Source: Paraglaciecola sp. L3A3
Lineage (GTDB): Bacteria > Pseudomonadota > Gammaproteobacteria > Enterobacterales > Alteromonadaceae
Length of the DNA: 64,000 bases
NCBI RefSeq assembly: GCF_009796765.1
Contig: NZ_CP047023.1
Location: forward strand, 3,765,501-3,829,500
Reading direction: 5' to 3'
Shown: positions 1-64,000 of the stretch, piece after piece
Numbering within the stretch: the stretch's first letter is position 1
How the letters are laid out: the number at the start of each line of letters is the position of its first letter
Program-made: the position numbers and the translations under genes
Notes under the pieces: model-generated
Told to the model about the DNA's origin: nothing
What the model saw: only the letters and a program-made list of their open reading frames with translations
Database searches by the model: none

Positions 1-491
1 CAGACAGATTTATTGCCAATACTTGGTTTTATCGATAGAAGGTAAAAACGAGTATCAGGTAAGGTACTGTGAACTTGACTGATGATTTGTTTAAGTTGAC
101 TTAATATTTGAGTTTTAGGGATAGGCGGCGTTAAAGATGTGTCGTTATCTCCTTCATAAATTAAAATGGCTCTAGGTTGATATTTAATCGCTACACGGTC
201 GATATAATATAGTAAGTCATTCATATTGCTGCCGCCAAAACCACGAGGTATAACAGTTAAAGGGGCTAAAGCTGTATGAGCTTTTTTGCTCCACTTGGCA
301 ATACTTGAACTACCTGTTATTACAATGGCACCTTTGGCGGGCATAGTGACGGCGTCTTGCTTTTCAAACTTCTGAATAGACTTTTCAAATCTCGTTGGAT
401 TAGGTACTTGAGCAAAGGTACCAAAACACATACACGCAAGTGTTAGTGTAAAAATAATAATTTTAGCTAAATAGCATTGTTTGTACTTCAT
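1..491 (-). CDS. SGNH/GDSL-family hydrolase, secreted, 3' part outside window
   Basis: The reading frame opens at an ATG at 489-491 and runs off the left edge without a stop, giving about 163 residues. Residues 1-27 form a signal peptide (basic start, hydrophobic stretch, likely cut after GTFA). The SGNH blocks appear in order: block I as ITGSSSIAKW (about 58-67, Ser nucleophile in GSSS rather than the classic GDS), block II as RGFGGS (83-88) and block III as YEGDND (112-117). This pattern is known from the subgroup of SGNH hydrolases related to platelet-activating-factor acetylhydrolase. The catalytic Asp/His block V lies beyond the window. The substrate (an ester or acylated sugar) cannot be told from the sequence. 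The family call is firm; the exact role is unknown. Confidence 0.8.
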   Translation of the reverse strand, partial: MKYKQCYLAKIIIFTLTLACMCFGTFAQVPNPTRFEKSIQKFEKQDAVTMPAKGAIVITGSSSIAKWSKKAHTALAPLTVIPRGFGGSNMNDLLYYIDRVAIKYQPRAILIYEGDNDTSLTPPIPKTQILSQLKQIISQVHSTLPDTRFYLLSIKPSIGNKSV

Positions 492-552
492 TAGTAGTTC
501 CACTATAAAATATTACGATCTGTTATCTTATACCAATCGCATTAATAAGTTT

Positions 553-917
553 TTAGTAAAGATCAATTACAAATTGATCGGCAATGGCAAAATTTAGGCT
601 ATCTTCAAAAATGTAATTTTTAATATTGATTAAGTCTTCTCTCGATTCAGGAGAAAAAATGAGTTGGTAATTTCTCATTAACTAGCTGGTGTTATACGGC
701 TTCTTGCATCGAATAAAAGATTATTTATGAAAACATCATTTGCTTCATAAAATTGCCCATTTTTAACTTGCTCTTGAGCACGAGCTAATTTTCTCTCTAA
801 AGCTCGTTCAGATACAGCAGACAAGATCATTTCTTCCGCTTCTATAACAGATGAAACTTTACCCGTTTTGACTTATTCATCAATAAATATATCAATAGGT
901 TGTATTAGTGCACTCAT
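553..917 (-). pseudogene. Decayed ParDE-type toxin-antitoxin pair
   Basis: Two overlapping remnants are read on the minus strand. The antitoxin frame (917 to 678) begins ATG AGT GCA but meets a TAA at 873-875 (codon 15), then continues open to a stop at 678-680. Its helical, Glu/Arg-rich tail resembles ParD-like antitoxins. The toxin frame starts at 678, overlapping the antitoxin stop by one base. It encodes a typical RelE/ParE N-terminus (YQLIFSPESREDLINIKNYI) but stops at 553-555 after 41 codons, losing the C-terminal half that carries the active site. An internal ATG at residue 27 could still give a short antitoxin. The pair is judged dead, but the domain assignment rests on pattern recognition only. 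Confidence 0.65.
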
Positions 918-1349
918 AGGAAATACCTTAAAAGTAATACTTCTATTTTAGAAGTTTACAGTAAAAATCAATAGATGAAAAATCACTCAATAGATAAGCA
1001 ATGTTGGTAACTAACAAATATCATGCCTGTCCTGTTAATTCATTGGTGTGCTTTTTAGCCGTAATTTCATATGTTTATAGGTGTCGCCAATCTATTAGAA
1101 AACTATGGCTTTATGAATTTTTTATAACACTTTTAATATGTAACACAGCTGTATCTTCTCTCTGCTACCGTTCTTCTAACATCGTTATCTATTCTTAAAA
1201 TGTTCAATCTGAAAGCAATATTCGTTGCGTTTCAAAAGAGGTTAACGATGTTAAGAATTGGTTTGCTCGGAGTGAGTTTAGTACCAAAAGGAATCGGTTT
1301 ACTTTGGCCACATTAAAAAATTTAACGCATATTTGATGGAAAAAACACA
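918..1349. other. Gene-free stretch with dispersed repeat copy
   Basis: No credible gene is seen here. At 1020-1040 there is a copy of the repeat core ATCATGCCTGTCCTGTTAAT, followed by a degenerate form of the CCGG-type palindromic unit (GTGTGCTTTTTAGCCG). A loose inverted repeat pairs TTCTAACATCGTTAT (about 1174-1188) with GTTAACGATGTTAAGAA (1241-1257), possibly a hairpin upstream of the metallophosphoesterase gene. The promoter of that gene should lie within this interval but no clear -35/-10 pair could be assigned. Confidence 0.5.
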
Positions 1350-3269
1350 ATGAAAACTAGATTTATTAATTCCCGATCCTTTGGGGTTATTTGTTTGGCA
1401 ACGATGCTTTTTGGCTGTGACGACGATAAAATCGTCGAAGTTGAAGTGCCGGTAGAGGTTAATGCCGAACATGCATTATTAACAGACCCATTTTTACAAG
1501 TCCCAACCGATAGCTCAATTAATGTTGTGTGGTTCACTAATTTTGAAGGTACAGAACATAGTTTAACCTTTGGAGACACTTCAACTACTGATGTAACCAC
1601 CACACAGTTAAGCCGAATGATGGAAGATGCTTCTTCACAGCAATTTAGTAAAACCTATGACGCGGTAAGTTATCGTGAGGTTTATCGTCATGAAGCGACA
1701 GCTGAAGGATTAACCCAAGGTGTACGACTAGACTATTCAGTATCAAGTAAAGATGAAGACGGGTTCGAATTCACAAGTAATACATTTACTTTAGCCCCAG
1801 CGCCAGCGAAAAATGCGCCGTTGAAAATATTATTAACCTCTGATTTGCAGTCAAAAAAGAACGTTGTGGCTAACTACCAAAAAGTGGTTGAAACAGTTGG
1901 CACACCTGATGCTGTTTTATTCGCTGGAGATTTTGTAAACGTACCAGACCGCGCCTCAGAATGGTTTGACCAAGCTAAAGATAACGCACCTGGTTTTTTT
2001 CCTGCGTTACAAGGCCACTATCAAAAATACCTACCTGGCTTCCCATACAATGGTGGTGAAATTCTGCAACATTCGCCACTATTTGGCACCATAGGTAACC
2101 ATGAAGTTATGGGGCGTTATAACCCAACTGATGATGGGTACTCTCTCAATGGTAGCTTTAATGATCCGCAGCCCCCATGGTATGCAGAAGCAGCTTACGA
2201 GCAAGTTAAAGCTGATGTTAACCCAACTGATGACTCAGACATTAAAGCTCAATGGATTGCTGATCAATCACATAATCAAACCAGTTTCTTAGACATTTTC
2301 TCTTTCCCTGAAGATGGTCCAGGTGGTGAGGAATACTACGCAACTGAATTTGGTGACGTATTTATCATATCTATGAATGTATCAAGAATATGGCGCTCGT
2401 GGAGTGTTTCTGGTGCAAGCAAATCTAAATTCGTAGAAGGGTTAAGCACCTTAGAAGATCCTTCTCAATGGGGATTTGGTGAGTTTTTATTTGAACGTTT
2501 TGACAAAGATTCAGAACAATATGCTTGGTTAGAATCAGTAATGGAAACAGATGCCTTTAAAAACGCAAAATATAAAGTAGTCATGGCTCACCAAGGTGTA
2601 TTCGGTTTAGGTGACAATACGGTACCAGTATTATCTCAACCGGTTATGCAGCTCGTAGAAACCGACACTCAAGGTATTGAAACAATTACCGAATTTACCT
2701 TCCCTTTAACAGCTGAAGCTTGGGCCAATACGATTGAACCTATGCTTGCCAACGTTAGCGAAGTACTTTACCAATACCCACTAGATCAAGATGTATGGTT
2801 AAACGACATTGAACCACTATTATTGCAAAATGACGTAAATTTAGTTCACATAGGGCATTCTCACTTATGGAATCGTGCGCAAGTTGAGAGCCTTCATTAT
2901 TTAGAGAGTTCAAACGTAGGGAATTCTTATGGTGCATACTATGTAGACAGCAGCGGTGTGTATACCAGAGATGTACGTTCTAGTTATGCTGATTTTTGGG
3001 CTGACGTCAATTCAGAAAAACCTCGCTGGTCAATTATCGATTATCCACCAAATGGAGATCCGCAAGACCGCGTTATGAGCTTTCCTACCGTTTTCAGCCC
3101 TATGAGCCTAGAAAATGACGATTATCCAAACCTACCTTTCGTGACCAGTAATACCTTATCAGTGTTCTCTATACTAGATACGGGTACTGGAACAGTACAA
3201 AGTTATGTATTTGACCCATCTGATCTAAATTCTGAAGTCCAATTATTTGATGAATTTTCTATACAGTAA
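1350..3269 (+). CDS. Calcineurin-like metallophosphoesterase lipoprotein
   Basis: A 639-residue protein whose N-terminus is a lipoprotein signal with lipobox LFGC (Cys about 23), so it is probably anchored to a membrane facing the periplasm. The metallophosphoesterase motifs occur in order: LTSDLQ (about 168-173, Asp ligand, with Gln where many members have His), FAGDFVN (about 192), GTIGNHEV (about 249), VVMAHQG (about 412) and IGHSHLW (about 499). This order and spacing fit purple-acid-phosphatase-like or PhoD-like enzymes that hydrolyse phosphomonoesters or diesters using a two-metal centre. The substrate is not identifiable. It stands alone and is followed immediately by a strong terminator. 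The stop codon is included in a 251-bp tandem duplication that covers the downstream spacer. Confidence 0.85.
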   Translation: MKTRFINSRSFGVICLATMLFGCDDDKIVEVEVPVEVNAEHALLTDPFLQVPTDSSINVVWFTNFEGTEHSLTFGDTSTTDVTTTQLSRMMEDASSQQFSKTYDAVSYREVYRHEATAEGLTQGVRLDYSVSSKDEDGFEFTSNTFTLAPAPAKNAPLKILLTSDLQSKKNVVANYQKVVETVGTPDAVLFAGDFVNVPDRASEWFDQAKDNAPGFFPALQGHYQKYLPGFPYNGGEILQHSPLFGTIGNHEVMGRYNPTDDGYSLNGSFNDPQPPWYAEAAYEQVKADVNPTDDSDIKAQWIADQSHNQTSFLDIFSFPEDGPGGEEYYATEFGDVFIISMNVSRIWRSWSVSGASKSKFVEGLSTLEDPSQWGFGEFLFERFDKDSEQYAWLESVMETDAFKNAKYKVVMAHQGVFGLGDNTVPVLSQPVMQLVETDTQGIETITEFTFPLTAEAWANTIEPMLANVSEVLYQYPLDQDVWLNDIEPLLLQNDVNLVHIGHSHLWNRAQVESLHYLESSNVGNSYGAYYVDSSGVYTRDVRSSYADFWADVNSEKPRWSIIDYPPNGDPQDRVMSFPTVFSPMSLENDDYPNLPFVTSNTLSVFSILDTGTGTVQSYVFDPSDLNSEVQLFDEFSIQ

Positions 3270-3277
3270 TTAATAAA

Positions 3278-3318
3278 ACAGGTAGTAGCCAATGCAGGCT
3301 ATTACCTGCTCTTTTTTA
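3278..3318 (+). terminator. Rho-independent terminator of the phosphoesterase gene
   Basis: An 11-bp stem (AGGTAGTAGCC pairing with GGCTATTACCT, one G-U pair) around the loop AATGCA is followed by GCTCTTTTTT. It starts about 10 bases after the stop codon. Confidence 0.85.
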
Positions 3319-3528
3319 TATCAGCCTGAATTAACGCTAATTCGTGTCACTTTAGTTTTAGCTTCATCAACAATACAAATACTTATTCCCGTCATATTTC
3401 TCAACACGCCATTCCGGTGCGCTTTTTAGCCCGTCATTCCGGTGCGCTTTTTAGCCGGAACCATTCTTTTATAAGCAACTAATTATCATGCCTGTCCTGT
3501 TACTGCTCTCTATACAGTAATTAATAAA

Positions 3529-3568
3529 ACAGGTAGTAGCTAATGTAGGCTATTACCTGTTCTTTTTT
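3529..3568 (+). terminator. Duplicated copy of the terminator
   Basis: This is the second copy of the hairpin just upstream, carried by the tandem duplication. Stem AGGTAGTAGC pairs with GCTATTACCT and is followed by GTTCTTTTTT. It no longer follows a gene directly. Confidence 0.7.
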
Positions 3569-3831
3569 ATATCAGCCTGAATTAACGCTAATTCGTGTCA
3601 CTTTAGTTTTAGCTTCATCAACAATGCAAATACTTATTCCTGTCGTATTTCTCAACACGTCATTCCGATATGCTTTTTAGCCGGAACCATTTCTTTTATA
3701 AACAACTAATTATCATGCCTGTCCTGTTAATTCCCCCCTCCCCTTTATTTATTCATGTGACTTATAGTCCGTGGCTCGGTGTTTCAAACTAATTAATACT
3801 GTTTGTATCGACTTAAAACAGGCATTTAAAA

Positions 3832-4044
3832 ATGGATACAACTGGCAACTCATTTACGATGAATTCAACCTATGAAGAAGAATTTATGGGATTTGAAATA
3901 TTTGTCGAACCAAACCCTGATAAATGGCAAGGAGGCTACATTTGGACGGTATGCAAAGATGAAGAGGAAATCTATTCTGATTTGGAGTTTGAATTTGATG
4001 ACGCGATTAATTCTGCAAGGAGCACAGCCAAATTATATTTTTAA
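3832..4044 (+). CDS. Small acidic hypothetical protein
   Basis: A 70-residue acidic protein with no signal peptide or membrane segment. It contains aromatic/acidic stretches such as GGYIWTVCKDEEEIYSDLEF and ends in a short helical tail. The fold looks like a compact beta-sheet protein; no family is recognised. An ATG at 3832 follows AAAACAGGCA, a weak ribosome site; ATGAATTC at 3850 is an alternative start. Repeat cores stand on either side (3711-3730 and 4110-4130), so it sits like a single-gene cassette. The overlapping frame at 3872-4090 lacks such coherence and is not annotated. Moderate confidence that it is a real gene. Confidence 0.55.
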   Translation: MDTTGNSFTMNSTYEEEFMGFEIFVEPNPDKWQGGYIWTVCKDEEEIYSDLEFEFDDAINSARSTAKLYF

Positions 4045-4253
4045 ACATCATTACAGAAGCGTAAAGCACACTTCGCGCCATCGTACATGACGTTTTTTTG
4101 ACTGGTGCTACGATGACAGTCCTGTTAGTGCACTGAGAATTATCTTTAGCCTACCAAAGCGAACTATTATGGAAGCTCTGTTTATTGATTTAACTTTGTT
4201 CTGACCCCGATAGTTTAAAAGTAGGATATTAATCCAATTATATTCAGTAAAAT

Positions 4254-4348
4254 GGGAATATAGTCCCTTATTTCGCCTATTAATGTTGATTGAATTTCAG
4301 AGTTGGACTATATTCCTATTAATGTTCAAATAATGGGAATATAGTCCC
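4254..4348. promoter_or_regulatory. Three palindromic operators upstream of hipBA
   Basis: The 14-mer GGGAATATAGTCCC occurs at 4254-4267 and 4335-4348, and a shorter reverse-orientation copy (GGACTATATTCC) lies at 4305-4316. The motif is nearly palindromic. Centre spacings are about 50 and 31 bp. HipB proteins are known to bind such operator arrays as dimers and repress their own operon with HipA. The last copy ends two bases before the first possible start codon, so bound HipB would cover the start region. Role inferred from position. Confidence 0.75.
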
Positions 4349-4361
4349 TTTGGTTGGTGGT

Positions 4362-4667
4362 ATGGCTAAGCGTGATTTACACAATGTATTGTTTCCAAAG
4401 CAGCGCAAAATCCTGACTCATTTCGGTGAGGACTTGCTGTTGGCGATGAAACGACGAGGTTTTACAAAAAAGCTGCTGTGTGAGCGCACTGGCTTTGATC
4501 ATAAAACCGTGAACAAAGTCTTCGCAGGTGATCCGGGCGTTGCCATAGGTACTTACTTAAAGGTTATGGCCGTCCTTGGCATGGAGAGTAATTTTTCAGA
4601 AATGGCCGCCCATGATGAAGTTGGTATCAAGCTGCAAAATATAAAATTGCTGGAAGGTTCAAGATGA
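4362..4667 (+). CDS. hipB: HipB-type antitoxin, XRE-family helix-turn-helix
   Basis: A 101-residue DNA-binding protein with a lambda-repressor-like helix-turn-helix at about residues 30-70 (TKKLLCERTGFDHKTVNKVF). In HipBA pairs this protein neutralises the kinase toxin and represses the operon. I prefer the ATG at 4362 (product starts MAKRDLH). An in-frame TTG at 4350 would add four residues but lies directly against the operator. The 3' end overlaps the hipA start by four bases (ATGA), which implies translational coupling. Upstream lie three operator palindromes. The assignment is firm from context and the HTH. Confidence 0.85.
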   Translation: MAKRDLHNVLFPKQRKILTHFGEDLLLAMKRRGFTKKLLCERTGFDHKTVNKVFAGDPGVAIGTYLKVMAVLGMESNFSEMAAHDEVGIKLQNIKLLEGSR

Positions 4668-5944
4668 GCCGTGAAATCGTCGAAGTCTATGCCGACTGGA
4701 AACCAATTGCAGCGCCTTTGCTAATAGGGCAGCTTACTTACAGCGACTCAAGTCGAGGTGGCGTGTTTAGTTTTGCCTACGATAAAGCGTTTTTAACCTC
4801 AGCCTATCGCTTGCAAATTGATCCAATCCTGACGCTTCACTCCGGTGAACTCTACAACGATGAAGCCGATAAAAACTTCCGTGCATTTCTTGATTCATCG
4901 CCTGATAGATGGGGACGTATTCTAATGCAACGACGTGCAGCCATTGAAGCTCGCAAAGGCATACGAGCAACAAGTCGATTAAACGAGTTGGATTACCTGC
5001 TGGGCGTACATGACTCTTACCGGATGGGTGGTATTCGATTTAAGCGAGCAGGCTCGGGGGCTTTCTTAGATTCTCCTTTTTTAGACAATAATGCCGAATT
5101 TGCAGCGCCGCCAATGGCGTCGCTGCGAGAGTTAGAGCACGCTGCAATGCAGATTGAAAAAGGCGATAACATCGACAGTGACGAGTATTATCGCTGGTTA
5201 AAGATACTAATTTCTCCAGGCTCATCACTAGGTGGTACAAGGCCCAAGGCTTCTGTGACAGATGAACAAGGCCACTTGTGGATTGCTAAGTTTCCCAATT
5301 TAAACGATACCTTTGATGTCGGGGCGTGGGAGATGGTCTGTTATGAATTGGCTTTGGCGGCAGGTGTTGACATGTTTCCAAGTGAGATTAGGCAGTTTTC
5401 CTCTGGGCATCATACCTTTTTAACAAAACGATTTGACCGCGACGGCGATCAACGGCTGCATTTTTCATCGGCCATGACACAACTTCGCTATTTTGTAAAC
5501 GAAAAGTATGATGGTGAACAATCTCAAGGTGCCAGCTACTTAGAGATTGCTGAATTTATTTCCAATTTTGGTGCACAAACTGAAGCTGATTTAGCGCAGT
5601 TATGGCGTCGTATCGTGTTTAATATTGCGGTATCCAACACGGATGATCACCTGCGTAACCATGGCTTTTTATTAGCAAAGAATGGTTGGAAGTTATCACC
5701 AGCTTATGATTTAAACCCGATAGTGGGTAAGCATGGCCTGCATCTGAATATTACGGATGCAGACAACGCTTTAGACTACCAGTTAGCCTTTGACGTAAAA
5801 GACTTCTTCCGACTTTCTCAAACCCAAGCCACGCAAATTTACGATGAAGTATTAATAGCGGTGAAGCAATGGCAAACCGTTGCTAAGCGGCTAGGGATCA
5901 GCCGAGCAGAGCAAGCCATGAAACAATCGGCGTTTAACGTTTAA
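4664..5944 (+). CDS. hipA: HipA-type serine/threonine kinase toxin
   Basis: A 426-residue protein of the usual HipA length. Motifs in order are the glycine-rich ATP/activation loop SSLGGTRPK (about 188-196), the ATP-lysine region LWIAKFP (about 204-210), LTKRFDR, the catalytic loop NTDDHLRNHG (about 325-334) and the metal-binding PAYDLNP (about 346-352). All residues needed for kinase activity appear to be present. HipA of E. coli phosphorylates glutamyl-tRNA synthetase and causes persistence; the target of this homologue is not known. It is translationally coupled to the preceding antitoxin. No terminator is evident, and dispersed repeats begin right after its stop. Confidence 0.9.
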   Translation: MSREIVEVYADWKPIAAPLLIGQLTYSDSSRGGVFSFAYDKAFLTSAYRLQIDPILTLHSGELYNDEADKNFRAFLDSSPDRWGRILMQRRAAIEARKGIRATSRLNELDYLLGVHDSYRMGGIRFKRAGSGAFLDSPFLDNNAEFAAPPMASLRELEHAAMQIEKGDNIDSDEYYRWLKILISPGSSLGGTRPKASVTDEQGHLWIAKFPNLNDTFDVGAWEMVCYELALAAGVDMFPSEIRQFSSGHHTFLTKRFDRDGDQRLHFSSAMTQLRYFVNEKYDGEQSQGASYLEIAEFISNFGAQTEADLAQLWRRIVFNIAVSNTDDHLRNHGFLLAKNGWKLSPAYDLNPIVGKHGLHLNITDADNALDYQLAFDVKDFFRLSQTQATQIYDEVLIAVKQWQTVAKRLGISRAEQAMKQSAFNV

Positions 5945-6589
5945 TGGGTCACTGAACCTATATTTTCGTTTTCAGAATTGTTATCGTGGCTGTCCTGTTG
6001 ATTTTCTATTTAATCAGTACATCAAGTGCCCTGTCCGAGATAATGGCGCGATCTAAAAAGGAACTATTAGAGAAATCAACGTCACTGACCCTATCGATTT
6101 CTGTGACTCAATTTACGTCCTGTAAATTGCCCTACGAAATTCACCAGATAATCGGCGAACATAGATGCGAGGGTAGAGCAAAAGACAAAAGCAGTGGCCA
6201 AAGCCACCAGAGATAGGGATTAAAGAATCAAACAGCTCAGAATTATCATGCCTGTCCTGTTAGTGCACTGGGGAAAGGCAGTGGCGACGCCACCAAAGAT
6301 TTGAACTAAAGAGTTAGAACAGCTTTTTTTTGGAAGAGAAATCATCATGGCCAGCTAAGAATTATCATGCTTGTCCTGTTAGTGCATTTCTACCGAATTC
6401 CAACACCACCACACTCCGTCATTCCGGTAGTCTTTTTAGCCCGTAATTCCGGTATGCTTTTAAGCCGGAACCATTCTTTATAAACGATCACTATGATGGC
6501 TGTCCTGATAATTCATACTTTGCCGATCTTTGATTTAGTGGCTCTGTCATTACTTTTAGTTCTTCGAACTATGGTGACTGTCTTGTTAA
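5945..6589. repeat. Cluster of dispersed and tandem repeats, no gene
   Basis: Five copies of a repeat core (consensus ATCATGNCTGTCCTGTTA) lie at about 5981-6000, 6241-6262, 6360-6380, 6490-6512 and 6569-6591. The segments ending at 6262 and 6380 form a tandem pair. Each has a GTGGC-GCCAC palindrome (about 6190-6212 and 6283-6300), an AACAGCT block and then the core. CCGG-type palindromic units lie at about 6418-6472. The last core overlaps the stop codon of the convergent methyltransferase gene. Short open frames at 5986-6216 and 6493-6720 start inside the repeats and look fortuitous. Confidence 0.7.
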
Positions 6590-8230
6590 TTACTTGTCAG
6601 ATAGTTTTAATAACTGGCTGCATACTTTCCCCAACGCTTTTCCCAGTAAAGGGGGAACGGCATTTCCAACTTGTGTATATTGCGGCACTTGGTACCTTCG
6701 CATGTGTCCGCCAGTTGTAACCTTAGAGCGAAAAACAAACCAATCTGGAAATGATTGAAACCTTGCCATTTCCCTGACCGTTAAAGTTCTCTGGGATTCA
6801 TCATCATAATGACAAGCGTCATCAGGTATCGATAATGCGGCAGGTGCAGGTTTATCTGCAACTAAGGCTTTCTGAGTTTGTTTCTTAGTTTGCAATGTCG
6901 TTAACAGTTTGAGTAAAGCTTTTGGCTTAGGGTGTTCAACCCGTTCACCAGATTCAGTTAGTAGCCAGTCTTGATTTGCTAATATAACTAAAGATTCATT
7001 ACTGATCAGACTATCGTCGCCAGTTTTAAGAAATGACTTAACCTCCCTTCTAACGATGTTAGATTCCAATTTATTGAGAATTTGATAGAGCCTGAAGCGA
7101 GCGCGAACTCGATTATTATTACCACGATGTTCTTGATTTGATGGTTTACCATTTGTTGTTAATAGTTTTTTCCATTCTTTATGTCTGTTCGCTTTAGCTT
7201 CAGTTGATTTGTAGGCCTGACCGTTGATGGTGTTGACATAGCTGCTGGGCTTACCTACTTCTTTATTTAAATCGTCAATGGCATCTTTTGCGGTTATCAG
7301 TTTATTAGTAGCCGATCTCAGAGCTACAATAGATTCAAATAATGTGGAGTTATAGAGTGCTGAGCCATTTTCTACATCATGATACTTAAGGTGGCCATAT
7401 TCGAGTTCGCCACCTTCTGTATTTACCAATTTAAAAAATTGGTGAGAGTTTTCTAGAGCTTCGCTTAGTGCGTTATCAGTATTATTTTTAAGTATTTGGG
7501 AAAATACATTTTTTCGGAACGCCAGCATAATAAAACGTGGGCGATTCTGTGCCGCTCCAGCATACTTTGCGTTTACATGCAGGCATAATGGCACATACCC
7601 TTCTAAGGCAAAGGCTTTTGCTATTTCGTACCAGGCGTAGTATTTCTCGCCATCAATATTGAATGCTCGAAGAATCCCAGTTACATTTTCAAGTAACGCC
7701 ATTTTAGGTTTAACTTGCCGTACAAATTCGGCAAAAGCCCAAGGGAGAGAGTTTCTCTGGTTTGAGTGCTGTCGCATACCAGCCATGCTAAAGCTCTGGC
7801 AAGGTGGGCCTCCAGAAACAAGGTCGACCTCACCATCACCTAAACCTTCTCTTAAAGCTTTTTTGAATTTAGGTTTTTTCAGTAATGTATTGAGATCTAT
7901 AATGCTGCCAATAAGTAAACTTCCACGTAATTTTTCTAGATTACTTTCAAGTCCTGCTAAATCGGATTCTCTATTCTTTAGGCCAGCTGCAACATAGGGA
8001 TTCTCCTTTAGGCGAGCCTCTGATTTATCACGGCTATGCTCGCTACTGATCCAATAAACAGGGTCATTATCTCTAATCCCATTCTCTTCAATATTTAACC
8101 CAAGGTGGTTATAGGCAAAAGTCTCGCCTGCCATAGGAGACAATTCGTTTGCCAGTAATAAGTCAAAACCCTCGGATTCTAATCCTAGGGATAGACCGCC
8201 GCAACCGGCAAATAACTCGATGTGGTTCAT
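6590..8230 (-). CDS. DNA cytosine-5 methyltransferase (DruM-like or RM methylase)
   Basis: A 546-residue C5 cytosine methyltransferase. Motif I FAGCGG at 7-12 binds AdoMet. Motif IV GGPPCQSF at about 140-147 holds the catalytic Cys144. Motif VI is ENVTG (181-185), motif VIII QNRPR (228-232) and motif X QVGNAVPP (about 520-527). About 100 extra residues separate motifs I and IV, and the target-recognition region between VIII and X is long. It methylates cytosine at a specific but unreadable site. It is the last of four minus-strand genes of the defence island, but a divergent plus-strand nuclease-like gene stands 252 bp upstream. It may therefore be the methylase of a restriction pair, the DruM-like part of a Druantia type II system, or serve both. 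The enzyme class is certain. Confidence 0.9.
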   Translation of the reverse strand: MNHIELFAGCGGLSLGLESEGFDLLLANELSPMAGETFAYNHLGLNIEENGIRDNDPVYWISSEHSRDKSEARLKENPYVAAGLKNRESDLAGLESNLEKLRGSLLIGSIIDLNTLLKKPKFKKALREGLGDGEVDLVSGGPPCQSFSMAGMRQHSNQRNSLPWAFAEFVRQVKPKMALLENVTGILRAFNIDGEKYYAWYEIAKAFALEGYVPLCLHVNAKYAGAAQNRPRFIMLAFRKNVFSQILKNNTDNALSEALENSHQFFKLVNTEGGELEYGHLKYHDVENGSALYNSTLFESIVALRSATNKLITAKDAIDDLNKEVGKPSSYVNTINGQAYKSTEAKANRHKEWKKLLTTNGKPSNQEHRGNNNRVRARFRLYQILNKLESNIVRREVKSFLKTGDDSLISNESLVILANQDWLLTESGERVEHPKPKALLKLLTTLQTKKQTQKALVADKPAPAALSIPDDACHYDDESQRTLTVREMARFQSFPDWFVFRSKVTTGGHMRRYQVPQYTQVGNAVPPLLGKALGKVCSQLLKLSDK

Positions 8231-8292
8231 ATTTTGCTAACTCATTTCTAAAGTGCGGATTATAAATTACGTATTACTAAAAGTCCAGGTCA

Positions 8293-8366
8293 CTAGTTTG
8301 CAAGTAACTAGCGATTATATAAATTTCCATTCGCAATATTAAAACAAGACTGTTTATATGTACAGT
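8293..8366. promoter_or_regulatory. Two inverted repeats in the divergent methylase/nuclease spacer
   Basis: CTAGTT-N7-AACTAG lies at 8293-8311, about 63 bp upstream of the methyltransferase start. ACTGT-N8-ACAGT lies at 8349-8366, about 117 bp upstream of the nuclease-like gene. Divergent restriction-modification genes are commonly controlled by dyad operators in this position. No controller gene is seen nearby. These may simply be chance dyads in AT-rich DNA. Confidence 0.3.
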
Positions 8367-8482
8367 TGTTTGTGTTATATTTTGTAATCATAACATCTTG
8401 AATTTTTTAGGAAAATTGTATTTTAAGATAAGTCATATTAGTATCACTGTTTGTTGGATATATCATAGATTAAGGGAATTAA

Positions 8483-9412
8483 GTGATTGAGTCTTATCGT
8501 AAAGCAGCAGTTGAGTCTGCAATGTCTACTAACAGTGCACGGAATTCATTTCCACATTGGTCTGAGTCAATATCGAAGATTACTAATGACAGGCTCTCCG
8601 GTGAAATTATTTTTAATTTGGGTGATCACCTGAGGGAAATTTTTGGCACTTCATCACAAGGGAATACTCGAGTAGGTGAAAATACTAATTCAAGCGTTTC
8701 TGCGGGAGGAGCGGCATGGGAAAGTTTAGTATGTTGGTATTTAAACCTTTGTTTAATAGGCAGTAATGTTGTTGTCATAAAAAGTAAAAAGGATCTTTTA
8801 CCCCGTTTTGTAACTGATGCAATAGCCGTCAAATATAATAACTTTAAGTCCAATACCGAAGCCGACTTAATCTATATTGCTTTTCCAAATGTATTGGATT
8901 GGCCAGAAAAGAACGAAAGGGAGCTATTTTCACAATATTTCGACCGTGTTTTGTCAACGGCGTTTGCTATGAAAGATATATCAATTGGTATTATCCAAAC
9001 CAAGACCAATTGGAATGATAATGCACAGATTCCAATGCTTTGGGATATGGTTTACTCGGCGAAAGGATTTGGTAGGAATGTCAGTGTCGGATCGAAGGGA
9101 CGGTCAATAGAATCATTTGCAAGTTTCACATACTCATTTGTCACAGTACCATCGCAAAAAGACGTCGATAAAAACTATAAAGTGACAAGCACAGCAGTTA
9201 ACAGAGTCAGGAACATAAGTGGAGGTAACTATTGGGGATTACCTACCAAAAACGGTGTAGCAGACTCGCTAAATGAATTCATTGGCCGGAATTTAAGTGA
9301 TTATGTCCAAGGGTCAGATCTAATAGGCTGGCTTGATCAGCAAGTTGCCCTTTTAGATGGTGATTATTCATATTTTGGACTGCATTCAAAATATAAATTA
9401 CCTAAATCTTAA
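8483..9412 (+). CDS. Probable restriction endonuclease-like protein
   Basis: A 309-residue protein starting at GTG 8483, chosen because AAGGGA lies five bases upstream. The middle of the protein has the look of a PD-(D/E)XK nuclease core: TEADLIYIAFP (about 131-141) supplies an acidic Asp after a beta strand, and IGIIQTKTNWND (about 168-179) would be the (D/E)XK strand with Gln in place of the acidic residue. No recognised family name can be given. It is divergent from a C5 methyltransferase, which is the classic arrangement of a type II restriction-modification pair, and it interrupts an otherwise co-directional minus-strand defence operon. Function is inferred from these two lines only; it could be an unrelated defence accessory. 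Confidence 0.5.
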   Translation: MIESYRKAAVESAMSTNSARNSFPHWSESISKITNDRLSGEIIFNLGDHLREIFGTSSQGNTRVGENTNSSVSAGGAAWESLVCWYLNLCLIGSNVVVIKSKKDLLPRFVTDAIAVKYNNFKSNTEADLIYIAFPNVLDWPEKNERELFSQYFDRVLSTAFAMKDISIGIIQTKTNWNDNAQIPMLWDMVYSAKGFGRNVSVGSKGRSIESFASFTYSFVTVPSQKDVDKNYKVTSTAVNRVRNISGGNYWGLPTKNGVADSLNEFIGRNLSDYVQGSDLIGWLDQQVALLDGDYSYFGLHSKYKLPKS

Positions 9413-9523
9413 GTCGATAATGGCAACTATGATATCAAAATCCAGATATTCTCGGCATACCAAAAATAAATTTTTCTCATGCTGCTGTTAAATTTATCGA
9501 TATAGGTATTAGCTGGCTAAGCC

Positions 9524-9554
9524 GTAACTGCTAACTCAAGCTAAGAGCAGTTAC
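9524..9554. other. Inverted repeat between converging defence genes
   Basis: GTAACTGCT pairs with AGCAGTTAC across a 13-base loop. It lies between the ends of the nuclease-like and NERD-helicase genes and could act as a transcription end or mRNA stabiliser, though no U tract follows. Confidence 0.35.
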
Positions 9555-9646
9555 ATAAATGTTGTAAAGTAAATATTTAGCTAATGAAGCACGGTGTCAA
9601 CATAGTGTGAATAATTGAGCAAATAAGTATCACAACATGACATGAT

Positions 9647-11299
9647 TCATTCCAGAGTACTCAGCAGGCCAGATAGCCAAAGTTCAGCCTCTTCGTTAGG
9701 AGTAATTATGTCAAGTCTGGCTGTTGCTCGCGTGAAGGCAACGTACAAGTCTTCTTTTGTTAGAGCTTGATTCTTCCCGGGCTCGTCAGCGTGAATAAAG
9801 ACTACATGTCGAGCCTCTAAGCCCTTGAATGATTTGATCGTCGAATATAAAACAAAACCCGGTTCACCAAGCTTGCTAATATCTTCTGTTAAGTTGAGGC
9901 CGTAAGCCTTTCTAGAAGTATCCATGCATGAGTTTTCTAACTTGTATGGGGAAAGAATCACCGCACCACCATCTGCACTCAATTCATTTACTAGATACCA
10001 AGCCTTTTGTGCCATAGAATCAATTTTGCAAATACTAACATGGGGTACTTCACCGTTAGGTACACCAGGCATAGGTTTAACCGCACCACTGCAAACTTTA
10101 TTAGTAGCTGCGTTAATTCGTTCTGTGTTCCTACAGTTGTGGTAAAGACGGAACGTCACTTCAGCACCTAATGTCTCGTTGGTACCTTGCCCGTATAAGT
10201 CCTGCTTATTATCTCCAAAGTAAAGCCATTGGGAATTATCATTAAGTAATTCATATAAAGCAAAAATCCTTTCATCACCAAAATCCTGCCCCTCATCAAT
10301 AATGATGGCATCATATTTAGCATCTTCACTATGAAAAGAATCCATTACTCTTTCAGGTAATACAGTAGAATAGAAATCTGATGCACCACTACCAGAATGA
10401 TCATCAACGAGGTTCCAAAATAATGAATCGATGCTAAAAATAGCACTCGCCATATCGGGGTGTTTAAGTCTTAAGCTCTCTGCCAACTTCTTATTAAAAC
10501 ATACGAAGATTGCTTTTTTTTCTTCTTCTAGCAAAGCTGACAACTTCCAAAACGCAAGTAATGTCTTACCTGAGCCTGCAGGTCCAATAATTGCAACTCG
10601 TGGTAATTCAAATGCCCCGCGCAATGCGGCAAACTGTTGACGAGTAAGCTCTTCAATATCATCTTCATCTTCATTAGCATCTAACTCCGTATCAACTTTA
10701 ACCACACGAAAACGTTGATTAGTTAGAATTTTAGCCGTATCACTAGCTAATTCTCGGCTGAATTTTTTACCTGCATTCTCGCTTCCTTTTGATAATAATG
10801 CTTCCCTAATTGCTCCACCTAATTGATGCATTCGATTTTTAGTTATAAGAGTGGAATCATCATATAGGTCTATTTTACCTTCAACTTCTCCATTTGGGTA
10901 AACCACTATCCATGCATGTAAACCAGGAAATGCATAACTTTCACCTATAGATAGCTCATCTTTTACTACCTTAGTAAGCGTATGTAAATTTCGATTTGCT
11001 TGTTCAGGAGGAGATTCTTTCAACTTTATTTCACGACCACTAAAGTCTCGCCTGTACCATGATCCATCTTCGCCAACATATACTGACTTTGAACCCTTAA
11101 CCTCAACAACAGCTAAGCCTAAATTTGGTGCTAAAATCACAAAATCAGCTTCTCCATCTTTAACAGGACCAAATCCATCTTTCAATGCCCAAGCAACACT
11201 ACAGATCACAATCCAACTATCAGGTAACTGCTTAGACAATTGCCTACGGACTTCCCTTTCCCACTTATCTGATGGAACAGGCCCAATTAATCGTGGCAT
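9647..11299 (-). CDS. NERD-domain UvrD/Rep-like helicase
   Basis: About 550 residues. The N-terminus (about 10-130) is a nuclease-related NERD domain with EADFVIL (about 50-56) and VVEVKGSK (about 65-72), the D..ExK arrangement of PD-(D/E)XK nucleases. A superfamily-1 helicase follows: Walker A GPAGSGKT (about 240), Walker B IIIDEGQDF (about 333), KSFKGLEA (about 490) and VAFTRA (about 520). ATG 11299 is preferred over TTG 11305, with AGGAG upstream. It begins 21 bases after the stop of the giant helicase gene, so the two form one operon. NERD helicases occur in several phage-defence operons; here it may be the third component of a Druantia-like system. Domains firm, system role inferred. Confidence 0.8.
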   Translation of the reverse strand: MPRLIGPVPSDKWEREVRRQLSKQLPDSWIVICSVAWALKDGFGPVKDGEADFVILAPNLGLAVVEVKGSKSVYVGEDGSWYRRDFSGREIKLKESPPEQANRNLHTLTKVVKDELSIGESYAFPGLHAWIVVYPNGEVEGKIDLYDDSTLITKNRMHQLGGAIREALLSKGSENAGKKFSRELASDTAKILTNQRFRVVKVDTELDANEDEDDIEELTRQQFAALRGAFELPRVAIIGPAGSGKTLLAFWKLSALLEEEKKAIFVCFNKKLAESLRLKHPDMASAIFSIDSLFWNLVDDHSGSGASDFYSTVLPERVMDSFHSEDAKYDAIIIDEGQDFGDERIFALYELLNDNSQWLYFGDNKQDLYGQGTNETLGAEVTFRLYHNCRNTERINAATNKVCSGAVKPMPGVPNGEVPHVSICKIDSMAQKAWYLVNELSADGGAVILSPYKLENSCMDTSRKAYGLNLTEDISKLGEPGFVLYSTIKSFKGLEARHVVFIHADEPGKNQALTKEDLYVAFTRATARLDIITPNEEAELWLSGLLSTLE

Positions 11300-11320
11300 A
11301 AACAACTACTCCTATATTTT

Positions 11321-14300
11321 TTAATTGGCCACAGCCAGCACTTTTAAACTCGACCATTGATTTTTAATCAATGGATCTTTACCTCTTGGTTTCACTCGTG
11401 TATTGCCAGGAAGAACCTGCACCTTAACAATAAAAGGGTCTATACCATCTTTTGCAACTATGTAAGTTCCTTTCTGAATAGACCAGACATCTTGCTCTAG
11501 CATTCTTTTCCAAGTCTCTCCTTCATAATCAAAAAGGCTTCCTATCTCTATTTCAGGTATTGATTGATTCTGATTACCACAGATACCCTCACTAAAAAAA
11601 CTGATCTCATATTCTGGAAATAAAGATGGGTGGTTCCTAACCCATGACATTCTTCGAGTAAGATTAAATGAATCCAAAAGTCTTACATTTTTGACATAAG
11701 CTTGCTTTCTAGCGAAGGTAATAATAGATTTCGAAACTTCATCTCTCATCTGATGATCAAGTTGCCAGAGTGGGTGGGCAACTATATTCAAAATTTCCCC
11801 ATCTTCAGAAATCCAGCCGTGTAGATAAGAACCATCGGTTATTGGAATAATGTTTCCATCACCAAATGCCGAACAATAATTTTTAGCGATTTCAGCAAAT
11901 TCTTCCTGCGAGCTTTCCAGACCAAGCCCCCAATCTTCAAAATATGGCGTTACACCGGGTATATAGGCAGAGTCACGTATTACCGATAGTAACTCTAAGC
12001 CAAGCCGCCAATCTATTAATGGATGTAAATGGCGATTACGGAAGCCCTTCAGGAGTAAATTAGGACTTCTCCATTCTTGCCCAAGAGTTTGAGCACGTTT
12101 GCATTCATCACGTAAAAATCGCCCCAATTTAGAAAATTTATCGTGATTAATTGGATCAATACAACCCGCGATTAATTCAGACCAGTTCTTATTTGCCCAA
12201 TTTACTAAGCCCGAGCCATTGGGGTGTTCATCTGATAGGTAGAGCTCGGCACCTTCATTGATATCATGCTTATATTTATGAACAGATGCGATTTCTATAT
12301 CTAGTGAATCAACATCAAGTTCCAGAGCAATCGCTCTTTGTAGAATAGTGGCAGTAGAAAACCATGCAGCTTTTCGGCAAGCAACCTCTTTAGGTTTATC
12401 AAAGAAGCATAGCCCAGGACGATCAAGTAACCTTATACTCAAAAGGTCAGTAGTCTTAGATGCAGCAAGTGACGCATGTATATCATTACTTTTAGGGTTT
12501 TCAACCCACATTGGAGCATTAAGCCACTGGCCATTGGGTGTTTGAAATGTATCCAACTTTTCAAAAGAAAAAGGGGATAAATTTGCGCTTTGAGTAATTC
12601 TGTATACCTTTTGCTGATGAGCGAAATTTAAAAAAGCACCTCTATTAGGATCTTTATTTATATCTTTTATCGCTTCTGAAGCAACAAAAGATACAGATCC
12701 TGAGCCACCATTTGATTGGCCTGAACCTGCAGGTTTACTGAGATTAAAGTCTGTCATGAAGCCATTAGGAACAACGGCCAAATAAGCACTCGCATTATCT
12801 GAACCACATGTCGAACATTGTTGGAAAGGCTCTCTACCTTGAACATCTTCAAGGTTAACTGGAACAACACTCAGGTTTCTACATTCACGGCAAAAAACTT
12901 GCCAAGTAGTTTCACCAACAGGATCGGCATACGATGTCCATTGATTTGTTTTTCGATGCTTAATTGGCCCAACAATCCCTATAGGTGTTAAGAGACGCTT
13001 ATCCCATACTCTCTCTGAGCCAGGAGCATAGTCTGTAATGGCCTGCTCAATAGAGCGATCCAATGTTTTCGCTTCTTTAGACCGTCCTTCTCCGCTTGGT
13101 AACCCAAAGTGCAGATTTCTAACCATCGTAGGCATACCATACATGGGCAGTACACCAGCATCAGCTAATGCATTAGCTAAACCACGTGATTTATCTTGTT
13201 CACTTTTAACAACAGTATCTAAACGCTTAATCATTGCAATATTATCAATTAGCGACTCTGCTTTTATAGATGTTCCTCGAGTGACAACCTCAGCAATCTG
13301 TAAGATGGTTTTCTTATTATTCTCTAACCATACTGCTACATTACTTCGTCTATCACCTACATTATCGATATAGTCTTGTACAATCCCCATTTCACCATGG
13401 GTATCCGGTTGAGAATTAAAAGCAGTCCAAGTTAAGCCCACGGCTTGAAATACACGACGTAAAACTTCTTTATTAAAGAGTCTTTCCGCTAAAATATTTT
13501 GATCTTCACTGACCGAAACACTAGGTTGAGGGGGAATACCACTGGTCATTTCTTCTGGATGTTCAAAGTGGATACGATCATGAGTTTGACCTCGACAATA
13601 GGTCAACGCCGCAGAGAATGCTTGCTTCTTTCGGCCTGCGCGACCCGCTCGTTGCTGATAATTAAAACGTTCAGGTGGCATATTAGCCTGAAAAACAGAT
13701 AGTAAAGATCCTATATCAACACCGACTTCCATCGTAGTAGTTACCGATAGTAAATCAATACTGTCGACTTTGCGGTTTATATTACGGGACACGACATCAT
13801 CTAGCTGCTCATCTTTAAAAAAGATATCTCTGAAATGTCGCTGCCTTTGCGCTTGATTATCAGTTTGACCTGTTAATTCCTCCGAATGAATGCGAAATGC
13901 AGATGAAGAATTTACAGATAAATTTGCATGATAATGCCCTATTTCTATTTGTTCAGCAGTTTTAATACCATTTGGTTCATTGGGTAGAATTGATGAACAT
14001 CTGGCACAAACACCACCGGATGAGTGCCAATGAATTTGAGTACAGTTATCACAAATCCACGGTTTATTATTTGGCTTAACATTTCGCACCCATAACTGGT
14101 CGAGTCTAACAATTCCCCAATGATGGCCTTCGCTGATGTGAGCATCACACACAGCAACTCTTAGCGATTCATAGTTTGTACCATTATGCTGTGCACATAT
14201 CTCTAAGTACCTTTTGACTCGCTTTTGGACAATCTGTCGTGACTTATCATTCGGCTGATCTATTTTCCATTCAGTTCTAGGTCCATTTTGGTCATACTCA

Positions 14301-17300
14301 TATGGAACCGTAAAGTACTCTTCCGTGAGAATACGTAAAACACTCTCAGCAATATTTCTGAAAACATCTGATGGTATACCTGCGGGGCCAGCTTTATTGA
14401 ACTTGGATGAAAGAGCAAGGTGACCGAAACCTTTAGACTCTAAGTTATAAAGCAGGCGACCAGAGATCGCCTTCCAAGCCTTTTTCCTTAGTGTGGAATC
14501 CATTTTATTAATCAAGAAATTCTTTTTTTCCTCGGTCAGATTATTAGCTAGTAAAGCCTTATCAAAATCAATAAGATCTACCCAACCAAAAGACTGTCCA
14601 TGCCTTGATTGGAAGTACTTTACATCAACACCCGAACCAGCAGGATTAACACCAAGTTCGAGCATTCTTTGCCAAATTATAGGAACATCCAGTTTATCCT
14701 GACTTACAGGGTGCAAGAATGAATCTAACCGAACATAACCAGATTTATAGTTAAGGATTATTTCTACATTAGATTTAGCATCTAATGTAGCGCGATTAGG
14801 TTTTTTGATGACTAATTCAGCATCACTTAAAAAGGAGAGCAACTCATCTTCAATATCAATGTTATTTTCAAGAAGTCGGTCAATTTCCTCGTCTTTACCT
14901 TCTATAACGCACTCTAAAATTTCTTTCTTGATTTCTTCTACAAAGCCAACAGAGCGATGACGTATTTCATCAAGAATGAAATACTGTAACAAGCTATCCC
15001 ATTGACCAGATTCAACTCCATGAGCTAATTTAGCGGCGGCTTGTCGGCTATCAGAAAAGGCAACGAGCTTTCTAAAATCATTAGGGAGTACAGACATCAA
15101 ATGCTTTGCAAGTAATAAAGACATTTGATCTAAACCTGTTGCAAATGCCCTAATAGGAGATGGCTTCCCCCCCTTCCTTTCAGAATAGCTTGTATAGCAA
15201 GACGGGCACATCTGTGGCATTGCAGGTAATTGAAATTCATTTTCCCAATGAGGATCATGATCATCAACACTAAACCATAGGCATTTAGTTTGTTTCGGGT
15301 TATCAACTCCCACCTCGACAATTCCTGTATACGGGTCAATTGAAGCTTTTTCCCATGCAGCGGGTGCAGCTTTAACTGGCTTACCAACACGTCCCTCTAG
15401 ACCTGTTCGCTCGACAGAACCCTGATCCCAAGTCAAGCCATCCACATTTGGATATTCATCTGGTACTAAATAAACAACACCTAAATTCTTATAACTTTGT
15501 GCATCAGTGCGACCTTGCGGTGCAGCTTCTGGTATGCCTTCAATGGTTGAAGGTAGAGTTGCAAGTTCATATTTAGTCCCCTTCACCCCGCCAGCATGCA
15601 TTTTATAACCAGCTAATAATTGAGTGCCGCAACATTCGCAATAAAGAACTTCTAATACTCGTTTACCTTCAAAAACTAATCTTGATTCGGGTAATAGCTT
15701 ACCAACTCTACGTTTGCTATCTTTTTGGTCTTTAATATCAGCAGTAGCCCAAAGTCCATCAATGTTCTTAGTCATCCAATGAAAACGCAGTCTAGGTAAA
15801 ATAAAGTTTGTAAAACCCTGTCCTTTATTTTGAAGGGTTGTGGCCTGTCCTAAAGCATAAAACAGTCCCCTTATTGCAACGCTTTGCTCTTTATACGAGA
15901 TGTTACGGAAGCAAATAGACTTTAGCTTCTTCAGAGTTATAGAGGTGAACCTATTACTCTTTTTACTAAAAAAACTATAAGCAATAGCTTCCATATTTTT
16001 AGTAGTGATAAGTTCATTTATAAGCTCTTTTACACGTTCACTTTCAACTTCATTTCCACTTTCAACTGTCTCTCCTAAATTTATTGAAGCCATATCGACA
16101 TTTTCTGAAAAGTCATGTGCTTGTCCATCTGCTGGATACATAGACTCACCACTTTCAATATGAAAGCGTTGTTTTGCCTCGATTGGCGTCAAACCAAACA
16201 TTCCACCTAGGAAATTATATGACTCTTCATCTTCTCCTAAGGAAGCACTAGACGCTAAAATCTGGAGTTGCTTGCTATCTGCAGACAAGCCAAGCCTATC
16301 CATCAATAATCTGAGTAGATAACCTACTTCTGTGCCCGACGAACCACGATATAGATGCAATTCATCTACAACTAGTTGGAAGACATGATTTTCTCTATCC
16401 TCTTCCAACCACTTCTTAGTCGCTTCAAAAATTTGAGAATCGGCTCGATCATTAGCTATAGTTTTATCTTCATGACGCATTAGCATAATAGATAACATAC
16501 TTACATTGGTAATGAGTAAATCAGGTGGTGTGTCTTGCATTTCCCAACGATGGAACATTTCGCAGGAGTCCACTTCCATTCTCGGAATAAAATCTTGCTG
16601 ATCTTGTAAGGTAACTAGCTCTTTTTCTTTTGTTTTTATTTTTTCCTTATTGCCTTCTTGCTTAGCCTTTTCTAGTTCATTATTAGCATTCTTTAACTGC
16701 TCTTTGTATTCTTCATATTCACTATGTGCCTGCGTAATTTTTTTAGTAAGTTCTGATCTTTTAGCTGTATTGGCTTTCCCATCCTCTTTGCAAGGATGCC
16801 CTGATACTGGAGTTGAGCCGTTGTATCGACCAAATCGAATTCGGTTCCCCTCTAAAGCATCATCCATAGCATTGAGTGACTCTTTAGCATCCAAAGCTGA
16901 TCTCAACCTTGAAATTTGATCTTCAACTAAAGCATTCATTGGATAGAGCAATAACGCACGAACTGCTGGGGTTCGTGTCTCTTTTCGTAGCAACTTCCTA
17001 CTACTATCCCATTTAATGCTATTTCCCCAGGTTTTATTTGGATCTTGTGGAGGTTTCCAGCTTCCTTTAGCTTCTTTAATAATGGATGCCAATACTGGCA
17101 GCAGGAAAGCTTCAGTCTTACCAGAGCCCGTTCCAGTAACAACCACGCAATGTTTTCGTTCTTGAGCCAATGCTTTTTGTAACATTACTTGTTGATGTTG
17201 ATATAAATTTATATTTTTCGGTATAAGAGATGCACTTGCGACCTGAACAAAAGAACTAATAGTCTCTAGTGATAAAGCTGGTAAATCTTTTGTATTTAAC

Positions 17301-17506
17301 TCTTCTAATTTTTTTCCGGATTTATAAACAGGTAACACTTCAACATAAGGTTCTTGGAAAAAAACACCCGGAGAATCTAACAAACTCTGACGATCTTCCT
17401 CAAATGACTTGGAGTTTGTACCAAATGCGGACTTAACATATTTTTTTAAATGATCTTGAATATTTTCCCAAGCGCCAATTGGGTCGTTATCTATACGAAC
17501 TGACAT
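11321..17506 (-). CDS. druE: Giant DUF1998-type DEAD/DEAH helicase, DruE-like
   Basis: A 2061-residue superfamily-2 helicase. Walker A VVTGTGSGKT is at 122-131, motif II VVDELH at 379-384 and motif III ASSAS at about 418-422. The C-terminal helicase lobe has MEVGVDIGS and QQRAGRAGR (about 1285-1295). A coiled-coil insert rich in Lys/Glu spans about 250-305 inside lobe 1. Several Cys pairs suggest zinc sites: YCECCG, MCPSCY, ICDNC...CARC and FCREC...CSTCG. A DUF1998-like segment with YLSDEHPNGSGLV lies near 1755. This size and layout match DruE, the shared large helicase of Druantia anti-phage systems; DISARM DrmA/DrmB is a more distant alternative. It overlaps the upstream gene by 16 bases, implying coupled translation. 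Confidence 0.8.
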   Translation of the reverse strand: MSVRIDNDPIGAWENIQDHLKKYVKSAFGTNSKSFEEDRQSLLDSPGVFFQEPYVEVLPVYKSGKKLEELNTKDLPALSLETISSFVQVASASLIPKNINLYQHQQVMLQKALAQERKHCVVVTGTGSGKTEAFLLPVLASIIKEAKGSWKPPQDPNKTWGNSIKWDSSRKLLRKETRTPAVRALLLYPMNALVEDQISRLRSALDAKESLNAMDDALEGNRIRFGRYNGSTPVSGHPCKEDGKANTAKRSELTKKITQAHSEYEEYKEQLKNANNELEKAKQEGNKEKIKTKEKELVTLQDQQDFIPRMEVDSCEMFHRWEMQDTPPDLLITNVSMLSIMLMRHEDKTIANDRADSQIFEATKKWLEEDRENHVFQLVVDELHLYRGSSGTEVGYLLRLLMDRLGLSADSKQLQILASSASLGEDEESYNFLGGMFGLTPIEAKQRFHIESGESMYPADGQAHDFSENVDMASINLGETVESGNEVESERVKELINELITTKNMEAIAYSFFSKKSNRFTSITLKKLKSICFRNISYKEQSVAIRGLFYALGQATTLQNKGQGFTNFILPRLRFHWMTKNIDGLWATADIKDQKDSKRRVGKLLPESRLVFEGKRVLEVLYCECCGTQLLAGYKMHAGGVKGTKYELATLPSTIEGIPEAAPQGRTDAQSYKNLGVVYLVPDEYPNVDGLTWDQGSVERTGLEGRVGKPVKAAPAAWEKASIDPYTGIVEVGVDNPKQTKCLWFSVDDHDPHWENEFQLPAMPQMCPSCYTSYSERKGGKPSPIRAFATGLDQMSLLLAKHLMSVLPNDFRKLVAFSDSRQAAAKLAHGVESGQWDSLLQYFILDEIRHRSVGFVEEIKKEILECVIEGKDEEIDRLLENNIDIEDELLSFLSDAELVIKKPNRATLDAKSNVEIILNYKSGYVRLDSFLHPVSQDKLDVPIIWQRMLELGVNPAGSGVDVKYFQSRHGQSFGWVDLIDFDKALLANNLTEEKKNFLINKMDSTLRKKAWKAISGRLLYNLESKGFGHLALSSKFNKAGPAGIPSDVFRNIAESVLRILTEEYFTVPYEYDQNGPRTEWKIDQPNDKSRQIVQKRVKRYLEICAQHNGTNYESLRVAVCDAHISEGHHWGIVRLDQLWVRNVKPNNKPWICDNCTQIHWHSSGGVCARCSSILPNEPNGIKTAEQIEIGHYHANLSVNSSSAFRIHSEELTGQTDNQAQRQRHFRDIFFKDEQLDDVVSRNINRKVDSIDLLSVTTTMEVGVDIGSLLSVFQANMPPERFNYQQRAGRAGRKKQAFSAALTYCRGQTHDRIHFEHPEEMTSGIPPQPSVSVSEDQNILAERLFNKEVLRRVFQAVGLTWTAFNSQPDTHGEMGIVQDYIDNVGDRRSNVAVWLENNKKTILQIAEVVTRGTSIKAESLIDNIAMIKRLDTVVKSEQDKSRGLANALADAGVLPMYGMPTMVRNLHFGLPSGEGRSKEAKTLDRSIEQAITDYAPGSERVWDKRLLTPIGIVGPIKHRKTNQWTSYADPVGETTWQVFCRECRNLSVVPVNLEDVQGREPFQQCSTCGSDNASAYLAVVPNGFMTDFNLSKPAGSGQSNGGSGSVSFVASEAIKDINKDPNRGAFLNFAHQQKVYRITQSANLSPFSFEKLDTFQTPNGQWLNAPMWVENPKSNDIHASLAASKTTDLLSIRLLDRPGLCFFDKPKEVACRKAAWFSTATILQRAIALELDVDSLDIEIASVHKYKHDINEGAELYLSDEHPNGSGLVNWANKNWSELIAGCIDPINHDKFSKLGRFLRDECKRAQTLGQEWRSPNLLLKGFRNRHLHPLIDWRLGLELLSVIRDSAYIPGVTPYFEDWGLGLESSQEEFAEIAKNYCSAFGDGNIIPITDGSYLHGWISEDGEILNIVAHPLWQLDHQMRDEVSKSIITFARKQAYVKNVRLLDSFNLTRRMSWVRNHPSLFPEYEISFFSEGICGNQNQSIPEIEIGSLFDYEGETWKRMLEQDVWSIQKGTYIVAKDGIDPFIVKVQVLPGNTRVKPRGKDPLIKNQWSSLKVLAVAN

Positions 17507-20500
17507 TTTTTATCCTCTATCCTTCTCGATATTGTATTGCATCGCATTTCCCTAAGTTCACCACCAAGTAAACTTGCTATATTTCTCGCGACTACTTCTG
17601 GTACCCAGCGATAACAGAGCCATTTACCATTAGCCATTTCACTGAACACACAGCTTACTTTGCCAATCACTCGCTGATTTGTGTCAAAAAGCAAGATAGA
17701 TTCACCATCCATCTTACTTGTAATTTGCATTACAATAGGTCCGTCTCCAGCAGACAATGTTAAAGCACGCTCTATAACAAAAGGGGGTTCCATTCTTGCC
17801 GGCAGCCATAAACATCCCGTTACCTTGTCATAAGGGATTGGCCAAGGGCTAGCGTCAAGTATGCTGTAAGGAGGATTTTTAATAAATTCGGCAAATGCCC
17901 TAATAGCTATCCAAACTCCCCACCTTGAATCATGAATAAAACTATATTTTGAAACACCATCTCCAAGATTTTCACCTAGTTTATATACACGCATGCCTTG
18001 TATTTTCGGATCTTCATACTTAAACAGCTCAAATTTACGACTTTTATCAACCAATATATTTTCTGTTTCATTAAATACACCTCGACCTGGATTCAATCTC
18101 TCTAAGTAATTAGGACAGAAACCATGTTCTGGATACCACGCTAGGTTTTCTATTGTTTCCTGAATAGAACCCAACCATTGAGATAATTTTTGAGCGGGTA
18201 AATCAACCACCTGAAAATTACACAACTGTGCGATCTCAGTGATCCCTAAGAATCCATCAGAAGAAATACGAATAGCAGGTAATTTGTTTGATGTAGTTTT
18301 ATCAATAAAGACTCGGCAATCGGAAACCTCTTCGAGTTCTTTCCATTGCTGCAGTCTTAGACTTCCGCAAACTCCATACAACTGACGTTGCTCACTATTG
18401 GTAATGGGAAGGCTATAAAGGGATGGCGGCACAGAACAAACACGAACCATGTGCCCTGTTACATTTGTTTCAACTTCAACATGCCCTCTGCGCCTAAGTT
18501 CACGTATCAAAAAAGCTGGTTCTATATCATCCATACCAATATTACTTGCAAGACGTCTAATTTGGTCACGAGCCACTCCATAGCTCATTGAACCTTTATC
18601 AGCCGTTGCAACTGAGTCCATAAATAGAGACGAAACATTAGACTCCATGCATTCAAAAACATTTATTACAGCCTCATTAGCCAGAGTTACCGCATCAACT
18701 TGAAAGGAACTAATATCTAGATCACTTGTAGGTACTTCACCAATAATAGCTCCTAGAAGACCACTTCCGTCGGCTAATATTCTCCCGTATTTATCAACAG
18801 AAAAATGAGACCTCTGTGTCGTTGCTAAACCACCAGCAGCTAAAACCTGCAAGCCGGCAGTACACAGTACTTCACCGCCCAATGTTGCTTTAATCTTAAA
18901 AACGTAACCACTCCCCTGATTTTGGGTAAACTTAAAACGTTTAATCGAAAGATTCTGATTTTTGTCTAGCTCTTCAAAAGTCAATCCTGAGGCAATTAGT
19001 TCAACACCAGTTGGTGCTTCCAATTCAATAATAGGCAAGTCGTAGTATGCATATTTTTTACTGCCAGAACCAAGGATAGGCTTGCCTCCAACAAGTCTAA
19101 TACGTGCCTTTGTAGGTGCAGATATTTCTTCATCCACAATTACTGCTCGCTGTTCAGGAGTTAGATTTTCTGTATTTTCAATACAAATAAGGCCCCATTG
19201 TTCCGGTAATCCACCTACTTCAACTACTTTCGTATAACTTATATTTTCATTTTTTAGTAGTGATTCTAAATTCGAATATTTGATAGATGAGTAGAGCAGG
19301 AATGCTGTTCCTCTTATTGGAAATTCACGCTCAAGAAGTGAGTCATTCAATGAAGCATCTGGGCTATCCCATATTAAGACTCTAATTTTGTCTCGTCTTA
19401 GGTAAATATTTCTTTCTTTTCTCTCGCCATCACTTTCCGTATATGAAAGCATTGACGTAACTTCTTCTAAAGCTGATTGATTTAATGCGCTTCTTGCATT
19501 TTCTTGACTAGTAGAAGGGATACAATGTAAGTGGGTTCCTACCAACTCTAATCTTGCCTTAACTTCCTCATCATTATTTACTTTAATTGCATAATTATGA
19601 CCAGTAACAGTGACAGGAAGGCGCCAGCCTATATCCCAACAAGGAGTGTCATCATTATTATTCAACTTTAGAATAATAGAAAGTTCGCCCCTATCTTCTT
19701 GTTGAACATCAAGTAGTTCATCTTGAACGTCACTACTAGGGGTCGTATGTTTTGGCACACGCCCATCCCAAAATTCAAGATGAGTACTTAATAATTGCTT
19801 TAGATGAAGCCTATAATCCTTCGATCCCATTGCATCCTTGAGACCCGTGCTTAAGTAGTGTGAATTTTGACCGTGCTCGAGTAATTGGTCAAAGTGATTG
19901 TCATCCAAAATTTGTCCGGAATGTAATCTGCAACTGCCGAATAATCGACTTATACCATCCATATCTTTATGAGTGACCATAATTTGAGCATAAGCCATTC
20001 CGACAAATCTATTTTGTCCAAGTACATTAACTCTAAAGTATCCAAACTCTCCTTCTTGACGAGTAGACCAACGTGCTAAATCAGTCCATACTTCTCCCAT
20101 TTTATTCCCTAGATTGTTAGGAAATGGTTCTGAAATCAATTCACTAACTCTTGCATAGAAACCTTTTTCAACTTCAGATCGGGCTAGCACCCATAATGCA
20201 ATATATGGTAGATAGGTTGGGGATTTTTTATCTTTGTATATCTCTAATTTATTGCCTGGATCATTATATCCGGTAGGGCGTTTGCTAGGCCATGCTCGTT
20301 GGCTGACTAACATATTAGCTTTAATAGCTATATTATCGTTGCCATATATCCAAGCTGGTCCTTGTTTAACGGCTTCAATTAAACCACTTACTCCACCTAA
20401 ATGAACTCCAATACCTTCAAGTTCAAGCCTATTTGTAGAAATCCAAACATCTTGACCAGCGTTGGCCGGTGAAAAGTACTCTTCGAGTAATATTGAATTC

Positions 20501-20520
20501 CATTCAGTAAATAAAGACAT
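17491..20520 (-). CDS. Large defence-island protein of unknown fold (DruH/DruF-like position)
   Basis: About 1009 residues, first gene of the minus-strand defence operon and overlapping the giant helicase gene by 16 bases. I place the start at ATG 20520 (MSLFTEWNS), preceded by GTGGAA at good spacing. An upstream in-frame ATG at 20604 would add 28 residues but has no ribosome site and runs back toward a repeat. No catalytic motif is recognised. The middle is rich in beta strands. The region YGVARDQIRRLASNIGMDD to about residue 720 looks helical and could be winged-helix-like. In Druantia type III the helicase partner is the single protein DruH, and in type II the partners are DruF and DruG; which one this matches cannot be settled by reading. 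Confidence 0.65.
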   Translation of the reverse strand: MSLFTEWNSILLEEYFSPANAGQDVWISTNRLELEGIGVHLGGVSGLIEAVKQGPAWIYGNDNIAIKANMLVSQRAWPSKRPTGYNDPGNKLEIYKDKKSPTYLPYIALWVLARSEVEKGFYARVSELISEPFPNNLGNKMGEVWTDLARWSTRQEGEFGYFRVNVLGQNRFVGMAYAQIMVTHKDMDGISRLFGSCRLHSGQILDDNHFDQLLEHGQNSHYLSTGLKDAMGSKDYRLHLKQLLSTHLEFWDGRVPKHTTPSSDVQDELLDVQQEDRGELSIILKLNNNDDTPCWDIGWRLPVTVTGHNYAIKVNNDEEVKARLELVGTHLHCIPSTSQENARSALNQSALEEVTSMLSYTESDGERKERNIYLRRDKIRVLIWDSPDASLNDSLLEREFPIRGTAFLLYSSIKYSNLESLLKNENISYTKVVEVGGLPEQWGLICIENTENLTPEQRAVIVDEEISAPTKARIRLVGGKPILGSGSKKYAYYDLPIIELEAPTGVELIASGLTFEELDKNQNLSIKRFKFTQNQGSGYVFKIKATLGGEVLCTAGLQVLAAGGLATTQRSHFSVDKYGRILADGSGLLGAIIGEVPTSDLDISSFQVDAVTLANEAVINVFECMESNVSSLFMDSVATADKGSMSYGVARDQIRRLASNIGMDDIEPAFLIRELRRRGHVEVETNVTGHMVRVCSVPPSLYSLPITNSEQRQLYGVCGSLRLQQWKELEEVSDCRVFIDKTTSNKLPAIRISSDGFLGITEIAQLCNFQVVDLPAQKLSQWLGSIQETIENLAWYPEHGFCPNYLERLNPGRGVFNETENILVDKSRKFELFKYEDPKIQGMRVYKLGENLGDGVSKYSFIHDSRWGVWIAIRAFAEFIKNPPYSILDASPWPIPYDKVTGCLWLPARMEPPFVIERALTLSAGDGPIVMQITSKMDGESILLFDTNQRVIGKVSCVFSEMANGKWLCYRWVPEVVARNIASLLGGELREMRCNTISRRIEDKKCQFV

Positions 20521-20637
20521 ACAATTTCCACATAAACTTGGTTTATTTAAATTTCGAAAATGAGTTAAAGAACTTAAGAAAAGAATTGCGCCTGTTGGCG
20601 GCATGGTCGTGACTGTTTTGGTCTACAATCAAAGGGG

Positions 20638-20845
20638 GGTAGTCAATTTAGTTGAATAAAACGGCTCTGACACATTAGTCAATTCCCTCACCCGATTAAA
20701 CGCAAGGTGTACTAACTCCAAATCACTTGCCATAAAACTTCATATCCATCGAACGTAAACAGTTGTTTTTAGTCTTTATTTTATACAACCGAGATTACTA
20801 TTTTTACCAAGAAAAGCAAAGTAGTTATTTTTAGGGCGTTTTTGA
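20638..20845. repeat. Long direct repeat, copy 1
   Basis: This segment begins GGTAGTCAATTTAGTTGAAT and ends near TTATTTTTAGGGCGTTTTT. A second copy lies at about 22482-22750 in the same orientation. Copy 1 lies just upstream of the first defence gene and should contain its promoter. The two copies bracket about 1.6 kb with two toxin-antitoxin pairs. Confidence 0.8.
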
Positions 20846-20911
20846 TACTAGGAGCAGACCTCATCATAACCTCTCAAAATTAAGGCTTTCAGTGCGATAA
20901 GGTGAAGTTTG

Positions 20912-21440
20912 CTACTTTCGCTTCAGCCAATATCCTGGTCGTTTGCTATTGTGCATAATCGCGACAATATAAATAACCTGAGCTCAGGATAAGCCGAGCC
21001 TCTCGTTAACGCTCTTTTTGCGCCTAGCTGCGTTGGATTTTCTAGAAATAGCCAGCTATTACATACGAAAAACCGCCTTGCTATACACGAAAAATTTCGT
21101 CATCGAGTAAACCTTAGCCCAAACAGAACTGGAACATATTTGTAAGTGTTTGAATTGTTTTTAAAATTCAATTCATAACGACACACATTATCCCGAGTTC
21201 AGGTTAAATATGTTTTGATTGGATTTGATAAATAACAGAGAAAGGAAATCGTGAAAGCAAAAATCGGTGGTGGTTTGCCCCAAACTTAGGCTAAGTTTGA
21301 GGGAGCGATGCTATCGTCTCGAACGCAGATTCTAACTCTGCGATAAAATCATTACCCAACCCTTGTGCTTGAAGTGGGTACCAATCGTATGATGATTGCG
21401 TATCATGTTTAATGTCGGGATGAAAGGACAGCGTGAACAT
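20912..21440 (-). pseudogene. ParE/RelE-family toxin, nonsense mutation plus MITE insertion
   Basis: The frame starts at ATG 21440, one base after its antitoxin, with the family N-terminus MFTLSFHPDIKHD and YDWYPLQAQGLGNDF. Codon 50 is TAG (21291-21293) where family members have Trp (LPQTWPKF). The same frame then continues with PKFGANHHRFLLSRFPFSVI to 21206, where a 231-bp element (20975-21205) interrupts it. When the element and one copy of the flanking AAAT are removed, the frame continues without shift as IYIVAIMHNSKRPGYWLKRK and stops at 20912-20914. This is the normal C-terminus of these toxins, so the ancestral gene had about 98 codons. The toxin is inactive by two independent lesions. 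The family assignment is strong; the order of the two lesions is unknown. Confidence 0.9.
20975..21205. mobile_element. 231-bp MITE-like element with 18-bp inverted ends
   Basis: Left end AACCTGAGCTCAGGATAA and right end (read inward) AACCTGAACTCGGGATAA match at 16 of 18 positions. The element is flanked by AAAT on both sides (20971-20974 and 21206-21209), a 4-bp target duplication. It has no coding capacity, so it would need a transposase in trans; none is in the window. It sits inside a ParE toxin gene. Related sequence occurs at 54073 to about 54227 (left end and about 150 bp of interior) and as a short end-like fragment at 60699-60727. Confidence 0.85.
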
Positions 21441-21441
21441 A

Positions 21442-21663
21442 TTATTTTACAATCTGACTTTTTATCTGCTCCCAACTTACCGCTTTCACTTCACCTGCAA
21501 CCAGCTCTTTGCTTCGCGCCTGCGATAGGGCTAACCAAGCTGAATCAACATCATCATTTGGTTTTTCTTCAAGTGAAGACAATAAGCAATGTGCGGCTAA
21601 TGCTTTTTCACTGGATGTCATATGTTCTATATTTTCGAGCACAGACTTCAAAGCTTTAGACAT
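21442..21663 (-). CDS. Addiction-module antitoxin, intact
   Basis: A 73-residue acidic helical protein of the short antitoxin family often called putative addiction module component. It starts with a helical block (LKSVLENIEHMTSSEKALAA), has the conserved DSAW-like motif VDSAWLALSQARSKEL in the middle, and ends VSWEQIKSQIV. Such antitoxins bind and neutralise a ParE/RelE-type toxin encoded immediately downstream, which here is a pseudogene. The intact antitoxin may persist as an anti-addiction function or be decaying. AGGTGAAAAT before the ATG gives a ribosome site. Confidence 0.8.
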   Translation of the reverse strand: MSKALKSVLENIEHMTSSEKALAAHCLLSSLEEKPNDDVDSAWLALSQARSKELVAGEVKAVSWEQIKSQIVK

Positions 21664-21820
21664 ATTTTCACCTCCACTAACAATAAAATAAGTTTTTCAC
21701 TGAATTGCCATTTTTGAATAAAAAAGTGTGACTAAAAAAGAATAAATTCCGACGTGTAGTGGCAAATATTTTACACCTCATGAAAATCAACAAAGTCAGC
21801 CTTAGATACCTAAGTAATTG

Positions 21821-22111
21821 TTATAAATACCTATCTGGCTCCATGCTTTGATGCAAGATATCGATGATATCAATATGCATATCTCTGATGCGGTAATAGA
21901 TTGTGTGCCTGCCTTCGTAGTAGCTGTAATAGCCCGTCTTAATTTCGCTTCTGGGCTTACCATCTAAGGGGAACTTAGCTAATTGCTGCATTCTTTTGCG
22001 CAACCCATTTAAATATAAACTTGTTGGCTGTTTACCGTAGTTTTCGAAGGTATAGCGCTGGATTTGTTTAAGGCTTTTTTGTGCTTGTGGTGAAAGAACA
22101 AATTTAGCCAT
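21821..22111 (-). CDS. parE: ParE-family toxin
   Basis: A 96-residue RelE/ParE-superfamily protein with a typical N-terminal helix pair (FVLSPQAQKSLKQIQRYTFE), core GKPRSEIKTGYYSYYEGRHT and the C-terminal strand TIYYRIRDMHIDIIDILHQS followed by EPDRYL. ParE toxins poison DNA gyrase. ATG 22111 lies inside the last codons of the antitoxin gene (8-base overlap), so translation is coupled. The TTG at 22114 is a weaker start. It appears intact. Confidence 0.88.
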   Translation of the reverse strand: MAKFVLSPQAQKSLKQIQRYTFENYGKQPTSLYLNGLRKRMQQLAKFPLDGKPRSEIKTGYYSYYEGRHTIYYRIRDMHIDIIDILHQSMEPDRYL

Positions 22112-22343
22112 CAATTAATTCTTTCATAAATGCATCGCCATCAATACCTTGTCCTTGGTCGAGTTCCGCTTCTCCTACGGCCAAAACAGCTTTTAATCTA
22201 TCCAGCTTTGTTTCTTGCTCTTCAAGTAGGCGCAACCCAGCGCGTATCGCTTCGCTTGTGGAGCCGTAGCGGCCTTCTTGAACTTTGCTTTCTATGAAGC
22301 CATCAAAATGTTTGCCGAGCGTGACGCTAGTATTTCTAGGCAT
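22104..22343 (-). CDS. parD: ParD-family antitoxin
   Basis: A 79-residue ribbon-helix-helix protein beginning PRNTSVTLGKHFDGFIESKV, with the family motif RYGSTSEAIRAGLRLLEEQE (about 25-44) and an acidic C-terminal tail that wraps the toxin. It binds DNA as a dimer to repress the operon and neutralises the ParE encoded by the overlapping next gene. Complete in length for the family. Confidence 0.9.
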   Translation of the reverse strand: MPRNTSVTLGKHFDGFIESKVQEGRYGSTSEAIRAGLRLLEEQETKLDRLKAVLAVGEAELDQGQGIDGDAFMKELIDG

Positions 22344-22829
22344 GGCAATATCCTTTATAAAAAGAAGTGTATTATTTATTAATACACTATTTTAGGGATG
22401 GTTTCCAATGAAACCTACGGCTTCTTTTTATGAAATACATGGATGTATTTCATAAAATAAAAGAACTCGAAGATAAAAGGAGGTAGTCAATTTAGTTGAA
22501 TAAAACGGCTCTGACACACAAAGTATTCACTCCAACATTGCGGTGCGCATTTAAGCTCGTCATTCCGGCGTGCTTTTTAGCCGGAACAATACCCTCACCC
22601 TATTAAACGCAAGGTGTATTAACTGTAAATATTCCAAATCACTTGCCATAAATATTCATATCCATCGAACGTAAACAGTTGTTTTTATTGAACAATCGAG
22701 ATTTCTATTTTTACCATAAAAAGCAAAGCAGTTATTTTTAGGGCATTTTTTATTCAAGTATTTACTGAGTATGCTTTGGGCCAAAGCGCTTGCTTTTGAC
22801 AATTAACAAGACAACCATTAAACATTAAA
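22344..22829. repeat. Spacer with long direct repeat, copy 2 (22482-22750)
   Basis: The repeat starts GGTAGTCAATTTAGTTGAAT at 22482 and runs to about 22750, parallel to 20638-20845. Relative to that copy it contains about 60 extra bases carrying a CCGG-type palindromic unit (about 22556-22590, CCGGCGTGCTTTTTAGCCGG), which looks like an insertion into the older repeat. No gene is seen in the interval. Confidence 0.75.
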
Positions 22830-23114
22830 TTAGATATGTCGAGTGAAATCCATTTCAGTACGAAGCACGCGGCCTATAATGATGTTGGATGATTCGATTC
22901 GATAATAAATGGAGTGAGCGCCAGAAATTACACGGCGGCAATTGGGATAAATGCCATCAATGGCGGCATACTGAAAAGGATTTTCAGCCGCCTTTTGGCA
23001 TTTTTCAATAATAGATTCATAGTAAATTATGGCCGCGTTAACGCCATATTCTTCAATTCCTGTACTTAATATTACACTAAGATCTTCATCTGCTTTCTCT
23101 GTAAAAACGTACAT
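22830..23114 (-). CDS. parE: ParE-family toxin, second pair
   Basis: A 94-residue RelE/ParE-superfamily protein: N-terminal YVFTEKADEDLSVIL helix, central PFQYAAIDGIYPNCRRVISG and the C-terminal HSIYYRIESSNIIIGRVLRT ending DFTRHI. Not closely similar to the ParE at 21821-22111. The ATG at 23114 shares one base with the antitoxin stop (TGATG). The predicted role is inhibition of gyrase or another growth target. Complete. Confidence 0.87.
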   Translation of the reverse strand: MYVFTEKADEDLSVILSTGIEEYGVNAAIIYYESIIEKCQKAAENPFQYAAIDGIYPNCRRVISGAHSIYYRIESSNIIIGRVLRTEMDFTRHI

Positions 23115-23365
23115 CACTGTATGCTTTTCTTGCTCAATACGTCTTGCATAATATCCTCAGCACTTCGGGGGCTTATACCGCTGTTAAAACCCTCATCTAA
23201 CAACCCACGCAAAACCGCTAGGCTAGATTGTGCTTTCTGCTCTTGAAGCAAGCGCAAAGCTTCACGCACAACTTCACTTTGGTTGTTATATTCACCCGCC
23301 GCGATCAAGTCCTCGATAAAAGTGCCTAGCTCACTGCTGGGCTGAAATGTAATAGTACGCGCCAT
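23114..23365 (-). CDS. parD: ParD/CC2985-type antitoxin, second pair
   Basis: An 83-residue ribbon-helix-helix antitoxin with TITFQPSSELGTFIEDLI at the N-terminus, the family signature EYNNQSEVVREALRLLQEQK (about 25-44) and a tail suited to toxin binding. It is translationally coupled to the ParE gene after it. The spacer upstream holds a likely promoter region, but no clear operator was identified. Confidence 0.88.
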   Translation of the reverse strand: MARTITFQPSSELGTFIEDLIAAGEYNNQSEVVREALRLLQEQKAQSSLAVLRGLLDEGFNSGISPRSAEDIMQDVLSKKSIQ

Positions 23366-23836
23366 AAAAACCTCATGTAAGTTTTATACTTACATTAAAA
23401 TTACACCTAAAATACCATTGATGCAAGAATATTCATATTTGATTAGTTACACATTCAAAAAAACTGTGGGTGCAGTTTCGTTGAAAAGTTGACGCCATAA
23501 ATGGACGACCTACAAAAGATTAAAAGCTAGTCACAAAAGTACACAGAGCAGTGGATAGGGAATAGTTAAAAGATAAGAACAAGTCGTTTTTCTTAACAAT
23601 AAATATTTCTTCTCTGTGGGCGAAGCCTCTGTGATCAGCTTTTGATTTTAACATTCTATTGCTTTTCTCTGTGTAACTCTGTGACACGCTTTGGCTTTGG
23701 CTTTAGTTTTTATCGGGACAGCCATAATAGTGGCATGACCAACAACCGCGGGAGTTGTTTGGGTGATGAGTCTGTTTTTCCATAGAATTGACATTGCGTA
23801 CGTTTAGTCGTACGCTTATTTGTGAGGAGAAATTCT
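23366..23836. other. Repeat-bearing spacer between divergent TA pairs
   Basis: Contains a copy of the GACGCCATAAATGGACGACC element (about 23491-23530) that also occurs in tandem at 25.7-25.9 kb, and CTCTGTG...CTTTGGCTTT fragments shared with 29.2-29.4 kb. A reverse-orientation copy of the CTGTCC repeat core lies at about 23713-23735. The region just before 23837 is the promoter of the YefM-YoeB pair. GTACGTTTAGTCGTACGCTT (23796-23815) contains a GTACG-CGTAC dyad likely to be the YefM operator. Confidence 0.5.
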
Positions 23837-24079
23837 ATGACAACACTTAATGCTACAGAAGCTCGTTCTAAACTTTATGCCCTTATTGATGAAACATCGG
23901 CAAGTCACCAACCCATAGTCATTACGGGGAAAAGAGGCAATGCGGTACTTTTGTCTGAAGACGATTGGAATGCTATTAATGAAACTTTGCATCTTGTCTC
24001 CATACCCGGCATGCGTGAGTCTATTCAAGAAGGTTTGGAAGAAGAATTAACGGATTGCGAAAAGGAACTTGATTGGTGA
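23837..24079 (+). CDS. yefM: YefM/Phd-family antitoxin
   Basis: An 80-residue Phd/YefM antitoxin: N-terminal DNA-binding block TLNATEARSKLYALIDE, then PIVITGKRGNAVLLSEDDWN (about 30-49), a hallmark of the family, and an acidic C-terminal tail. The start at ATG 23837 is set by the ribosome site GTGAGGAGA, so the earlier GTG at 23822 is rejected. The stop overlaps the toxin start. The product represses the operon, probably via the GTACG dyad at about 23796-23815. Confidence 0.9.
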   Translation: MTTLNATEARSKLYALIDETSASHQPIVITGKRGNAVLLSEDDWNAINETLHLVSIPGMRESIQEGLEEELTDCEKELDW

Positions 24080-24339
24080 GCTGGACGCTTTATTACACCA
24101 AGCAAGCGCAAAAAGACGCCAAAAAGTTAGCTTTGTCTGGTTTGAAAGCTAAAGCCCAAGAAGTGTTGAATATTATTAAAAATAATCCTTATCAAAATCC
24201 CCCACCGTTCGAAAAACTTGTTGGTGACTTAACGGGCGCGTACTCACGTAGGATCAACATTCAACACAGACTTGTCTACCAAGTATTAGAGCAACAACAA
24301 TCAATAAAAGTGCTTAGGTTATGGACTCATTATTCATAG
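24076..24339 (+). CDS. yoeB: YoeB-family mRNA interferase toxin
   Basis: An 87-residue RelE-superfamily toxin with the YoeB pattern SWTLYYTKQAQKDAKKL, central NPPPFEKLVGDLTGAYSRRI and C-terminal QHRLVYQVLE...LRLWTHYS. The terminal His/Tyr (HYS; HYY in E. coli YoeB) and the Glu and Arg of the core are the known catalytic residues and are present. YoeB cuts mRNA in the ribosomal A site. GTG 24076 overlaps the antitoxin stop codon (GTGA); the TTG at 24073 is an alternative. Confidence 0.9.
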   Translation: MSWTLYYTKQAQKDAKKLALSGLKAKAQEVLNIIKNNPYQNPPPFEKLVGDLTGAYSRRINIQHRLVYQVLEQQQSIKVLRLWTHYS

Positions 24340-24439
24340 ACCAATTACTTCCATAATAAATTTTGCGCCAATGATCATTCAAATGTATAAAGGAGGATAA
24401 ATAAGGAACAGCTCCTAAAAAAATATCCGATAAAATAGT

Positions 24440-25426
24440 TTATTCCATACAGCACTTTTTATATTTCTTACCACTACCGCAAGGGCAGGGATCATTTCGG
24501 CCAATCTTGGCAGGAGCTACATAAGGCAGTGACGGGATATCGTAGTCCCAATCATCTTGTAAATTGTCCATATTATTGAAAAGTTCAGAGGAGTTTTGCC
24601 GTAATTCGGTCAGTTTTTCGAGTAGTTCTGCTTCTCTAATTTTATTTTCTTCAGGCGTGCAATAGGCAGCCCAATTACTTAACTCTTCAATAACATTGAA
24701 CTGCGTTTTAATAAAACCGTATTCAATTGTACTATGTCCCATTGGTAACCAATCGTCGATTTCCATTGGGCTAATATAGTCTGGGTCTATTCTAAAGTCC
24801 GTCGCCAAACGGACTAATTCCAGCTTAAATTCTTGTAAATCATGATCAATACAGCTTTCAGCTAAAGACGCTAAAAAGAGCGCACTGGCCTCACTTTCAT
24901 CCGTTCTAAATAAATCAAGCCAGGCTCGTACTAATTGAGCCAGTTTATTGCGCGTTATTTGATTACTTTCATATTTGGCAAATATCGCATACATGGTAGC
25001 AGACTTAATATTACCACCTGAATTTTGACTGATAATAAGTTGATTCAGTAATTCGATATCATCCTGACTCAGAATATATAAAAAGCTAGGAAACAACTCA
25101 GTTAACGCATCGCCAAATATATACTCTAACTTACTATCGTATTCATCGTTGCGATCACATATCGCCACTAGTAAAGGGTAGGCCTGGTATTCTTGCTGCT
25201 GCACAGCTAAGAAAACGCCCATAAAAAGGAGGTTACTTTGTGCTTCGCTAAGCAATGAAGGATTGTTAATAAACTCTTGCATGACGGCTTTTAGTTCTGG
25301 CCAACAATTAGCCCATTGCTGATGTGCATTATGTAAGGCGTCTCTGGGTAATTCCCCTTCTTGATAATCAGATAAAGCAGCGATAATTTCTGAAATCGTC
25401 ATAGAGGGCATGATATTAGTCGTCAT
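24440..25426 (-). CDS. DUF1186-like protein with C-terminal SEC-C zinc motif
   Basis: A 328-residue soluble protein. The N-terminus ([20 protein letters not shown]) and the alpha-helical body resemble DUF1186 proteins, which are built from HEAT-like helical repeats. The C-terminus is a clear SEC-C motif, [18 protein letters not shown] (about 309-326), a zinc-binding tail like that of SecA. In SecA this tail contacts SecB and ribosomes; in free-standing proteins the role is unknown. AAGG precedes the ATG. It follows the TA cluster and has no operon partner. Confidence 0.85.
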
Positions 25427-26090
25427 AATAAAGACCTTAGGAGGCTTAAAAGTGTAATTGGGACAAGTGAATATAATAATATTCTATCTATTATAAAGTG
25501 AATTCACTATGGTTAATTTTTAACTTCAATACAAACGAAAAAGGTGTTGAAGCAGTTAAAAAAGAATAAAAGGGGGCGTTTTTAATCACAGTGAGCGCAG
25601 CTCATCACCTCTTCTCAAAAAAGAAAATCATTGAGAAGATGCTTCCTCCATTACCACCTGTAGGTCGCGGCTTTAGCCCGTCAAGGTTTAAAAATAGACG
25701 CCATAAATGAACGACCTACAAAAGATTAAACGCTAGTCACAGAGGTACACAGAGAGTTAGCACGTGTTGAAGATAAACATTTACACCACCTGTAGGTCGG
25801 GGCTTTAGCCCGTCAATGTTGAAAAATAGACGCCATAAATGGACGACCTACAAAAGATTAAAAGAAATTGTCACAGAGGTACACCGAGAATTAACACGTG
25901 TTGAAGATAAACATTTGCATCACCTGTAGCTCGTGGCTTTAGCCTGTCAATATTGAAAAGTTAAAATATATACACGTCAACAAATTGAAATATTCATGCT
26001 GTATAAATTACATTCAAAATAAGGTAAAATTCAACTTACAGTGCTGAATACAACAGCTCAAGGATTTTTAAATAATGAAAGGGACTTTGC
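25427..26090. repeat. Tandem repeats of about 132 bp, no gene
   Basis: Three consecutive units start CACCTGTAG at 25655, 25787 and 25921 (periods 132 and 134). Each holds a block like GGCTTTAGCCCGTCAA, then GACGCCATAAATG-ACGACC, a CACAGAGGTACAC block and GTTGAAGATAAACATTT. The third unit is incomplete. The first block (TGTAGGTCG...) and GACGACCTACA can pair, so each unit could fold into a long hairpin. Related single pieces occur at 23.5 kb. The last 100 bases should hold the promoter of the following lipoprotein gene. Confidence 0.8.
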
Positions 26091-29000
26091 ATGTACCGAC
26101 ATAAAAAACTAAGCCATAATGTTTTAAAGACGAAATTAACAAAATCATTATTTTCACTCTTCCTTATTTCTCTAATAACCCTATTAACAAGTTGTGGTGG
26201 CGGTGGAGAAGATGATGGCAGTGGTGGTGAAATTTCCCCTCAAAATAGCAAGCCAATAAGTCGTCCAGGCACAGATCAAACTGTCAATACCAATTCAGTG
26301 GTTAGTTTAAATGGCAACACAAGTTCAGATGCTGATGGTGATACATTAAGTTATCAGTGGTCATTTTCATCTTTACCTACAAATAGCAATGCCGCTTTAG
26401 ATAATACAAACTCGGTTGCCCCTAGTTTCACTGCAGATATAAGCGGTGCTTATGTACTGCAACTGGTTGTGAATGACGGCACGATAAACAGTAACACAAC
26501 TTCAATAACCATTGTCGCTTCGTCACAAAACACAGCCCCCGAGGCAAATTCAGGTAACGACCAGAATGTCACGACTGGCTCAACGGTTAATTTAAATGGT
26601 GCGGCAAGTTCAGATGCTGATGGCGATACCTTAAGTTATCAATGGTCATTTTCATCTTTACCCACAAATAGCAATGCCGCTTTAGATAATACAAACTCAG
26701 TTGCCCCTAGTTTCACTGCAGATATAAGCGGTACTTATGTACTGCAACTGGTTGTGAATGACGGCACAATAAGCAGCAATACAGCTTCAATAACCATTAC
26801 CGCGTCGTCAGTAAATACTGTACCTATTGCCAATTCAGGTAACGATCAAAATGTCACCACCGGCTCAACGGTAAACTTAAATGGTACGGTAAGTTCAGAT
26901 GATGATGGCGATACCTTAAGTTATCAGTGGGCATTTACTAGCTTACCAAGTGGCAGTAATGCCGTTCTCAATGATAACACTTTGGTGTCTCCCTCTTTTG
27001 TGGCAGATGTGACGGGTAATTATGTATTACAACTAGTAGTCAATGACGGTTTAGCTGACAGCGCCGCTGATTCAATGACGGTGACAATTAATCAAGGAAA
27101 TTCTGCACCAGTTGCTAATGCCGGCAACGATCAAAATGTTATTACTGGCTCTCTGGTAAGATTAGACGGCTCTATGAGTTCAGATGCTGATGGTGACAGT
27201 TTAACTTATAGCTGGTCGCTTGTTGTGGGTAAAAAAGGGGGTAAAACCGGTAACAAGCTAATAATTAATAACCCAACATCCGTTTCGCCAACCTTTACCG
27301 CTAGCGGAACGGGTCAGTATGCAATCAATTTAATTGTTAATGATGGCACTACCGACAGCAATACAGATTTAGTATTGATTAATGCAACTGCATCCAATGC
27401 CAATGCCAAACCCATAGCCAACGCCGGTAGTGACCAAAATGTTACCTTAAACTCGCTGGTTAATCTCAATGGCGCAGCAAGCAGTGATTTTGACGGCGAT
27501 ACGTTAAGTTATAGATGGTCATTTAGTTCATTACCTTCAGGTAGTAGTGCGGTATTTGATGATGATAAAACAGTTTCTCCCAGCTTTACCGCTGATACTG
27601 AAGGCACCTATGTTGCGCAATTAATTGTGACAGATGGAACCGAAGAGAGTGTGGCTGACTCTGTAATGATTACAGTCACTTATACTAATGCCGCACCCGT
27701 TGCTAATGCAGGTAGTTATCAAAATGTTAAGTCAAATTCATTGGTCCAACTCGATGCAAGTGCAAGCTCTGACGCCAATGGCGATGCTCTTTTTTACACT
27801 TGGGCATTTGTTTCAAAGCCAGCGGCAAGTACTGCGACTTTAGACAGTACAAGCTCAGTCAATCCCACTTTTACTGCTGATGTTGATGGCAGTTATATTT
27901 TGTCTTTAACGGTTAATGATGGCTTGTTAGACAGTCAGGCCGACAATGTGACTATTAACGTCGCAGAAGGATTGGCTCAATTGTTTTTAGAAAACAATGG
28001 CGGCACATTTAATGAAGTCGCTTTTAGCTCAAACAATACTGTAGCAGTCGCCTCAGCCTCTAATAATCTGTATACCTTAGCCACTTATAAACTTGTGGCA
28101 CCAAGTTCAGATCTGACTATCACAAACTTACAGGCAAGCGAATTAAATGGCTTGGTCATTCCATATTTTACAAACTTGGCAGAGAACGATGAAATCAACC
28201 AAAATGACGAGTTAATTTTTAGCCTAGTTACCCCATTAATTACTAACACCAGCCTTAAGCTTAGTTTTAGTTTTAGTTTCGATATTCTTGAGACAGGCGA
28301 TACATTTTCTGCTGAGTTTGAACTGAGTGCATCGGATATATTCACACCCATTGTACGTATTGAGCCAAAATATCCAACCCAAGCATTTATGGATGGAACA
28401 GAGGGATGGGTTGAACTTAGTTTTACGATTAATGAAGTCGGCGGTGTCGAAGATGTCGATGTTATTAGTGCAACCCCTAAACGGGTGTTTGACCGAGAAG
28501 CCCGTAGCGCCCTAGGAAAATGGAAGTATAAGCCTAAAATTGTAGACGGCGCTCCATTAAAAGTCTTTGGCTTAACGGTAGTTTTGGAGTTTAAGTTGGA
28601 TCCAAAACCTATTGCCAACGCCGGTAGTGATCAAAATGTAATCGTTAGTAATACAGTATTTCTTGATGGTAGTGGCAGTACCGATACCAATGGTGACAAG
28701 TTATTGTATACATGGTCGATTGTCTCTAAACCAGCAAGTAGTTATGCTTTATTGGATGACGGGACAATAAAAACCCCTAATTTTACTGCAGATATACCAG
28801 GGAATTATGTAATAAATTTAGTGGTAAATAATGGCATAGAAAATAGTATCTTAGATAGTGTGACTATTACCGCTTCGGGTGTCGCTCAAACGGGCGTGTA
28901 TATTTACAACAATAACTGTGTAGCATGTCACTCTATAGGTGTATTGAATGCACCGAAGCTTCAAAATGCCGCTGATTGGTCGCCGCGCCTTGAAAAAGGT

Positions 29001-29123
29001 TTTGATGCAGTGTGGCAAAATGCGATCGATGGTTTAGGAGCAATGCCTCTGAAAGGAGCCTGTGTAGATTGCTCTGACGATGAATTAAAAGCCGCCATTG
29101 AATATATGATTGAAGGCATTTAA
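26091..29123 (+). CDS. PKD-repeat lipoprotein with TonB C-terminal-like domain and cytochrome c
   Basis: A 1010-residue surface or periplasmic lipoprotein. The signal ends in LLTSCGGGGEDDGSGG (lipobox Cys about 35 and a Gly/Asp linker). Six PKD-type Ig-like domains of about 90 residues follow (about 50-630), each with a DQNV and SSDADGDTLSYQWSF pattern. After a linker comes a TonB-C-like energy-transducer domain (about 753-832: RIEPKYPTQAFMDGTEGWVE). A seventh PKD repeat follows, then a C-terminal cytochrome c5-like domain with heme motif CVACH (about 941-945) and a terminal GACVDCSDDEL. PKD repeats 1 and 2 are nearly identical in DNA, implying recent duplication. It is probably an electron-carrying structural protein; role unknown. 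Domain calls firm, combination unusual. Confidence 0.85.
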   Translation: MYRHKKLSHNVLKTKLTKSLFSLFLISLITLLTSCGGGGEDDGSGGEISPQNSKPISRPGTDQTVNTNSVVSLNGNTSSDADGDTLSYQWSFSSLPTNSNAALDNTNSVAPSFTADISGAYVLQLVVNDGTINSNTTSITIVASSQNTAPEANSGNDQNVTTGSTVNLNGAASSDADGDTLSYQWSFSSLPTNSNAALDNTNSVAPSFTADISGTYVLQLVVNDGTISSNTASITITASSVNTVPIANSGNDQNVTTGSTVNLNGTVSSDDDGDTLSYQWAFTSLPSGSNAVLNDNTLVSPSFVADVTGNYVLQLVVNDGLADSAADSMTVTINQGNSAPVANAGNDQNVITGSLVRLDGSMSSDADGDSLTYSWSLVVGKKGGKTGNKLIINNPTSVSPTFTASGTGQYAINLIVNDGTTDSNTDLVLINATASNANAKPIANAGSDQNVTLNSLVNLNGAASSDFDGDTLSYRWSFSSLPSGSSAVFDDDKTVSPSFTADTEGTYVAQLIVTDGTEESVADSVMITVTYTNAAPVANAGSYQNVKSNSLVQLDASASSDANGDALFYTWAFVSKPAASTATLDSTSSVNPTFTADVDGSYILSLTVNDGLLDSQADNVTINVAEGLAQLFLENNGGTFNEVAFSSNNTVAVASASNNLYTLATYKLVAPSSDLTITNLQASELNGLVIPYFTNLAENDEINQNDELIFSLVTPLITNTSLKLSFSFSFDILETGDTFSAEFELSASDIFTPIVRIEPKYPTQAFMDGTEGWVELSFTINEVGGVEDVDVISATPKRVFDREARSALGKWKYKPKIVDGAPLKVFGLTVVLEFKLDPKPIANAGSDQNVIVSNTVFLDGSGSTDTNGDKLLYTWSIVSKPASSYALLDDGTIKTPNFTADIPGNYVINLVVNNGIENSILDSVTITASGVAQTGVYIYNNNCVACHSIGVLNAPKLQNAADWSPRLEKGFDAVWQNAIDGLGAMPLKGACVDCSDDELKAAIEYMIEGI

Positions 29124-29146
29124 TTTTTTATTAATAAAACCATAAA

Positions 29147-29168
29147 AAGCCAGCAAAAATGCTGGCTT
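29147..29168. terminator. Hairpin after the PKD-cytochrome gene
   Basis: Stem AAGCCAGC pairs with GCTGGCTT around the loop AAAAAT, 23 bases after the stop codon. The plus-strand U tract is very short, while on the minus strand the stem is followed by T residues, so the direction of termination is uncertain. The next 250 bases contain dispersed CTCTGTG / CTTTGGCTTT repeat fragments (29206-29400) and no gene. Confidence 0.55.
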
Positions 29169-29423
29169 AAAAACCGTCAACTTATGCTAGAGCAGGACAT
29201 TGTATTCTCTGTGACAAGCTTTGGCTTTGTTTGATCCGTTAAACTATTCCCTACCTCCTATCTCCTAGCTACTGTTTTTTCTCTGATTCATTCTGGCTTT
29301 TAGTCTTTTCTCTGTGTAGCGCAGCCTCTGTGATCAGCTTTGGCTTTGCCTTTATCTGCTTTATTCTGCTTATTCTGCTTAGTCTGCTTTATTTTGCTCG
29401 TATCTCGCCACTGTTTTTCTGCT

Positions 29424-29648
29424 CTATTCCACCTCCCCTACACACTCCACCAGCCAGGTTTCTGCGCCGAATGTGATAGTGTCGCCATTATTGATTTTAC
29501 GGCCTTTGCGGGTTTCTACCTCTCCATTCACTAATACTTGGCCCGCCGTTATGGCTAATTTGGCTTGGCCGCCGCTTTCTACTATTCCTTCAAATTTAAG
29601 AACTTTAGCCAGTTCGGCTGGGGCTTTGGTTAATTCAATTGTGTGCAT
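29424..29648 (-). CDS. Small S4-domain RNA-binding protein (YbcJ-like)
   Basis: A 74-residue single S4 domain: ELAKVLKFEGIVESGGQAKL, then the RNA-binding turn ITAGQVLVNGEVETRKGRKI and NGDTITF. This is the size and pattern of E. coli YbcJ, thought to bind structured RNA, perhaps in ribosome assembly. The start at ATG 29648 is favoured by GGAA six bases upstream; the in-frame TTG at 29669 is not. It marks the left border of the ordinary chromosomal region. Confidence 0.88.
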   Translation of the reverse strand: MHTIELTKAPAELAKVLKFEGIVESGGQAKLAITAGQVLVNGEVETRKGRKINNGDTITFGAETWLVECVGEVE

Positions 29649-29758
29649 TGGGGTTCCGTTAGATTGCAAATAATAAGGGCCATTTAACCACAGATATGAG
29701 TGACACCTTTAGTAAAAAGATATGGGTAATCGGCACTGCTTGTACTTTTAAGCTCTAC

Positions 29759-30631
29759 TTAACTTAACCGTCCGAGGTGGTCTTGAAAAAAGTCTAAGAA
29801 AACCCGGGTTTTAATCGGTATATCTCTGCTTTGGTAAAGCACACTAAGCTGTAATGCCACAGGTGGATAAACTAACTTTAGCCGCTGCAAATTAGACTCT
29901 TTCTGACAGGTATAATCGGGGAGTTTAACCACGCCTAAGTTTTGCATGGCTGCTTCTAAACGCATACTGGGGCTAGAAAAACTCGCTCGCCCTTGCAAAG
30001 ACACGGACCGCAAGTTAGCACCATCACGAAATAACCATTGTTCTTGTTGCTCGCTCAGGATACAAGGCAAGTCATTTAATGCACTTGGCTGCAGCTCTTT
30101 ATTATTCTCAAATTCGCTACCCACAAACAGTGATTGAGGAAAACTTAATAGGGTTTTAGCGATCCAATTTGATGAGGGTAAATCCGTTTCATGAAGCACA
30201 AAGGTTAAATCATAACGATAATTATTTTCTGGCAGCAAGCCTGAATAGTGATTGCAGTTAAGTTTTATTTGCGGATAACGTTTAGCAAACTTGGTTAATA
30301 ATTCGCTAATAATAATGTTGAAAAACTCAAGGGGTAAAAGAATGTTTAATTGCCCTTTCGGCTCATTAATAAACGAACCTATCTCCTCTTCAACCTCTCG
30401 TAGTGCTTCAATATGGCTCTTGCTGGCTTGATATAATAAATGTCCACTTTCGGTTAATTGTTGTTTTCTGGTAGTGCGAATTAATAATTGGCTGCCAATG
30501 GTTTGTTCGAGCTGCACTAAATGACGACTTAATTTTGATTTGGGGATATTCAGCTGTTCAGCCGCCAGGGTAAACGACCCTGCTTCAACCAGTGACACGA
30601 ACATTGATAAGTCATCTAAACGTGTTTTCAT
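29759..30631 (-). CDS. LysR-family transcriptional regulator
   Basis: A 290-residue LysR regulator. The winged helix-turn-helix is at about residues 3-60 (FTLAAEQLNIPKSKLSRHLV recognition region), and the remainder is the two-lobed effector domain beginning GQLNILLPLEFFN. It resembles the subgroup of short LysR proteins that control redox or aromatic genes. It is divergent from a thioredoxin gene across a 104-bp spacer, the standard arrangement when a LysR protein controls its neighbour, so that thioredoxin is the likely target. The effector is unknown. Confidence 0.88.
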   Translation of the reverse strand: MKTRLDDLSMFVSLVEAGSFTLAAEQLNIPKSKLSRHLVQLEQTIGSQLLIRTTRKQQLTESGHLLYQASKSHIEALREVEEEIGSFINEPKGQLNILLPLEFFNIIISELLTKFAKRYPQIKLNCNHYSGLLPENNYRYDLTFVLHETDLPSSNWIAKTLLSFPQSLFVGSEFENNKELQPSALNDLPCILSEQQEQWLFRDGANLRSVSLQGRASFSSPSMRLEAAMQNLGVVKLPDYTCQKESNLQRLKLVYPPVALQLSVLYQSRDIPIKTRVFLDFFQDHLGRLS

Positions 30632-30735
30632 CAAGACTATTCCATTTTTGCAACAATGTTTTCTATTTAACCCATCTAATCAACAAAGATCAAGCTCGCT
30701 ATACTCCCCACTCAAATAACCCATAAGGAAAACAA

Positions 30736-31056
30736 ATGAAAAATGTAACAGAGATAGTCGGCAATGATTTTGCCACAGAAGTGGAAGCTCAACAGGGCCC
30801 AGTGCTAGTAGACTTTTTTGCCCACTGGTGTGCACCTTGTAAAGTGATATCGCCGCTTATCGAAGAAATAGCCACTGAATATGAAGCGGTAAAGGTTGTC
30901 AAAGTGGATGCCGATGAGGCGCAAGATATTATGGTTAAGTTTGGTGTGCGTAGCATTCCTACTTTATTACTATTCAATCAAGGTAAAGTTGTTGCGTCTT
31001 CGGTGGGTGCAATATCGCTACCCAAGTTGCGTGAGTTTGTGTCACAGGGTCTATAA
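30736..31056 (+). CDS. Thioredoxin with WCAPC active site
   Basis: A 106-residue thioredoxin: VLVDFFAHWCAPCKVISPLI (about 23-42) with the redox pair Cys33/Cys36, conserved IPTLLLF with its cis-Pro, and a standard terminal helix. The active site is WCAPC rather than the WCGPC of E. coli TrxA, a change known in some alternate thioredoxins, which can shift redox potential. It is probably a second thioredoxin under the divergent LysR regulator. AAGGA precedes the start. A terminator hairpin follows at 31106. Confidence 0.92.
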   Translation: MKNVTEIVGNDFATEVEAQQGPVLVDFFAHWCAPCKVISPLIEEIATEYEAVKVVKVDADEAQDIMVKFGVRSIPTLLLFNQGKVVASSVGAISLPKLREFVSQGL

Positions 31057-31105
31057 ATATTTCGAGATCTGAATTGTGATAACAAACAAAACAACTACCA
31101 GAATG

Positions 31106-31146
31106 AGACTAGCCAGGTATTGATTGGCTAGTCTGTTAGATTTTTA
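31106..31146 (+). terminator. Terminator of the thioredoxin gene
   Basis: AGACTAGCCA (31106-31115) pairs perfectly with TGGCTAGTCT (31125-31134), loop GGTATTGAT, followed by GTTAGATTTTT. Confidence 0.8.
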
Positions 31147-31705
31147 AATCTGGCGGTCTTTATCAAGTAAATTCTCATAATTATAGGTTCCTACCGTTTA
31201 GGTAGAATTAAATAGAAAGTAACAGAAACCAAAAAATAGTTAGTTTTTATCGCTTCTTAAGCGATGCCGAGGTTATCAGCTTATTTACTAAATACTGTTT
31301 AGTTAAATTTATCACTGCCCCAAGGCGATACTTTTATCTTTGCACTTTGCACAGCCATAGAGCAGTCAGCCGAAAATATATATATCCTTTTGATACCCAC
31401 TTATCTCTACATGACTAAATCTACTAAAATATCCTGTTCATTAAATACAATTTATTTTTCAATAAATTTGGCTTCATTTTAACCAACTAAGGCCTTGTCG
31501 CAACTACCTTTGCCAGATTATTAGCATATTTAAATACAATCTTGGTTGAGATAATATTTTTACTCAAGCCCGCTAACCAAATGTTTCTGTTGTCACTGCT
31601 TATTTATTCAACTGGCACATTACCTGCTTCGCAATTATTACTAAATTAAAAAATCGTAATACTTAACACATTTAACTTAACGTCAATATAACAACGGAGT
31701 ATCTA
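31147..31705. other. Leader region of the ABC transporter operon
   Basis: No gene is visible on either strand. The stretch is AT-rich and must contain the promoter of the following operon. No dispersed repeat of the left half occurs here. I could not recognise a NikR box (GTATGA-N16-TCATAC), a sigma-54 promoter or a riboswitch. Confidence 0.4.
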
Positions 31706-32674
31706 ATGATTAAACGACTGATAACGACTGTTTTTACTAGTCTTCTTTTGGCTTCATCTGCTGTAGCTGAACCTCTTAAAATTGGTTATAGCGACTGGCC
31801 TGGATGGGTCGCTTGGGAAATTGCCATCGAAAAAGACATGTTTAAAGAAGAAGGGGTCGAAGTAAAATTTGAATGGTTCGATTACGTTGCCAGTATGGAC
31901 GCCTTTGCAGCGGGTCAACTTGATGCGGTTACTATGACCAATGGTGATGCATTAGTAACAGGTGCCACAGGAGCACAAAATGTGATGATTTTGCTCAGTG
32001 ATTACTCCAACGGTAATGACATGATTGTGGGCGCGCCGGGTATTACTTCAATTAAAGCATTAAAAGGTAAAAAAGTAGGAGTTGAAATTGGTTTTGTCGG
32101 TCACTTATTGCTGCTTAATGCCTTAGAAAAACATGGTATGAGTGAAGAAGATGTTGAGTTAGTTAATGTACCCACCAATGAAACGCCACAAGTACTAGCT
32201 TCAGGGCAAGTGGATGCCATTGTTGCTTGGCAACCTAATTCAGGACAAGCGCTAAGCATGGTTGCAGGATCAAGTCGCATTTATTCATCTGCTGATGAAC
32301 CAGGTCTTATTTACGATGTATTAGCGGTTTCACCATCAAGCCTAGCTCAACGTCGGGATGAATGGCTTAAAGTGTTGAAAGTATGGAATAGAGTTGTTGC
32401 TTACTTAAAAGATGAAAAAACACGTGACGAAGCTATCTCAATTATGGCTGCTCGTGTGGGTTTATCACCCACTGAATATAAAGGTTTTATCGCTGGCACC
32501 AAAATAATGAGCGTGGCTGAGTCTATGGAGTTTGCTAAAAAAGCTGAAGGCTTTAAATCAATCTATGGTTCAACCCAAATTGCTGATGACTTTAATGTTG
32601 ACAACAAAGTCTACAAAAAAGCTCAACCTATTGAAGCTTACATTGATGTGACATTGATGGAAGAAGTTAAATAA
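31706..32674 (+). CDS. ABC transporter substrate-binding protein, NitT/TauT (SsuA/NMT1) type
   Basis: A 322-residue periplasmic binding protein. Residues 1-22 are a signal peptide (cleavage after AVA|EP). The mature protein begins [17 protein letters not shown], then [18 protein letters not shown] and [17 protein letters not shown], the pattern of the SsuA/NMT1 family that binds nitrate, taurine, sulfonates or small organic N compounds. The ligand is unknown; the neighbours (creatininase-like amidohydrolase, glutamine synthetase) point to an amide or N-heterocycle. First gene of the operon, separated from the permease by 139 bases that carry a hairpin. CGGAG precedes the start. Confidence 0.9.
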
Positions 32675-32718
32675 ACAGTTAGAAAAACCTTGTGTTGGAT
32701 AGTTTTTATCCGGCTGTA

Positions 32719-32755
32719 CTCCCTTGATTTTCCAGACTTTAGATTATCAAGGGAG
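32719..32755 (+). promoter_or_regulatory. Intercistronic hairpin after the binding-protein gene
   Basis: CTCCCTTGAT pairs with ATCAAGGGAG across a 17-base loop. Hairpins in this place commonly protect binding-protein mRNA or partly end transcription, so the binding protein is made in excess over the permease and ATPase. There is no U tract, so stabilisation is the better guess. Confidence 0.55.
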
Positions 32756-32813
32756 CAATAAATATAAAAATCAGTACCACAAATATAGTCAATAGATGCT
32801 CAGGAAATAGATT

Positions 32814-33761
32814 ATGTCGCTTTTTACGATTAATAAAAAATTGCCACCAGGTCCTCGCTCTTCCATGGCAATACTGAGCTTTTTGTTGCCTATAGCCCTT
32901 TGGTGTGCAGTCAGTTATTTACCATTTTTGTGGCATCCACAAACCGAGATCACCGATTCAGGTTCGGTTAGTTATTTAAGAGTGGGTACCCTTGTCGACA
33001 ATGATATTTTCGAAAGTGAAGCAATAAAAGCATTAGAAGCGGGTAAAGAGTTACCACAAGGGATCCCTGCTAACCCAGTATATCTGCCTGCCCCCCATGA
33101 AGTAGCTAAAGCATTTTATACCGCTTTTACCACCGAACCCCAACGTCGTAGCGAAGAGTGGCTACATGAAAGTCTGTGGAGTAGTCTGCAGGTGATATTT
33201 TGGGGCTTTATTATTTCATCCTTATTTGGTATTCCATTGGGAATATTAGCCGGTACCTATGACTTTTTCTCTCGTTTAGTCGAACCTTTTATTGGCTTTT
33301 TTCGTTACCTACCAGCCCCAGCTTTTGGTGCGTTGGCAGTCGCTATTCTGGGGATTTACCAAGAGCCTAAAATTGCGATTATATTTATCGGCACCTTTTT
33401 TCAACAAGTATTGGTGGTGGCTAACACCACACGAAAACTCGATCCTGCTTTATTAGAGGCAGGCCAAACATTAGGCGCAACCAATCGCTCTATGCTGTTC
33501 AGAATTGTCATCCCAGGTATTTTACCTGACCTTTACAGAGACACTCGAATACTACTCGGATGGGCTTGGACCTACCTGATTGTGGCTGAATTAATTGGCA
33601 CCAGTTCAGGTATTACTTGGTTTATTACACAACAAGCTCGCTACAAAAACTTTGATAACGTATTCGCCGCCATCATCATGATCGGAATTTTAGGCTTGGC
33701 TCTAGACCTGCTATTAGCATGGTTAGGTAAAGGCTTGTTTCGTTGGCAGAAAAATCAATAG
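32814..33761 (+). CDS. ABC transporter permease, NitT/TauT type
   Basis: A 315-residue inner-membrane permease with a TM helix at about 18-37, a periplasmic segment to about 95, then a standard five- or six-helix permease core. The coupling loop (about 220-240) reads EAGQTLGATNRSMLFRIVIP, the EAA motif that contacts the ATPase. The periplasmic N-terminal insertion is longer than in SsuC. AGGA precedes the ATG. Second transporter gene, 9 bases before the ATPase gene. Confidence 0.9.
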   Translation: MSLFTINKKLPPGPRSSMAILSFLLPIALWCAVSYLPFLWHPQTEITDSGSVSYLRVGTLVDNDIFESEAIKALEAGKELPQGIPANPVYLPAPHEVAKAFYTAFTTEPQRRSEEWLHESLWSSLQVIFWGFIISSLFGIPLGILAGTYDFFSRLVEPFIGFFRYLPAPAFGALAVAILGIYQEPKIAIIFIGTFFQQVLVVANTTRKLDPALLEAGQTLGATNRSMLFRIVIPGILPDLYRDTRILLGWAWTYLIVAELIGTSSGITWFITQQARYKNFDNVFAAIIMIGILGLALDLLLAWLGKGLFRWQKNQ

Positions 33762-33770
33762 GAGTAGAAC

Positions 33771-34679
33771 ATGTCTGATTTAAATTTACCTAATTACCAG
33801 CAACAGAGCGACAGTGTAAAAGATCGTTTTGAGCGTTTAAAACAACGCCCAATTACCATGGAAGTAAAAGGCTTAAGCAAAGAATTTAATACTGCTAATG
33901 GCAAGGTCACTGCCCTTAAAGATATCAACTTAAGCATACATAAACGTGAATTTGTTTGTGTAATAGGCCCATCGGGTTGTGGTAAATCAACTCTTATTCG
34001 TATTTTGGCCGGGCTTGAAACGGCCACCTCAGGCGAGGTCTTATTAGATGGCAAAAAAGTTACTAAGCCTGGTCCTGAGCGAGGCATGGTTTTTCAGGGT
34101 TATACCTTGTTCCCTTGGTTAACTGTCAAAGAAAATATTATGTTTGGCTTGATTGAGAGTGGCAACAATAAAAATACCGCTGAATCTGAAGCTCGACAAT
34201 GGGCAGACTTAATAGGCTTATCTAAGTTTGAAAACCATTACCCAAATCAGTTATCTGGCGGCATGAAACAGCGCGTGGCGATTGCTCGGGCTCTGGCCAA
34301 CCAACCTAAAATATTATTAATGGACGAACCCTTTGGTGCACTTGATGCGCAAACTCGGGCCAAAATGCAAGCTTACTTAATGGAAATTTGGAAGAACATC
34401 GACATAACCGTATTTTTCATCACCCATGACTTAGATGAAGCGGTATTTTTAGCTGATCGTATTTTAGTACTTAAAGCCAATCCAGGTGAAATAGAAGAAT
34501 TGATTGAAGTACCGGTACCACAACCCCGTCATGTTGATCAGCTTTTGTCCCCTGAATTTTTAGCCACTAAGCAACATATCGAACAACTTATTCATCCGCC
34601 TTCAGAAGACGATGAAAACGCGCCGATGAATTTAGTTCCTATGGTCAACGTAAAATCTGATGTAGGGAGTGTTTTTTAA
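33771..34679 (+). CDS. ABC transporter ATP-binding protein, NitT/TauT type
   Basis: A 302-residue ATPase with Walker [10 protein letters not shown] (about 66-74), Q-loop FQGYTLFPW (about 106-114), signature [15 protein letters not shown] (about 162-176), Walker [13 protein letters not shown] (about 182-193) and the H-loop ITHDLDEA (about 216-223). About 30 extra residues precede the domain. All catalytic residues are present. It couples ATP hydrolysis to import through the preceding permease. Its stop shares one base with the next gene's start (TAATG). Confidence 0.93.
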
Positions 34680-35461
34680 TGTATGACTTACACCATATGA
34701 CTTGGCAAGAAGTCGCTAAAGCCGTGGAGTCGGGTATTCAAACAGCGGTTTTGCCAGTAGGTGCAACCGAGCAACATGGACCTCATCTTGGTTGTGGTAT
34801 GGATACATCGATTGCCCATACTCTTTGCCATGATGCCGCCGCACAATCACCGGTTATTTTGCTACCTACCCTACCTTATGGATGCTCAATTGGGCATTCA
34901 AAACGCTGGCCTGGCACTATGGCTTTAAGCCCTAAAACACTAATTGATGTAATTTGCGACATTGGTGACTGGGTGCAGTCTGCAGGTATTCGTCGTTTAG
35001 TTTTAGTCAATGGACACGTGACAAACGAAGCCCCCTTGCGTTGTGGACTTGAAATGCTGCGAGCCAAGCATGATGGCTTTATGGTTGCCGTGGCAAACAC
35101 AGCACAATTATCTGTACGGGTGAAAAAAGCCCACTTTGATGACGCTGATGATTGGCATGCAAATGATGCAGAAACTGCGCTGATGATGGCTTTACATCCA
35201 GAAATGGTCAGAGAAGACAAACTAACTGAAGCCGATGACCCAGATAGAACAGAGACATGCGTATTTAGCCATCCGGTAAATCGAACCAGTACCAATGGCG
35301 TTACAGGCAAACCTTCAGAAGCTAACAAAAACAAAGGCCAGCAACTGTATAGCTGGATGTTAGCGGACTTAACTGAATTGCTGCACAAAGCAGCGATAGA
35401 AGAAGCACCTATTAACCAAAGTTATCACCAAAGTGTGCTGTTTGGTGATACCAATCCTTAG
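34679..35461 (+). CDS. Creatininase-family amidohydrolase
   Basis: A 260-residue creatininase-fold metalloenzyme. Metal-binding and family motifs include LPVGATEQHGPHL (about 25-37), GCGMDTSIA with the metal Asp (about 39-47), LVLVNGHVTNEA (about 108-119, HGN-like with Val-Thr variation) and ADDWHANDAETALM with the metal Glu (about 157-170). The family includes creatininase, MftE and formamidopyrimidine deformylases, all acting on cyclic or linear amides with a two-metal site. It is the fourth gene of the transporter operon, overlapping it by one base, so it probably acts on the imported compound or its product. Substrate unknown. Confidence 0.85.
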   Translation: MYDLHHMTWQEVAKAVESGIQTAVLPVGATEQHGPHLGCGMDTSIAHTLCHDAAAQSPVILLPTLPYGCSIGHSKRWPGTMALSPKTLIDVICDIGDWVQSAGIRRLVLVNGHVTNEAPLRCGLEMLRAKHDGFMVAVANTAQLSVRVKKAHFDDADDWHANDAETALMMALHPEMVREDKLTEADDPDRTETCVFSHPVNRTSTNGVTGKPSEANKNKGQQLYSWMLADLTELLHKAAIEEAPINQSYHQSVLFGDTNP

Positions 35462-35619
35462 GGATTGATTATATTTCAGCACGTCATTAGCTCCCGGCGA
35501 AAATATGAGCAGAAATTGATTTTTAAATTGATTAAAAAACAAATTTTGCTTGATGATTTTTCGGCTAGCCGCCCTAACGGCTCAGCCGGGTCAATATCAT
35601 TGAAAAATAGGAAAACAAC

Positions 35620-36990
35620 ATGATTGAGACCAAAACAGACTCAGAAATCGCAGCCATTCAAGCCGACCTTCAAGCCAAGGGCGTAAAATATTGTATGGGC
35701 ACATTTGTTGATATTCACGGCATACCTAAAGGTAAAATTGTGCCGTTAGATCATTTACGTCAAATGGCAAATGGCTCTGAGCTTTATACCGGTTATGCGG
35801 TAGATGGCCTTGGCCAAGCGCCAAACGATGACGAAATTGCATCGGTTCCAGATCTTAACCACATTATCCAATTACCTTGGCAGCCAGAAATTGCATGGAT
35901 GCCGGCCGACAATACTTTGTACGGCAAACCTTATGAATTAAACACCCGAGTACTACTGAAAAAAGTATTAAAGCAAGCTGAAGAAATGGGCTACGGCATG
36001 AACTTGGGTATTGAACCAGAAATTTTCTTACTGAAGAAAAATGAAGACGGCAGTTTAACTGTGCCTGATCCAGAAGATAAACTGAAAAAGTCTTGCTACG
36101 ACACTCGTGCTTTTCTTAGTAACTATAAATGGGTCGATAAGATGGCCACCAGTATTAACGATTTAGGCTGGGGTTTATATTCATTAGATCATGAAGATGC
36201 AAATGGTCAGTTTGAATTTGATTTTGATTATGCCGATGCATTAACTACCTGCGACCGTTTTACCTTTCTTAAATTAATGGCCAAAGAATACGCACAACAA
36301 GAGGGGTTGATGGCTACCTTTATGCCTAAACCTTTCGCCAATAAAACCGGTAATGGTGCACATTTTAATATGTCATTATTCGACAAAGAAACGGGTAATA
36401 ACTTGTTTCAATGTACCAAAGAAGAAGATCCAAATGGCTTAGGTTTAACTAAATTAGGTTACCAATTTATTGCGGGTATTTTAAAACATGGTCCTGCTCT
36501 ATGTGCGGCCTTTGCCCCAACGGTAAACTCGTATAAACGTTTAGTTCGCCAAGGTGATATGCCTTACTTTACATGGGCGCCTGTATTTAACTCTTTTGGC
36601 TCGAATAACCGCACTAACTCGGTTCGCGTGCCTATGGGCGGTGGACGATGTGAGTCACGTAACGCCGATGGTGCTGTGAATCCATATTTAGCTGCGGCTT
36701 TAGCCTTAGCTGCAGGTTTAGAGGGGATTCGTGAAGGTCTTGAACCAGGTAAACCACAAGAGCGTAATTTATATGAATTTACCGAAGCTGAACTACAAGA
36801 AAAAGGCATAGACTTTTTACCTCGTACTTTACAAGAAGCCTTACAAGCGTTTGATGCAGACCCCTTTGTAGAGCAAGTCTTGGGTAAAGAGCTAAAAGCT
36901 GAGTTTATGACATACAAGCAACAAGAATGGAACGAATACCATCTTGATGTGAGCAAATGGGAGATTGAGCGTTACACTAATTTATTTTAG
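35620..36990 (+). CDS. glnT: Type III (GlnT-type) glutamine synthetase
   Basis: A 456-residue enzyme of the glutamine synthetase superfamily, GlnT group. The N-terminal beta-grasp covers about 18-100 ([13 protein letters not shown]). Catalytic motifs are GIEPEIFLL (Glu metal ligands, about 131), [10 protein letters not shown] (about 245-254, His), [13 protein letters not shown] and NRTNSVRVP (about 330). GlnT-like members make glutamine or gamma-glutamylmethylamide from ammonia or methylamine. The spacing (158 bp) and the NikR-like gene after it place it in the same nitrogen module. AGGA precedes the ATG. The choice between ammonia and methylamine as acceptor is open. Confidence 0.9.
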
Positions 36991-37024
36991 AAAACGCTAA
37001 AGTAGCAAAAACTTAAGGAATAAA

Positions 37025-37046
37025 GGTGCCTACAGAGCTAGGCACC
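37025..37046. terminator. Hairpin after glnT
   Basis: GGTGCCTA pairs perfectly with TAGGCACC, loop CAGAGC, 35 bases after the glutamine synthetase stop. No U tract follows, so it may act only as a stabiliser or as an upstream structure of the regulator gene. Confidence 0.5.
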
Positions 37047-37109
37047 AATACCCAGTAATATGATATATTCAGGCGATTATTCAGATAAGTATAAACAAAA
37101 GAATTTGTG

Positions 37110-37568
37110 ATGAGCGAAGACAAGATAAGCAAAGAAAAACTCAGCCGTATTAGCATGTCGATCCCAGAAGATTTACTAAATGGCTTAGATAAAATGGTCA
37201 AAGAGCGAGGATTTGAAAGCCGTTCTCAAGCGATCTGCGACATGATCAACTTACAACTCAATGAGCATAAAGCGCAACAAGGTCATGAGATCATGACTGG
37301 TACTGTCAATCTAGTGTACAAACATTCCACCACTGGCTTACAAAAGAAACTACACGATTTACAGTTTGAGTTTATCGACGAGGTAATTTCGAGCCTGAAC
37401 GTAAATCTTACCCACACCAATACATTGTCTATTATTTTAGTACAGGGGCCAGCCGACAAACTCAACATGATAGCTAACAAGATGATCACTTTACGTGGCG
37501 TAGTTTATGGTCGGTTATTGATAAATTCTTCCATCATTCCGCCGATCCATCCTTTACCCCAAGGTTAG
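37110..37568 (+). CDS. NikR-fold transcriptional regulator lacking nickel ligands
   Basis: A 152-residue protein with a ribbon-helix-helix domain (LSRISMSIPEDLLNGLDKMV, then SRSQAICDMI) and a C-terminal ACT-like domain ending ANKMITLRGVVYGRLL, the architecture and length of NikR. Aligned by eye with E. coli NikR, the ligands His87, His89 and Cys95 correspond to Asn, Asn and Thr (LNVNLTHTNTLS), and the His76 region (HHHHD) is FEFID. It should therefore not sense nickel in the known way. Position implies control of the transporter-amidohydrolase-GlnT genes. ATG 37110 is chosen over GTG 37107; neither has a good ribosome site. Confidence 0.85.
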   Translation: MSEDKISKEKLSRISMSIPEDLLNGLDKMVKERGFESRSQAICDMINLQLNEHKAQQGHEIMTGTVNLVYKHSTTGLQKKLHDLQFEFIDEVISSLNVNLTHTNTLSIILVQGPADKLNMIANKMITLRGVVYGRLLINSSIIPPIHPLPQG

Positions 37569-37579
37569 TTAGCAACATA

Positions 37580-38101
37580 CTAAAGAGCTGCGCGTACAGC
37601 GTTTAATGCCTCGACCGAAAATCCTCGGTCGTAAAAATAAATCACGCCACCACTTTCGTCTAATAACATGACCCGAGCGTTGTTAGGGTTTTGATTACCA
37701 GTAAACCTTTGTACTGCATCGCCGTCAGCATAAACAGTGACCACACCTTGCCACATTTCTTTGGGGATACCTTTACGCATACCATTGTCGATAAAGGTAC
37801 TAAACATTCTAGGTAACATGCCTTGAATGGTTGGGATCTCATACACATCAACTTTGGTCTGTGTCATATCTAGGCCAATTAACCAACGGTCAATATCAAA
37901 TTGAGAGTCTTGTACATAACCTAACAACAATAGGGTTTTATTGCCGTTAAAGTCTGCGGGAATATTTATCGTTTTACCCTCAAGTGATTCACCTGAGACA
38001 CTAATCATTTTGTCGCCTAAGTTAACCTCAGCTGGATATTCATAACTCGCGCAGCCGGTTAAACCTAAGGCTAGAACTATTAACACTAGGATGGGTTTCA
38101 T
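37580..38101 (-). CDS. Lipoprotein with thioredoxin-like fold
   Basis: A 173-residue lipoprotein with lipobox LTGC (Cys17). The mature part runs SVSGESLEGKTINIPADFNG, then KTLLLLGYVQDSQFDIDRWL, the beta-alpha pattern of AhpC/ATP10-like thioredoxin folds, but without a CxxC pair in the usual place. RVMLLDESGGVIYFYDRGFS near the end fits the terminal strands. It is probably anchored in a membrane facing the periplasm, with no visible redox residues. It is convergent with the NikR-like gene (11 bases apart), and its role is unknown. Confidence 0.75.
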   Translation of the reverse strand: MKPILVLIVLALGLTGCASYEYPAEVNLGDKMISVSGESLEGKTINIPADFNGNKTLLLLGYVQDSQFDIDRWLIGLDMTQTKVDVYEIPTIQGMLPRMFSTFIDNGMRKGIPKEMWQGVVTVYADGDAVQRFTGNQNPNNARVMLLDESGGVIYFYDRGFSVEALNAVRAAL

Positions 38102-38247
38102 TAATTAATACTCACTTGTTGTTTAATTAATATTACTTACGAAATAAATGGCTAACTAGATCTTAGTTAAGTAATAAAGTGGCGGATAACATGCCCCTTT
38201 TTGAGAGGCATGTTAAAAAACTGATTAGGTTTTCTGTTGTGACAAGT

Positions 38248-40518
38248 TTAAGTTAGCTGTTTTTTAGGCACAAATGCTCTGAACACAAACCAAACAAAAC
38301 ATACTACGCCTACACTAAAGACTATATCGCCCGGCACTCTGAGCCAGACTAACGCTTGCATGATAGGGCTTTGGATAAACTCGGCTGAACGAGCAAAGGA
38401 ATAACCATATTCAATGCTCATATAGGTCTGTAATACACCTTGCGGTAACAAAGACAAAAAAGTCATCATGGCCAAGCCTATATTCAGCGTCCAAAAGGAT
38501 ATTTTTAGTAGTTTTTCATTCCACAATTTAATATTAGTTAGGCCACGCATACAGTACAGTGTTAAGCCTAAGCCAAGCATGCCATACACCCCAAAGAGTG
38601 CAGCATGACCGTGATTGGCTGTGGTGTTTAACCCTTGCATATAATAAAGGGCAATGGGTGGATTAATCATAAAACCAAACACCCCTGCCCCTACTAAGTT
38701 CCAGAACAATACCGCAGCAAAAAACATAAAAGGCCAGTGATAATTAAGTTGCCACTGGGTTCTGGTTTCTACCTTATGTCGGGTATAAGCTTCAAAGCCC
38801 ACCACCAGCAAAGGTACTACTTCAAGAGCTGAGATCATCGCCCCTACCGCAATCACTGAAGTGGGTGTACCACTAAAGTAAAGGTGATGGAATGTGCCTA
38901 ACACGCCACCAAATAAGAAAATAATTGTCGCCAATAACACCATCACAGTGGCGGTTGATGTGCGCAAAATACCCATACGAACAAACAACAATGAAATAAT
39001 AGCGGTAGCGAATACTTCAAATATTCCTTCTACCCATAAATGCACCACCCACCAACGCCAATATTCCATTACCGAAATATGTGTGTGTTGGCCCCACATT
39101 AAACCTGCGGCATACAGTAAACCAATCGCCACAGCAGACACCAAAACTAAATAGATCAGTGACTTGCCGCCTTTTTGTTGTAATACAGGCCATAAACCTC
39201 GAACCACTAATCCCACCCAAAGAAACAAACCTATGGTCAGGTATATCTGCCAAAAACGGCCTAGATCCACATATTCATATCCTTGATGGCCAAACCAGAA
39301 ATTCATCGTCAAATCATCAAAGAAACGGTGCACTGCCGCCCATTGGCCAGCAAAAGAACCGATGACAATGATCAGTAAACTGATAAACAAAAAATTAACG
39401 CCAAATAACTGAAATTTGGGATCTTTGCCACTCAACATAGGCGCAACGTATAAACCTGTTGCCAACCAGGCGGTAGCAATCCAAAGCACTGCAAGTTGGG
39501 TATGCCAAGTGCGAGTCACAGAGTAAGGAAAATATTCAGCAAAAGGTAAGCCATACAAACCTTGTCCTTCTACTGCATAGTGAGCGGTTACTATACCCAA
39601 TAACACTTGGGCCAAAAACATAGCACACACTACCCAGAAATATTTTGCCGTTGCGCGCATGGATGGAGTCACAACAACCTGCTCAAAAATATCTGTTTTG
39701 GCGATACCTTCTTCGGGTTCAACTTCGTCTTGCCAACTATCAAATTGTTTAGCGTAATAGGCAACCAAGGCCCCTGCCGCAGCCAATAATAAAACAATAG
39801 AGGCGATGCTCCACATCAGTACTTCAGTTGTGGGTTTATTGCCGACTAATGGTTCATGAGGCCAATTACTGGTGTAAGTAATCTCTTGCCCTGGGCGATT
39901 TGTCGTTGCCCCCCAGGCAGTCCAAAAATAAAAAGCCGAAAGTTGTTTAGCCTCTTCATCCGTTAATAAACCATGCACAGGAAACGCATAATCACGACGC
40001 AAGGCAAGAGATTCAGGGGTATCACCTGTATACAGGCTGATGTAATGAGTTTGCACTTGTTGAATGGCTAAAGCCCGATCGTCACTAACAGTGATGGTAT
40101 CAGTATCAGCTTGATAGGTGTTTTTACGCATTTCGGTCTGTAAACTGGCTCGACTTAATGCATTATTTTGTGCTTTCGATAAACCGCTATGTGCGGTTTT
40201 CATCAACAAAGCCAGTAAACTTTCTGCTTCACGATGCAACCAATCGGCACTCCAATCGGGCGCAAGATAACTCCCATGTCCCCAGATTGAACCTTGCTCC
40301 ATACCGCCGATAGATTGCCAAACATTCTGGCCGGTTTCGATCTCATCGCCGGTAAACAAGACTTCACCAGATTCAGATTTGACCAAATTTGGCATTGGCG
40401 GGGCTTGCTGATAAATTTGCGCACCCAATAACAGTAAAATGCTGAACATAAATACCATGCCAACAATCAGTATTATCCATAAACGTTTTATACTGAAAGT
40501 TGTTTTGTAGTTTTGCAT
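38248..40518 (-). CDS. norZ: Quinol-dependent nitric oxide reductase (qNor)
   Basis: A single-subunit NO reductase of about 756 residues, inner membrane. N-terminal TM, then a periplasmic cytochrome-c-like domain without heme-binding Cys (GQNVWQSIGGMEQGSIWGHG), then a 12-helix heme-copper core. Metal ligand motifs include WHTQLAVLWIATAW, WVVHLWVEGIFE, LGTFHHLYFSG and NHGHAALFGVYG. It reduces 2 NO to N2O with quinol electrons and serves NO detoxification or denitrification. ATG 40518 is preferred over TTG 40542 because AAGGA lies upstream. No norR, nsrR or nitrite reductase is near, favouring detoxification. Confidence 0.93.
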   Translation of the reverse strand: MQNYKTTFSIKRLWIILIVGMVFMFSILLLLGAQIYQQAPPMPNLVKSESGEVLFTGDEIETGQNVWQSIGGMEQGSIWGHGSYLAPDWSADWLHREAESLLALLMKTAHSGLSKAQNNALSRASLQTEMRKNTYQADTDTITVSDDRALAIQQVQTHYISLYTGDTPESLALRRDYAFPVHGLLTDEEAKQLSAFYFWTAWGATTNRPGQEITYTSNWPHEPLVGNKPTTEVLMWSIASIVLLLAAAGALVAYYAKQFDSWQDEVEPEEGIAKTDIFEQVVVTPSMRATAKYFWVVCAMFLAQVLLGIVTAHYAVEGQGLYGLPFAEYFPYSVTRTWHTQLAVLWIATAWLATGLYVAPMLSGKDPKFQLFGVNFLFISLLIIVIGSFAGQWAAVHRFFDDLTMNFWFGHQGYEYVDLGRFWQIYLTIGLFLWVGLVVRGLWPVLQQKGGKSLIYLVLVSAVAIGLLYAAGLMWGQHTHISVMEYWRWWVVHLWVEGIFEVFATAIISLLFVRMGILRTSTATVMVLLATIIFLFGGVLGTFHHLYFSGTPTSVIAVGAMISALEVVPLLVVGFEAYTRHKVETRTQWQLNYHWPFMFFAAVLFWNLVGAGVFGFMINPPIALYYMQGLNTTANHGHAALFGVYGMLGLGLTLYCMRGLTNIKLWNEKLLKISFWTLNIGLAMMTFLSLLPQGVLQTYMSIEYGYSFARSAEFIQSPIMQALVWLRVPGDIVFSVGVVCFVWFVFRAFVPKKQLT

Positions 40519-40578
40519 GTCTGCGTTCCTTGTTGTACTCAATCAAGCTATGGCCTTTACTCAGTAACAATGAAACTT

Positions 40579-40595
40579 GTACTTAGATAAAGTAC
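40579..40595. promoter_or_regulatory. Candidate operator upstream of the NO reductase
   Basis: A perfect dyad GTACTT-AGATA-AAGTAC lies about 60-77 bases upstream of the qNor start. It does not match the NsrR (AAGATGYATTT) or the NorR (GT-N7-AC) patterns I know, so the regulator is unknown. Confidence 0.35.
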
Positions 40596-40824
40596 CAAAA
40601 CATTAGAAAGCCGCTCATATAGAGCGAGGTCCTTAATGATAAAAAATACGTAGACTGGGTAAATACAGCGCTTCAACATGGTGAACTATTGTTGAAAATA
40701 TCAAGCCAACGGAAATCTATCGTTTATCTCCACAAAACGACAAAATGAGGGAGTATTGCTAGAATATGCCCAATATTTGATATTAGCAAACGCTTGTTCT
40801 CCGATAAATTATGGAGTCTATAAT

Positions 40825-42195
40825 CTAAATTTCAGTCTGTTTTTTAGGGACCAGAATTAATATACATGTCCCCAATATTCCTGCTATCAGCGAACCAAAT
40901 AAAATACCTAATTTAGCTTGTTCAATCAAAAGAGGCTGACCTTCAAAGGCTAATGCTGAGATAAATAACGACATAGTAAAACCTATACCAGCTAAAAAAC
41001 TTATACCAATCACGTGATAAAAACGTAAATTAGCAGGCAACCTAGCTATACCGCTTTTCACTGCTAACCAAGCAAACAAACTAATACCAAGTCCTTTACC
41101 AAACACTAAACCTAAGACAATCCCTAGTGTAATGACCAGGTCTTTAGCTTCTGGCATTACAGAGGGTAGCAAGACCCCAGCATTTAAAAATGCGAATAAA
41201 GGTAAAATAATCAGACTGACAGGTTTATCGAGAGAATTACCCCAGCGAATTATCGGGGTGGTAGTGCGCTTAGCAATATCTTCAGCTTGGATCGCCAATG
41301 CGTGTCGCTTTTTATCTTCAATAATTGGGGTGTTGGGGTTATCCATTTCTTGGTACGTTTTGACTAATTTAAGCATTTTGTGCCGAAACCACGTTTTTTT
41401 GGCATATGGGCGAGTAGGCACCATCATAGCAGCCAAGATCCCTGCAGTTGTGGCGTGTACACCCGATTGTAAAATAAACCACCACAAGAGCACACCACCC
41501 GCTAAATAGAAGACCGGTCTTCGCATGCCCAACATATTGATTAACAACAACCCTAACAAAGTCAGGCCTGCCCAAACAAGAGAGAGACTATCGATCTGTT
41601 CCGTATAAAAAAGACCAATTACCGCTACGGCTCCCATATCATCAACTATGGCTAAACCTGTCAGTACAACCGCAGCCGAACGGGGAACTCTGCTGCCTAA
41701 CAAAGTTAAAATAGCAATAGCAAATGCTGTATCTGTCGCCATGGGGATCCCCCAACCTTGAAACGAATCAACATCGCCAAACCAAACAGTGACTAAATAA
41801 AATAGTGCTGGCAGTAACATTCCACCTATTGCCATAAGTACCACTAAAGATGCATCTTTGATGTTACTCAAAGCGCCAACTAAGCACTCATATTTAATTT
41901 CTAAGCCTAAAATAAAGAAAAACAACACCATTAACCCGTCATTAATCCAATAATGCACTGTGTGACCAAACTGCCATTCACCTAGGGAAATCGTTAACAT
42001 TAGAGAATTGATTGCTTGATAGTTTTGTTGCCAACCCAGATTGACCATGAGAATTGCTATTAGAGCCGCAATAAGCAAAGCCATGCCTGTCAGAGCTTGG
42101 CTATTGATAAATGATTCGATAGGAGAAGATAGCTTTAAAAAGCTCCGTTCCAATGGAGCATGTATTCGACTCGTTTCTGCCAGTTTTTTTTTCAT
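40825..42195 (-). CDS. nhaA: Na+/H+ antiporter NhaA
   Basis: About 456 residues with the 11-12 hydrophobic helices of NhaA. The ion-translocating Asp pair is in LAIVDDMGAVAVIG, and the structural Asp is in MATDTAFAIAILTLLGSRVP; GLEIKYE precedes them. It exchanges internal Na+ for external H+ at alkaline pH, as expected for a marine bacterium. Compared with E. coli NhaA (388 residues) it carries a longer N-terminus and an inserted cytoplasmic loop (about 280-310, KTYQEMDNPNTPIIEDKKRH). ATG 42195 is chosen because AAGGA precedes it; ATG 42222 would add nine residues. Confidence 0.93.
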   Translation of the reverse strand: MKKKLAETSRIHAPLERSFLKLSSPIESFINSQALTGMALLIAALIAILMVNLGWQQNYQAINSLMLTISLGEWQFGHTVHYWINDGLMVLFFFILGLEIKYECLVGALSNIKDASLVVLMAIGGMLLPALFYLVTVWFGDVDSFQGWGIPMATDTAFAIAILTLLGSRVPRSAAVVLTGLAIVDDMGAVAVIGLFYTEQIDSLSLVWAGLTLLGLLLINMLGMRRPVFYLAGGVLLWWFILQSGVHATTAGILAAMMVPTRPYAKKTWFRHKMLKLVKTYQEMDNPNTPIIEDKKRHALAIQAEDIAKRTTTPIIRWGNSLDKPVSLIILPLFAFLNAGVLLPSVMPEAKDLVITLGIVLGLVFGKGLGISLFAWLAVKSGIARLPANLRFYHVIGISFLAGIGFTMSLFISALAFEGQPLLIEQAKLGILFGSLIAGILGTCILILVPKKQTEI

Positions 42196-42536
42196 TGTTT
42201 CCTTTGAAGGCATTTTTTCCATAGCCCAACTTTACACTTTATCTTTCTTTAGTAAATTAATGTAACACATCAAATTCAATTAGTACTCTAATCATTATTA
42301 TGTGATATGTTTGCAAAAACCAATAAAAACGCGAATAAACACTTAAATACAAAAAAATGAACCATATATATAATTTGAACACTAAGTAAATAGTGGATAT
42401 TTGGTCTACACTAAACAAGAGCAACAATACATTTTGGTAGCTCAATTGTTTGTAGATATGTTGACACAGTGATAAGTATTATTGTTGCTTTGATTAAGGC
42501 AACAATTACATGAAATTCGCCATTGAGGAGGACATT
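42196..42536. other. Divergent spacer with leader hairpin at 42481-42506
   Basis: An AT-rich promoter region between nhaA and the PRC-barrel gene. ATTGTTGC (42481-42488) pairs with GCAACAAT (42499-42506) around a 10-base loop, 30 bases before the PRC-barrel start, so it would be in the mRNA leader. A second GCAACAAT lies at 42421-42428. No other feature is seen. Confidence 0.4.
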
Positions 42537-43286
42537 ATGTTAGTTAGTTTAAAAGAATTAAGCGGAATTACTGTTAGTGCTGAAGATGGAGATGTGGGCG
42601 AAGTAGAAGACATCTACTTTGATGATAGATTTTGGACTATACGCTTCTTGGTGATGGATACCCATCCATGGATGCCATTCAGTGACAAGGTTTTAATCAG
42701 CCCTATTGCAATAGATAATTTTACCTCAAAAGATCATAGCCTAAAAGTGTCGATGACTAGGGATGCAGTAAAAGATAGCCCTAAAATCGAAGAACATGAA
42801 ACCGTGTCTCGGGAGTTCGAAAAAACCTATTTTGATTATTTTGGTTATGGTTATTACTGGTATGGAGACGGCGCATGGGGCCAATATGCCTACCCTACTG
42901 CATTATATGATTCAGCAGTATTACCGATAGAAAATATTCAACAACAGCACATCGAAAGCAGTAATCATTTACGCTCGGCCAATGAAGTGAACCATTACAG
43001 TATTGCCGCCTTAGATGGCAAAAAAGGCTATGTAAAAGATTTTATTTGGGACACCCATACTTGGTCATTACGCTATCTAGTGGTCGACACCCGAGACTGG
43101 TTACCTGGCGGTAAAAAAGTACTGATTTCGCCAGATCAATTTGAAAAGGTTAATTGGGGCAGCAAAACTGTCAGCTGCAATATTAATTTGGCACAAATCA
43201 AAGCTTGTCCAGAATACCAAGCAGAAAAATTAAATGATCCTGAGTACTTACAACAAGTGCGAAATAAGCTCCAAGTTAATGCTTAA
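42537..43286 (+). CDS. Protein with two PRC-barrel domains
   Basis: A 249-residue soluble protein with two PRC-barrel halves. The first is MLVSLKELSGITVSAEDGDV (1-20) through WTIRFLVMDTHPWMPFSDKV; the second is HYSIAALDGKKGYVKDFIWD (about 158-177) through SLRYLVVDTRDWLPGGKKVL. An aromatic-rich linker (YFGYGYYWYGDGAWGQY) joins them. PRC barrels act in photosynthetic reaction centres, RimM and stress proteins; this two-barrel form is common beside ion homeostasis genes but lacks a known job. ATG 42537 is set by GAGGAGG upstream; the ATG at 42510 is rejected. Confidence 0.88.
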   Translation: MLVSLKELSGITVSAEDGDVGEVEDIYFDDRFWTIRFLVMDTHPWMPFSDKVLISPIAIDNFTSKDHSLKVSMTRDAVKDSPKIEEHETVSREFEKTYFDYFGYGYYWYGDGAWGQYAYPTALYDSAVLPIENIQQQHIESSNHLRSANEVNHYSIAALDGKKGYVKDFIWDTHTWSLRYLVVDTRDWLPGGKKVLISPDQFEKVNWGSKTVSCNINLAQIKACPEYQAEKLNDPEYLQQVRNKLQVNA

Positions 43287-43294
43287 ATGATAAC

Positions 43295-43325
43295 GGCCCC
43301 CTATTCTTTTTTTAGTATGGGGGCC
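43295..43325 (+). terminator. GC-rich hairpin after the PRC-barrel gene
   Basis: GGCCCCC pairs with GGGGGCC around a T-rich loop, 8 bases after the stop. The T run lies in the loop rather than after the stem, so it is an atypical terminator. Confidence 0.5.
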
Positions 43326-43362
43326 ATAAAATTAGTTTTCGAGGAAAGTTAAAGGTCGACCC

Positions 43363-44739
43363 ATGCAAACAGATAACTCAGACAGTTCAGCATATGAACA
43401 CTCCACATCTGATGTGCTTTATGGCAATGAAACCGCAAAAGCATTAAGTAATTTCACAATCAGTCAATTAACCATGCCTAGAGCATTTTTATGGGCGTTA
43501 GGCACGTTAAAAGGGGCCTGTGCCGAAGCGAATTTAACCCTGAAATTACTGGATAAAGAAAAGGCTCAGGCGATAATCCTAGCTGCAGAAGAAGTGGCCA
43601 ACGGTTTTCATGATAAACAATTTCCGGTAGATGTATTTCAAACGGGATCTGGCACTAGTACCAATATGAATGCTAATGAAGTGATTAGTACGCTGGTCAG
43701 TTTACGCAGTAACAACAAGCTAAGCGTTCACCCCAACGATCATGTCAATTTGGGGCAAAGCTCAAACGACATTATTCCATCCTGTATTCATTTAAGTGCC
43801 GCCATGCTAATCAATCATGAGTTATTACCGGCATTACAACATTTAACCCGTACCATAAATGAAAAAGCACAGGCACATCACAATACCATCAAAACCGGCA
43901 GAACCCATTTAATGGATGCCATGCCTCTTAGTTTTGCCCAAGAGATTAGCGGCTGGTCTGCACAAATTGATTATGTGCATGAACAACTCAACCTTAGTTT
44001 AACCAATTTGTGTCACCTTGCCATTGGTGGCACTGCTATAGGTACTGGAGTAAATACACATGTTGAATTTGGCGAAATGGTTTGCAAAAATATTGCAGAA
44101 AAAACCACCTTAGCTTTTACGCCAGCAGGCAATTATTTTCGAGCAATTAGCAGCCAAGACACAGCAGTGAATATCAGTGGTATTCTGAAAACTGCCGCGG
44201 TGAGTTTGAGCAAAATTAGTAATGATATTCGTTGGCTCAGTAGCGGCCCGCTCAATGGTCTTAATGAAATCCAATTACCAGAACGGCAAAAAGGCAGCAG
44301 TATTATGCCCGGCAAAGTCAATCCAGTGATCCCTGAAGCCATACTCATGGCCTGTACTCAGGTAATGGGCAATGACACAACTATTACCCTGGCCGGTCAA
44401 TCAGGTAATTTTCAACTAAACACTATGTTGCCGCTCATTGGCCATTCGTTAATTCAAAGTATTCAACTATTAACCACATCGAGTACCGCACTGGCCGATA
44501 AAGTGATTAAAGACATGCAAGTTAATCATGCGCATATCAAGCAAAGTGTGGCACGAAACCCCATTTTGGCAACCGCTCTCGCGCCTTTAATTGGTTACGA
44601 AAAAAGTGCACAGATAGCGATACAAGCCTACCAAGAAAACAGAACTGTATTAGATGTGGCCAAACAGCTAACCAATATAGATGAAGCAGAGTTAATTACC
44701 TTATTAGATCCTAAAAAACTCGCAGCTGATCCGCAATAA
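43363..44739 (+). CDS. fumC: Class II fumarate hydratase
   Basis: A 458-residue member of the fumarase/aspartase superfamily. Substrate motifs are TGSGTSTNMNANEV (about 93-106), GQSSNDIIPS (about 130-139), the catalytic region KTGRTHLMDAMPL (about 177) and the signature GSSIMPGKVNPVIPEA (about 310-325) with the active Ser. It converts fumarate and malate. The N-terminus (ALSNFTISQLTMPRAFLWAL) resembles the actinobacterial-type FumC branch rather than E. coli FumC. Aspartase is a weaker alternative. AAAGG precedes the start. Confidence 0.88.
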   Translation: MQTDNSDSSAYEHSTSDVLYGNETAKALSNFTISQLTMPRAFLWALGTLKGACAEANLTLKLLDKEKAQAIILAAEEVANGFHDKQFPVDVFQTGSGTSTNMNANEVISTLVSLRSNNKLSVHPNDHVNLGQSSNDIIPSCIHLSAAMLINHELLPALQHLTRTINEKAQAHHNTIKTGRTHLMDAMPLSFAQEISGWSAQIDYVHEQLNLSLTNLCHLAIGGTAIGTGVNTHVEFGEMVCKNIAEKTTLAFTPAGNYFRAISSQDTAVNISGILKTAAVSLSKISNDIRWLSSGPLNGLNEIQLPERQKGSSIMPGKVNPVIPEAILMACTQVMGNDTTITLAGQSGNFQLNTMLPLIGHSLIQSIQLLTTSSTALADKVIKDMQVNHAHIKQSVARNPILATALAPLIGYEKSAQIAIQAYQENRTVLDVAKQLTNIDEAELITLLDPKKLAADPQ

Positions 44740-44768
44740 TTGAATTGTTTGCCGGTAAACTAAAGGGC

Positions 44769-45965
44769 TTAACTTAGCTGTTTCACTACATTATGCCCAT
44801 AGATAGATTCAAGTTTTTTACTGGCTAGGCTTTCACTCAAGCCCACTTTAGATAAGCCTTTTAACACTGCCAATTTAGCTCGTTCAACTGGGGTCGACAT
44901 ATGATACAAATTGGCATTGGCACGAGCAGCAATTTGAATGTCACTGGTACGTTTAATTCTTAAATTTTGATATTGCAGCAACGCTGCTTGACTGTCGGCA
45001 TTTATACTTAAACAAGCCGCTAAAGTGTATGCATCTTCGATAGCCATAGCCGCACCTTGGGCTAAAAATGGCAACATCGGATGACATGCATCTCCCAACA
45101 AAGCCACATTTTTGTCTACCCATTGAGTTAAAGGTTTACGATCAAATAAGGCCCATAAAAAACAACTCTGAGTGGCCGCTAATAACTCTGTCACCTCAGG
45201 ATGCCAACCACTAAACGTTTGCCGTAACTGACTGATATCTCCAGGCTCATTCCAAGACTCATTACGCCAATCGTCGCGTTCTTGCACCGCAACAAAATTC
45301 ACTAAATCACCACCACGTAAATAGTAACTAACAAAATGTTTATCTGGCCCGACCCACAAATTAGCATTAGGCTTAATTAAACCTTTAGGTAAATCGCTAG
45401 TTGCCACTGTGCCACGCCAAGCCACTTGGCCAGTGAAATATGGTTTTTTCTCACCTAACATACAGGCTTGCACGTTAGAACGAATACCGTCAGCACCAAT
45501 CAATATATCAGCTTGTTGACTTGTACCGTCGTTAAATTCTATGGAAACGCCTTGAACTGTCTGCTGGTAACCTTTGACGCCCTGTCCAAGATGTGCATTC
45601 ACACCAAACTCCAAACAAGCCTGATGTAAAATAAAATGTAAATCGGCGCGGTGAATATGCAGATATTCAGCTGCGTATTGATCCTCACAGGTATCAGCCA
45701 AAGGTACAGAAAAATATTCAGCACCGCTTTTGAAGTGCCGCATCACAGCCGATTGTGGAGCAAATGCTATTGCTTTGATTTTGTCTACTACACCTAAAGC
45801 CGACAAAACATGCATGGCATTTGGACTAAGCTGCAAACCAGCACCTACTTCACCTAAATTACTATTTCGTTCATAAACTGCAACTGTATAACCTTGTTTA
45901 GCAAAAGCAAGAGCGCTGCACAAACCACCAATTCCGGCTCCAGCAATAGCAATATTTATACTCAT
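44769..45965 (-). CDS. FAD-dependent monooxygenase (salicylate/hydroxynicotinate hydroxylase type)
   Basis: A 398-residue class A flavoprotein monooxygenase. The N-terminal Rossmann motif is IAIAGAGIGGLCSALAFAKQ (about 5-24), the second NADPH/FAD motif ILIGADGIRSNV (about 155-166) and the third FAD motif LLGDACHPMLPFLAQGAAMA (about 280-300). It uses NADH and oxygen to hydroxylate an aromatic ring. Family members act on salicylate, 6-hydroxynicotinate or similar acids; the substrate here is unknown. The start is placed at ATG 45965 (MSINIAIAGAG), as upstream codons add an unrelated segment. It is convergent with fumC. Confidence 0.87.
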   Translation of the reverse strand: MSINIAIAGAGIGGLCSALAFAKQGYTVAVYERNSNLGEVGAGLQLSPNAMHVLSALGVVDKIKAIAFAPQSAVMRHFKSGAEYFSVPLADTCEDQYAAEYLHIHRADLHFILHQACLEFGVNAHLGQGVKGYQQTVQGVSIEFNDGTSQQADILIGADGIRSNVQACMLGEKKPYFTGQVAWRGTVATSDLPKGLIKPNANLWVGPDKHFVSYYLRGGDLVNFVAVQERDDWRNESWNEPGDISQLRQTFSGWHPEVTELLAATQSCFLWALFDRKPLTQWVDKNVALLGDACHPMLPFLAQGAAMAIEDAYTLAACLSINADSQAALLQYQNLRIKRTSDIQIAARANANLYHMSTPVERAKLAVLKGLSKVGLSESLASKKLESIYGHNVVKQLS

Positions 45966-46127
45966 ATATATAGTTAACCAATTGATCCACTTAATTATTT
46001 GCATAGTATCACCTAACATTCAAAATAAATTAAGTTATCTGTAAGTGACATAAATTTTGATAAAGTCCCAATATGGCAATTTATGATGTAATCTTAAGTT
46101 GAGACTTTAATAAAAGGTATATTGGTT

Positions 46128-47516
46128 ATGGGTAACTTTAACAAGCTAACCTTAAAAAACTTGCTCGAAAACGCCAATATTGGTGTGGTTATTCATAAAT
46201 GGGATACGACTGTAGTATATGCCAATCCAACGGCACTACAGCTCTTAAGACTTACCTATGAACAAATTATCGGCCGCGACGCTTATGATCCACAATGGCG
46301 GTTTCTTGACGAAGCCAATCGTCCATTAATAAATGAACAATTTCCAGTATCTCAAGTTAAACGTTTTAAAAACCCAATACACAATGTGGTTTTAGGGGTT
46401 ATAGACGGTAAGCAAGAAAAACCCTCTTGGCTTATGGTTAATGCCTACCCTGAATTAGCTGAAGACGACAAAAATAATTTTATTGTGGTGACCTTTAACG
46501 ATATTACTGACAAAAAGAGCTCCTTTTCTTTTCAATCAATTGCCGACAATGCCGAAGATATTATTATTGTCACCGAGGCGGATGATATAACAACACCTCT
46601 AGGCCCACGTATTATTTATGTTAATGATGCTTTTGAAAAACTAACAGGCTTTAGCCGAGAAGAAGCAATTGGTGAAACCCCAAGAATTTTACAGGGAAAA
46701 GAGACCGACAAGGATGAATTAAAACGTATTAGTTTAGCACTACAAAACCGACAAAGTATCTCGTCTACCTTACGCAATTATACAAAAACGGGGCATCCTT
46801 ATTGGCTTAGTTTAAATATCTTCCCCCTTAAAAACAAGTACGGTGAAGTCACGCACTTTGCCGCTATCGAACGTGATGTAACTAATGAAATATACAGCGC
46901 ACAACAACTCGAGACACATAACCAAAACCTAAAGGAGCTGAAGTCTAATTTAGAAGAATTAGTACGAGTCAGAACCCAAGAATTACATGACGCCAACAAG
47001 CAACTTTATCGTTTTGCCTATCAAGACGTATTAACCAAACTTCCTAATAGAAGAAGCTTTTTAGAACAGGCCGAACAACAAATTAGTCGAGCAGTTCGCG
47101 CACAACAAACGATATTGACAGGTTTATTGGACATAGATAATTTTAAACAAATTAATGATACTTATGGACATGAAACAGGCGATAAGGTTCTGATAAAAGT
47201 AGCGGAGTGTTTCTCTGTTTTTTTCAGACAAGAAGACTGTTACAGTCGCTATGGTGGAGAAGAATTTACGTTCTGTATTTTACTGCAAGACAACAAACAA
47301 GCTATGGATATTTGCCAACGTTTAAGAACTAGCATCGCTGATTTAGTATTTGATGTAGCACCCGAAGCTAGTTTTCAAATCACCGTAAGTATTGGCGCAA
47401 GTGTGTCTAAAGCAAATGCAAATAGCAATTTAGAATTTGAGTTAAATGTAGCAGACCGAGCGCTATATAAAGCAAAAAATACAGGCCGTAATCGAGTGGA
47501 AATTACAATAAAATAA
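46128..47516 (+). CDS. PAS-PAS-GGDEF diguanylate cyclase
   Basis: About 462 residues. The first PAS domain is at about 8-125 and the second at about 130-255 with the pattern FEKLTGFSREEAIGETPRIL (LOV-like RILQGKETD but no photoactive Cys in the GxNCRFLQ position). A coiled coil (about 258-300) follows, then the GGDEF domain with LTKLPNRRSF, metal Asp in GLLDIDNFKQIND and active-site motif YGGEEF (about 375-380). It synthesises cyclic di-GMP. No membrane segment, so it senses a cytoplasmic signal. ATG 46128 is preferred to TTG 46122. It precedes a photolyase gene in the same direction. Confidence 0.9.
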   Translation: MGNFNKLTLKNLLENANIGVVIHKWDTTVVYANPTALQLLRLTYEQIIGRDAYDPQWRFLDEANRPLINEQFPVSQVKRFKNPIHNVVLGVIDGKQEKPSWLMVNAYPELAEDDKNNFIVVTFNDITDKKSSFSFQSIADNAEDIIIVTEADDITTPLGPRIIYVNDAFEKLTGFSREEAIGETPRILQGKETDKDELKRISLALQNRQSISSTLRNYTKTGHPYWLSLNIFPLKNKYGEVTHFAAIERDVTNEIYSAQQLETHNQNLKELKSNLEELVRVRTQELHDANKQLYRFAYQDVLTKLPNRRSFLEQAEQQISRAVRAQQTILTGLLDIDNFKQINDTYGHETGDKVLIKVAECFSVFFRQEDCYSRYGGEEFTFCILLQDNKQAMDICQRLRTSIADLVFDVAPEASFQITVSIGASVSKANANSNLEFELNVADRALYKAKNTGRNRVEITIK

Positions 47517-47673
47517 GCTAACTAACTTAAATGAGTTTTATCACTTAGTTAAAGCTGTCAAAAACTGATCGTTTACCCTATGTGTTACGTATTAGTTTCT
47601 TTAGTGATGATTCATTATGTTTTGAGCTCATGTTTATGTCACTAATTAACCTGAATTTAGCATAAGGACTCTC

Positions 47674-49119
47674 ATTATCAGCTACACGACATTGGTTTGG
47701 TTTAGACAAGATTTACGTTTACGAGACAATCCAGCCCTCAATTACGCGGCCGAACAAGGCAGTGTGCTGCCTTTATATATTGATGATAAAACTTGCCCTG
47801 CAGCATATCAGTTAGGTGGCGCGTCGAAATGGTGGTTACATCATTCATTAACTTCACTAAATCATTCACTTGATAATCAACTGCACTGCCAGTCTGGTGA
47901 TGCTCAGCAGATTATTTTAGCTTGGGTGAAAAAGCACAATATTACCTCTGTGGTATGGAATCGTTGTTACGAACCTTGGCAAATAAAACGCGACACAGCG
48001 ATTAAGCAAGCCTTAGTAGACTTAGGCGTTGCAGTAAAAAGTTTTAATGCATCTTTGCTTTGGGAACCTTGGCAAGTTCTCAAAAAAGACCAAACACCTT
48101 ACAAGGTATTTACCCCTTACTACCGTAATGGTTGTTTATCACAGCCGAACCCAAGAATGCCTATTGCTGCCCCTGCCAGTTTAAACATTAAATATAATAA
48201 AGCAGATGATATTGGCATAGAGACATTAAATTTATTACCTGATATACCTTGGGATCTGCAAATTCAAAAAATGTGGCAACCTGGGGAACAAGGCGCGTCA
48301 GAAAAATTGAAAACCTTTTTGCCTGATGGAGCTCATCATTATAAGGCCAAAAGAGATATGCCCAGTGTGACAGGGACTTCTCAATTATCTGCGCACTTAC
48401 ATTTTGGTGAGATATCCCCCAACCAGATTTGGTATGCAGGTATTCATGCGTTAAATGGCAATACTGAGAATATTGGCTTAGATTGTTATTTAAGCGAACT
48501 AGGCTGGCGTGAATTTTCTTATTATTTGCTTTATCACTTCCCCACACTACCAGAACAAAACTTCAGCAAAAAGTTTGAATATTTTCAATGGCGCACCGAT
48601 CCACCAGCATTAAAAGCTTGGCAACAAGGACAAACTGGTATTCCTATCATAGATGCAGGTATGCGCGAGTTATGGCAAACCGGCACTATGCATAATCGAG
48701 TGCGTATGTTGGTGGCGTCGTTTTTGGTTAAAAATTTATTAGTAGATTGGCGTCAAGGTGCCAAATGGTTTTGGGATTGTTTATTAGATGCAGATTTAGC
48801 CGCTAACAGTGCCAGTTGGCAGTGGGTCGCAGGCACAGGTGCAGATGCTGCGCCCTACTTCCGAATTTTCAACCCTGTCACCCAAGGGCAGAAATTCGAT
48901 ACCGAGGGAGAATATGTGCGCCAGTTTTGTCCTGAACTGTCCCAACTACCGAATAAGTATATCCATAATCCTTGGGACGCCAGTGTAGATATATTACGCC
49001 AAGCCAATGTCAGTTTAGGCACAACCTATCCTCGACCTATAGCTGACTTAAAAACAACCAGACAGCGAGCCCTGGATACCTTGAGTCTATCTAAGCAGTA
49101 TCTACAGCCAATTAAATAA
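47674..49119 (+). CDS. phrB: CPD deoxyribodipyrimidine photolyase, apparent ATT start
   Basis: A class I cyclobutane-dimer photolyase of about 481 residues. The N-terminal antenna-binding domain begins TTLVWFRQDLRLRDNPAL. The FAD domain has LGWREFSYYLLYHFP, TGIPIIDAGMRELWQTGTMH and NSASWQWVAGTGADAAPYFR with RIFNPVTQGQKFD, the standard FAD and Trp-triad positions. It repairs UV-made pyrimidine dimers with blue light. The only ATG-like start in frame is absent: AAGGA at 47664-47668 stands five bases before ATT 47674 (I-S-Y-T-T-L-V-W-F), while the first normal alternative (TTG 47692) has no ribosome site. The start is therefore uncertain; the enzyme class is sure. Confidence 0.9.
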   Translation: MISYTTLVWFRQDLRLRDNPALNYAAEQGSVLPLYIDDKTCPAAYQLGGASKWWLHHSLTSLNHSLDNQLHCQSGDAQQIILAWVKKHNITSVVWNRCYEPWQIKRDTAIKQALVDLGVAVKSFNASLLWEPWQVLKKDQTPYKVFTPYYRNGCLSQPNPRMPIAAPASLNIKYNKADDIGIETLNLLPDIPWDLQIQKMWQPGEQGASEKLKTFLPDGAHHYKAKRDMPSVTGTSQLSAHLHFGEISPNQIWYAGIHALNGNTENIGLDCYLSELGWREFSYYLLYHFPTLPEQNFSKKFEYFQWRTDPPALKAWQQGQTGIPIIDAGMRELWQTGTMHNRVRMLVASFLVKNLLVDWRQGAKWFWDCLLDADLAANSASWQWVAGTGADAAPYFRIFNPVTQGQKFDTEGEYVRQFCPELSQLPNKYIHNPWDASVDILRQANVSLGTTYPRPIADLKTTRQRALDTLSLSKQYLQPIK

Positions 49120-49187
49120 AATTGGCAAAGGCTCTATTAGAAGGCATGATGAGAAAATTCGATTAGCTGTATGGTTACTATTACTAA

Positions 49188-50069
49188 ATGCAACAAATTA
49201 CCGATTTACTCAACTTTAAGCTATTTACTCTTTTAGAGCATGATTTCACTTTAGGTGAATTATTAATTTCACCTATTTTGATTTTTTTGGGCATCTGGCT
49301 GACCAAAAAAATCACTCGCATCATAGTTAAAAAATTAATCAAAAATGGCGCCAACCCTGACCTAGTGCATTTAGTCAAACGAGTCGCGTCTGTATTAGTC
49401 ATTATATTGATGTCTATTACCATTTTAGATTTTCTTAATGTGCCGATCACAGCATTTGCCTTTTTGTCTGGGGCGATTGCTATTGGTTTTGGTTTCGGCG
49501 CACAAAACATCATTAATAACTTTATTAGTGGTTGGATTTTGATATGGGAGCGACCCATTAAAATTGGCGACTTTTTAGAAGTAGAAAGTGCTAAAGGTAT
49601 AGTAGAAGAAATCAACACTCGTTCTACCCGTGTCAGGCGTACCGACGGTGTACATATGTTAATTCCAAACAGCAAATTATTAGAAAACACTGTGATTAAC
49701 TGGACCTTGATTGACACTAAAACACGTTCTACATTATCCGTTGGCGTAGCTTATGGATCACCGGTTCGATTAGTTGAAAAATTAATCGCACAAAGTATTA
49801 ATGAACAACCTGAAGTCATGTCTACTCCGTCACCTAAAGTCATTTTTGACGATTTTGGCGACAATTCCTTGATGTTTGTCAGTTATTTTTGGCTGAACGC
49901 ACATGTTGAAGGCGACATACGTTTAGTCAAAAGTAATATTCGTTTTAGAATTGATGAGTTATTTAACCAACATAATATTGTCATTGCCTACCCACAAAGA
50001 GATATACATATTGACGGCAAATTACAACTCATCAAGACACCTCAAAATCAAATTAAAGAGGCTGAATAA
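49188..50069 (+). CDS. MscS-family mechanosensitive channel
   Basis: A 293-residue membrane protein. TM helices at about 25-45, 65-85 and 90-110, the last being the pore-lining helix with AIAIGFGFGAQNIINNFISG (about 95-114), the MscS hallmark. The MscS beta domain follows (WERPIKIGDFLEVE) and the alpha-beta C-terminal domain. It opens under membrane tension to release solutes in osmotic downshock. Two bases separate its stop from the next ATG, so it is co-transcribed with the ZntB gene. Confidence 0.9.
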   Translation: MQQITDLLNFKLFTLLEHDFTLGELLISPILIFLGIWLTKKITRIIVKKLIKNGANPDLVHLVKRVASVLVIILMSITILDFLNVPITAFAFLSGAIAIGFGFGAQNIINNFISGWILIWERPIKIGDFLEVESAKGIVEEINTRSTRVRRTDGVHMLIPNSKLLENTVINWTLIDTKTRSTLSVGVAYGSPVRLVEKLIAQSINEQPEVMSTPSPKVIFDDFGDNSLMFVSYFWLNAHVEGDIRLVKSNIRFRIDELFNQHNIVIAYPQRDIHIDGKLQLIKTPQNQIKEAE

Positions 50070-50071
50070 AT

Positions 50072-51046
50072 ATGAATAATCCCCAGCATGAAGCCTTGTT
50101 ATGGGCATTAAACCTTAGCTCTAATGACCCCGCCAAACAGCTAGATATGCAAAGTTTACTCAACATAAGCAAGGAAGAAAATTTTAGTTGGGTGCATGTC
50201 CAAGCGGACGCCCACGATGCCGAAGATTGTTTATCGCAGCTAGGCGTACAAAATGAAATCATTGATGCCCTGTGTACCACTGAAACTCGTCCTAAAGCCT
50301 TACAGTTTGGCGAAGGTATGTTGATTTACCTTAGGGGCATTAATCGCAACCCCAATACTGATCCAGAAGATATGGTGTCATTACGATTGTGGGTGACCAA
50401 AAATAGGCTCATTTCAGCCCGAAGAAAAGACCGTAGATTACTTTCTGTACAAGATGTAAAAGATGAAATAGCACAAAATATTATTCCGCAAAGTCCTATG
50501 GATCTGGTGGTAGATATCATCACCAAAATTGCTAACAGGATCAGTGAAACCGTCGACGAATTAGATGAAGAGTTAACCAGTTTTGAGTCTGACGAAGGCA
50601 TTGAGCAACAAGACAGGATGAAACTATCATTAGTACGCAGAAAATCAGCCTCGCTACGACGTTACCTAGCCCCGCAAAGAGATGCACTAGACGCGATTTA
50701 TCGTTTTCATAAATCTCTTAGTCAAGAGCAAGCCTTTGATTTACGAGACCAAACCGACAGAATGAGTCGCTATGTTGAAGAGCTCGACTTAGCAAGAGAA
50801 CGGGCTATGGTTCTACAAGACGAACTGCGAAATAGAATTGCTGAATTACAAGGCATGCGAATGTACGTGCTGTCTTTAGTGACCGCAATATTTTTACCCC
50901 TGTCATTTTTAACCGGGGTATTTGGAATGAATGTCGCTGGACTTCCTGGCACAGAAGAGCCCAGTTCATTTATCAATTTAGTGGGAGGCATGATAGCAGT
51001 CGCATTAATCGCGACTGTCATCATGGTATGGAAAAAATGGTTATAA
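50072..51046 (+). CDS. zntB: ZntB/CorA-family zinc or magnesium transporter
   Basis: A 324-residue CorA-superfamily protein. The long N-terminal cytoplasmic domain ends in a charged helix (RDALDAIYRFHKSLSQEQAF), and two C-terminal TM helices are at about 262-282 and 297-317. The pore signature GMN occurs in LTGVFGMNVAGLPG (about 279-292), and the following loop (PGTEEPSSF) is of the ZntB type rather than the YGMNFxxMPE of CorA. ZntB moves zinc; magnesium is possible. Two bases after the mscS gene; the 3' end overlaps the convergent pldA by six bases. Confidence 0.88.
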   Translation: MNNPQHEALLWALNLSSNDPAKQLDMQSLLNISKEENFSWVHVQADAHDAEDCLSQLGVQNEIIDALCTTETRPKALQFGEGMLIYLRGINRNPNTDPEDMVSLRLWVTKNRLISARRKDRRLLSVQDVKDEIAQNIIPQSPMDLVVDIITKIANRISETVDELDEELTSFESDEGIEQQDRMKLSLVRRKSASLRRYLAPQRDALDAIYRFHKSLSQEQAFDLRDQTDRMSRYVEELDLARERAMVLQDELRNRIAELQGMRMYVLSLVTAIFLPLSFLTGVFGMNVAGLPGTEEPSSFINLVGGMIAVALIATVIMVWKKWL

Positions 51047-52036
51047 CCAGTTAGTTAATTTAAAGCCTAAACCAATACTTTGGGTATGTTGATCAAAGTA
51101 AATCAAACTTTCACCATAACCATTAAAATATTCTACGTAACCTTGTAACTTGCCGTTGATTGGGAAAGACCAGCCAAGTTGCACGGCCCCTCTGTTATCA
51201 TTGCGTAGATTATTGCGAAACATAAACTCTAAAGAATGTTTATCTGAAATGCTCCACAACCCACCCAATTCACCGTAACCTAAATACCTTTCGATAAAGG
51301 GATTATCGTCACCTTCTGGTGCCATAGGGTCGAGTTTTTCCTCTTCAGGTATTCGATACCAGCCCCTTATTCCCCATGTCACATTATTGGTATGGGCAAA
51401 AATCACACTAGCGATAATTCGATTCCAACTCCTAGATAACAAACCTGTTTGGCCATTCGATTGATGATTAAAAGACAAAGAGGTTTGCTCAACAGGTAAG
51501 CTCAACAAAGACCAAGAATGATTGTAAGTAAAGAGTAACTCTGGTTCGTAATTAGTTTCACGAAAGGGAGCCGAAATATCATTATTATAAGATTGCCACC
51601 AACTGGTAGCAGTAAAGGCAAATGACATATCCAAATCGTTAAAAATAAAATTTTCCCAAGCCAAGTATTTTAGTGAAACCTGAAATTTCGCTTCTAAATT
51701 ATCTAACTCAGGGCCAACAGAAACCCCCGCATAAGGTTCTCGCCTAATGCTTGACAATGTCAAAGGCAATAAATAATTCGGCCTATGGGGCAAGATAGCA
51801 AAAGGGTTTTGTGCAGCCTCTTGTTCTAACACATGACGTTTTTTCACCCTATTGGTTTTCTTACCTGCACACTTTTCTTTTAACTCTCCCACAGTTTGAT
51901 CGGGACGAGCATTCATCACTGCTACCAATAAACAGGCATCAATATTACTTTTTTCTGATTCAGTTGGAGCTGCATCTTGTTGAGCCAACACTAAACTGGG
52001 CATAAAAAAACAGCATAAAAGTAGCCTGTAAGACAT
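51041..52036 (-). CDS. pldA: Outer-membrane phospholipase A (OMPLA)
   Basis: About 331 residues with a signal peptide (cleavage after LVLA). The barrel part has the OMPLA catalytic site SFNHQSNGQT (His-Ser pair, about 198-207) and SRSWNR with the active Asn. The final beta strand QSIGLGFKLTNW ends in an aromatic residue, typical of outer-membrane proteins. It hydrolyses phospholipids that reach the outer leaflet and protects envelope asymmetry. ATG 52036 chosen over TTG 52039. N-terminal periplasmic segment (about 20-95) longer than in E. coli. Convergent with zntB. Confidence 0.92.
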   Translation of the reverse strand: MSYRLLLCCFFMPSLVLAQQDAAPTESEKSNIDACLLVAVMNARPDQTVGELKEKCAGKKTNRVKKRHVLEQEAAQNPFAILPHRPNYLLPLTLSSIRREPYAGVSVGPELDNLEAKFQVSLKYLAWENFIFNDLDMSFAFTATSWWQSYNNDISAPFRETNYEPELLFTYNHSWSLLSLPVEQTSLSFNHQSNGQTGLLSRSWNRIIASVIFAHTNNVTWGIRGWYRIPEEEKLDPMAPEGDDNPFIERYLGYGELGGLWSISDKHSLEFMFRNNLRNDNRGAVQLGWSFPINGKLQGYVEYFNGYGESLIYFDQHTQSIGLGFKLTNWL

Positions 52037-52175
52037 CAATAATATTCCAAAAACATAACCAGCACTGATTCTGCCTAGATACTAATACATTGCAAGTATT
52101 CCAAGCCCTATGGTCACAAAATATTCATATAAGTATGGCAAGCTAAAGTGTGATGTATATTTCTAGGCTATTTGC

Positions 52176-53264
52176 ATGAAAAATAAAGGTTCTATTAAAA
52201 CTCGGCTGATTGTGATTATGCTGGTGTGTATTTTTGGCATGTCAATCTTGGCTGCGAATCAGATATATAACACCCATCGCTTAATACAATTAAATAACCA
52301 TAGCCGCTTACTTTTACAATTAAACAATCATCTATTACAACTTAGACGTCACGAAAAAGATTTTTTATTGCGTAAAGATAGTCAATATCTCGATAAATTT
52401 AGTCAAACAGCTGAGCAGTTCAAACAAGCAGCCAGCCAACTACAAACTTTTTTTGACTACTCGCAGAAAAACACTGCAATGTTTATTGATGCACAACAAA
52501 AATTTTCCAACTACACACGTTTATTCAAAGAGTTAGTCTATTTACACAAAGATATAGGACTAGATGAAAACAGTGGTTATCAAGGTGAGTTTCGACAAAG
52601 TACACATCAATTAGAAGAATACTTAAGAGTCGATAATCAAACCTATCTACATTTATTATTACTGCAACTCAGGCGTCACGAAAAAGACTTTTTGTTACGG
52701 AAAGATATGCGTTACGTGCAACAAGAAATAGACGTTTATCAGGCAATAAGCGCAGCATTAAAAAATGCTAATAAAAGCACTCAAACACAACAAAAACTTT
52801 TAGATAATTATCAACAAAAATTCCTACAACTGGTAAAAATCCAACAAACCATAGGTTTAGACCACAACTCAGGCTTACAAGGTGAATTTCGTCATCAAGC
52901 TCATTCTATCGAAACGAAGATCAACCTAATAGATACAAACATTACCAATATGATCGCCGAGGAAGAACATAAAATTGAACGAACTAGCTTTGTCATTATG
53001 GCCGCCACTCTCACCGCTTTAATCATATTGTTGGTCAAAAGTTTTATTACTTTACAAAAAGCCTTCGCTACTTTTGTGATGTTTTTCTATCGATGTAAAC
53101 GTGAATACAGGCACATAGATGAAAGAAAACAAGGTTTTGCCGAGTTTAAATATTTAGCCATGATAGCCAACGAAATGATAGACGCCCGACAAGAGATGGA
53201 AAATGAACTAAAACAAGCTCAACAAGAAATTAGTAGATTAAAATCAAGCTCTCTAGGTCCATAA
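52176..53264 (+). CDS. Orphan helical sensor protein with duplicated HBM-like domain
   Basis: A 362-residue membrane protein. TM1 is at about 10-28 and TM2 at about 272-290; the periplasmic part between them is all helical with two parallel halves, each with LQLRRHEKDFLLRKD (about 55-69 and about 163-177), and DENSGYQGEFR / DHNSGLQGEFR. These are the repeated patterns of HBM-type helical bimodular sensor domains of chemoreceptors. After TM2 there is a short cytoplasmic coiled coil (AFATFVMFFYRCKREYRHID and onward) but no HAMP, methyl-accepting, kinase or GGDEF domain. How a signal leaves the protein is unknown. Confidence 0.8.
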   Translation: MKNKGSIKTRLIVIMLVCIFGMSILAANQIYNTHRLIQLNNHSRLLLQLNNHLLQLRRHEKDFLLRKDSQYLDKFSQTAEQFKQAASQLQTFFDYSQKNTAMFIDAQQKFSNYTRLFKELVYLHKDIGLDENSGYQGEFRQSTHQLEEYLRVDNQTYLHLLLLQLRRHEKDFLLRKDMRYVQQEIDVYQAISAALKNANKSTQTQQKLLDNYQQKFLQLVKIQQTIGLDHNSGLQGEFRHQAHSIETKINLIDTNITNMIAEEEHKIERTSFVIMAATLTALIILLVKSFITLQKAFATFVMFFYRCKREYRHIDERKQGFAEFKYLAMIANEMIDARQEMENELKQAQQEISRLKSSSLGP

Positions 53265-53541
53265 ATAGTAATGAGCGGAAGAGTTTTGCCTAAACGGCTA
53301 ATTATCAATCTAATCCCCTTAACAACTTCATCGGTATAAATACCTCCCTAATTTGATGTTTATCAAATAATTCAATTAATTGCCAAAATATATTATATTT
53401 TACAATAAGTTAAAAAATATGTTAAAAATGCAATCGTATATTTAAGTGCACCTTTTGCCTTTTTTATCTTGGCTATTTGTGCAGGTTAATAACAATAATT
53501 AAAATAACACCTGTAGTTAAAGAAATTAAGGATTTTTATCA

Positions 53542-54045
53542 ATGTTTCAGAATAATAAAAATGGTTTTACCCTGATAGAACTGATCATTGTGATTGTCAT
53601 TCTAGGTATTTTAGCTGTGGTTGCAGCTCCCAAATTTATAGATTTTCGTTCCGAAGCAATCATTGCTTCTTCTACAAGTTTGAAAGGTGTAATCGAGACG
53701 ACTTCTAGTCTGATATACAGCAAGTCAGTAATAGAAGGGGTGGAAAAACTAGCATCTGCTGAAATCACAATCAGTGGAGAAAAAATTGAAGTGGTTTATG
53801 GTTACCCCGCCGCGAATCAGAATGGCATTAGTGCTGCGATAAACTTTGACGAAGGTGATTGGGCTAACGGAGTGCGTGACAAAGAATGGCACAGTCGCGA
53901 AAGCACTTATTCAGGCGCATGGGTTTATTGGCATGGCAGTATTAATGAAGATGCAGGAAACGTTCAACAATGTTATTTACGCTATCGCCAGTCTGTGGCT
54001 CAAAATACCAAACCCGTAATTGACTCTGTATTAACGAATTGCTGA
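53542..54045 (+). CDS. Type IV pilin-like protein, MshA type
   Basis: A 167-residue prepilin. The leader ends NNKNG followed by FTLIELIIVIVILGILAVVA, the class III cleavage and methylation site (Gly-1, Phe+1, Glu+5). The C-terminal part has two Cys (NVQQCYLRY and VLTNC), positioned for the disulfide of MSHA-type major pilins, and SGAWVYWHGSINED in between. No other msh gene is in the window, so it is likely an isolated or paralogous pilin assembled by machinery elsewhere. AAGGA lies upstream of the ATG. Confidence 0.88.
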   Translation: MFQNNKNGFTLIELIIVIVILGILAVVAAPKFIDFRSEAIIASSTSLKGVIETTSSLIYSKSVIEGVEKLASAEITISGEKIEVVYGYPAANQNGISAAINFDEGDWANGVRDKEWHSRESTYSGAWVYWHGSINEDAGNVQQCYLRYRQSVAQNTKPVIDSVLTNC

Positions 54046-54344
54046 AGTTTAGCAATGTTTTCGTAACTATTGAACCTGAGCCTAGGATAAACCGAACCTC
54101 TCAATAACGCTCTTTTTGCGCCTAACTGCGTTAGAAAGTCTAACAATAGCCAGCTATTACGTACGAAAATCAGCCTTTCTATCCATAAAAATTTCGTCAT
54201 CTAGTAAGATGACGATTTAACCCCAAATGAATATGCATTTATTCCCTTTGAATGTTATTGCCAATTATTCCATTTGACCTATAACAGCACTATTTTAATA
54301 TATGTTTAATTTTTATTTCAACGCTTATAGCTAATCAAATTTTA
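54046..54344. mobile_element. Truncated copy of the MITE-like element (54073 to about 54227)
   Basis: Starts AACCTGAGCCTAGGATAA at 54073 and matches the interior of the element at 20975-21205 with GCTCTTTTTGCGCCTA, TAGCCAGCTATTAC and AAAATTTCGTCATC blocks. It loses similarity by about 54227; no right inverted end is seen. It lies directly after the pilin gene. The remaining 115 bases are AT-rich without a feature. Confidence 0.75.
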
Positions 54345-55234
54345 TTACTGTTTATTAAAATCAGAGATTCTAAGCAAGCCTTGCTCTTGGCGTGTATCTA
54401 CAGTTGAGATATTTGGTACCCCCATTTTAAAAACTATGCGGTCTTTCTTACGGATCCCCCATAAAATCCGCCCTTGCTCTGAACGATCCCAGGCAATGCC
54501 TTGGCCATGAATTTCAGGAGCTTCAATAGTATCAATCCAAGTTAATTCACTGCCAAATTCAGGTAAGGCCATCACATAAATTTCTGGTAAATCATGACCC
54601 GTTAAATAAAAGTATCCATCTGGGCCCAAGCTTCCACCTGAGTTACTCATAGGTGAAAAACGCTTAAGCACAGCAGTAGGAATGGTCCACTTACTCAAAA
54701 TTTGAAAATTATCATCCATTTTCACCACTTGAGTATTCATAGTTAAACCATAAGCTTGTGCCTGACCTTTTTGAACCTTATCGTAATTGGCAAAACCACC
54801 CCACCAATAACCATCGTATCTGTCTAACCAAGTAAATGAGCCCAATTCGCTACCAAAACTGTGAGAATCAATATGTTCTAGGGTTTGGGTATCCCATACT
54901 TCCACTGAACTTGTCATTGGCCAATTAGGATAATTTGAATGCGAAGCATACAATTTTCCCTGCCAAACCATGCCACTGTCTAAATGTATAAGCGGCCCCG
55001 TCTCATCAGACCCCCCATCCCACTGCAATATAGCCTTACCATCGGATTTTTGATGTTTTGTGATCCTAAAACTATTCACAGCGTAGAAGTGATTTCATCA
55101 ACAGCGACACCTTGCCTAGCATCGAACGTTTGTATGCTTTGTAGAGTTTCTGCGAGCAATGTATTTTGAGCATTAGCTGCATTTGCAGAATAAATACTAG
55201 AAATAAAAATGAGTGAAACAAACCTAATTATCAT
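54345..55234 (-). pseudogene. Secreted propeller-like protein with a one-base frameshift
   Basis: The natural start is ATG 55234 with ribosome site AAGGAGAACTGC, giving a signal peptide (MIIRFVSLIFISSIYSANA, then ANAQNTLLAE). The frame runs to GVAVDE, then stops at TGA (ATC ACT TCT ACG CTG TGA). Reading one base over from GAAAT (55092-55096) gives HFYAVNSFRITKH and an open frame to 54345. The span is 890 bases, one short of a multiple of three, consistent with one missing base (GAAAATCAC to GAAATCAC). Beta-rich repeats such as DTQTLEHIDSHSFGSELGSF suggest a beta-propeller. Function unknown. A sequencing error cannot be excluded. Confidence 0.8.
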
Positions 55235-55247
55235 GCAGTTCTCCTTA

Positions 55248-57878
55248 TTAAAAATAAAAAGCCCTTGCGTAAAACAAGGGCTCCAGCAATATAAAACTAA
55301 ATATTACATTTGATAGGTAACAACCTATGTAATAAGTTTTACCTACGTATTCGTATTCTGTGTTCCAAGCTTGGTTACCACCTTGGAATTCAGTAGTGGG
55401 TTCATCATTAATGTTATTGGCATCAAAATAGACTGTGAAATTGTCATTTACATTATACGATGCGCGGAAATCCCAACGGCCAAATTCACCTTGGTCTGCG
55501 TCATCACTCAAATCACTTAAGTCATTAGTATCAGTCAAGAACGAAGCATTATAGTTGTAAGTTAAACCAAGATATAAAGCTGTATTTTCAAAGAAAAGTG
55601 TAAAACTTTGAATTTCTTCTGGCTGATCTTCTAACTTACGTGAATCGCCTATTTCGCTATCAAAAAACTCGGCATCGATGCTGGTATAAGAATAGGTTGC
55701 CCCCAAGCCGTCAAATGGTTTAGGTAAACTAGAAAATTGATGTTGTACATTAAATTCAAGGCCAGTTACATCTGCCGTATCAGCGTTACGTTTGGTACGA
55801 ACAATTAGCTCATCCACATCATAATCGATACCTTGATAAACTCCCCCCGCCACTGTTTGTTCATCATTAATAATGATGTTATCAATCTTTTTATTGAACC
55901 ATGCAGCAGAAACAATACTGTCTTCAAAGGGGTACCATTCAATGGCTAAATCATAATTATCAGCAGTATAGGGCTCTAAATCTGGGTTACCAATATTCAG
56001 GATGGCATCACCTTCTGCATCCATACCAAATGACGACGATGCACTAATATCACTGTAATTTGGACGACCTAAATTAGTTGTGTAAGAAGCACGACCAATC
56101 AAGTTGTCAGCAAAATGATAATTAGCAATAAGTGAAGGTAATAACACATTGTTATCACCCGAAATACTAACTTGATTAAAGCCGGCATCTGTAAGCTGAT
56201 TAGCAACAGAAGTCACATCTGTTTGTTCAAAACGAAGACCTGCAATAATCTGTAAATCATCCAATTCGATAGTGTTCATTACATAAACAGCTGTGTTGGT
56301 TTCTTCAACTTTTCTGTCAGATTGAGCAGCAAACAAAGCGTTATTTTCATTAGCTGAGAATAATTCAGGAGATGTATTAAACAGAGAGTTTAAAGCCGTT
56401 AAATCAAACCACACATTGGCTCTTGGTTGACCATTCACATCGTTAGAAAAGCCACCGTCAGTAACATTAAAACCTGACAGGTTATTACGTACTACGTCAT
56501 ATTCATTATTGGTGAAATCAAAGGTTTTTTCATTATTTGAATATTTCAAACCAAATTTTAGTGACGCTGAGTAACCCGCTAACTGATAAAAATAGCTTCC
56601 ATCAAATTTGGCCGAGAATATATCCTGCTCCGCGTGATCATTTTGGTAAGACACTTCATTAAAGCGCAAATTTGCAGGCAAGTTATGTTGTAAGCCCCCT
56701 TCTGTAAATTCAATTACACCATTGTTGTTAAGCGTAAAACTGTCTGGCCCTAGATCTTGCGCGGTATCTTGACGGAAATCCCAAACAGAGTTTGGCTCGT
56801 CAAGTTCACTTTGGCTAATATTCATACCATAGCTAAATAGCCAATTATCTAATGTTGTCTCGGCACTTAAATTTAAATTTAAGACTTCTTTATCAATATC
56901 TTCGCGGCGTAAATCAGCGCGGATAAAAGTGCCACCTTGCAGTACATTAACCGTATCGCCAACAACACTATCGATTAAATCTGCATCTTGCTCAACACCT
57001 TGACGAAAACGGTTTCTATGTTGGAATTCTTCAAATTTGCTATAAAAACCTTGGACTAAAATATTGGTTGTATCTGTCGCTTTAAACTCTAAACCAGCTA
57101 TAGCAGTATTACGTTCACGGCCAACCACATAATAATTATTTTTGCTTTGCTCAGGGAATGCGATGCCATTGACTTCAGCCCAATCATCTTGATAAATACC
57201 TTGCGCTAAATACTGACGACTAGAGGTCGACAAGCCAATGTTCCAACCTATATTTTCACTTAATTTACCAGAAGCCGAAATATCTGCATTATAAGGACTC
57301 TCTTCTTCGTAATAGGGGTTAGCCTGATCAGCACTTTCAAACCCGTATCTAAGATTAGCCGTAACTGCCAATTCCTCGTTATTTAGTGGTCTTTTAGTAG
57401 TGATGTTAACGGTTCCACCAATGCCTTCCCCGTCCATATCTGCAGTTTTAGCTTTGTAAACCTCTACAGTTTGTAATAGTTCTCCTCCAAGAACATCAAG
57501 TGGCATGGCGCGACCACTGCCATCTTTTTCTGGAGACGCGGTCTCAAAACCATTTATAGTGACTCGGTTCCAATCTGGACGAATACCACGAATAGAAGCA
57601 AATCGACCTTCGCCTTTTTCAATCAAAATAGACACACCAGGCAATCTATTTAAAGATTCAGCAGCATTTTTATCAGGTAAACGCCCCAAGTTATCCGCTG
57701 ATAACGCATCCATCAGCATAGGCGACTCACGTTTCATGTCTAAAGATTTAATACGGGACAACTTTTGCCCTTTAACTGTGATGCTTTCGATATCGTTAGA
57801 CACTGGGATTTCTTGAGCTAATGCAGTATTAACAGCTAACGCAAGAATAGAAATACTTGCCAAATTACGAATTTTCAT
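55248..57878 (-). CDS. TonB-dependent receptor with probable frameshifted C-terminus
   Basis: An 876-residue outer-membrane receptor. Signal peptide at 1-21 (ALA|QE). The plug begins IESITVKGQKLSRIK and has GRLPDKNAAESLNRLPGVSI and RGIRPDWNRVTINGFET (about 100), a subfamily often linked to carbohydrate uptake. The barrel covers about 180-850. The end reads YVGKTYYIG and then CYLSNVIFSFILL, an unusual hydrophobic tail. With one base fewer near 55319-55323 the frame gives GVTYQM and a stop at 55304, the normal aromatic-rich barrel end. It therefore carries an apparent one-base insertion. The adjacent gene also has an indel. TonB receptor class sure; ligand unknown. Confidence 0.85.
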   Translation of the reverse strand: MKIRNLASISILALAVNTALAQEIPVSNDIESITVKGQKLSRIKSLDMKRESPMLMDALSADNLGRLPDKNAAESLNRLPGVSILIEKGEGRFASIRGIRPDWNRVTINGFETASPEKDGSGRAMPLDVLGGELLQTVEVYKAKTADMDGEGIGGTVNITTKRPLNNEELAVTANLRYGFESADQANPYYEEESPYNADISASGKLSENIGWNIGLSTSSRQYLAQGIYQDDWAEVNGIAFPEQSKNNYYVVGRERNTAIAGLEFKATDTTNILVQGFYSKFEEFQHRNRFRQGVEQDADLIDSVVGDTVNVLQGGTFIRADLRREDIDKEVLNLNLSAETTLDNWLFSYGMNISQSELDEPNSVWDFRQDTAQDLGPDSFTLNNNGVIEFTEGGLQHNLPANLRFNEVSYQNDHAEQDIFSAKFDGSYFYQLAGYSASLKFGLKYSNNEKTFDFTNNEYDVVRNNLSGFNVTDGGFSNDVNGQPRANVWFDLTALNSLFNTSPELFSANENNALFAAQSDRKVEETNTAVYVMNTIELDDLQIIAGLRFEQTDVTSVANQLTDAGFNQVSISGDNNVLLPSLIANYHFADNLIGRASYTTNLGRPNYSDISASSSFGMDAEGDAILNIGNPDLEPYTADNYDLAIEWYPFEDSIVSAAWFNKKIDNIIINDEQTVAGGVYQGIDYDVDELIVRTKRNADTADVTGLEFNVQHQFSSLPKPFDGLGATYSYTSIDAEFFDSEIGDSRKLEDQPEEIQSFTLFFENTALYLGLTYNYNASFLTDTNDLSDLSDDADQGEFGRWDFRASYNVNDNFTVYFDANNINDEPTTEFQGGNQAWNTEYEYVGKTYYIGCYLSNVIFSFILLEPLFYARAFYF
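55249..55283 (-). terminator. Rho-independent terminator of the TonB receptor gene
   Basis: Read on the minus strand, AGCCCTTG pairs perfectly with CAAGGGCT around TTTTACG, followed by TTTTATTTTT. With the shifted reading frame, the receptor reads through this hairpin; in the unshifted frame the stop (55304) precedes it, as is normal. Confidence 0.9.
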
Positions 57879-58504
57879 GATGATCCACTAATTAGGTAGG
57901 TTGCAAAGAAGCGCGTATCCTAAAGAGCAAATATGACTATGAAATTACTTTTTTTTGACAGTTTTTTGACAGGAAATAACTAATAAAATCAGATGCTTAA
58001 ATATTTTTTAAATACGGGTCTACTTTTTTACCGCTGTAAATTCTATTTTTTAAAAAATGGGAGAAATATATTTCACCCCCACTTTTGATATCCATTAAAG
58101 TAAACATATAACTGAAGGATAGTAAGGCCTTCAAGATGCTCTAAAAGTGCATATACATGAACCCTTCGTACTGAAAATCAAGACTTAGCCCACTTCACTT
58201 TTCACAAATTGGGAAAGCAATACGTTTGGTACAGCCTATGTCAAACCAAAGGCCGTCTCAACTATCTACGCTATTGCGCTCTTCATCTTCCCCGTTTTTC
58301 ATCACATTGTTGGGTTGTGAACCTAATGAGGTTTTGCCCCTTGAGCAGCACAATATTACGCGACCTTAGTAAAAGGAATTTTGTCGGTATAGCTAATTAA
58401 ATAACGTTTCCTCTGTGTCTGTGATTCAGCTTATGCGGTAAAATTTACAACAGCAACAACAGATACTAATAATTTCAATCCAATTTTAAGCATTAAAAAT
58501 TTCC
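57879..58504. other. Gene-poor spacer upstream of the TonB receptor
   Basis: Nothing certain is seen. The first 200 bases should hold the receptor promoter. A 43-codon frame at 58238-58369 begins MSNQRPSQ and contains a lipobox-like LLGC (FFITLLGCEPNEVLPLEQHN), but it has no ribosome site and may be a gene remnant. A fragment of the CTCTGTGTCTGTGATTCAGC repeat (about 58411-58432) links to the repeats of the left half. Confidence 0.35.
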
Positions 58505-59053
58505 TTATATCTCTTTGTTTGTAGAGACAGTTTCAGGTGGGATATTAATTTTAGTTTCTTCACTCACTGATATTTTAGGTTTTGGATTTTTCACAACCCC
58601 TTTCTGTAATATCAAAGAATTAGGATACGTAATCAGTTCATCTCCTCGCCTTATTAATACATAAAATAAGGCGATATCTACAATTATGCCAGTAATATCA
58701 TCGTCTTTATCCATAATCCTTATATGATCGCCCACTCGGTAGGGGAAACCAAAAAAGATGACTAAACTAGCGGTAATATTGCTTAAAATCGACCACTGGG
58801 CAAATAATGCGACACCTAATACCGCAAACACCGAAGATAAAAAGATTGATACTTGGGAATATTCAACTCCCATAAATGGGATTAACAAGATAAAACAAAA
58901 AGCCCCCAATGCCATATTGACCGTTTTGATGATGTACTGCATTCTAAATTGGCTGACATCACGAGCCGCGCCAAAACGATGAATCGCCGAAGTAGACAAA
59001 CGAGTGGCAATAAAAGTGGCTGCCACTATAGCCAGCGCAATTAACAGATTCAT
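58505..59053 (-). CDS. Small MscS-like membrane protein
   Basis: About 182 residues. TM helices at about 1-15, 45-65 and 70-95, the last part (FAQWSILSNITASLVIFFGF) like the MscS pore helix, then PYRVGDHIRIMDKDDDITGI, the MscS beta domain entry. The C-terminal vestibule domain is absent, so it is a minimal MscS-fold channel or a regulator. ATG 59053 was chosen; an upstream TTG at 59104 would add 17 residues and another hydrophobic stretch. Its gating and role are unknown. Confidence 0.75.
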   Translation of the reverse strand: MNLLIALAIVAATFIATRLSTSAIHRFGAARDVSQFRMQYIIKTVNMALGAFCFILLIPFMGVEYSQVSIFLSSVFAVLGVALFAQWSILSNITASLVIFFGFPYRVGDHIRIMDKDDDITGIIVDIALFYVLIRRGDELITYPNSLILQKGVVKNPKPKISVSEETKINIPPETVSTNKEI

Positions 59054-59173
59054 AAGATTTTGATTACTCCAGAAATAAACGATTCGAATAAATATAAACG
59101 CCAAATTCGATTGACGATAAAACTAATTTTTTTATCTGCGAACTTTGTATTATTTTACAGCCCAACTCAAGAT

Positions 59174-60625
59174 TTAGTGAAAATGTTGTGCCCAAAGTTT
59201 ATTCATAAAACGATTATCGGGATCAACTGACTTTTTCACTTGAAAAAACTCATCCGCATTGGGATAAGCTTTTAGAAATTGTGCGGTTGTAGCATGTAAT
59301 TGATAGGGTAAATAATACGTACCACCTTGTTCAATAACAGCATCCACTATTTCTCTGCTCCACAATTCAACTTTATCTTGTGCTTCAGTACTATTTTCTT
59401 GCCTGTAATATATAACAAAGGCAAACACCTCTGTTTTGGCCCAGGCTAACAAAGAACCACTATCCGGTAAGGCATGACGCACTGATACATTAATCACATT
59501 TACTTGATGTTTTTTAAAAATATCTGTCATTTGTAGCAGAAAATTATCAAACTTATCGATAGGCACAAAATATTCTCTTAACGCATAAGTCTGTTTCACC
59601 CTACTTTTAGGTTCTAATTCGTACACATCGTAACTTGCTTCATAGTTTCGCCACTGTACCGCAGAAAAACTATATAGGATGGGTTCTAGAATGTGTTGTC
59701 TGGTCCATTTGCCGAAATCTGAATCTGCGACAAATTCAGCAACTTTAGGCTGCCATTTATAGGACTTATTTTTAGCAATTAATTTTTGCTTTTGTGTTAA
59801 CTCATCCTCTGACATTTTCCAGCTAACACTTCTAAGCTCTGAAAATTTCGGAGGATAGATATCAGCATTGTGAAAAATAATAGATTCATCGCTGCTAATG
59901 CTCTCTTTGAAAAAACGCCCATACGCATTCACATCCATGGTTTCTGTAAAACGTTTTACTTTTATATTGTCAGCCAAATTTAAGGTGACTTCAGCAATCA
60001 CCCCAATACCACCATAACCACCAATAGCGGCATAAAATAATGCAGCATTCTGTGAGGCAGATGCTAAAACAACACGACCATCAGCAAGTACTAGTTTAAT
60101 GGAATCAACTGAGCGAATGATCGGCCCTTCGCCTATATATCGACCATGTACATTGACGCTTAATGAACCACCAACAGTGAAGTTTGCATAGGTCTGCATG
60201 ATTTTTACCGACAAGTTATGAGGGTCAATGACAGCTAATAGATCTCTCCATGTGATACCACTTTGCACTGTTACTTGTTTATTTGTGATATCCAGCTCAA
60301 GTACTCGATTAAAAGTCCGCATATCAAAATGAATACTATTTTCTATTGCTACTTGCCCACCTTGGCTAAATCGACCTCCGCCTATTGAAATACGCCCAGA
60401 GCTATCTTTAATGCCCTTTACTATGGTCGCTAACTTAGTGGGGGCAATAACGCGGGTTACCTCAATCGGGTTTAACTGAGTAATATCATTTATAATATTT
60501 GATTGAATATCAGGGGCATAATGTGGCTTATCAAGATCAATAAACAAATAGGCGAACAGTGAACCTATGACCAGCAAAAAAGCTAACAGTAAAACACTCA
60601 GTAGTTTTCTAATCCTAATTTTCAC
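59174..60625 (-). CDS. FAD-linked oxidase (GlcD/LGO-like), membrane-anchored
   Basis: About 483 residues. The start is GTG 60625, judged by AAGGGA five bases upstream, giving an N-terminal TM anchor (KLLSVLLLAFLLVIGSLFAY). The FAD_binding_4 domain contains ISIGGGRFSQGG (about 78-89, PP-loop contacts), FTVGGSLSVNVHGRYIG (about 146-162) and AIGGYGGIGVIAEVTL (about 200). A C-terminal substrate domain resembles sugar-lactone or aldonate oxidases; DPDNRFMNKLWAQHFH ends it. It probably oxidises a hydroxyl-bearing small molecule at the periplasmic face. FAD class firm, substrate unknown. Confidence 0.85.
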   Translation of the reverse strand: MKIRIRKLLSVLLLAFLLVIGSLFAYLFIDLDKPHYAPDIQSNIINDITQLNPIEVTRVIAPTKLATIVKGIKDSSGRISIGGGRFSQGGQVAIENSIHFDMRTFNRVLELDITNKQVTVQSGITWRDLLAVIDPHNLSVKIMQTYANFTVGGSLSVNVHGRYIGEGPIIRSVDSIKLVLADGRVVLASASQNAALFYAAIGGYGGIGVIAEVTLNLADNIKVKRFTETMDVNAYGRFFKESISSDESIIFHNADIYPPKFSELRSVSWKMSEDELTQKQKLIAKNKSYKWQPKVAEFVADSDFGKWTRQHILEPILYSFSAVQWRNYEASYDVYELEPKSRVKQTYALREYFVPIDKFDNFLLQMTDIFKKHQVNVINVSVRHALPDSGSLLAWAKTEVFAFVIYYRQENSTEAQDKVELWSREIVDAVIEQGGTYYLPYQLHATTAQFLKAYPNADEFFQVKKSVDPDNRFMNKLWAQHFH

Positions 60626-60698
60626 TTCATTCCCTTTGAGTATTTTAAAATTAGCTTCAGATTTGTTGAGAACAAAAACAACCACAACATCAACTAAC

Positions 60699-60727
60699 TA
60701 ATCTGAGATCGGGATAAGCCGAGCTCA
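60699..60727. repeat. Short MITE-end fragment
   Basis: AATCTGAGATCGGGATAAGC followed by CGAGCTC resembles the left end of the element at 20975. Only the terminal bases are preserved; no other end or target duplication is visible. It lies in the spacer between two minus-strand genes. Confidence 0.5.
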
Positions 60728-60792
60728 TGTTATATATAAAAAATAAAAAAATTAGATCCATAAATAGCAAACATAGAGTTATGTATAAATTG

Positions 60793-61671
60793 TCATTCAA
60801 TGGTTTTTATAGGTACTAATGTGTCGTTAAACCACCTGACAGTATGCCTAACAACTCTTTCCACATAAGGACTGTCGGTCGCTAATGAATGGTAAATATG
60901 GTCCGCTCCGCTAATTACATACGACTCTTCAGGTGAAGCATTTGCGCTGGCAAATATTTTCGCCTCTTGGGGGCTAACATAATCGTCTGAACCGCGAATA
61001 GATAATAAAGCACCATGATACTTTTCTAGCGGACTAAAAACATCATGGCCCAACATTCCTAACAAATGCTGTCGGGTAATAGTTAATTCGACCCATTGTT
61101 GTAATTTAGCCTCACCTTTATTTAACACATCTTGTACTACCTCAGCGGGTATTGAACGAATAATTTCAGCTGGGTCACCGGCACTTGACCACAAGACCAA
61201 ACTATTAATTTTATCTGGATTGTTACCAGCCAAAGCCAGAGCGGTAGCACCACCTAAACTAAACCCCACAACCGCAATGGGTATATTGGGGTAATGCTGA
61301 CGTAAGAAATTCAGCCCGACTTGAGCATCAGCCACACGGGATTGAAACGTACTATCCATACGAAAATTCGTTTTTTCTCTTTCGCTTTCACCTCGGATAT
61401 TAATACGTAAAGAAGCATATCCTTGTTCGGCCAATTGTTGCGCCAAACGTAAGTACATATCTCCTACTTCGTTCATTTGGCTGGCCCAACCATGGATCAT
61501 TAACACAGCAGCTTTAGGTGTCTGCTTATTGGCTAAATTTATACCTGAGTTATGTATGGCAATTAAATCACTGTCGATCAACGTTTTATTTTCAGCAGTA
61601 AAAGCTTTACCTGTGAAAATGGCGAATATAATAAAGGTAAACCATCGACTGGCTAACTGCGCAATAAACAT
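60793..61671 (-). CDS. Alpha/beta hydrolase, secreted
   Basis: A 292-residue hydrolase with a signal peptide (about 1-25, ending KAFTA|EN). The fold landmarks are AVLMIHGWASQ (oxyanion His-Gly, about 55-65), the nucleophile elbow VVGFSLGGATALALA (Ser about 136), IRGSDDYVSP with the acid Asp (about 225-235) and GADHIYHSL with the catalytic His (about 258-260). The closest pattern is that of dienelactone-hydrolase-like or BAAT-type esterases. It follows the ROK gene by 109 bases on the same strand. AGGGA precedes the ATG. Substrate unknown. Confidence 0.87.
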   Translation of the reverse strand: MFIAQLASRWFTFIIFAIFTGKAFTAENKTLIDSDLIAIHNSGINLANKQTPKAAVLMIHGWASQMNEVGDMYLRLAQQLAEQGYASLRINIRGESEREKTNFRMDSTFQSRVADAQVGLNFLRQHYPNIPIAVVGFSLGGATALALAGNNPDKINSLVLWSSAGDPAEIIRSIPAEVVQDVLNKGEAKLQQWVELTITRQHLLGMLGHDVFSPLEKYHGALLSIRGSDDYVSPQEAKIFASANASPEESYVISGADHIYHSLATDSPYVERVVRHTVRWFNDTLVPIKTIE

Positions 61672-61780
61672 AAAAATCCCTACAGTTGTTTTACAGGAAG
61701 GTATTAAACTAGAAGATAGATAATAAACTAATTACTTTTAAGATAGTAAGTTCGACGCAATCAAAAAAGCAATTGTTCGC

Positions 61781-62965
61781 TTATAAGCAGAGCTCTCGAA
61801 TGGGTAAACTTGCCGCGCCTACAGCAACAGGGTTTTTATCAACTTGCGCTGCAACTATTTCAGGTAATGGCCTGTGCGCTCCTCGTCTAAATTGTGCGTG
61901 TACTTCGATTCTAGGAATGATTTTTTCTGCCAAAGCGGTGGGAATATGGCCCCCTATAACAATGGCTTGAGTATCTAACAAAGCAGAACATGAAGTGGCC
62001 ACTAAATCTAACGAGTCTTGCACTTTAAATATCCATTCATCGATACCCGGCCAGTTCATATCAAACTTAGTGCGCAGCTGATAAATAGACTCAATTTCTA
62101 CGCCATTATTAATCAAAATACGTTTAAGTAATTCTAAATTTGGATGCACATAATGCTTTTGTGGCAACATATCTCCCAACTCACCAGCGTTACCAAAGGT
62201 TCCCACCAACATTTCATTGTTTGAGATTAAACCGCCGCCAAAACCAGTAGAAATAAACAGATAAACAAAGTTTTTATAGGTGCGCCCAACTCCGGCAATG
62301 CCCTCACCTGCGGCGGCAGCAGAAGCATCGTTTACTACCCAAGTAGGCAAAGAAACGCGAGATGAAATAATTTGCGCAATATCGACTTCAGCCCATTCTT
62401 CTAACATATGGTGGGTATTCATTTTTCCATCTGATGAACTGAAAAAACCTGAAATTCCCACTCCCATACCTAATATTTTATCTTGTGAGATATCATGTTG
62501 GTCAGTCACTTGTTTTACTAATTCATCTAACTTATCTAATACATGAGGAATTTTCATGTTAGACATAGGTTGTAACAGCGAAGTAATAACCTGCCCTTTA
62601 AAATCCATCAGAACTAAAGACAAAGCGTCAAATAAAATTGACACGCCTAATGTGAAGGCAAAGCTTGGATTAGGTTCTAATTCAAAACCTGGCTTACCTC
62701 TGGCGTTTGCAGATGTCCGTTCTGATTGTTGTAACACGCCACGTTCAATTAGAGACTTAACACTGCGCGACACTGTTTGTTGAGGGATCCCAGTTACGTC
62801 AACAATTCGACTTTGAGTAACATTGTCAGTCCAAAAGACTAGCCGAAGAATTTCTCGTTCGGCGTCTTGAAACAGTTTTTGTCCTTTGCCTAATTCAAAT
62901 CCAGCTCGTAATAAACTATCACTGTCTGACGAGAGCATAATCCGATTATTGTTTGAAGACAGCAT
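61781..62965 (-). CDS. ROK-family transcriptional regulator
   Basis: A 394-residue NagC/XylR-type protein. An N-terminal winged helix-turn-helix (about 40-95, TQSRIVDVTGIPQQTVSRSV) is followed by the actin-like ROK domain with GMGVGISGFFSSSDG (about 165-179), the ROK signature STGFGGGLISNNEMLVGTFG (about 240-260) and a loop with NAGELGDM. The Cys cluster of sugar-kinase ROKs (CGCxGC) is missing, as in regulators rather than kinases. It most likely responds to a sugar or sugar acid and controls its neighbours, such as the glycerate kinase gene 43 bases upstream on the same strand. Confidence 0.87.
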   Translation of the reverse strand: MLSSNNNRIMLSSDSDSLLRAGFELGKGQKLFQDAEREILRLVFWTDNVTQSRIVDVTGIPQQTVSRSVKSLIERGVLQQSERTSANARGKPGFELEPNPSFAFTLGVSILFDALSLVLMDFKGQVITSLLQPMSNMKIPHVLDKLDELVKQVTDQHDISQDKILGMGVGISGFFSSSDGKMNTHHMLEEWAEVDIAQIISSRVSLPTWVVNDASAAAAGEGIAGVGRTYKNFVYLFISTGFGGGLISNNEMLVGTFGNAGELGDMLPQKHYVHPNLELLKRILINNGVEIESIYQLRTKFDMNWPGIDEWIFKVQDSLDLVATSCSALLDTQAIVIGGHIPTALAEKIIPRIEVHAQFRRGAHRPLPEIVAAQVDKNPVAVGAASLPIRELCL

Positions 62966-63008
62966 ACTAATTTAACTTCCTAAATTTATTGTTATGATTG
63001 TGACAAAT

Positions 63009-64000
63009 TTAATTGCCATGAATCATGATAACCCTGAAATCATTGACATTAGTTTGTGTGGGCCCAGTGATGATTAAATCTTCCAATGCTTCAAAAAAGT
63101 GGTAACTGTCGTGATTATCTAAATATTCTTGAGGAGCTAGACCTAATTTTTTCGCATTACTCAAACTAGCCTCATGTACAAATGCGCCAGCCACATCTTT
63201 ACTGCCATCCACACCATCGGTATCACAAGACAATACACTAATGCCTGCTTGTCCTTCCAGTGCAATCGCCATAGCCAAAGCATACTCTTGATTAGGTCCG
63301 CCCTCTCCACAAGCATCTTTTACCGTAACTGTGAGCTCACCACCAGAAAATAATAATAATTGTTTTCCTTCAGCTAATAATGATTTAGCAATTTTGGCAT
63401 GTTGCTTCGCTACATCAGCAGCTTCTCCTTGCTGTTCATAATTTAACACTTGGGTTTGCCAGCCCTGCTGCTGTGCTAATTGAATAGCGCTATCAATAGC
63501 GGTATTAGCATTAGCTACCACAGCATATTCACTTGTTAAATTTTGTTTAATTGGCAAGTCAACAGCAGACTTTAAGACCTTGTCGATGGCGGCATTAAAA
63601 GGCCAATTATATTTGTTTAAAATATCTAAAGCCTGTTTAGCAGTACTATGGTCGATCACCGTAGGCCCTGAGGCAATAATACTAGGATCATCCCCTACCA
63701 CATCAGAAATCACATAGGTATACACTTCACTTTTTGCGACTAAGGCTAAGCCTCCGCCTTTAACTTGAGATAATTGTTTACGTACCACATTCATTTCATC
63801 AATTGAGGCACCACTGCGTAACAAGAATTTATGCACTGATAATTTATCCGCAAATGAAATACCTTCTACAGGCAGACACATAAGTGCCGAACCACCACCA
63901 GAAATCAAAAATATAATCGGAATGTTGGCTGGGTTATTTTTAGCTAGTTCTAACAACGCCTGGCCGGCCTCTAAACTTTTTTCATCGGGTACTGGGTGAG
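63009..64000 (-). CDS. Glycerate 2-kinase (MOFRL family), 5' part outside window
   Basis: At least 330 residues; the frame is open to the right edge, where it reads HPVPDEKSLEAGQALLELA. Motifs are IPIIFLISGGGSALMCLPVE (about 10-30 from the leftmost readable start), KQLSQVKGGGLA, YVISDVVGDDPSIIASGPT, then the MOFRL domain with LLLFSGGELTV and GEGGPNQEYALA (about 230-240), and SCDTDGVDGSKDVAGAF. This is the 2-kinase type (GckA/TtuD), which makes 2-phosphoglycerate from glycerate with ATP. The gene is likely co-transcribed with the ROK regulator 43 bases downstream. Confidence 0.9.
   Translation of the reverse strand, partial: HPVPDEKSLEAGQALLELAKNNPANIPIIFLISGGGSALMCLPVEGISFADKLSVHKFLLRSGASIDEMNVVRKQLSQVKGGGLALVAKSEVYTYVISDVVGDDPSIIASGPTVIDHSTAKQALDILNKYNWPFNAAIDKVLKSAVDLPIKQNLTSEYAVVANANTAIDSAIQLAQQQGWQTQVLNYEQQGEAADVAKQHAKIAKSLLAEGKQLLLFSGGELTVTVKDACGEGGPNQEYALAMAIALEGQAGISVLSCDTDGVDGSKDVAGAFVHEASLSNAKKLGLAPQEYLDNHDSYHFFEALEDLIITGPTQTNVNDFRVIMIHGN

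What the first reader, a model, noticed from the sequence alone, without database searches (positions are those of the whole stretch)
20912..21440. ParE toxin gene killed by nonsense codon and MITE; precise removal restores the frame
The toxin frame after its intact antitoxin has TAG at codon 50, exactly where the family has Trp. Downstream, a 231-bp element with 18-bp inverted ends is flanked by AAAT on both sides. Taking out the element plus one AAAT joins the two halves in frame to a standard ParE C-terminus (IYIVAIMHNSKRPGYWL). This fixes the element's ends, its 4-bp target duplication and the fact that it inserted into a formerly whole gene. It also shows a selfish pair dying by toxin loss first.
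Basis: seen in the sequence. Interest (0 to 1): 0.75.

Follow-up and report, generated by a model that had tools for sequence, protein, structure and literature searches.

The report
Toxin gene broken by hairpin MITE
A bacterial toxin-antitoxin pair has lost its toxin to a stop codon and to a 0.23-kb jumping DNA element; the loss is ordinary, but the element belongs to a widespread family whose central hairpin keeps its shape in many bacteria while its letters change.

Summary
The window's genome is of the genus of Paraglaciecola arctica. The ParE-type toxin frame after an intact 73-aa antitoxin (PF09720) has an in-frame stop at codon 50 and a 231-bp insertion at codons 78/79. A natural uninterrupted allele in P. 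arctica serves instead: 97 codons, no internal stop, one target copy, both window pieces matching side by side.

Two corrections. The outer T and A are repeated too in 64 of 70 copies, so 6-bp TANNTA fits at least as well as 4-bp AAAT. Similar ends, with identical 6-bp flanks in 4 of 15 rows, belong to IS982-family elements of the same genus. Whether stop or insertion came first cannot be read here.

Toxin loss with the antitoxin kept is common in this family and expected.

The unexpected part is the element. Its ~108-nt core hairpin occurs in 93 of 394 sampled genomes of the order; 32 of 39 pairs show compensatory change. One strand folds better in 44 of 46 rows, which suggests selection as RNA. 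No Rfam match. Function is not shown.

The parts
21442..21663 (-). antitoxin gene, 73 aa, intact
   Evidence: PF09720 Unstab_antitox E 2.3e-10; TIGR02574 below its cut-off; 95.5% DNA identity to P. arctica
21206..21440 (-). 5' part of the ParE-type toxin gene, codons 1-78 plus one base, with an in-frame stop
21291..21293 (-). in-frame stop at codon 50; P. arctica, MB-3u-78, G003 and G015 carry a sense codon there
20975..21205 (+). MITE, 231 bp on the 4-bp reading (20976-21204, 229 bp, on the 6-bp reading)
   Evidence: inverted ends, many copies, duplicated target
20970..20975 (+). left target copy TAAATA (inner AAAT 20971-20974)
21205..21210 (+). right target copy TAAATA (inner AAAT 21206-21209)
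21001..21109 (-). conserved hairpin of the MITE; the better-folding (RNA) strand is minus, the sense of the toxin-antitoxin genes
   Evidence: model R1: 113.5 bits on minus, 24.6 bits on plus (this copy is one of the model's 46 rows); covariation
20912..20974 (-). 3' part of the toxin gene, 20 residues and stop, includes the left AAAT
54099..54206 (-). second copy of the hairpin element in the window (left end 54073; right end not determined)

Best explanation
A type II toxin-antitoxin pair (PF09720 antitoxin, ParE-family toxin), shared at about 94-97% DNA identity with P. arctica, has lost its toxin by two lesions: an in-frame stop and the insertion of a non-autonomous MITE with IS982-type ends. 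Shown: gene pieces, stop, insertion, duplicated target, natural uninterrupted allele, and a multi-copy family with the same ends and the target preference TANNTA. Inferred: an IS982-family transposase moved the element in trans, because IS982-family elements in the same genus have similar ends, mostly TANNTA flanks and some 6-bp duplications. The element carries a ~108-nt hairpin whose shape is conserved by compensatory change, with one strand folding better. Inferred: it is kept as RNA inside neighbouring transcripts, most likely as a cis stability or processing hairpin, as proposed for NEMIS elements. The order of stop and insertion is unknown.
For: Natural uninterrupted allele with one target copy. 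Copies and ends: 171 end matches against 0 in the control. Target: 70 of 100 copies with identical inner 4 bp, 64 of these 70 with identical 6 bp, 65 of 70 with T....A outside. IS982 link: a 292-aa transposase named IS982 family by NCBIfam NF033520 (E 4.6e-78; also PF13612) next to an end reading CCCGAACTCAGGT|TATTTA in an IMG/VR contig. ~1-kb elements in G012, found with that protein, have ends ACCTGAGATCTGCTTAA / ACCTGAATCCTGTTTAA; 23 of 30 flanks read TANNTA, and identical 6-bp flanks TACATT, TAATTA, TAGTTA occur in 4 of 15 rows, two of which (L263, L268) are the same place. Hairpin: 89.8% of cells paired against 72.8% shuffled (0 of 500) and 38-48% slid; 32 of 39 pairs with change on both sides; RNA strand folds better in 44 of 46 rows, mean -38.6 against -27.5 kcal/mol. 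Spread: 93 of 394 genomes, 31 of 114 genera. No Rfam match.
Against: No whole parent found in this genome: one protein search gave only a broken IS982-type remnant at 731637-731885. 11 of 15 rows in G012 lack identical flanks, and 7 of 30 flanks are not TANNTA. 30 of 100 MITE copies lack a perfect inner 4-bp repeat, although flanks helped to choose some copies. The G.U/A.C asymmetry is partly base composition: other genera show 21 G.U against 81 A.C on the given strand (sign test over columns p 0.00086), but partner shuffling alone gives 50.5 against 91.9; in own and same-genus copies (13 against 44) the sign test is not significant (p 0.29). No preference for RNA-sense over antisense between co-directional genes (7 against 8), which does not support a cis role tied to one orientation. 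The fold was derived from the same sequences on which it was counted. No expression data.
Confidence: 0.8

Rival explanations
1. The hairpin is conserved as DNA (cruciform or palindrome), for example for transposition, and compensatory changes arise by template switching between the arms; it has no RNA role.
For: The hairpin sits inside a transposing element; no orientation preference relative to genes; the strand asymmetry in pair types is partly composition; palindromes can be copied arm to arm during replication (recalled).
Against: Strand asymmetry in folding: the same strand folds better in 44 of 46 rows, and G.U is depleted more than A.C on the given strand relative to shuffles. Template switching would repair pairs on both strands alike (inference).
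Confidence: 0.3
2. The MITE inserted first and the stop codon came later in an already dead gene (or the reverse); together they are plain neutral decay with no lesson about order.
For: Either lesion alone should remove the C-terminal part; the compared codons after the stop show only 4 synonymous changes from P. arctica, so the gene died recently.
Confidence: 0.6
3. The element moves by a transposase other than IS982 with a true 4-bp duplication (ANNT) and ends AACC..GGTT.
For: Six of 70 copies fit only 4 bp, and five of these differ at the flank-side base.
Against: IS982-type elements in the genus have similar ends starting ACC with 6-bp repeats in some copies, including TACATT, where the base next to the element is not A.
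Confidence: 0.2

Closest known systems
IS982-family MITE MITECca01 of Cardinium (PMC9769881, passages seen)
   Same: about 240 bp, no transposase, ends like an IS982-family element, many copies in one genome
   Different: reported with intact parental IS982 copies in one endosymbiont; the family here was found in 31 of 114 sampled genera of one order and has a covarying hairpin core
ERIC / NEMIS (Correia) small repeats (PMC2229807, PMC10969869, passages seen)
   Same: short mobile repeats with long stem-loop transcripts
   Different: most small repeats are described there with TA at the termini; here IS982-type ends and TANNTA targets, and a fold supported by compensatory change and a better-folding strand
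SonMITE_1 of Shewanella oneidensis (Romine et al. 2008; paper not held, only its mention in PMC10969869 seen)
   Same: a MITE in Shewanella, a genus in which a relative of the present element occurs (plasmid of S. baltica OS155)
   Different: sequence not seen; it may or may not be the same family
ISSod20 and ISSde7, IS982-family elements of Shewanella (table in PMC7335449, passages seen)
   Same: about 1 kb, gamma-proteobacterial IS982 elements, possible parents
   Different: direct repeats listed as 9 and 8 bp, against 6 bp here; ends not compared
Type II toxin-antitoxin pairs with PF09720 antitoxin and ParE-type toxin
   Same: gene order antitoxin then toxin, Pfam matches
   Different: toxin inactive here; the antitoxin matched PF09720, not the ParD profile

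Membership tests
MITE (non-autonomous miniature inverted-repeat element) | short, no transposase gene, terminal inverted repeats | tested here: met
   231 bp, 18-bp ends with 2 mismatches; no frame of 40 aa or more inside it
MITE (non-autonomous miniature inverted-repeat element) | many dispersed copies with target-site duplication | tested here: met
   171 end matches in the genome; 70 of 100 copies with identical inner 4-bp flanks
MITE (non-autonomous miniature inverted-repeat element) | natural empty site | tested here: met
   P. arctica L116 holds one target copy and both gene parts side by side
IS982-derived element | ends start with 5'-AC and resemble those of an IS982-family element | tested here: met
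   ACCTGAGCTCAGGATAA against ACCTGAGTTCGGGATAA beside an NF033520 IS982 transposase
IS982-derived element | same target duplication as the parent | tested here: inconclusive
   64 of 70 copies fit 6 bp, 6 fit only 4 bp; IS982-type relatives: 4 of 15 rows with identical 6 bp
IS982-derived element | whole parent transposase in the same genome (usual for an active MITE, not defining) | tested here: not met
   only a broken remnant found by one protein search; full-length relatives in other genomes; activity not testable
ParE/RelE-family toxin | match to the family profile | tested here: met
   met by the natural P. arctica allele, PF05016 E 1.6e-6, no NCBIfam hit; the two window pieces alone give no Pfam hit
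Functional toxin-antitoxin pair | both frames open | tested here: not met
   toxin has a stop and an insertion
Structured RNA family | compensatory base changes across divergent sequences | tested here: met
   32 of 39 pairs; 0 of 500 shuffles reach the observed value
Structured RNA family | transcribed in vivo | not testable with these tools
   no expression data

The most novel reading that the evidence does not exclude
The MITE family is a mobile RNA module: an element with IS982-type ends that spreads a ~108-nt hairpin selected as RNA (in one strand) across at least 31 genera, with a conserved internal-loop motif (CAAGGCG / CAACGC on the RNA strand), and so carries one RNA signal, such as a processing or protein-binding hairpin, into many transcripts.
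Probability: 0.35. Interest if true: 0.68.

Novelty: new member of a known kind. Interest (0 to 1): 0.45.

Why it matters
The toxin loss itself is ordinary and expected: a toxin can be lost while its antitoxin stays, hardly the other way round, and the counts here agree. What matters more is that the inserted element is one copy of a widespread family, without an Rfam match, whose hairpin shows strong signs of selection on its shape. If the hairpin acts in transcripts, insertions such as this one do more than break genes: they attach an RNA structure to whatever is transcribed across them. With 95 model matches in one genome (8 of them opposite-strand echoes, so about 87 places) and a natural uninterrupted allele in hand, that is directly testable.

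Tried and rejected
Autonomous parent in the own genome: PF13701 (IS1380 type; that label is recalled) gave 0 matches; DDE_Tnp_1 gave two genes without these ends; the IS982 transposase found only a remnant. Stretches around ends without a listed partner were fetched to look for a longer parent (one search listed only the first 100 of 171 places) and gave MITE variants, including one with another element nested inside, but no parent. Orientation preference of the RNA strand: none among co-directional genes (7 same/same, 8 anti/anti); convergent sites 19, divergent 6; these 40 are the copies of 98 that had a long frame on both sides. Order of stop and insertion: not resolvable; one genome per species is held. 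Rfam at gathering and relaxed thresholds: nothing. RNAalifold on 47 own copies mixed with ~252-bp variants gave a poor consensus. For the hairpin alignments I dropped L231, L232, L218 and copies over 236 bp (leaving 88 rows), then near-duplicates (66 rows), then L040 and L072 (64 rows), and for the model used 46 rows. Papers: in the listings of searches (titles and abstract starts) I saw none that names this family; only passages of PMC2229807, PMC10969869, PMC9769881, PMC7335449 and PMC2701414 were seen, and Romine et al. 2008 could not be opened.

Full report
What is there. The minus strand of 20912-21663 carries an antitoxin gene (73 aa, PF09720) followed by a ParE-type toxin gene in two parts. 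The 5' part (21440-21206) has an in-frame stop at codon 50. The 3' part (20974-20912) ends with a normal stop. Between them lies a 231-bp element with 18-bp inverted ends and AAAT on both sides. Both AAAT copies fall in the same codon phase.

Natural uninterrupted allele. Of 22 genomes of the genus (the own one included), 8 hold the antitoxin and 7 the toxin's N-terminal piece. The two window pieces, searched apart, match it at 3224-3458 (96.6%) and 3455-3517 (93.7%), overlapping by exactly the 4 nt of one target copy. Paraglaciecola sp. MB-3u-78 (G013) has no insertion, but its frame stops five residues early. Codons 51-77 and 80-98 of the window differ from P. arctica by 4 codons, all synonymous; codons 1-49 by 6 (4 synonymous, 2 not). 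The gene therefore died recently, and the order of the two lesions cannot be read.

Toxin loss as a family pattern. Of 45 named loci found with the antitoxin, a script that lists stop-to-stop frames downstream gave, by my reading of its output: 26 toxins whole, 1 five residues short (L117), 12 broken into pieces, 5 without a toxin match in the 1.2 kb examined, 1 at a contig end. The antitoxin frame is whole in 11 of the 12 with a broken toxin and in 4 of the 5 without a toxin. None of the 45 had a whole toxin and a broken antitoxin. Starting from the toxin instead (54 of 295 genomes matched, 30 loci kept), 14 of 14 whole toxins of at least 45% identity have an adjacent antitoxin frame; 3 of the 7 more distant whole toxins (L187, L189, L190) have none of this type and may use another kind. 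Caveats: several loci are from closely related species, and 6 of the 12 broken ones are labelled metagenome assemblies, where frameshifts can be errors. The direction is what toxin-antitoxin biology predicts and is not new.

The element. In this genome the end pattern occurs 85 + 86 times against 0 + 0 for the reversed pattern. The element DNA is matched in 12 of 22 genomes of the genus and 54 of 295 of the family (at most two candidates scored per genome). Lengths cluster near 231 and 197 bp, with a ~252-bp variant in the own genome. I took 100 copies with both ends (47 of the own genome, 51 of relatives, and two IMG/VR elements with another core), some of them chosen with the help of matching flanks. 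70 have identical inner 4-bp flanks (AAAT 18, AGTT 11, ACTT 8, ATTT 8, others), and 64 of the 70 also repeat the outer T and A. The target is thus TANNTA, duplicated over 6 bp if the element begins ACCTG, or over 4 bp if it begins AACCTG. Six copies fit only 4 bp; five of these differ at the flank-side base.

Parent. A scan of IMG/VR for the end plus target pattern gave 6 stretches. In L235 the end lies next to a 292-aa transposase that NCBIfam names IS982 family (NF033520, E 4.6e-78; PF13612 E 1.3e-71); L233 has a similar, shorter frame. The L235 protein found matches in 8 of 22 genomes of the genus, 27 matches being in G012. Fifteen rows there have both ends, ACCTGAGATCTGCTTAA and ACCTGAATCCTGTTTAA (at least two rows are one place). 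13 of 15 left and 10 of 15 right flanks read TANNTA, and 4 of 15 have identical 6-bp flanks: TACATT, TAATTA, TAGTTA twice. A review states that 57 of 69 IS982 members begin with AC (PMC7335449, passages seen). I conclude that the MITE is IS982-derived and that 6 bp is the likelier duplication. In the own genome that search found only a broken remnant, so present mobility is unknown.

The hairpin. The left 136 bp of the element are the part shared by most copies. Across 64 copies from many genera, 16 of 17 predicted pairs show compensatory change. RNAalifold with RIBOSUM gave -42.1 for the given strand and -66.1 for its complement. On 46 sequences of the complement strand, 89.8% of cells pair, against 72.8% after shuffling partners and 38-48% after sliding; 32 of 39 pairs have changes on both sides; the covariation score is 0.506 against 0.191; 0 of 500 shuffles reach the observed value on any of the five measures. 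The structure was derived from these sequences, which favours it over the slid versions. Row by row, the complement strand folds better in 44 of 46 (mean -38.6 against -27.5 kcal/mol). On the given strand of the 32 other-genera copies, A.C mismatches outnumber G.U 81 to 21 (sign test over columns p 0.00086); composition alone predicts 92 to 51, so the excess is real but smaller than it looks. In own and same-genus copies (44 to 13) the sign test is not significant, p 0.29. On the RNA strand the motifs CAAGGCG and CAACGC, on opposite sides of the inner stem, vary little. The simplest reading is selection on RNA shape in one strand. In the window that strand is the sense strand of the toxin-antitoxin genes.

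Spread. Model R1 finds 95 matches in this genome (150 of 1708 candidates scored); by my count 8 are weak echoes on the opposite strand of a better match. In the order it matches 93 of 394 sampled genomes, 31 of 114 genera, with stricter filters. Of 30 loci returned, one of them from the own genome, 21 gave inverted ends with identical flanks in a scan that required both; 18 of these begin ACC. One source is named: the plasmid of Shewanella baltica OS155, a partial match to the window copy (72%) and 88.5% to a copy from another family. Rfam 15 has no match.

Function. No expression data are at hand. Of 98 copies, 40 have a long frame on both sides: 19 lie between convergent and 6 between divergent frames, but RNA-sense and antisense placements between co-directional frames are equal (7 against 8). 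This fits a structure tolerated, or useful, at 3' ends in either orientation. A cis role in transcript stability or processing, as reviewed for NEMIS (PMC2229807, passages seen), is the best guess, not a result.

Novelty. The gene loss is ordinary. MITEs with structured transcripts and IS982-type MITEs are both known. I saw no description of this family in the search listings named under Tried and rejected, but SonMITE_1 of Shewanella oneidensis (paper not held) may be a member. I therefore call it a new member of a known kind, with the RNA-module reading as the bold case.

Noticed in passing
window 20631-20851 and 22475-22758; L116 1575-1794, 2791-2898, 3680-3899: A ~110-220-bp direct repeat lies between or beside toxin-antitoxin pairs in the window and in P. 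arctica (two or three copies, 0.9-2.1 kb apart), which looks like cassette-wise gain of such pairs.
   Followed up: partly
window 21821-24339: Three further toxin-antitoxin pairs with open frames beside the broken one: two ParD/ParE pairs and one YefM/YoeB-like pair.
   Followed up: partly
window 11321-20604: The two large genes next to the cluster match DruE (E 0) and DruF (E 3.6e-35) of the Druantia anti-phage system in PADLOC-DB.
   Followed up: partly
L066 2554-3202: A 649-bp copy of the MITE holds another short element with GGGGCTGTTGACC-like inverted ends nested in its core.
   Followed up: no
L231 5150-5401, L232 5023-5272 (IMG/VR): Elements of about 250 bp with the same ends but an unrelated core: the same kind of transposase seems to move several MITE cores.
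   Followed up: no
L096 1637-1790 (G005): A 154-bp copy that has lost most of the hairpin but keeps ends and the inner target repeat.
   Followed up: no
window 23480-23548, 25686-25754, 25818-25886: A separate repeat family (69-90 nt, with a GTAGGTCG..TTTAGCCCGTCAA-like motif in some copies) in three copies.
   Followed up: no
L117 3224-3499: The closest other relative (MB-3u-78) has no insertion but a toxin frame five residues short, possibly a second toxin loss.
   Followed up: partly
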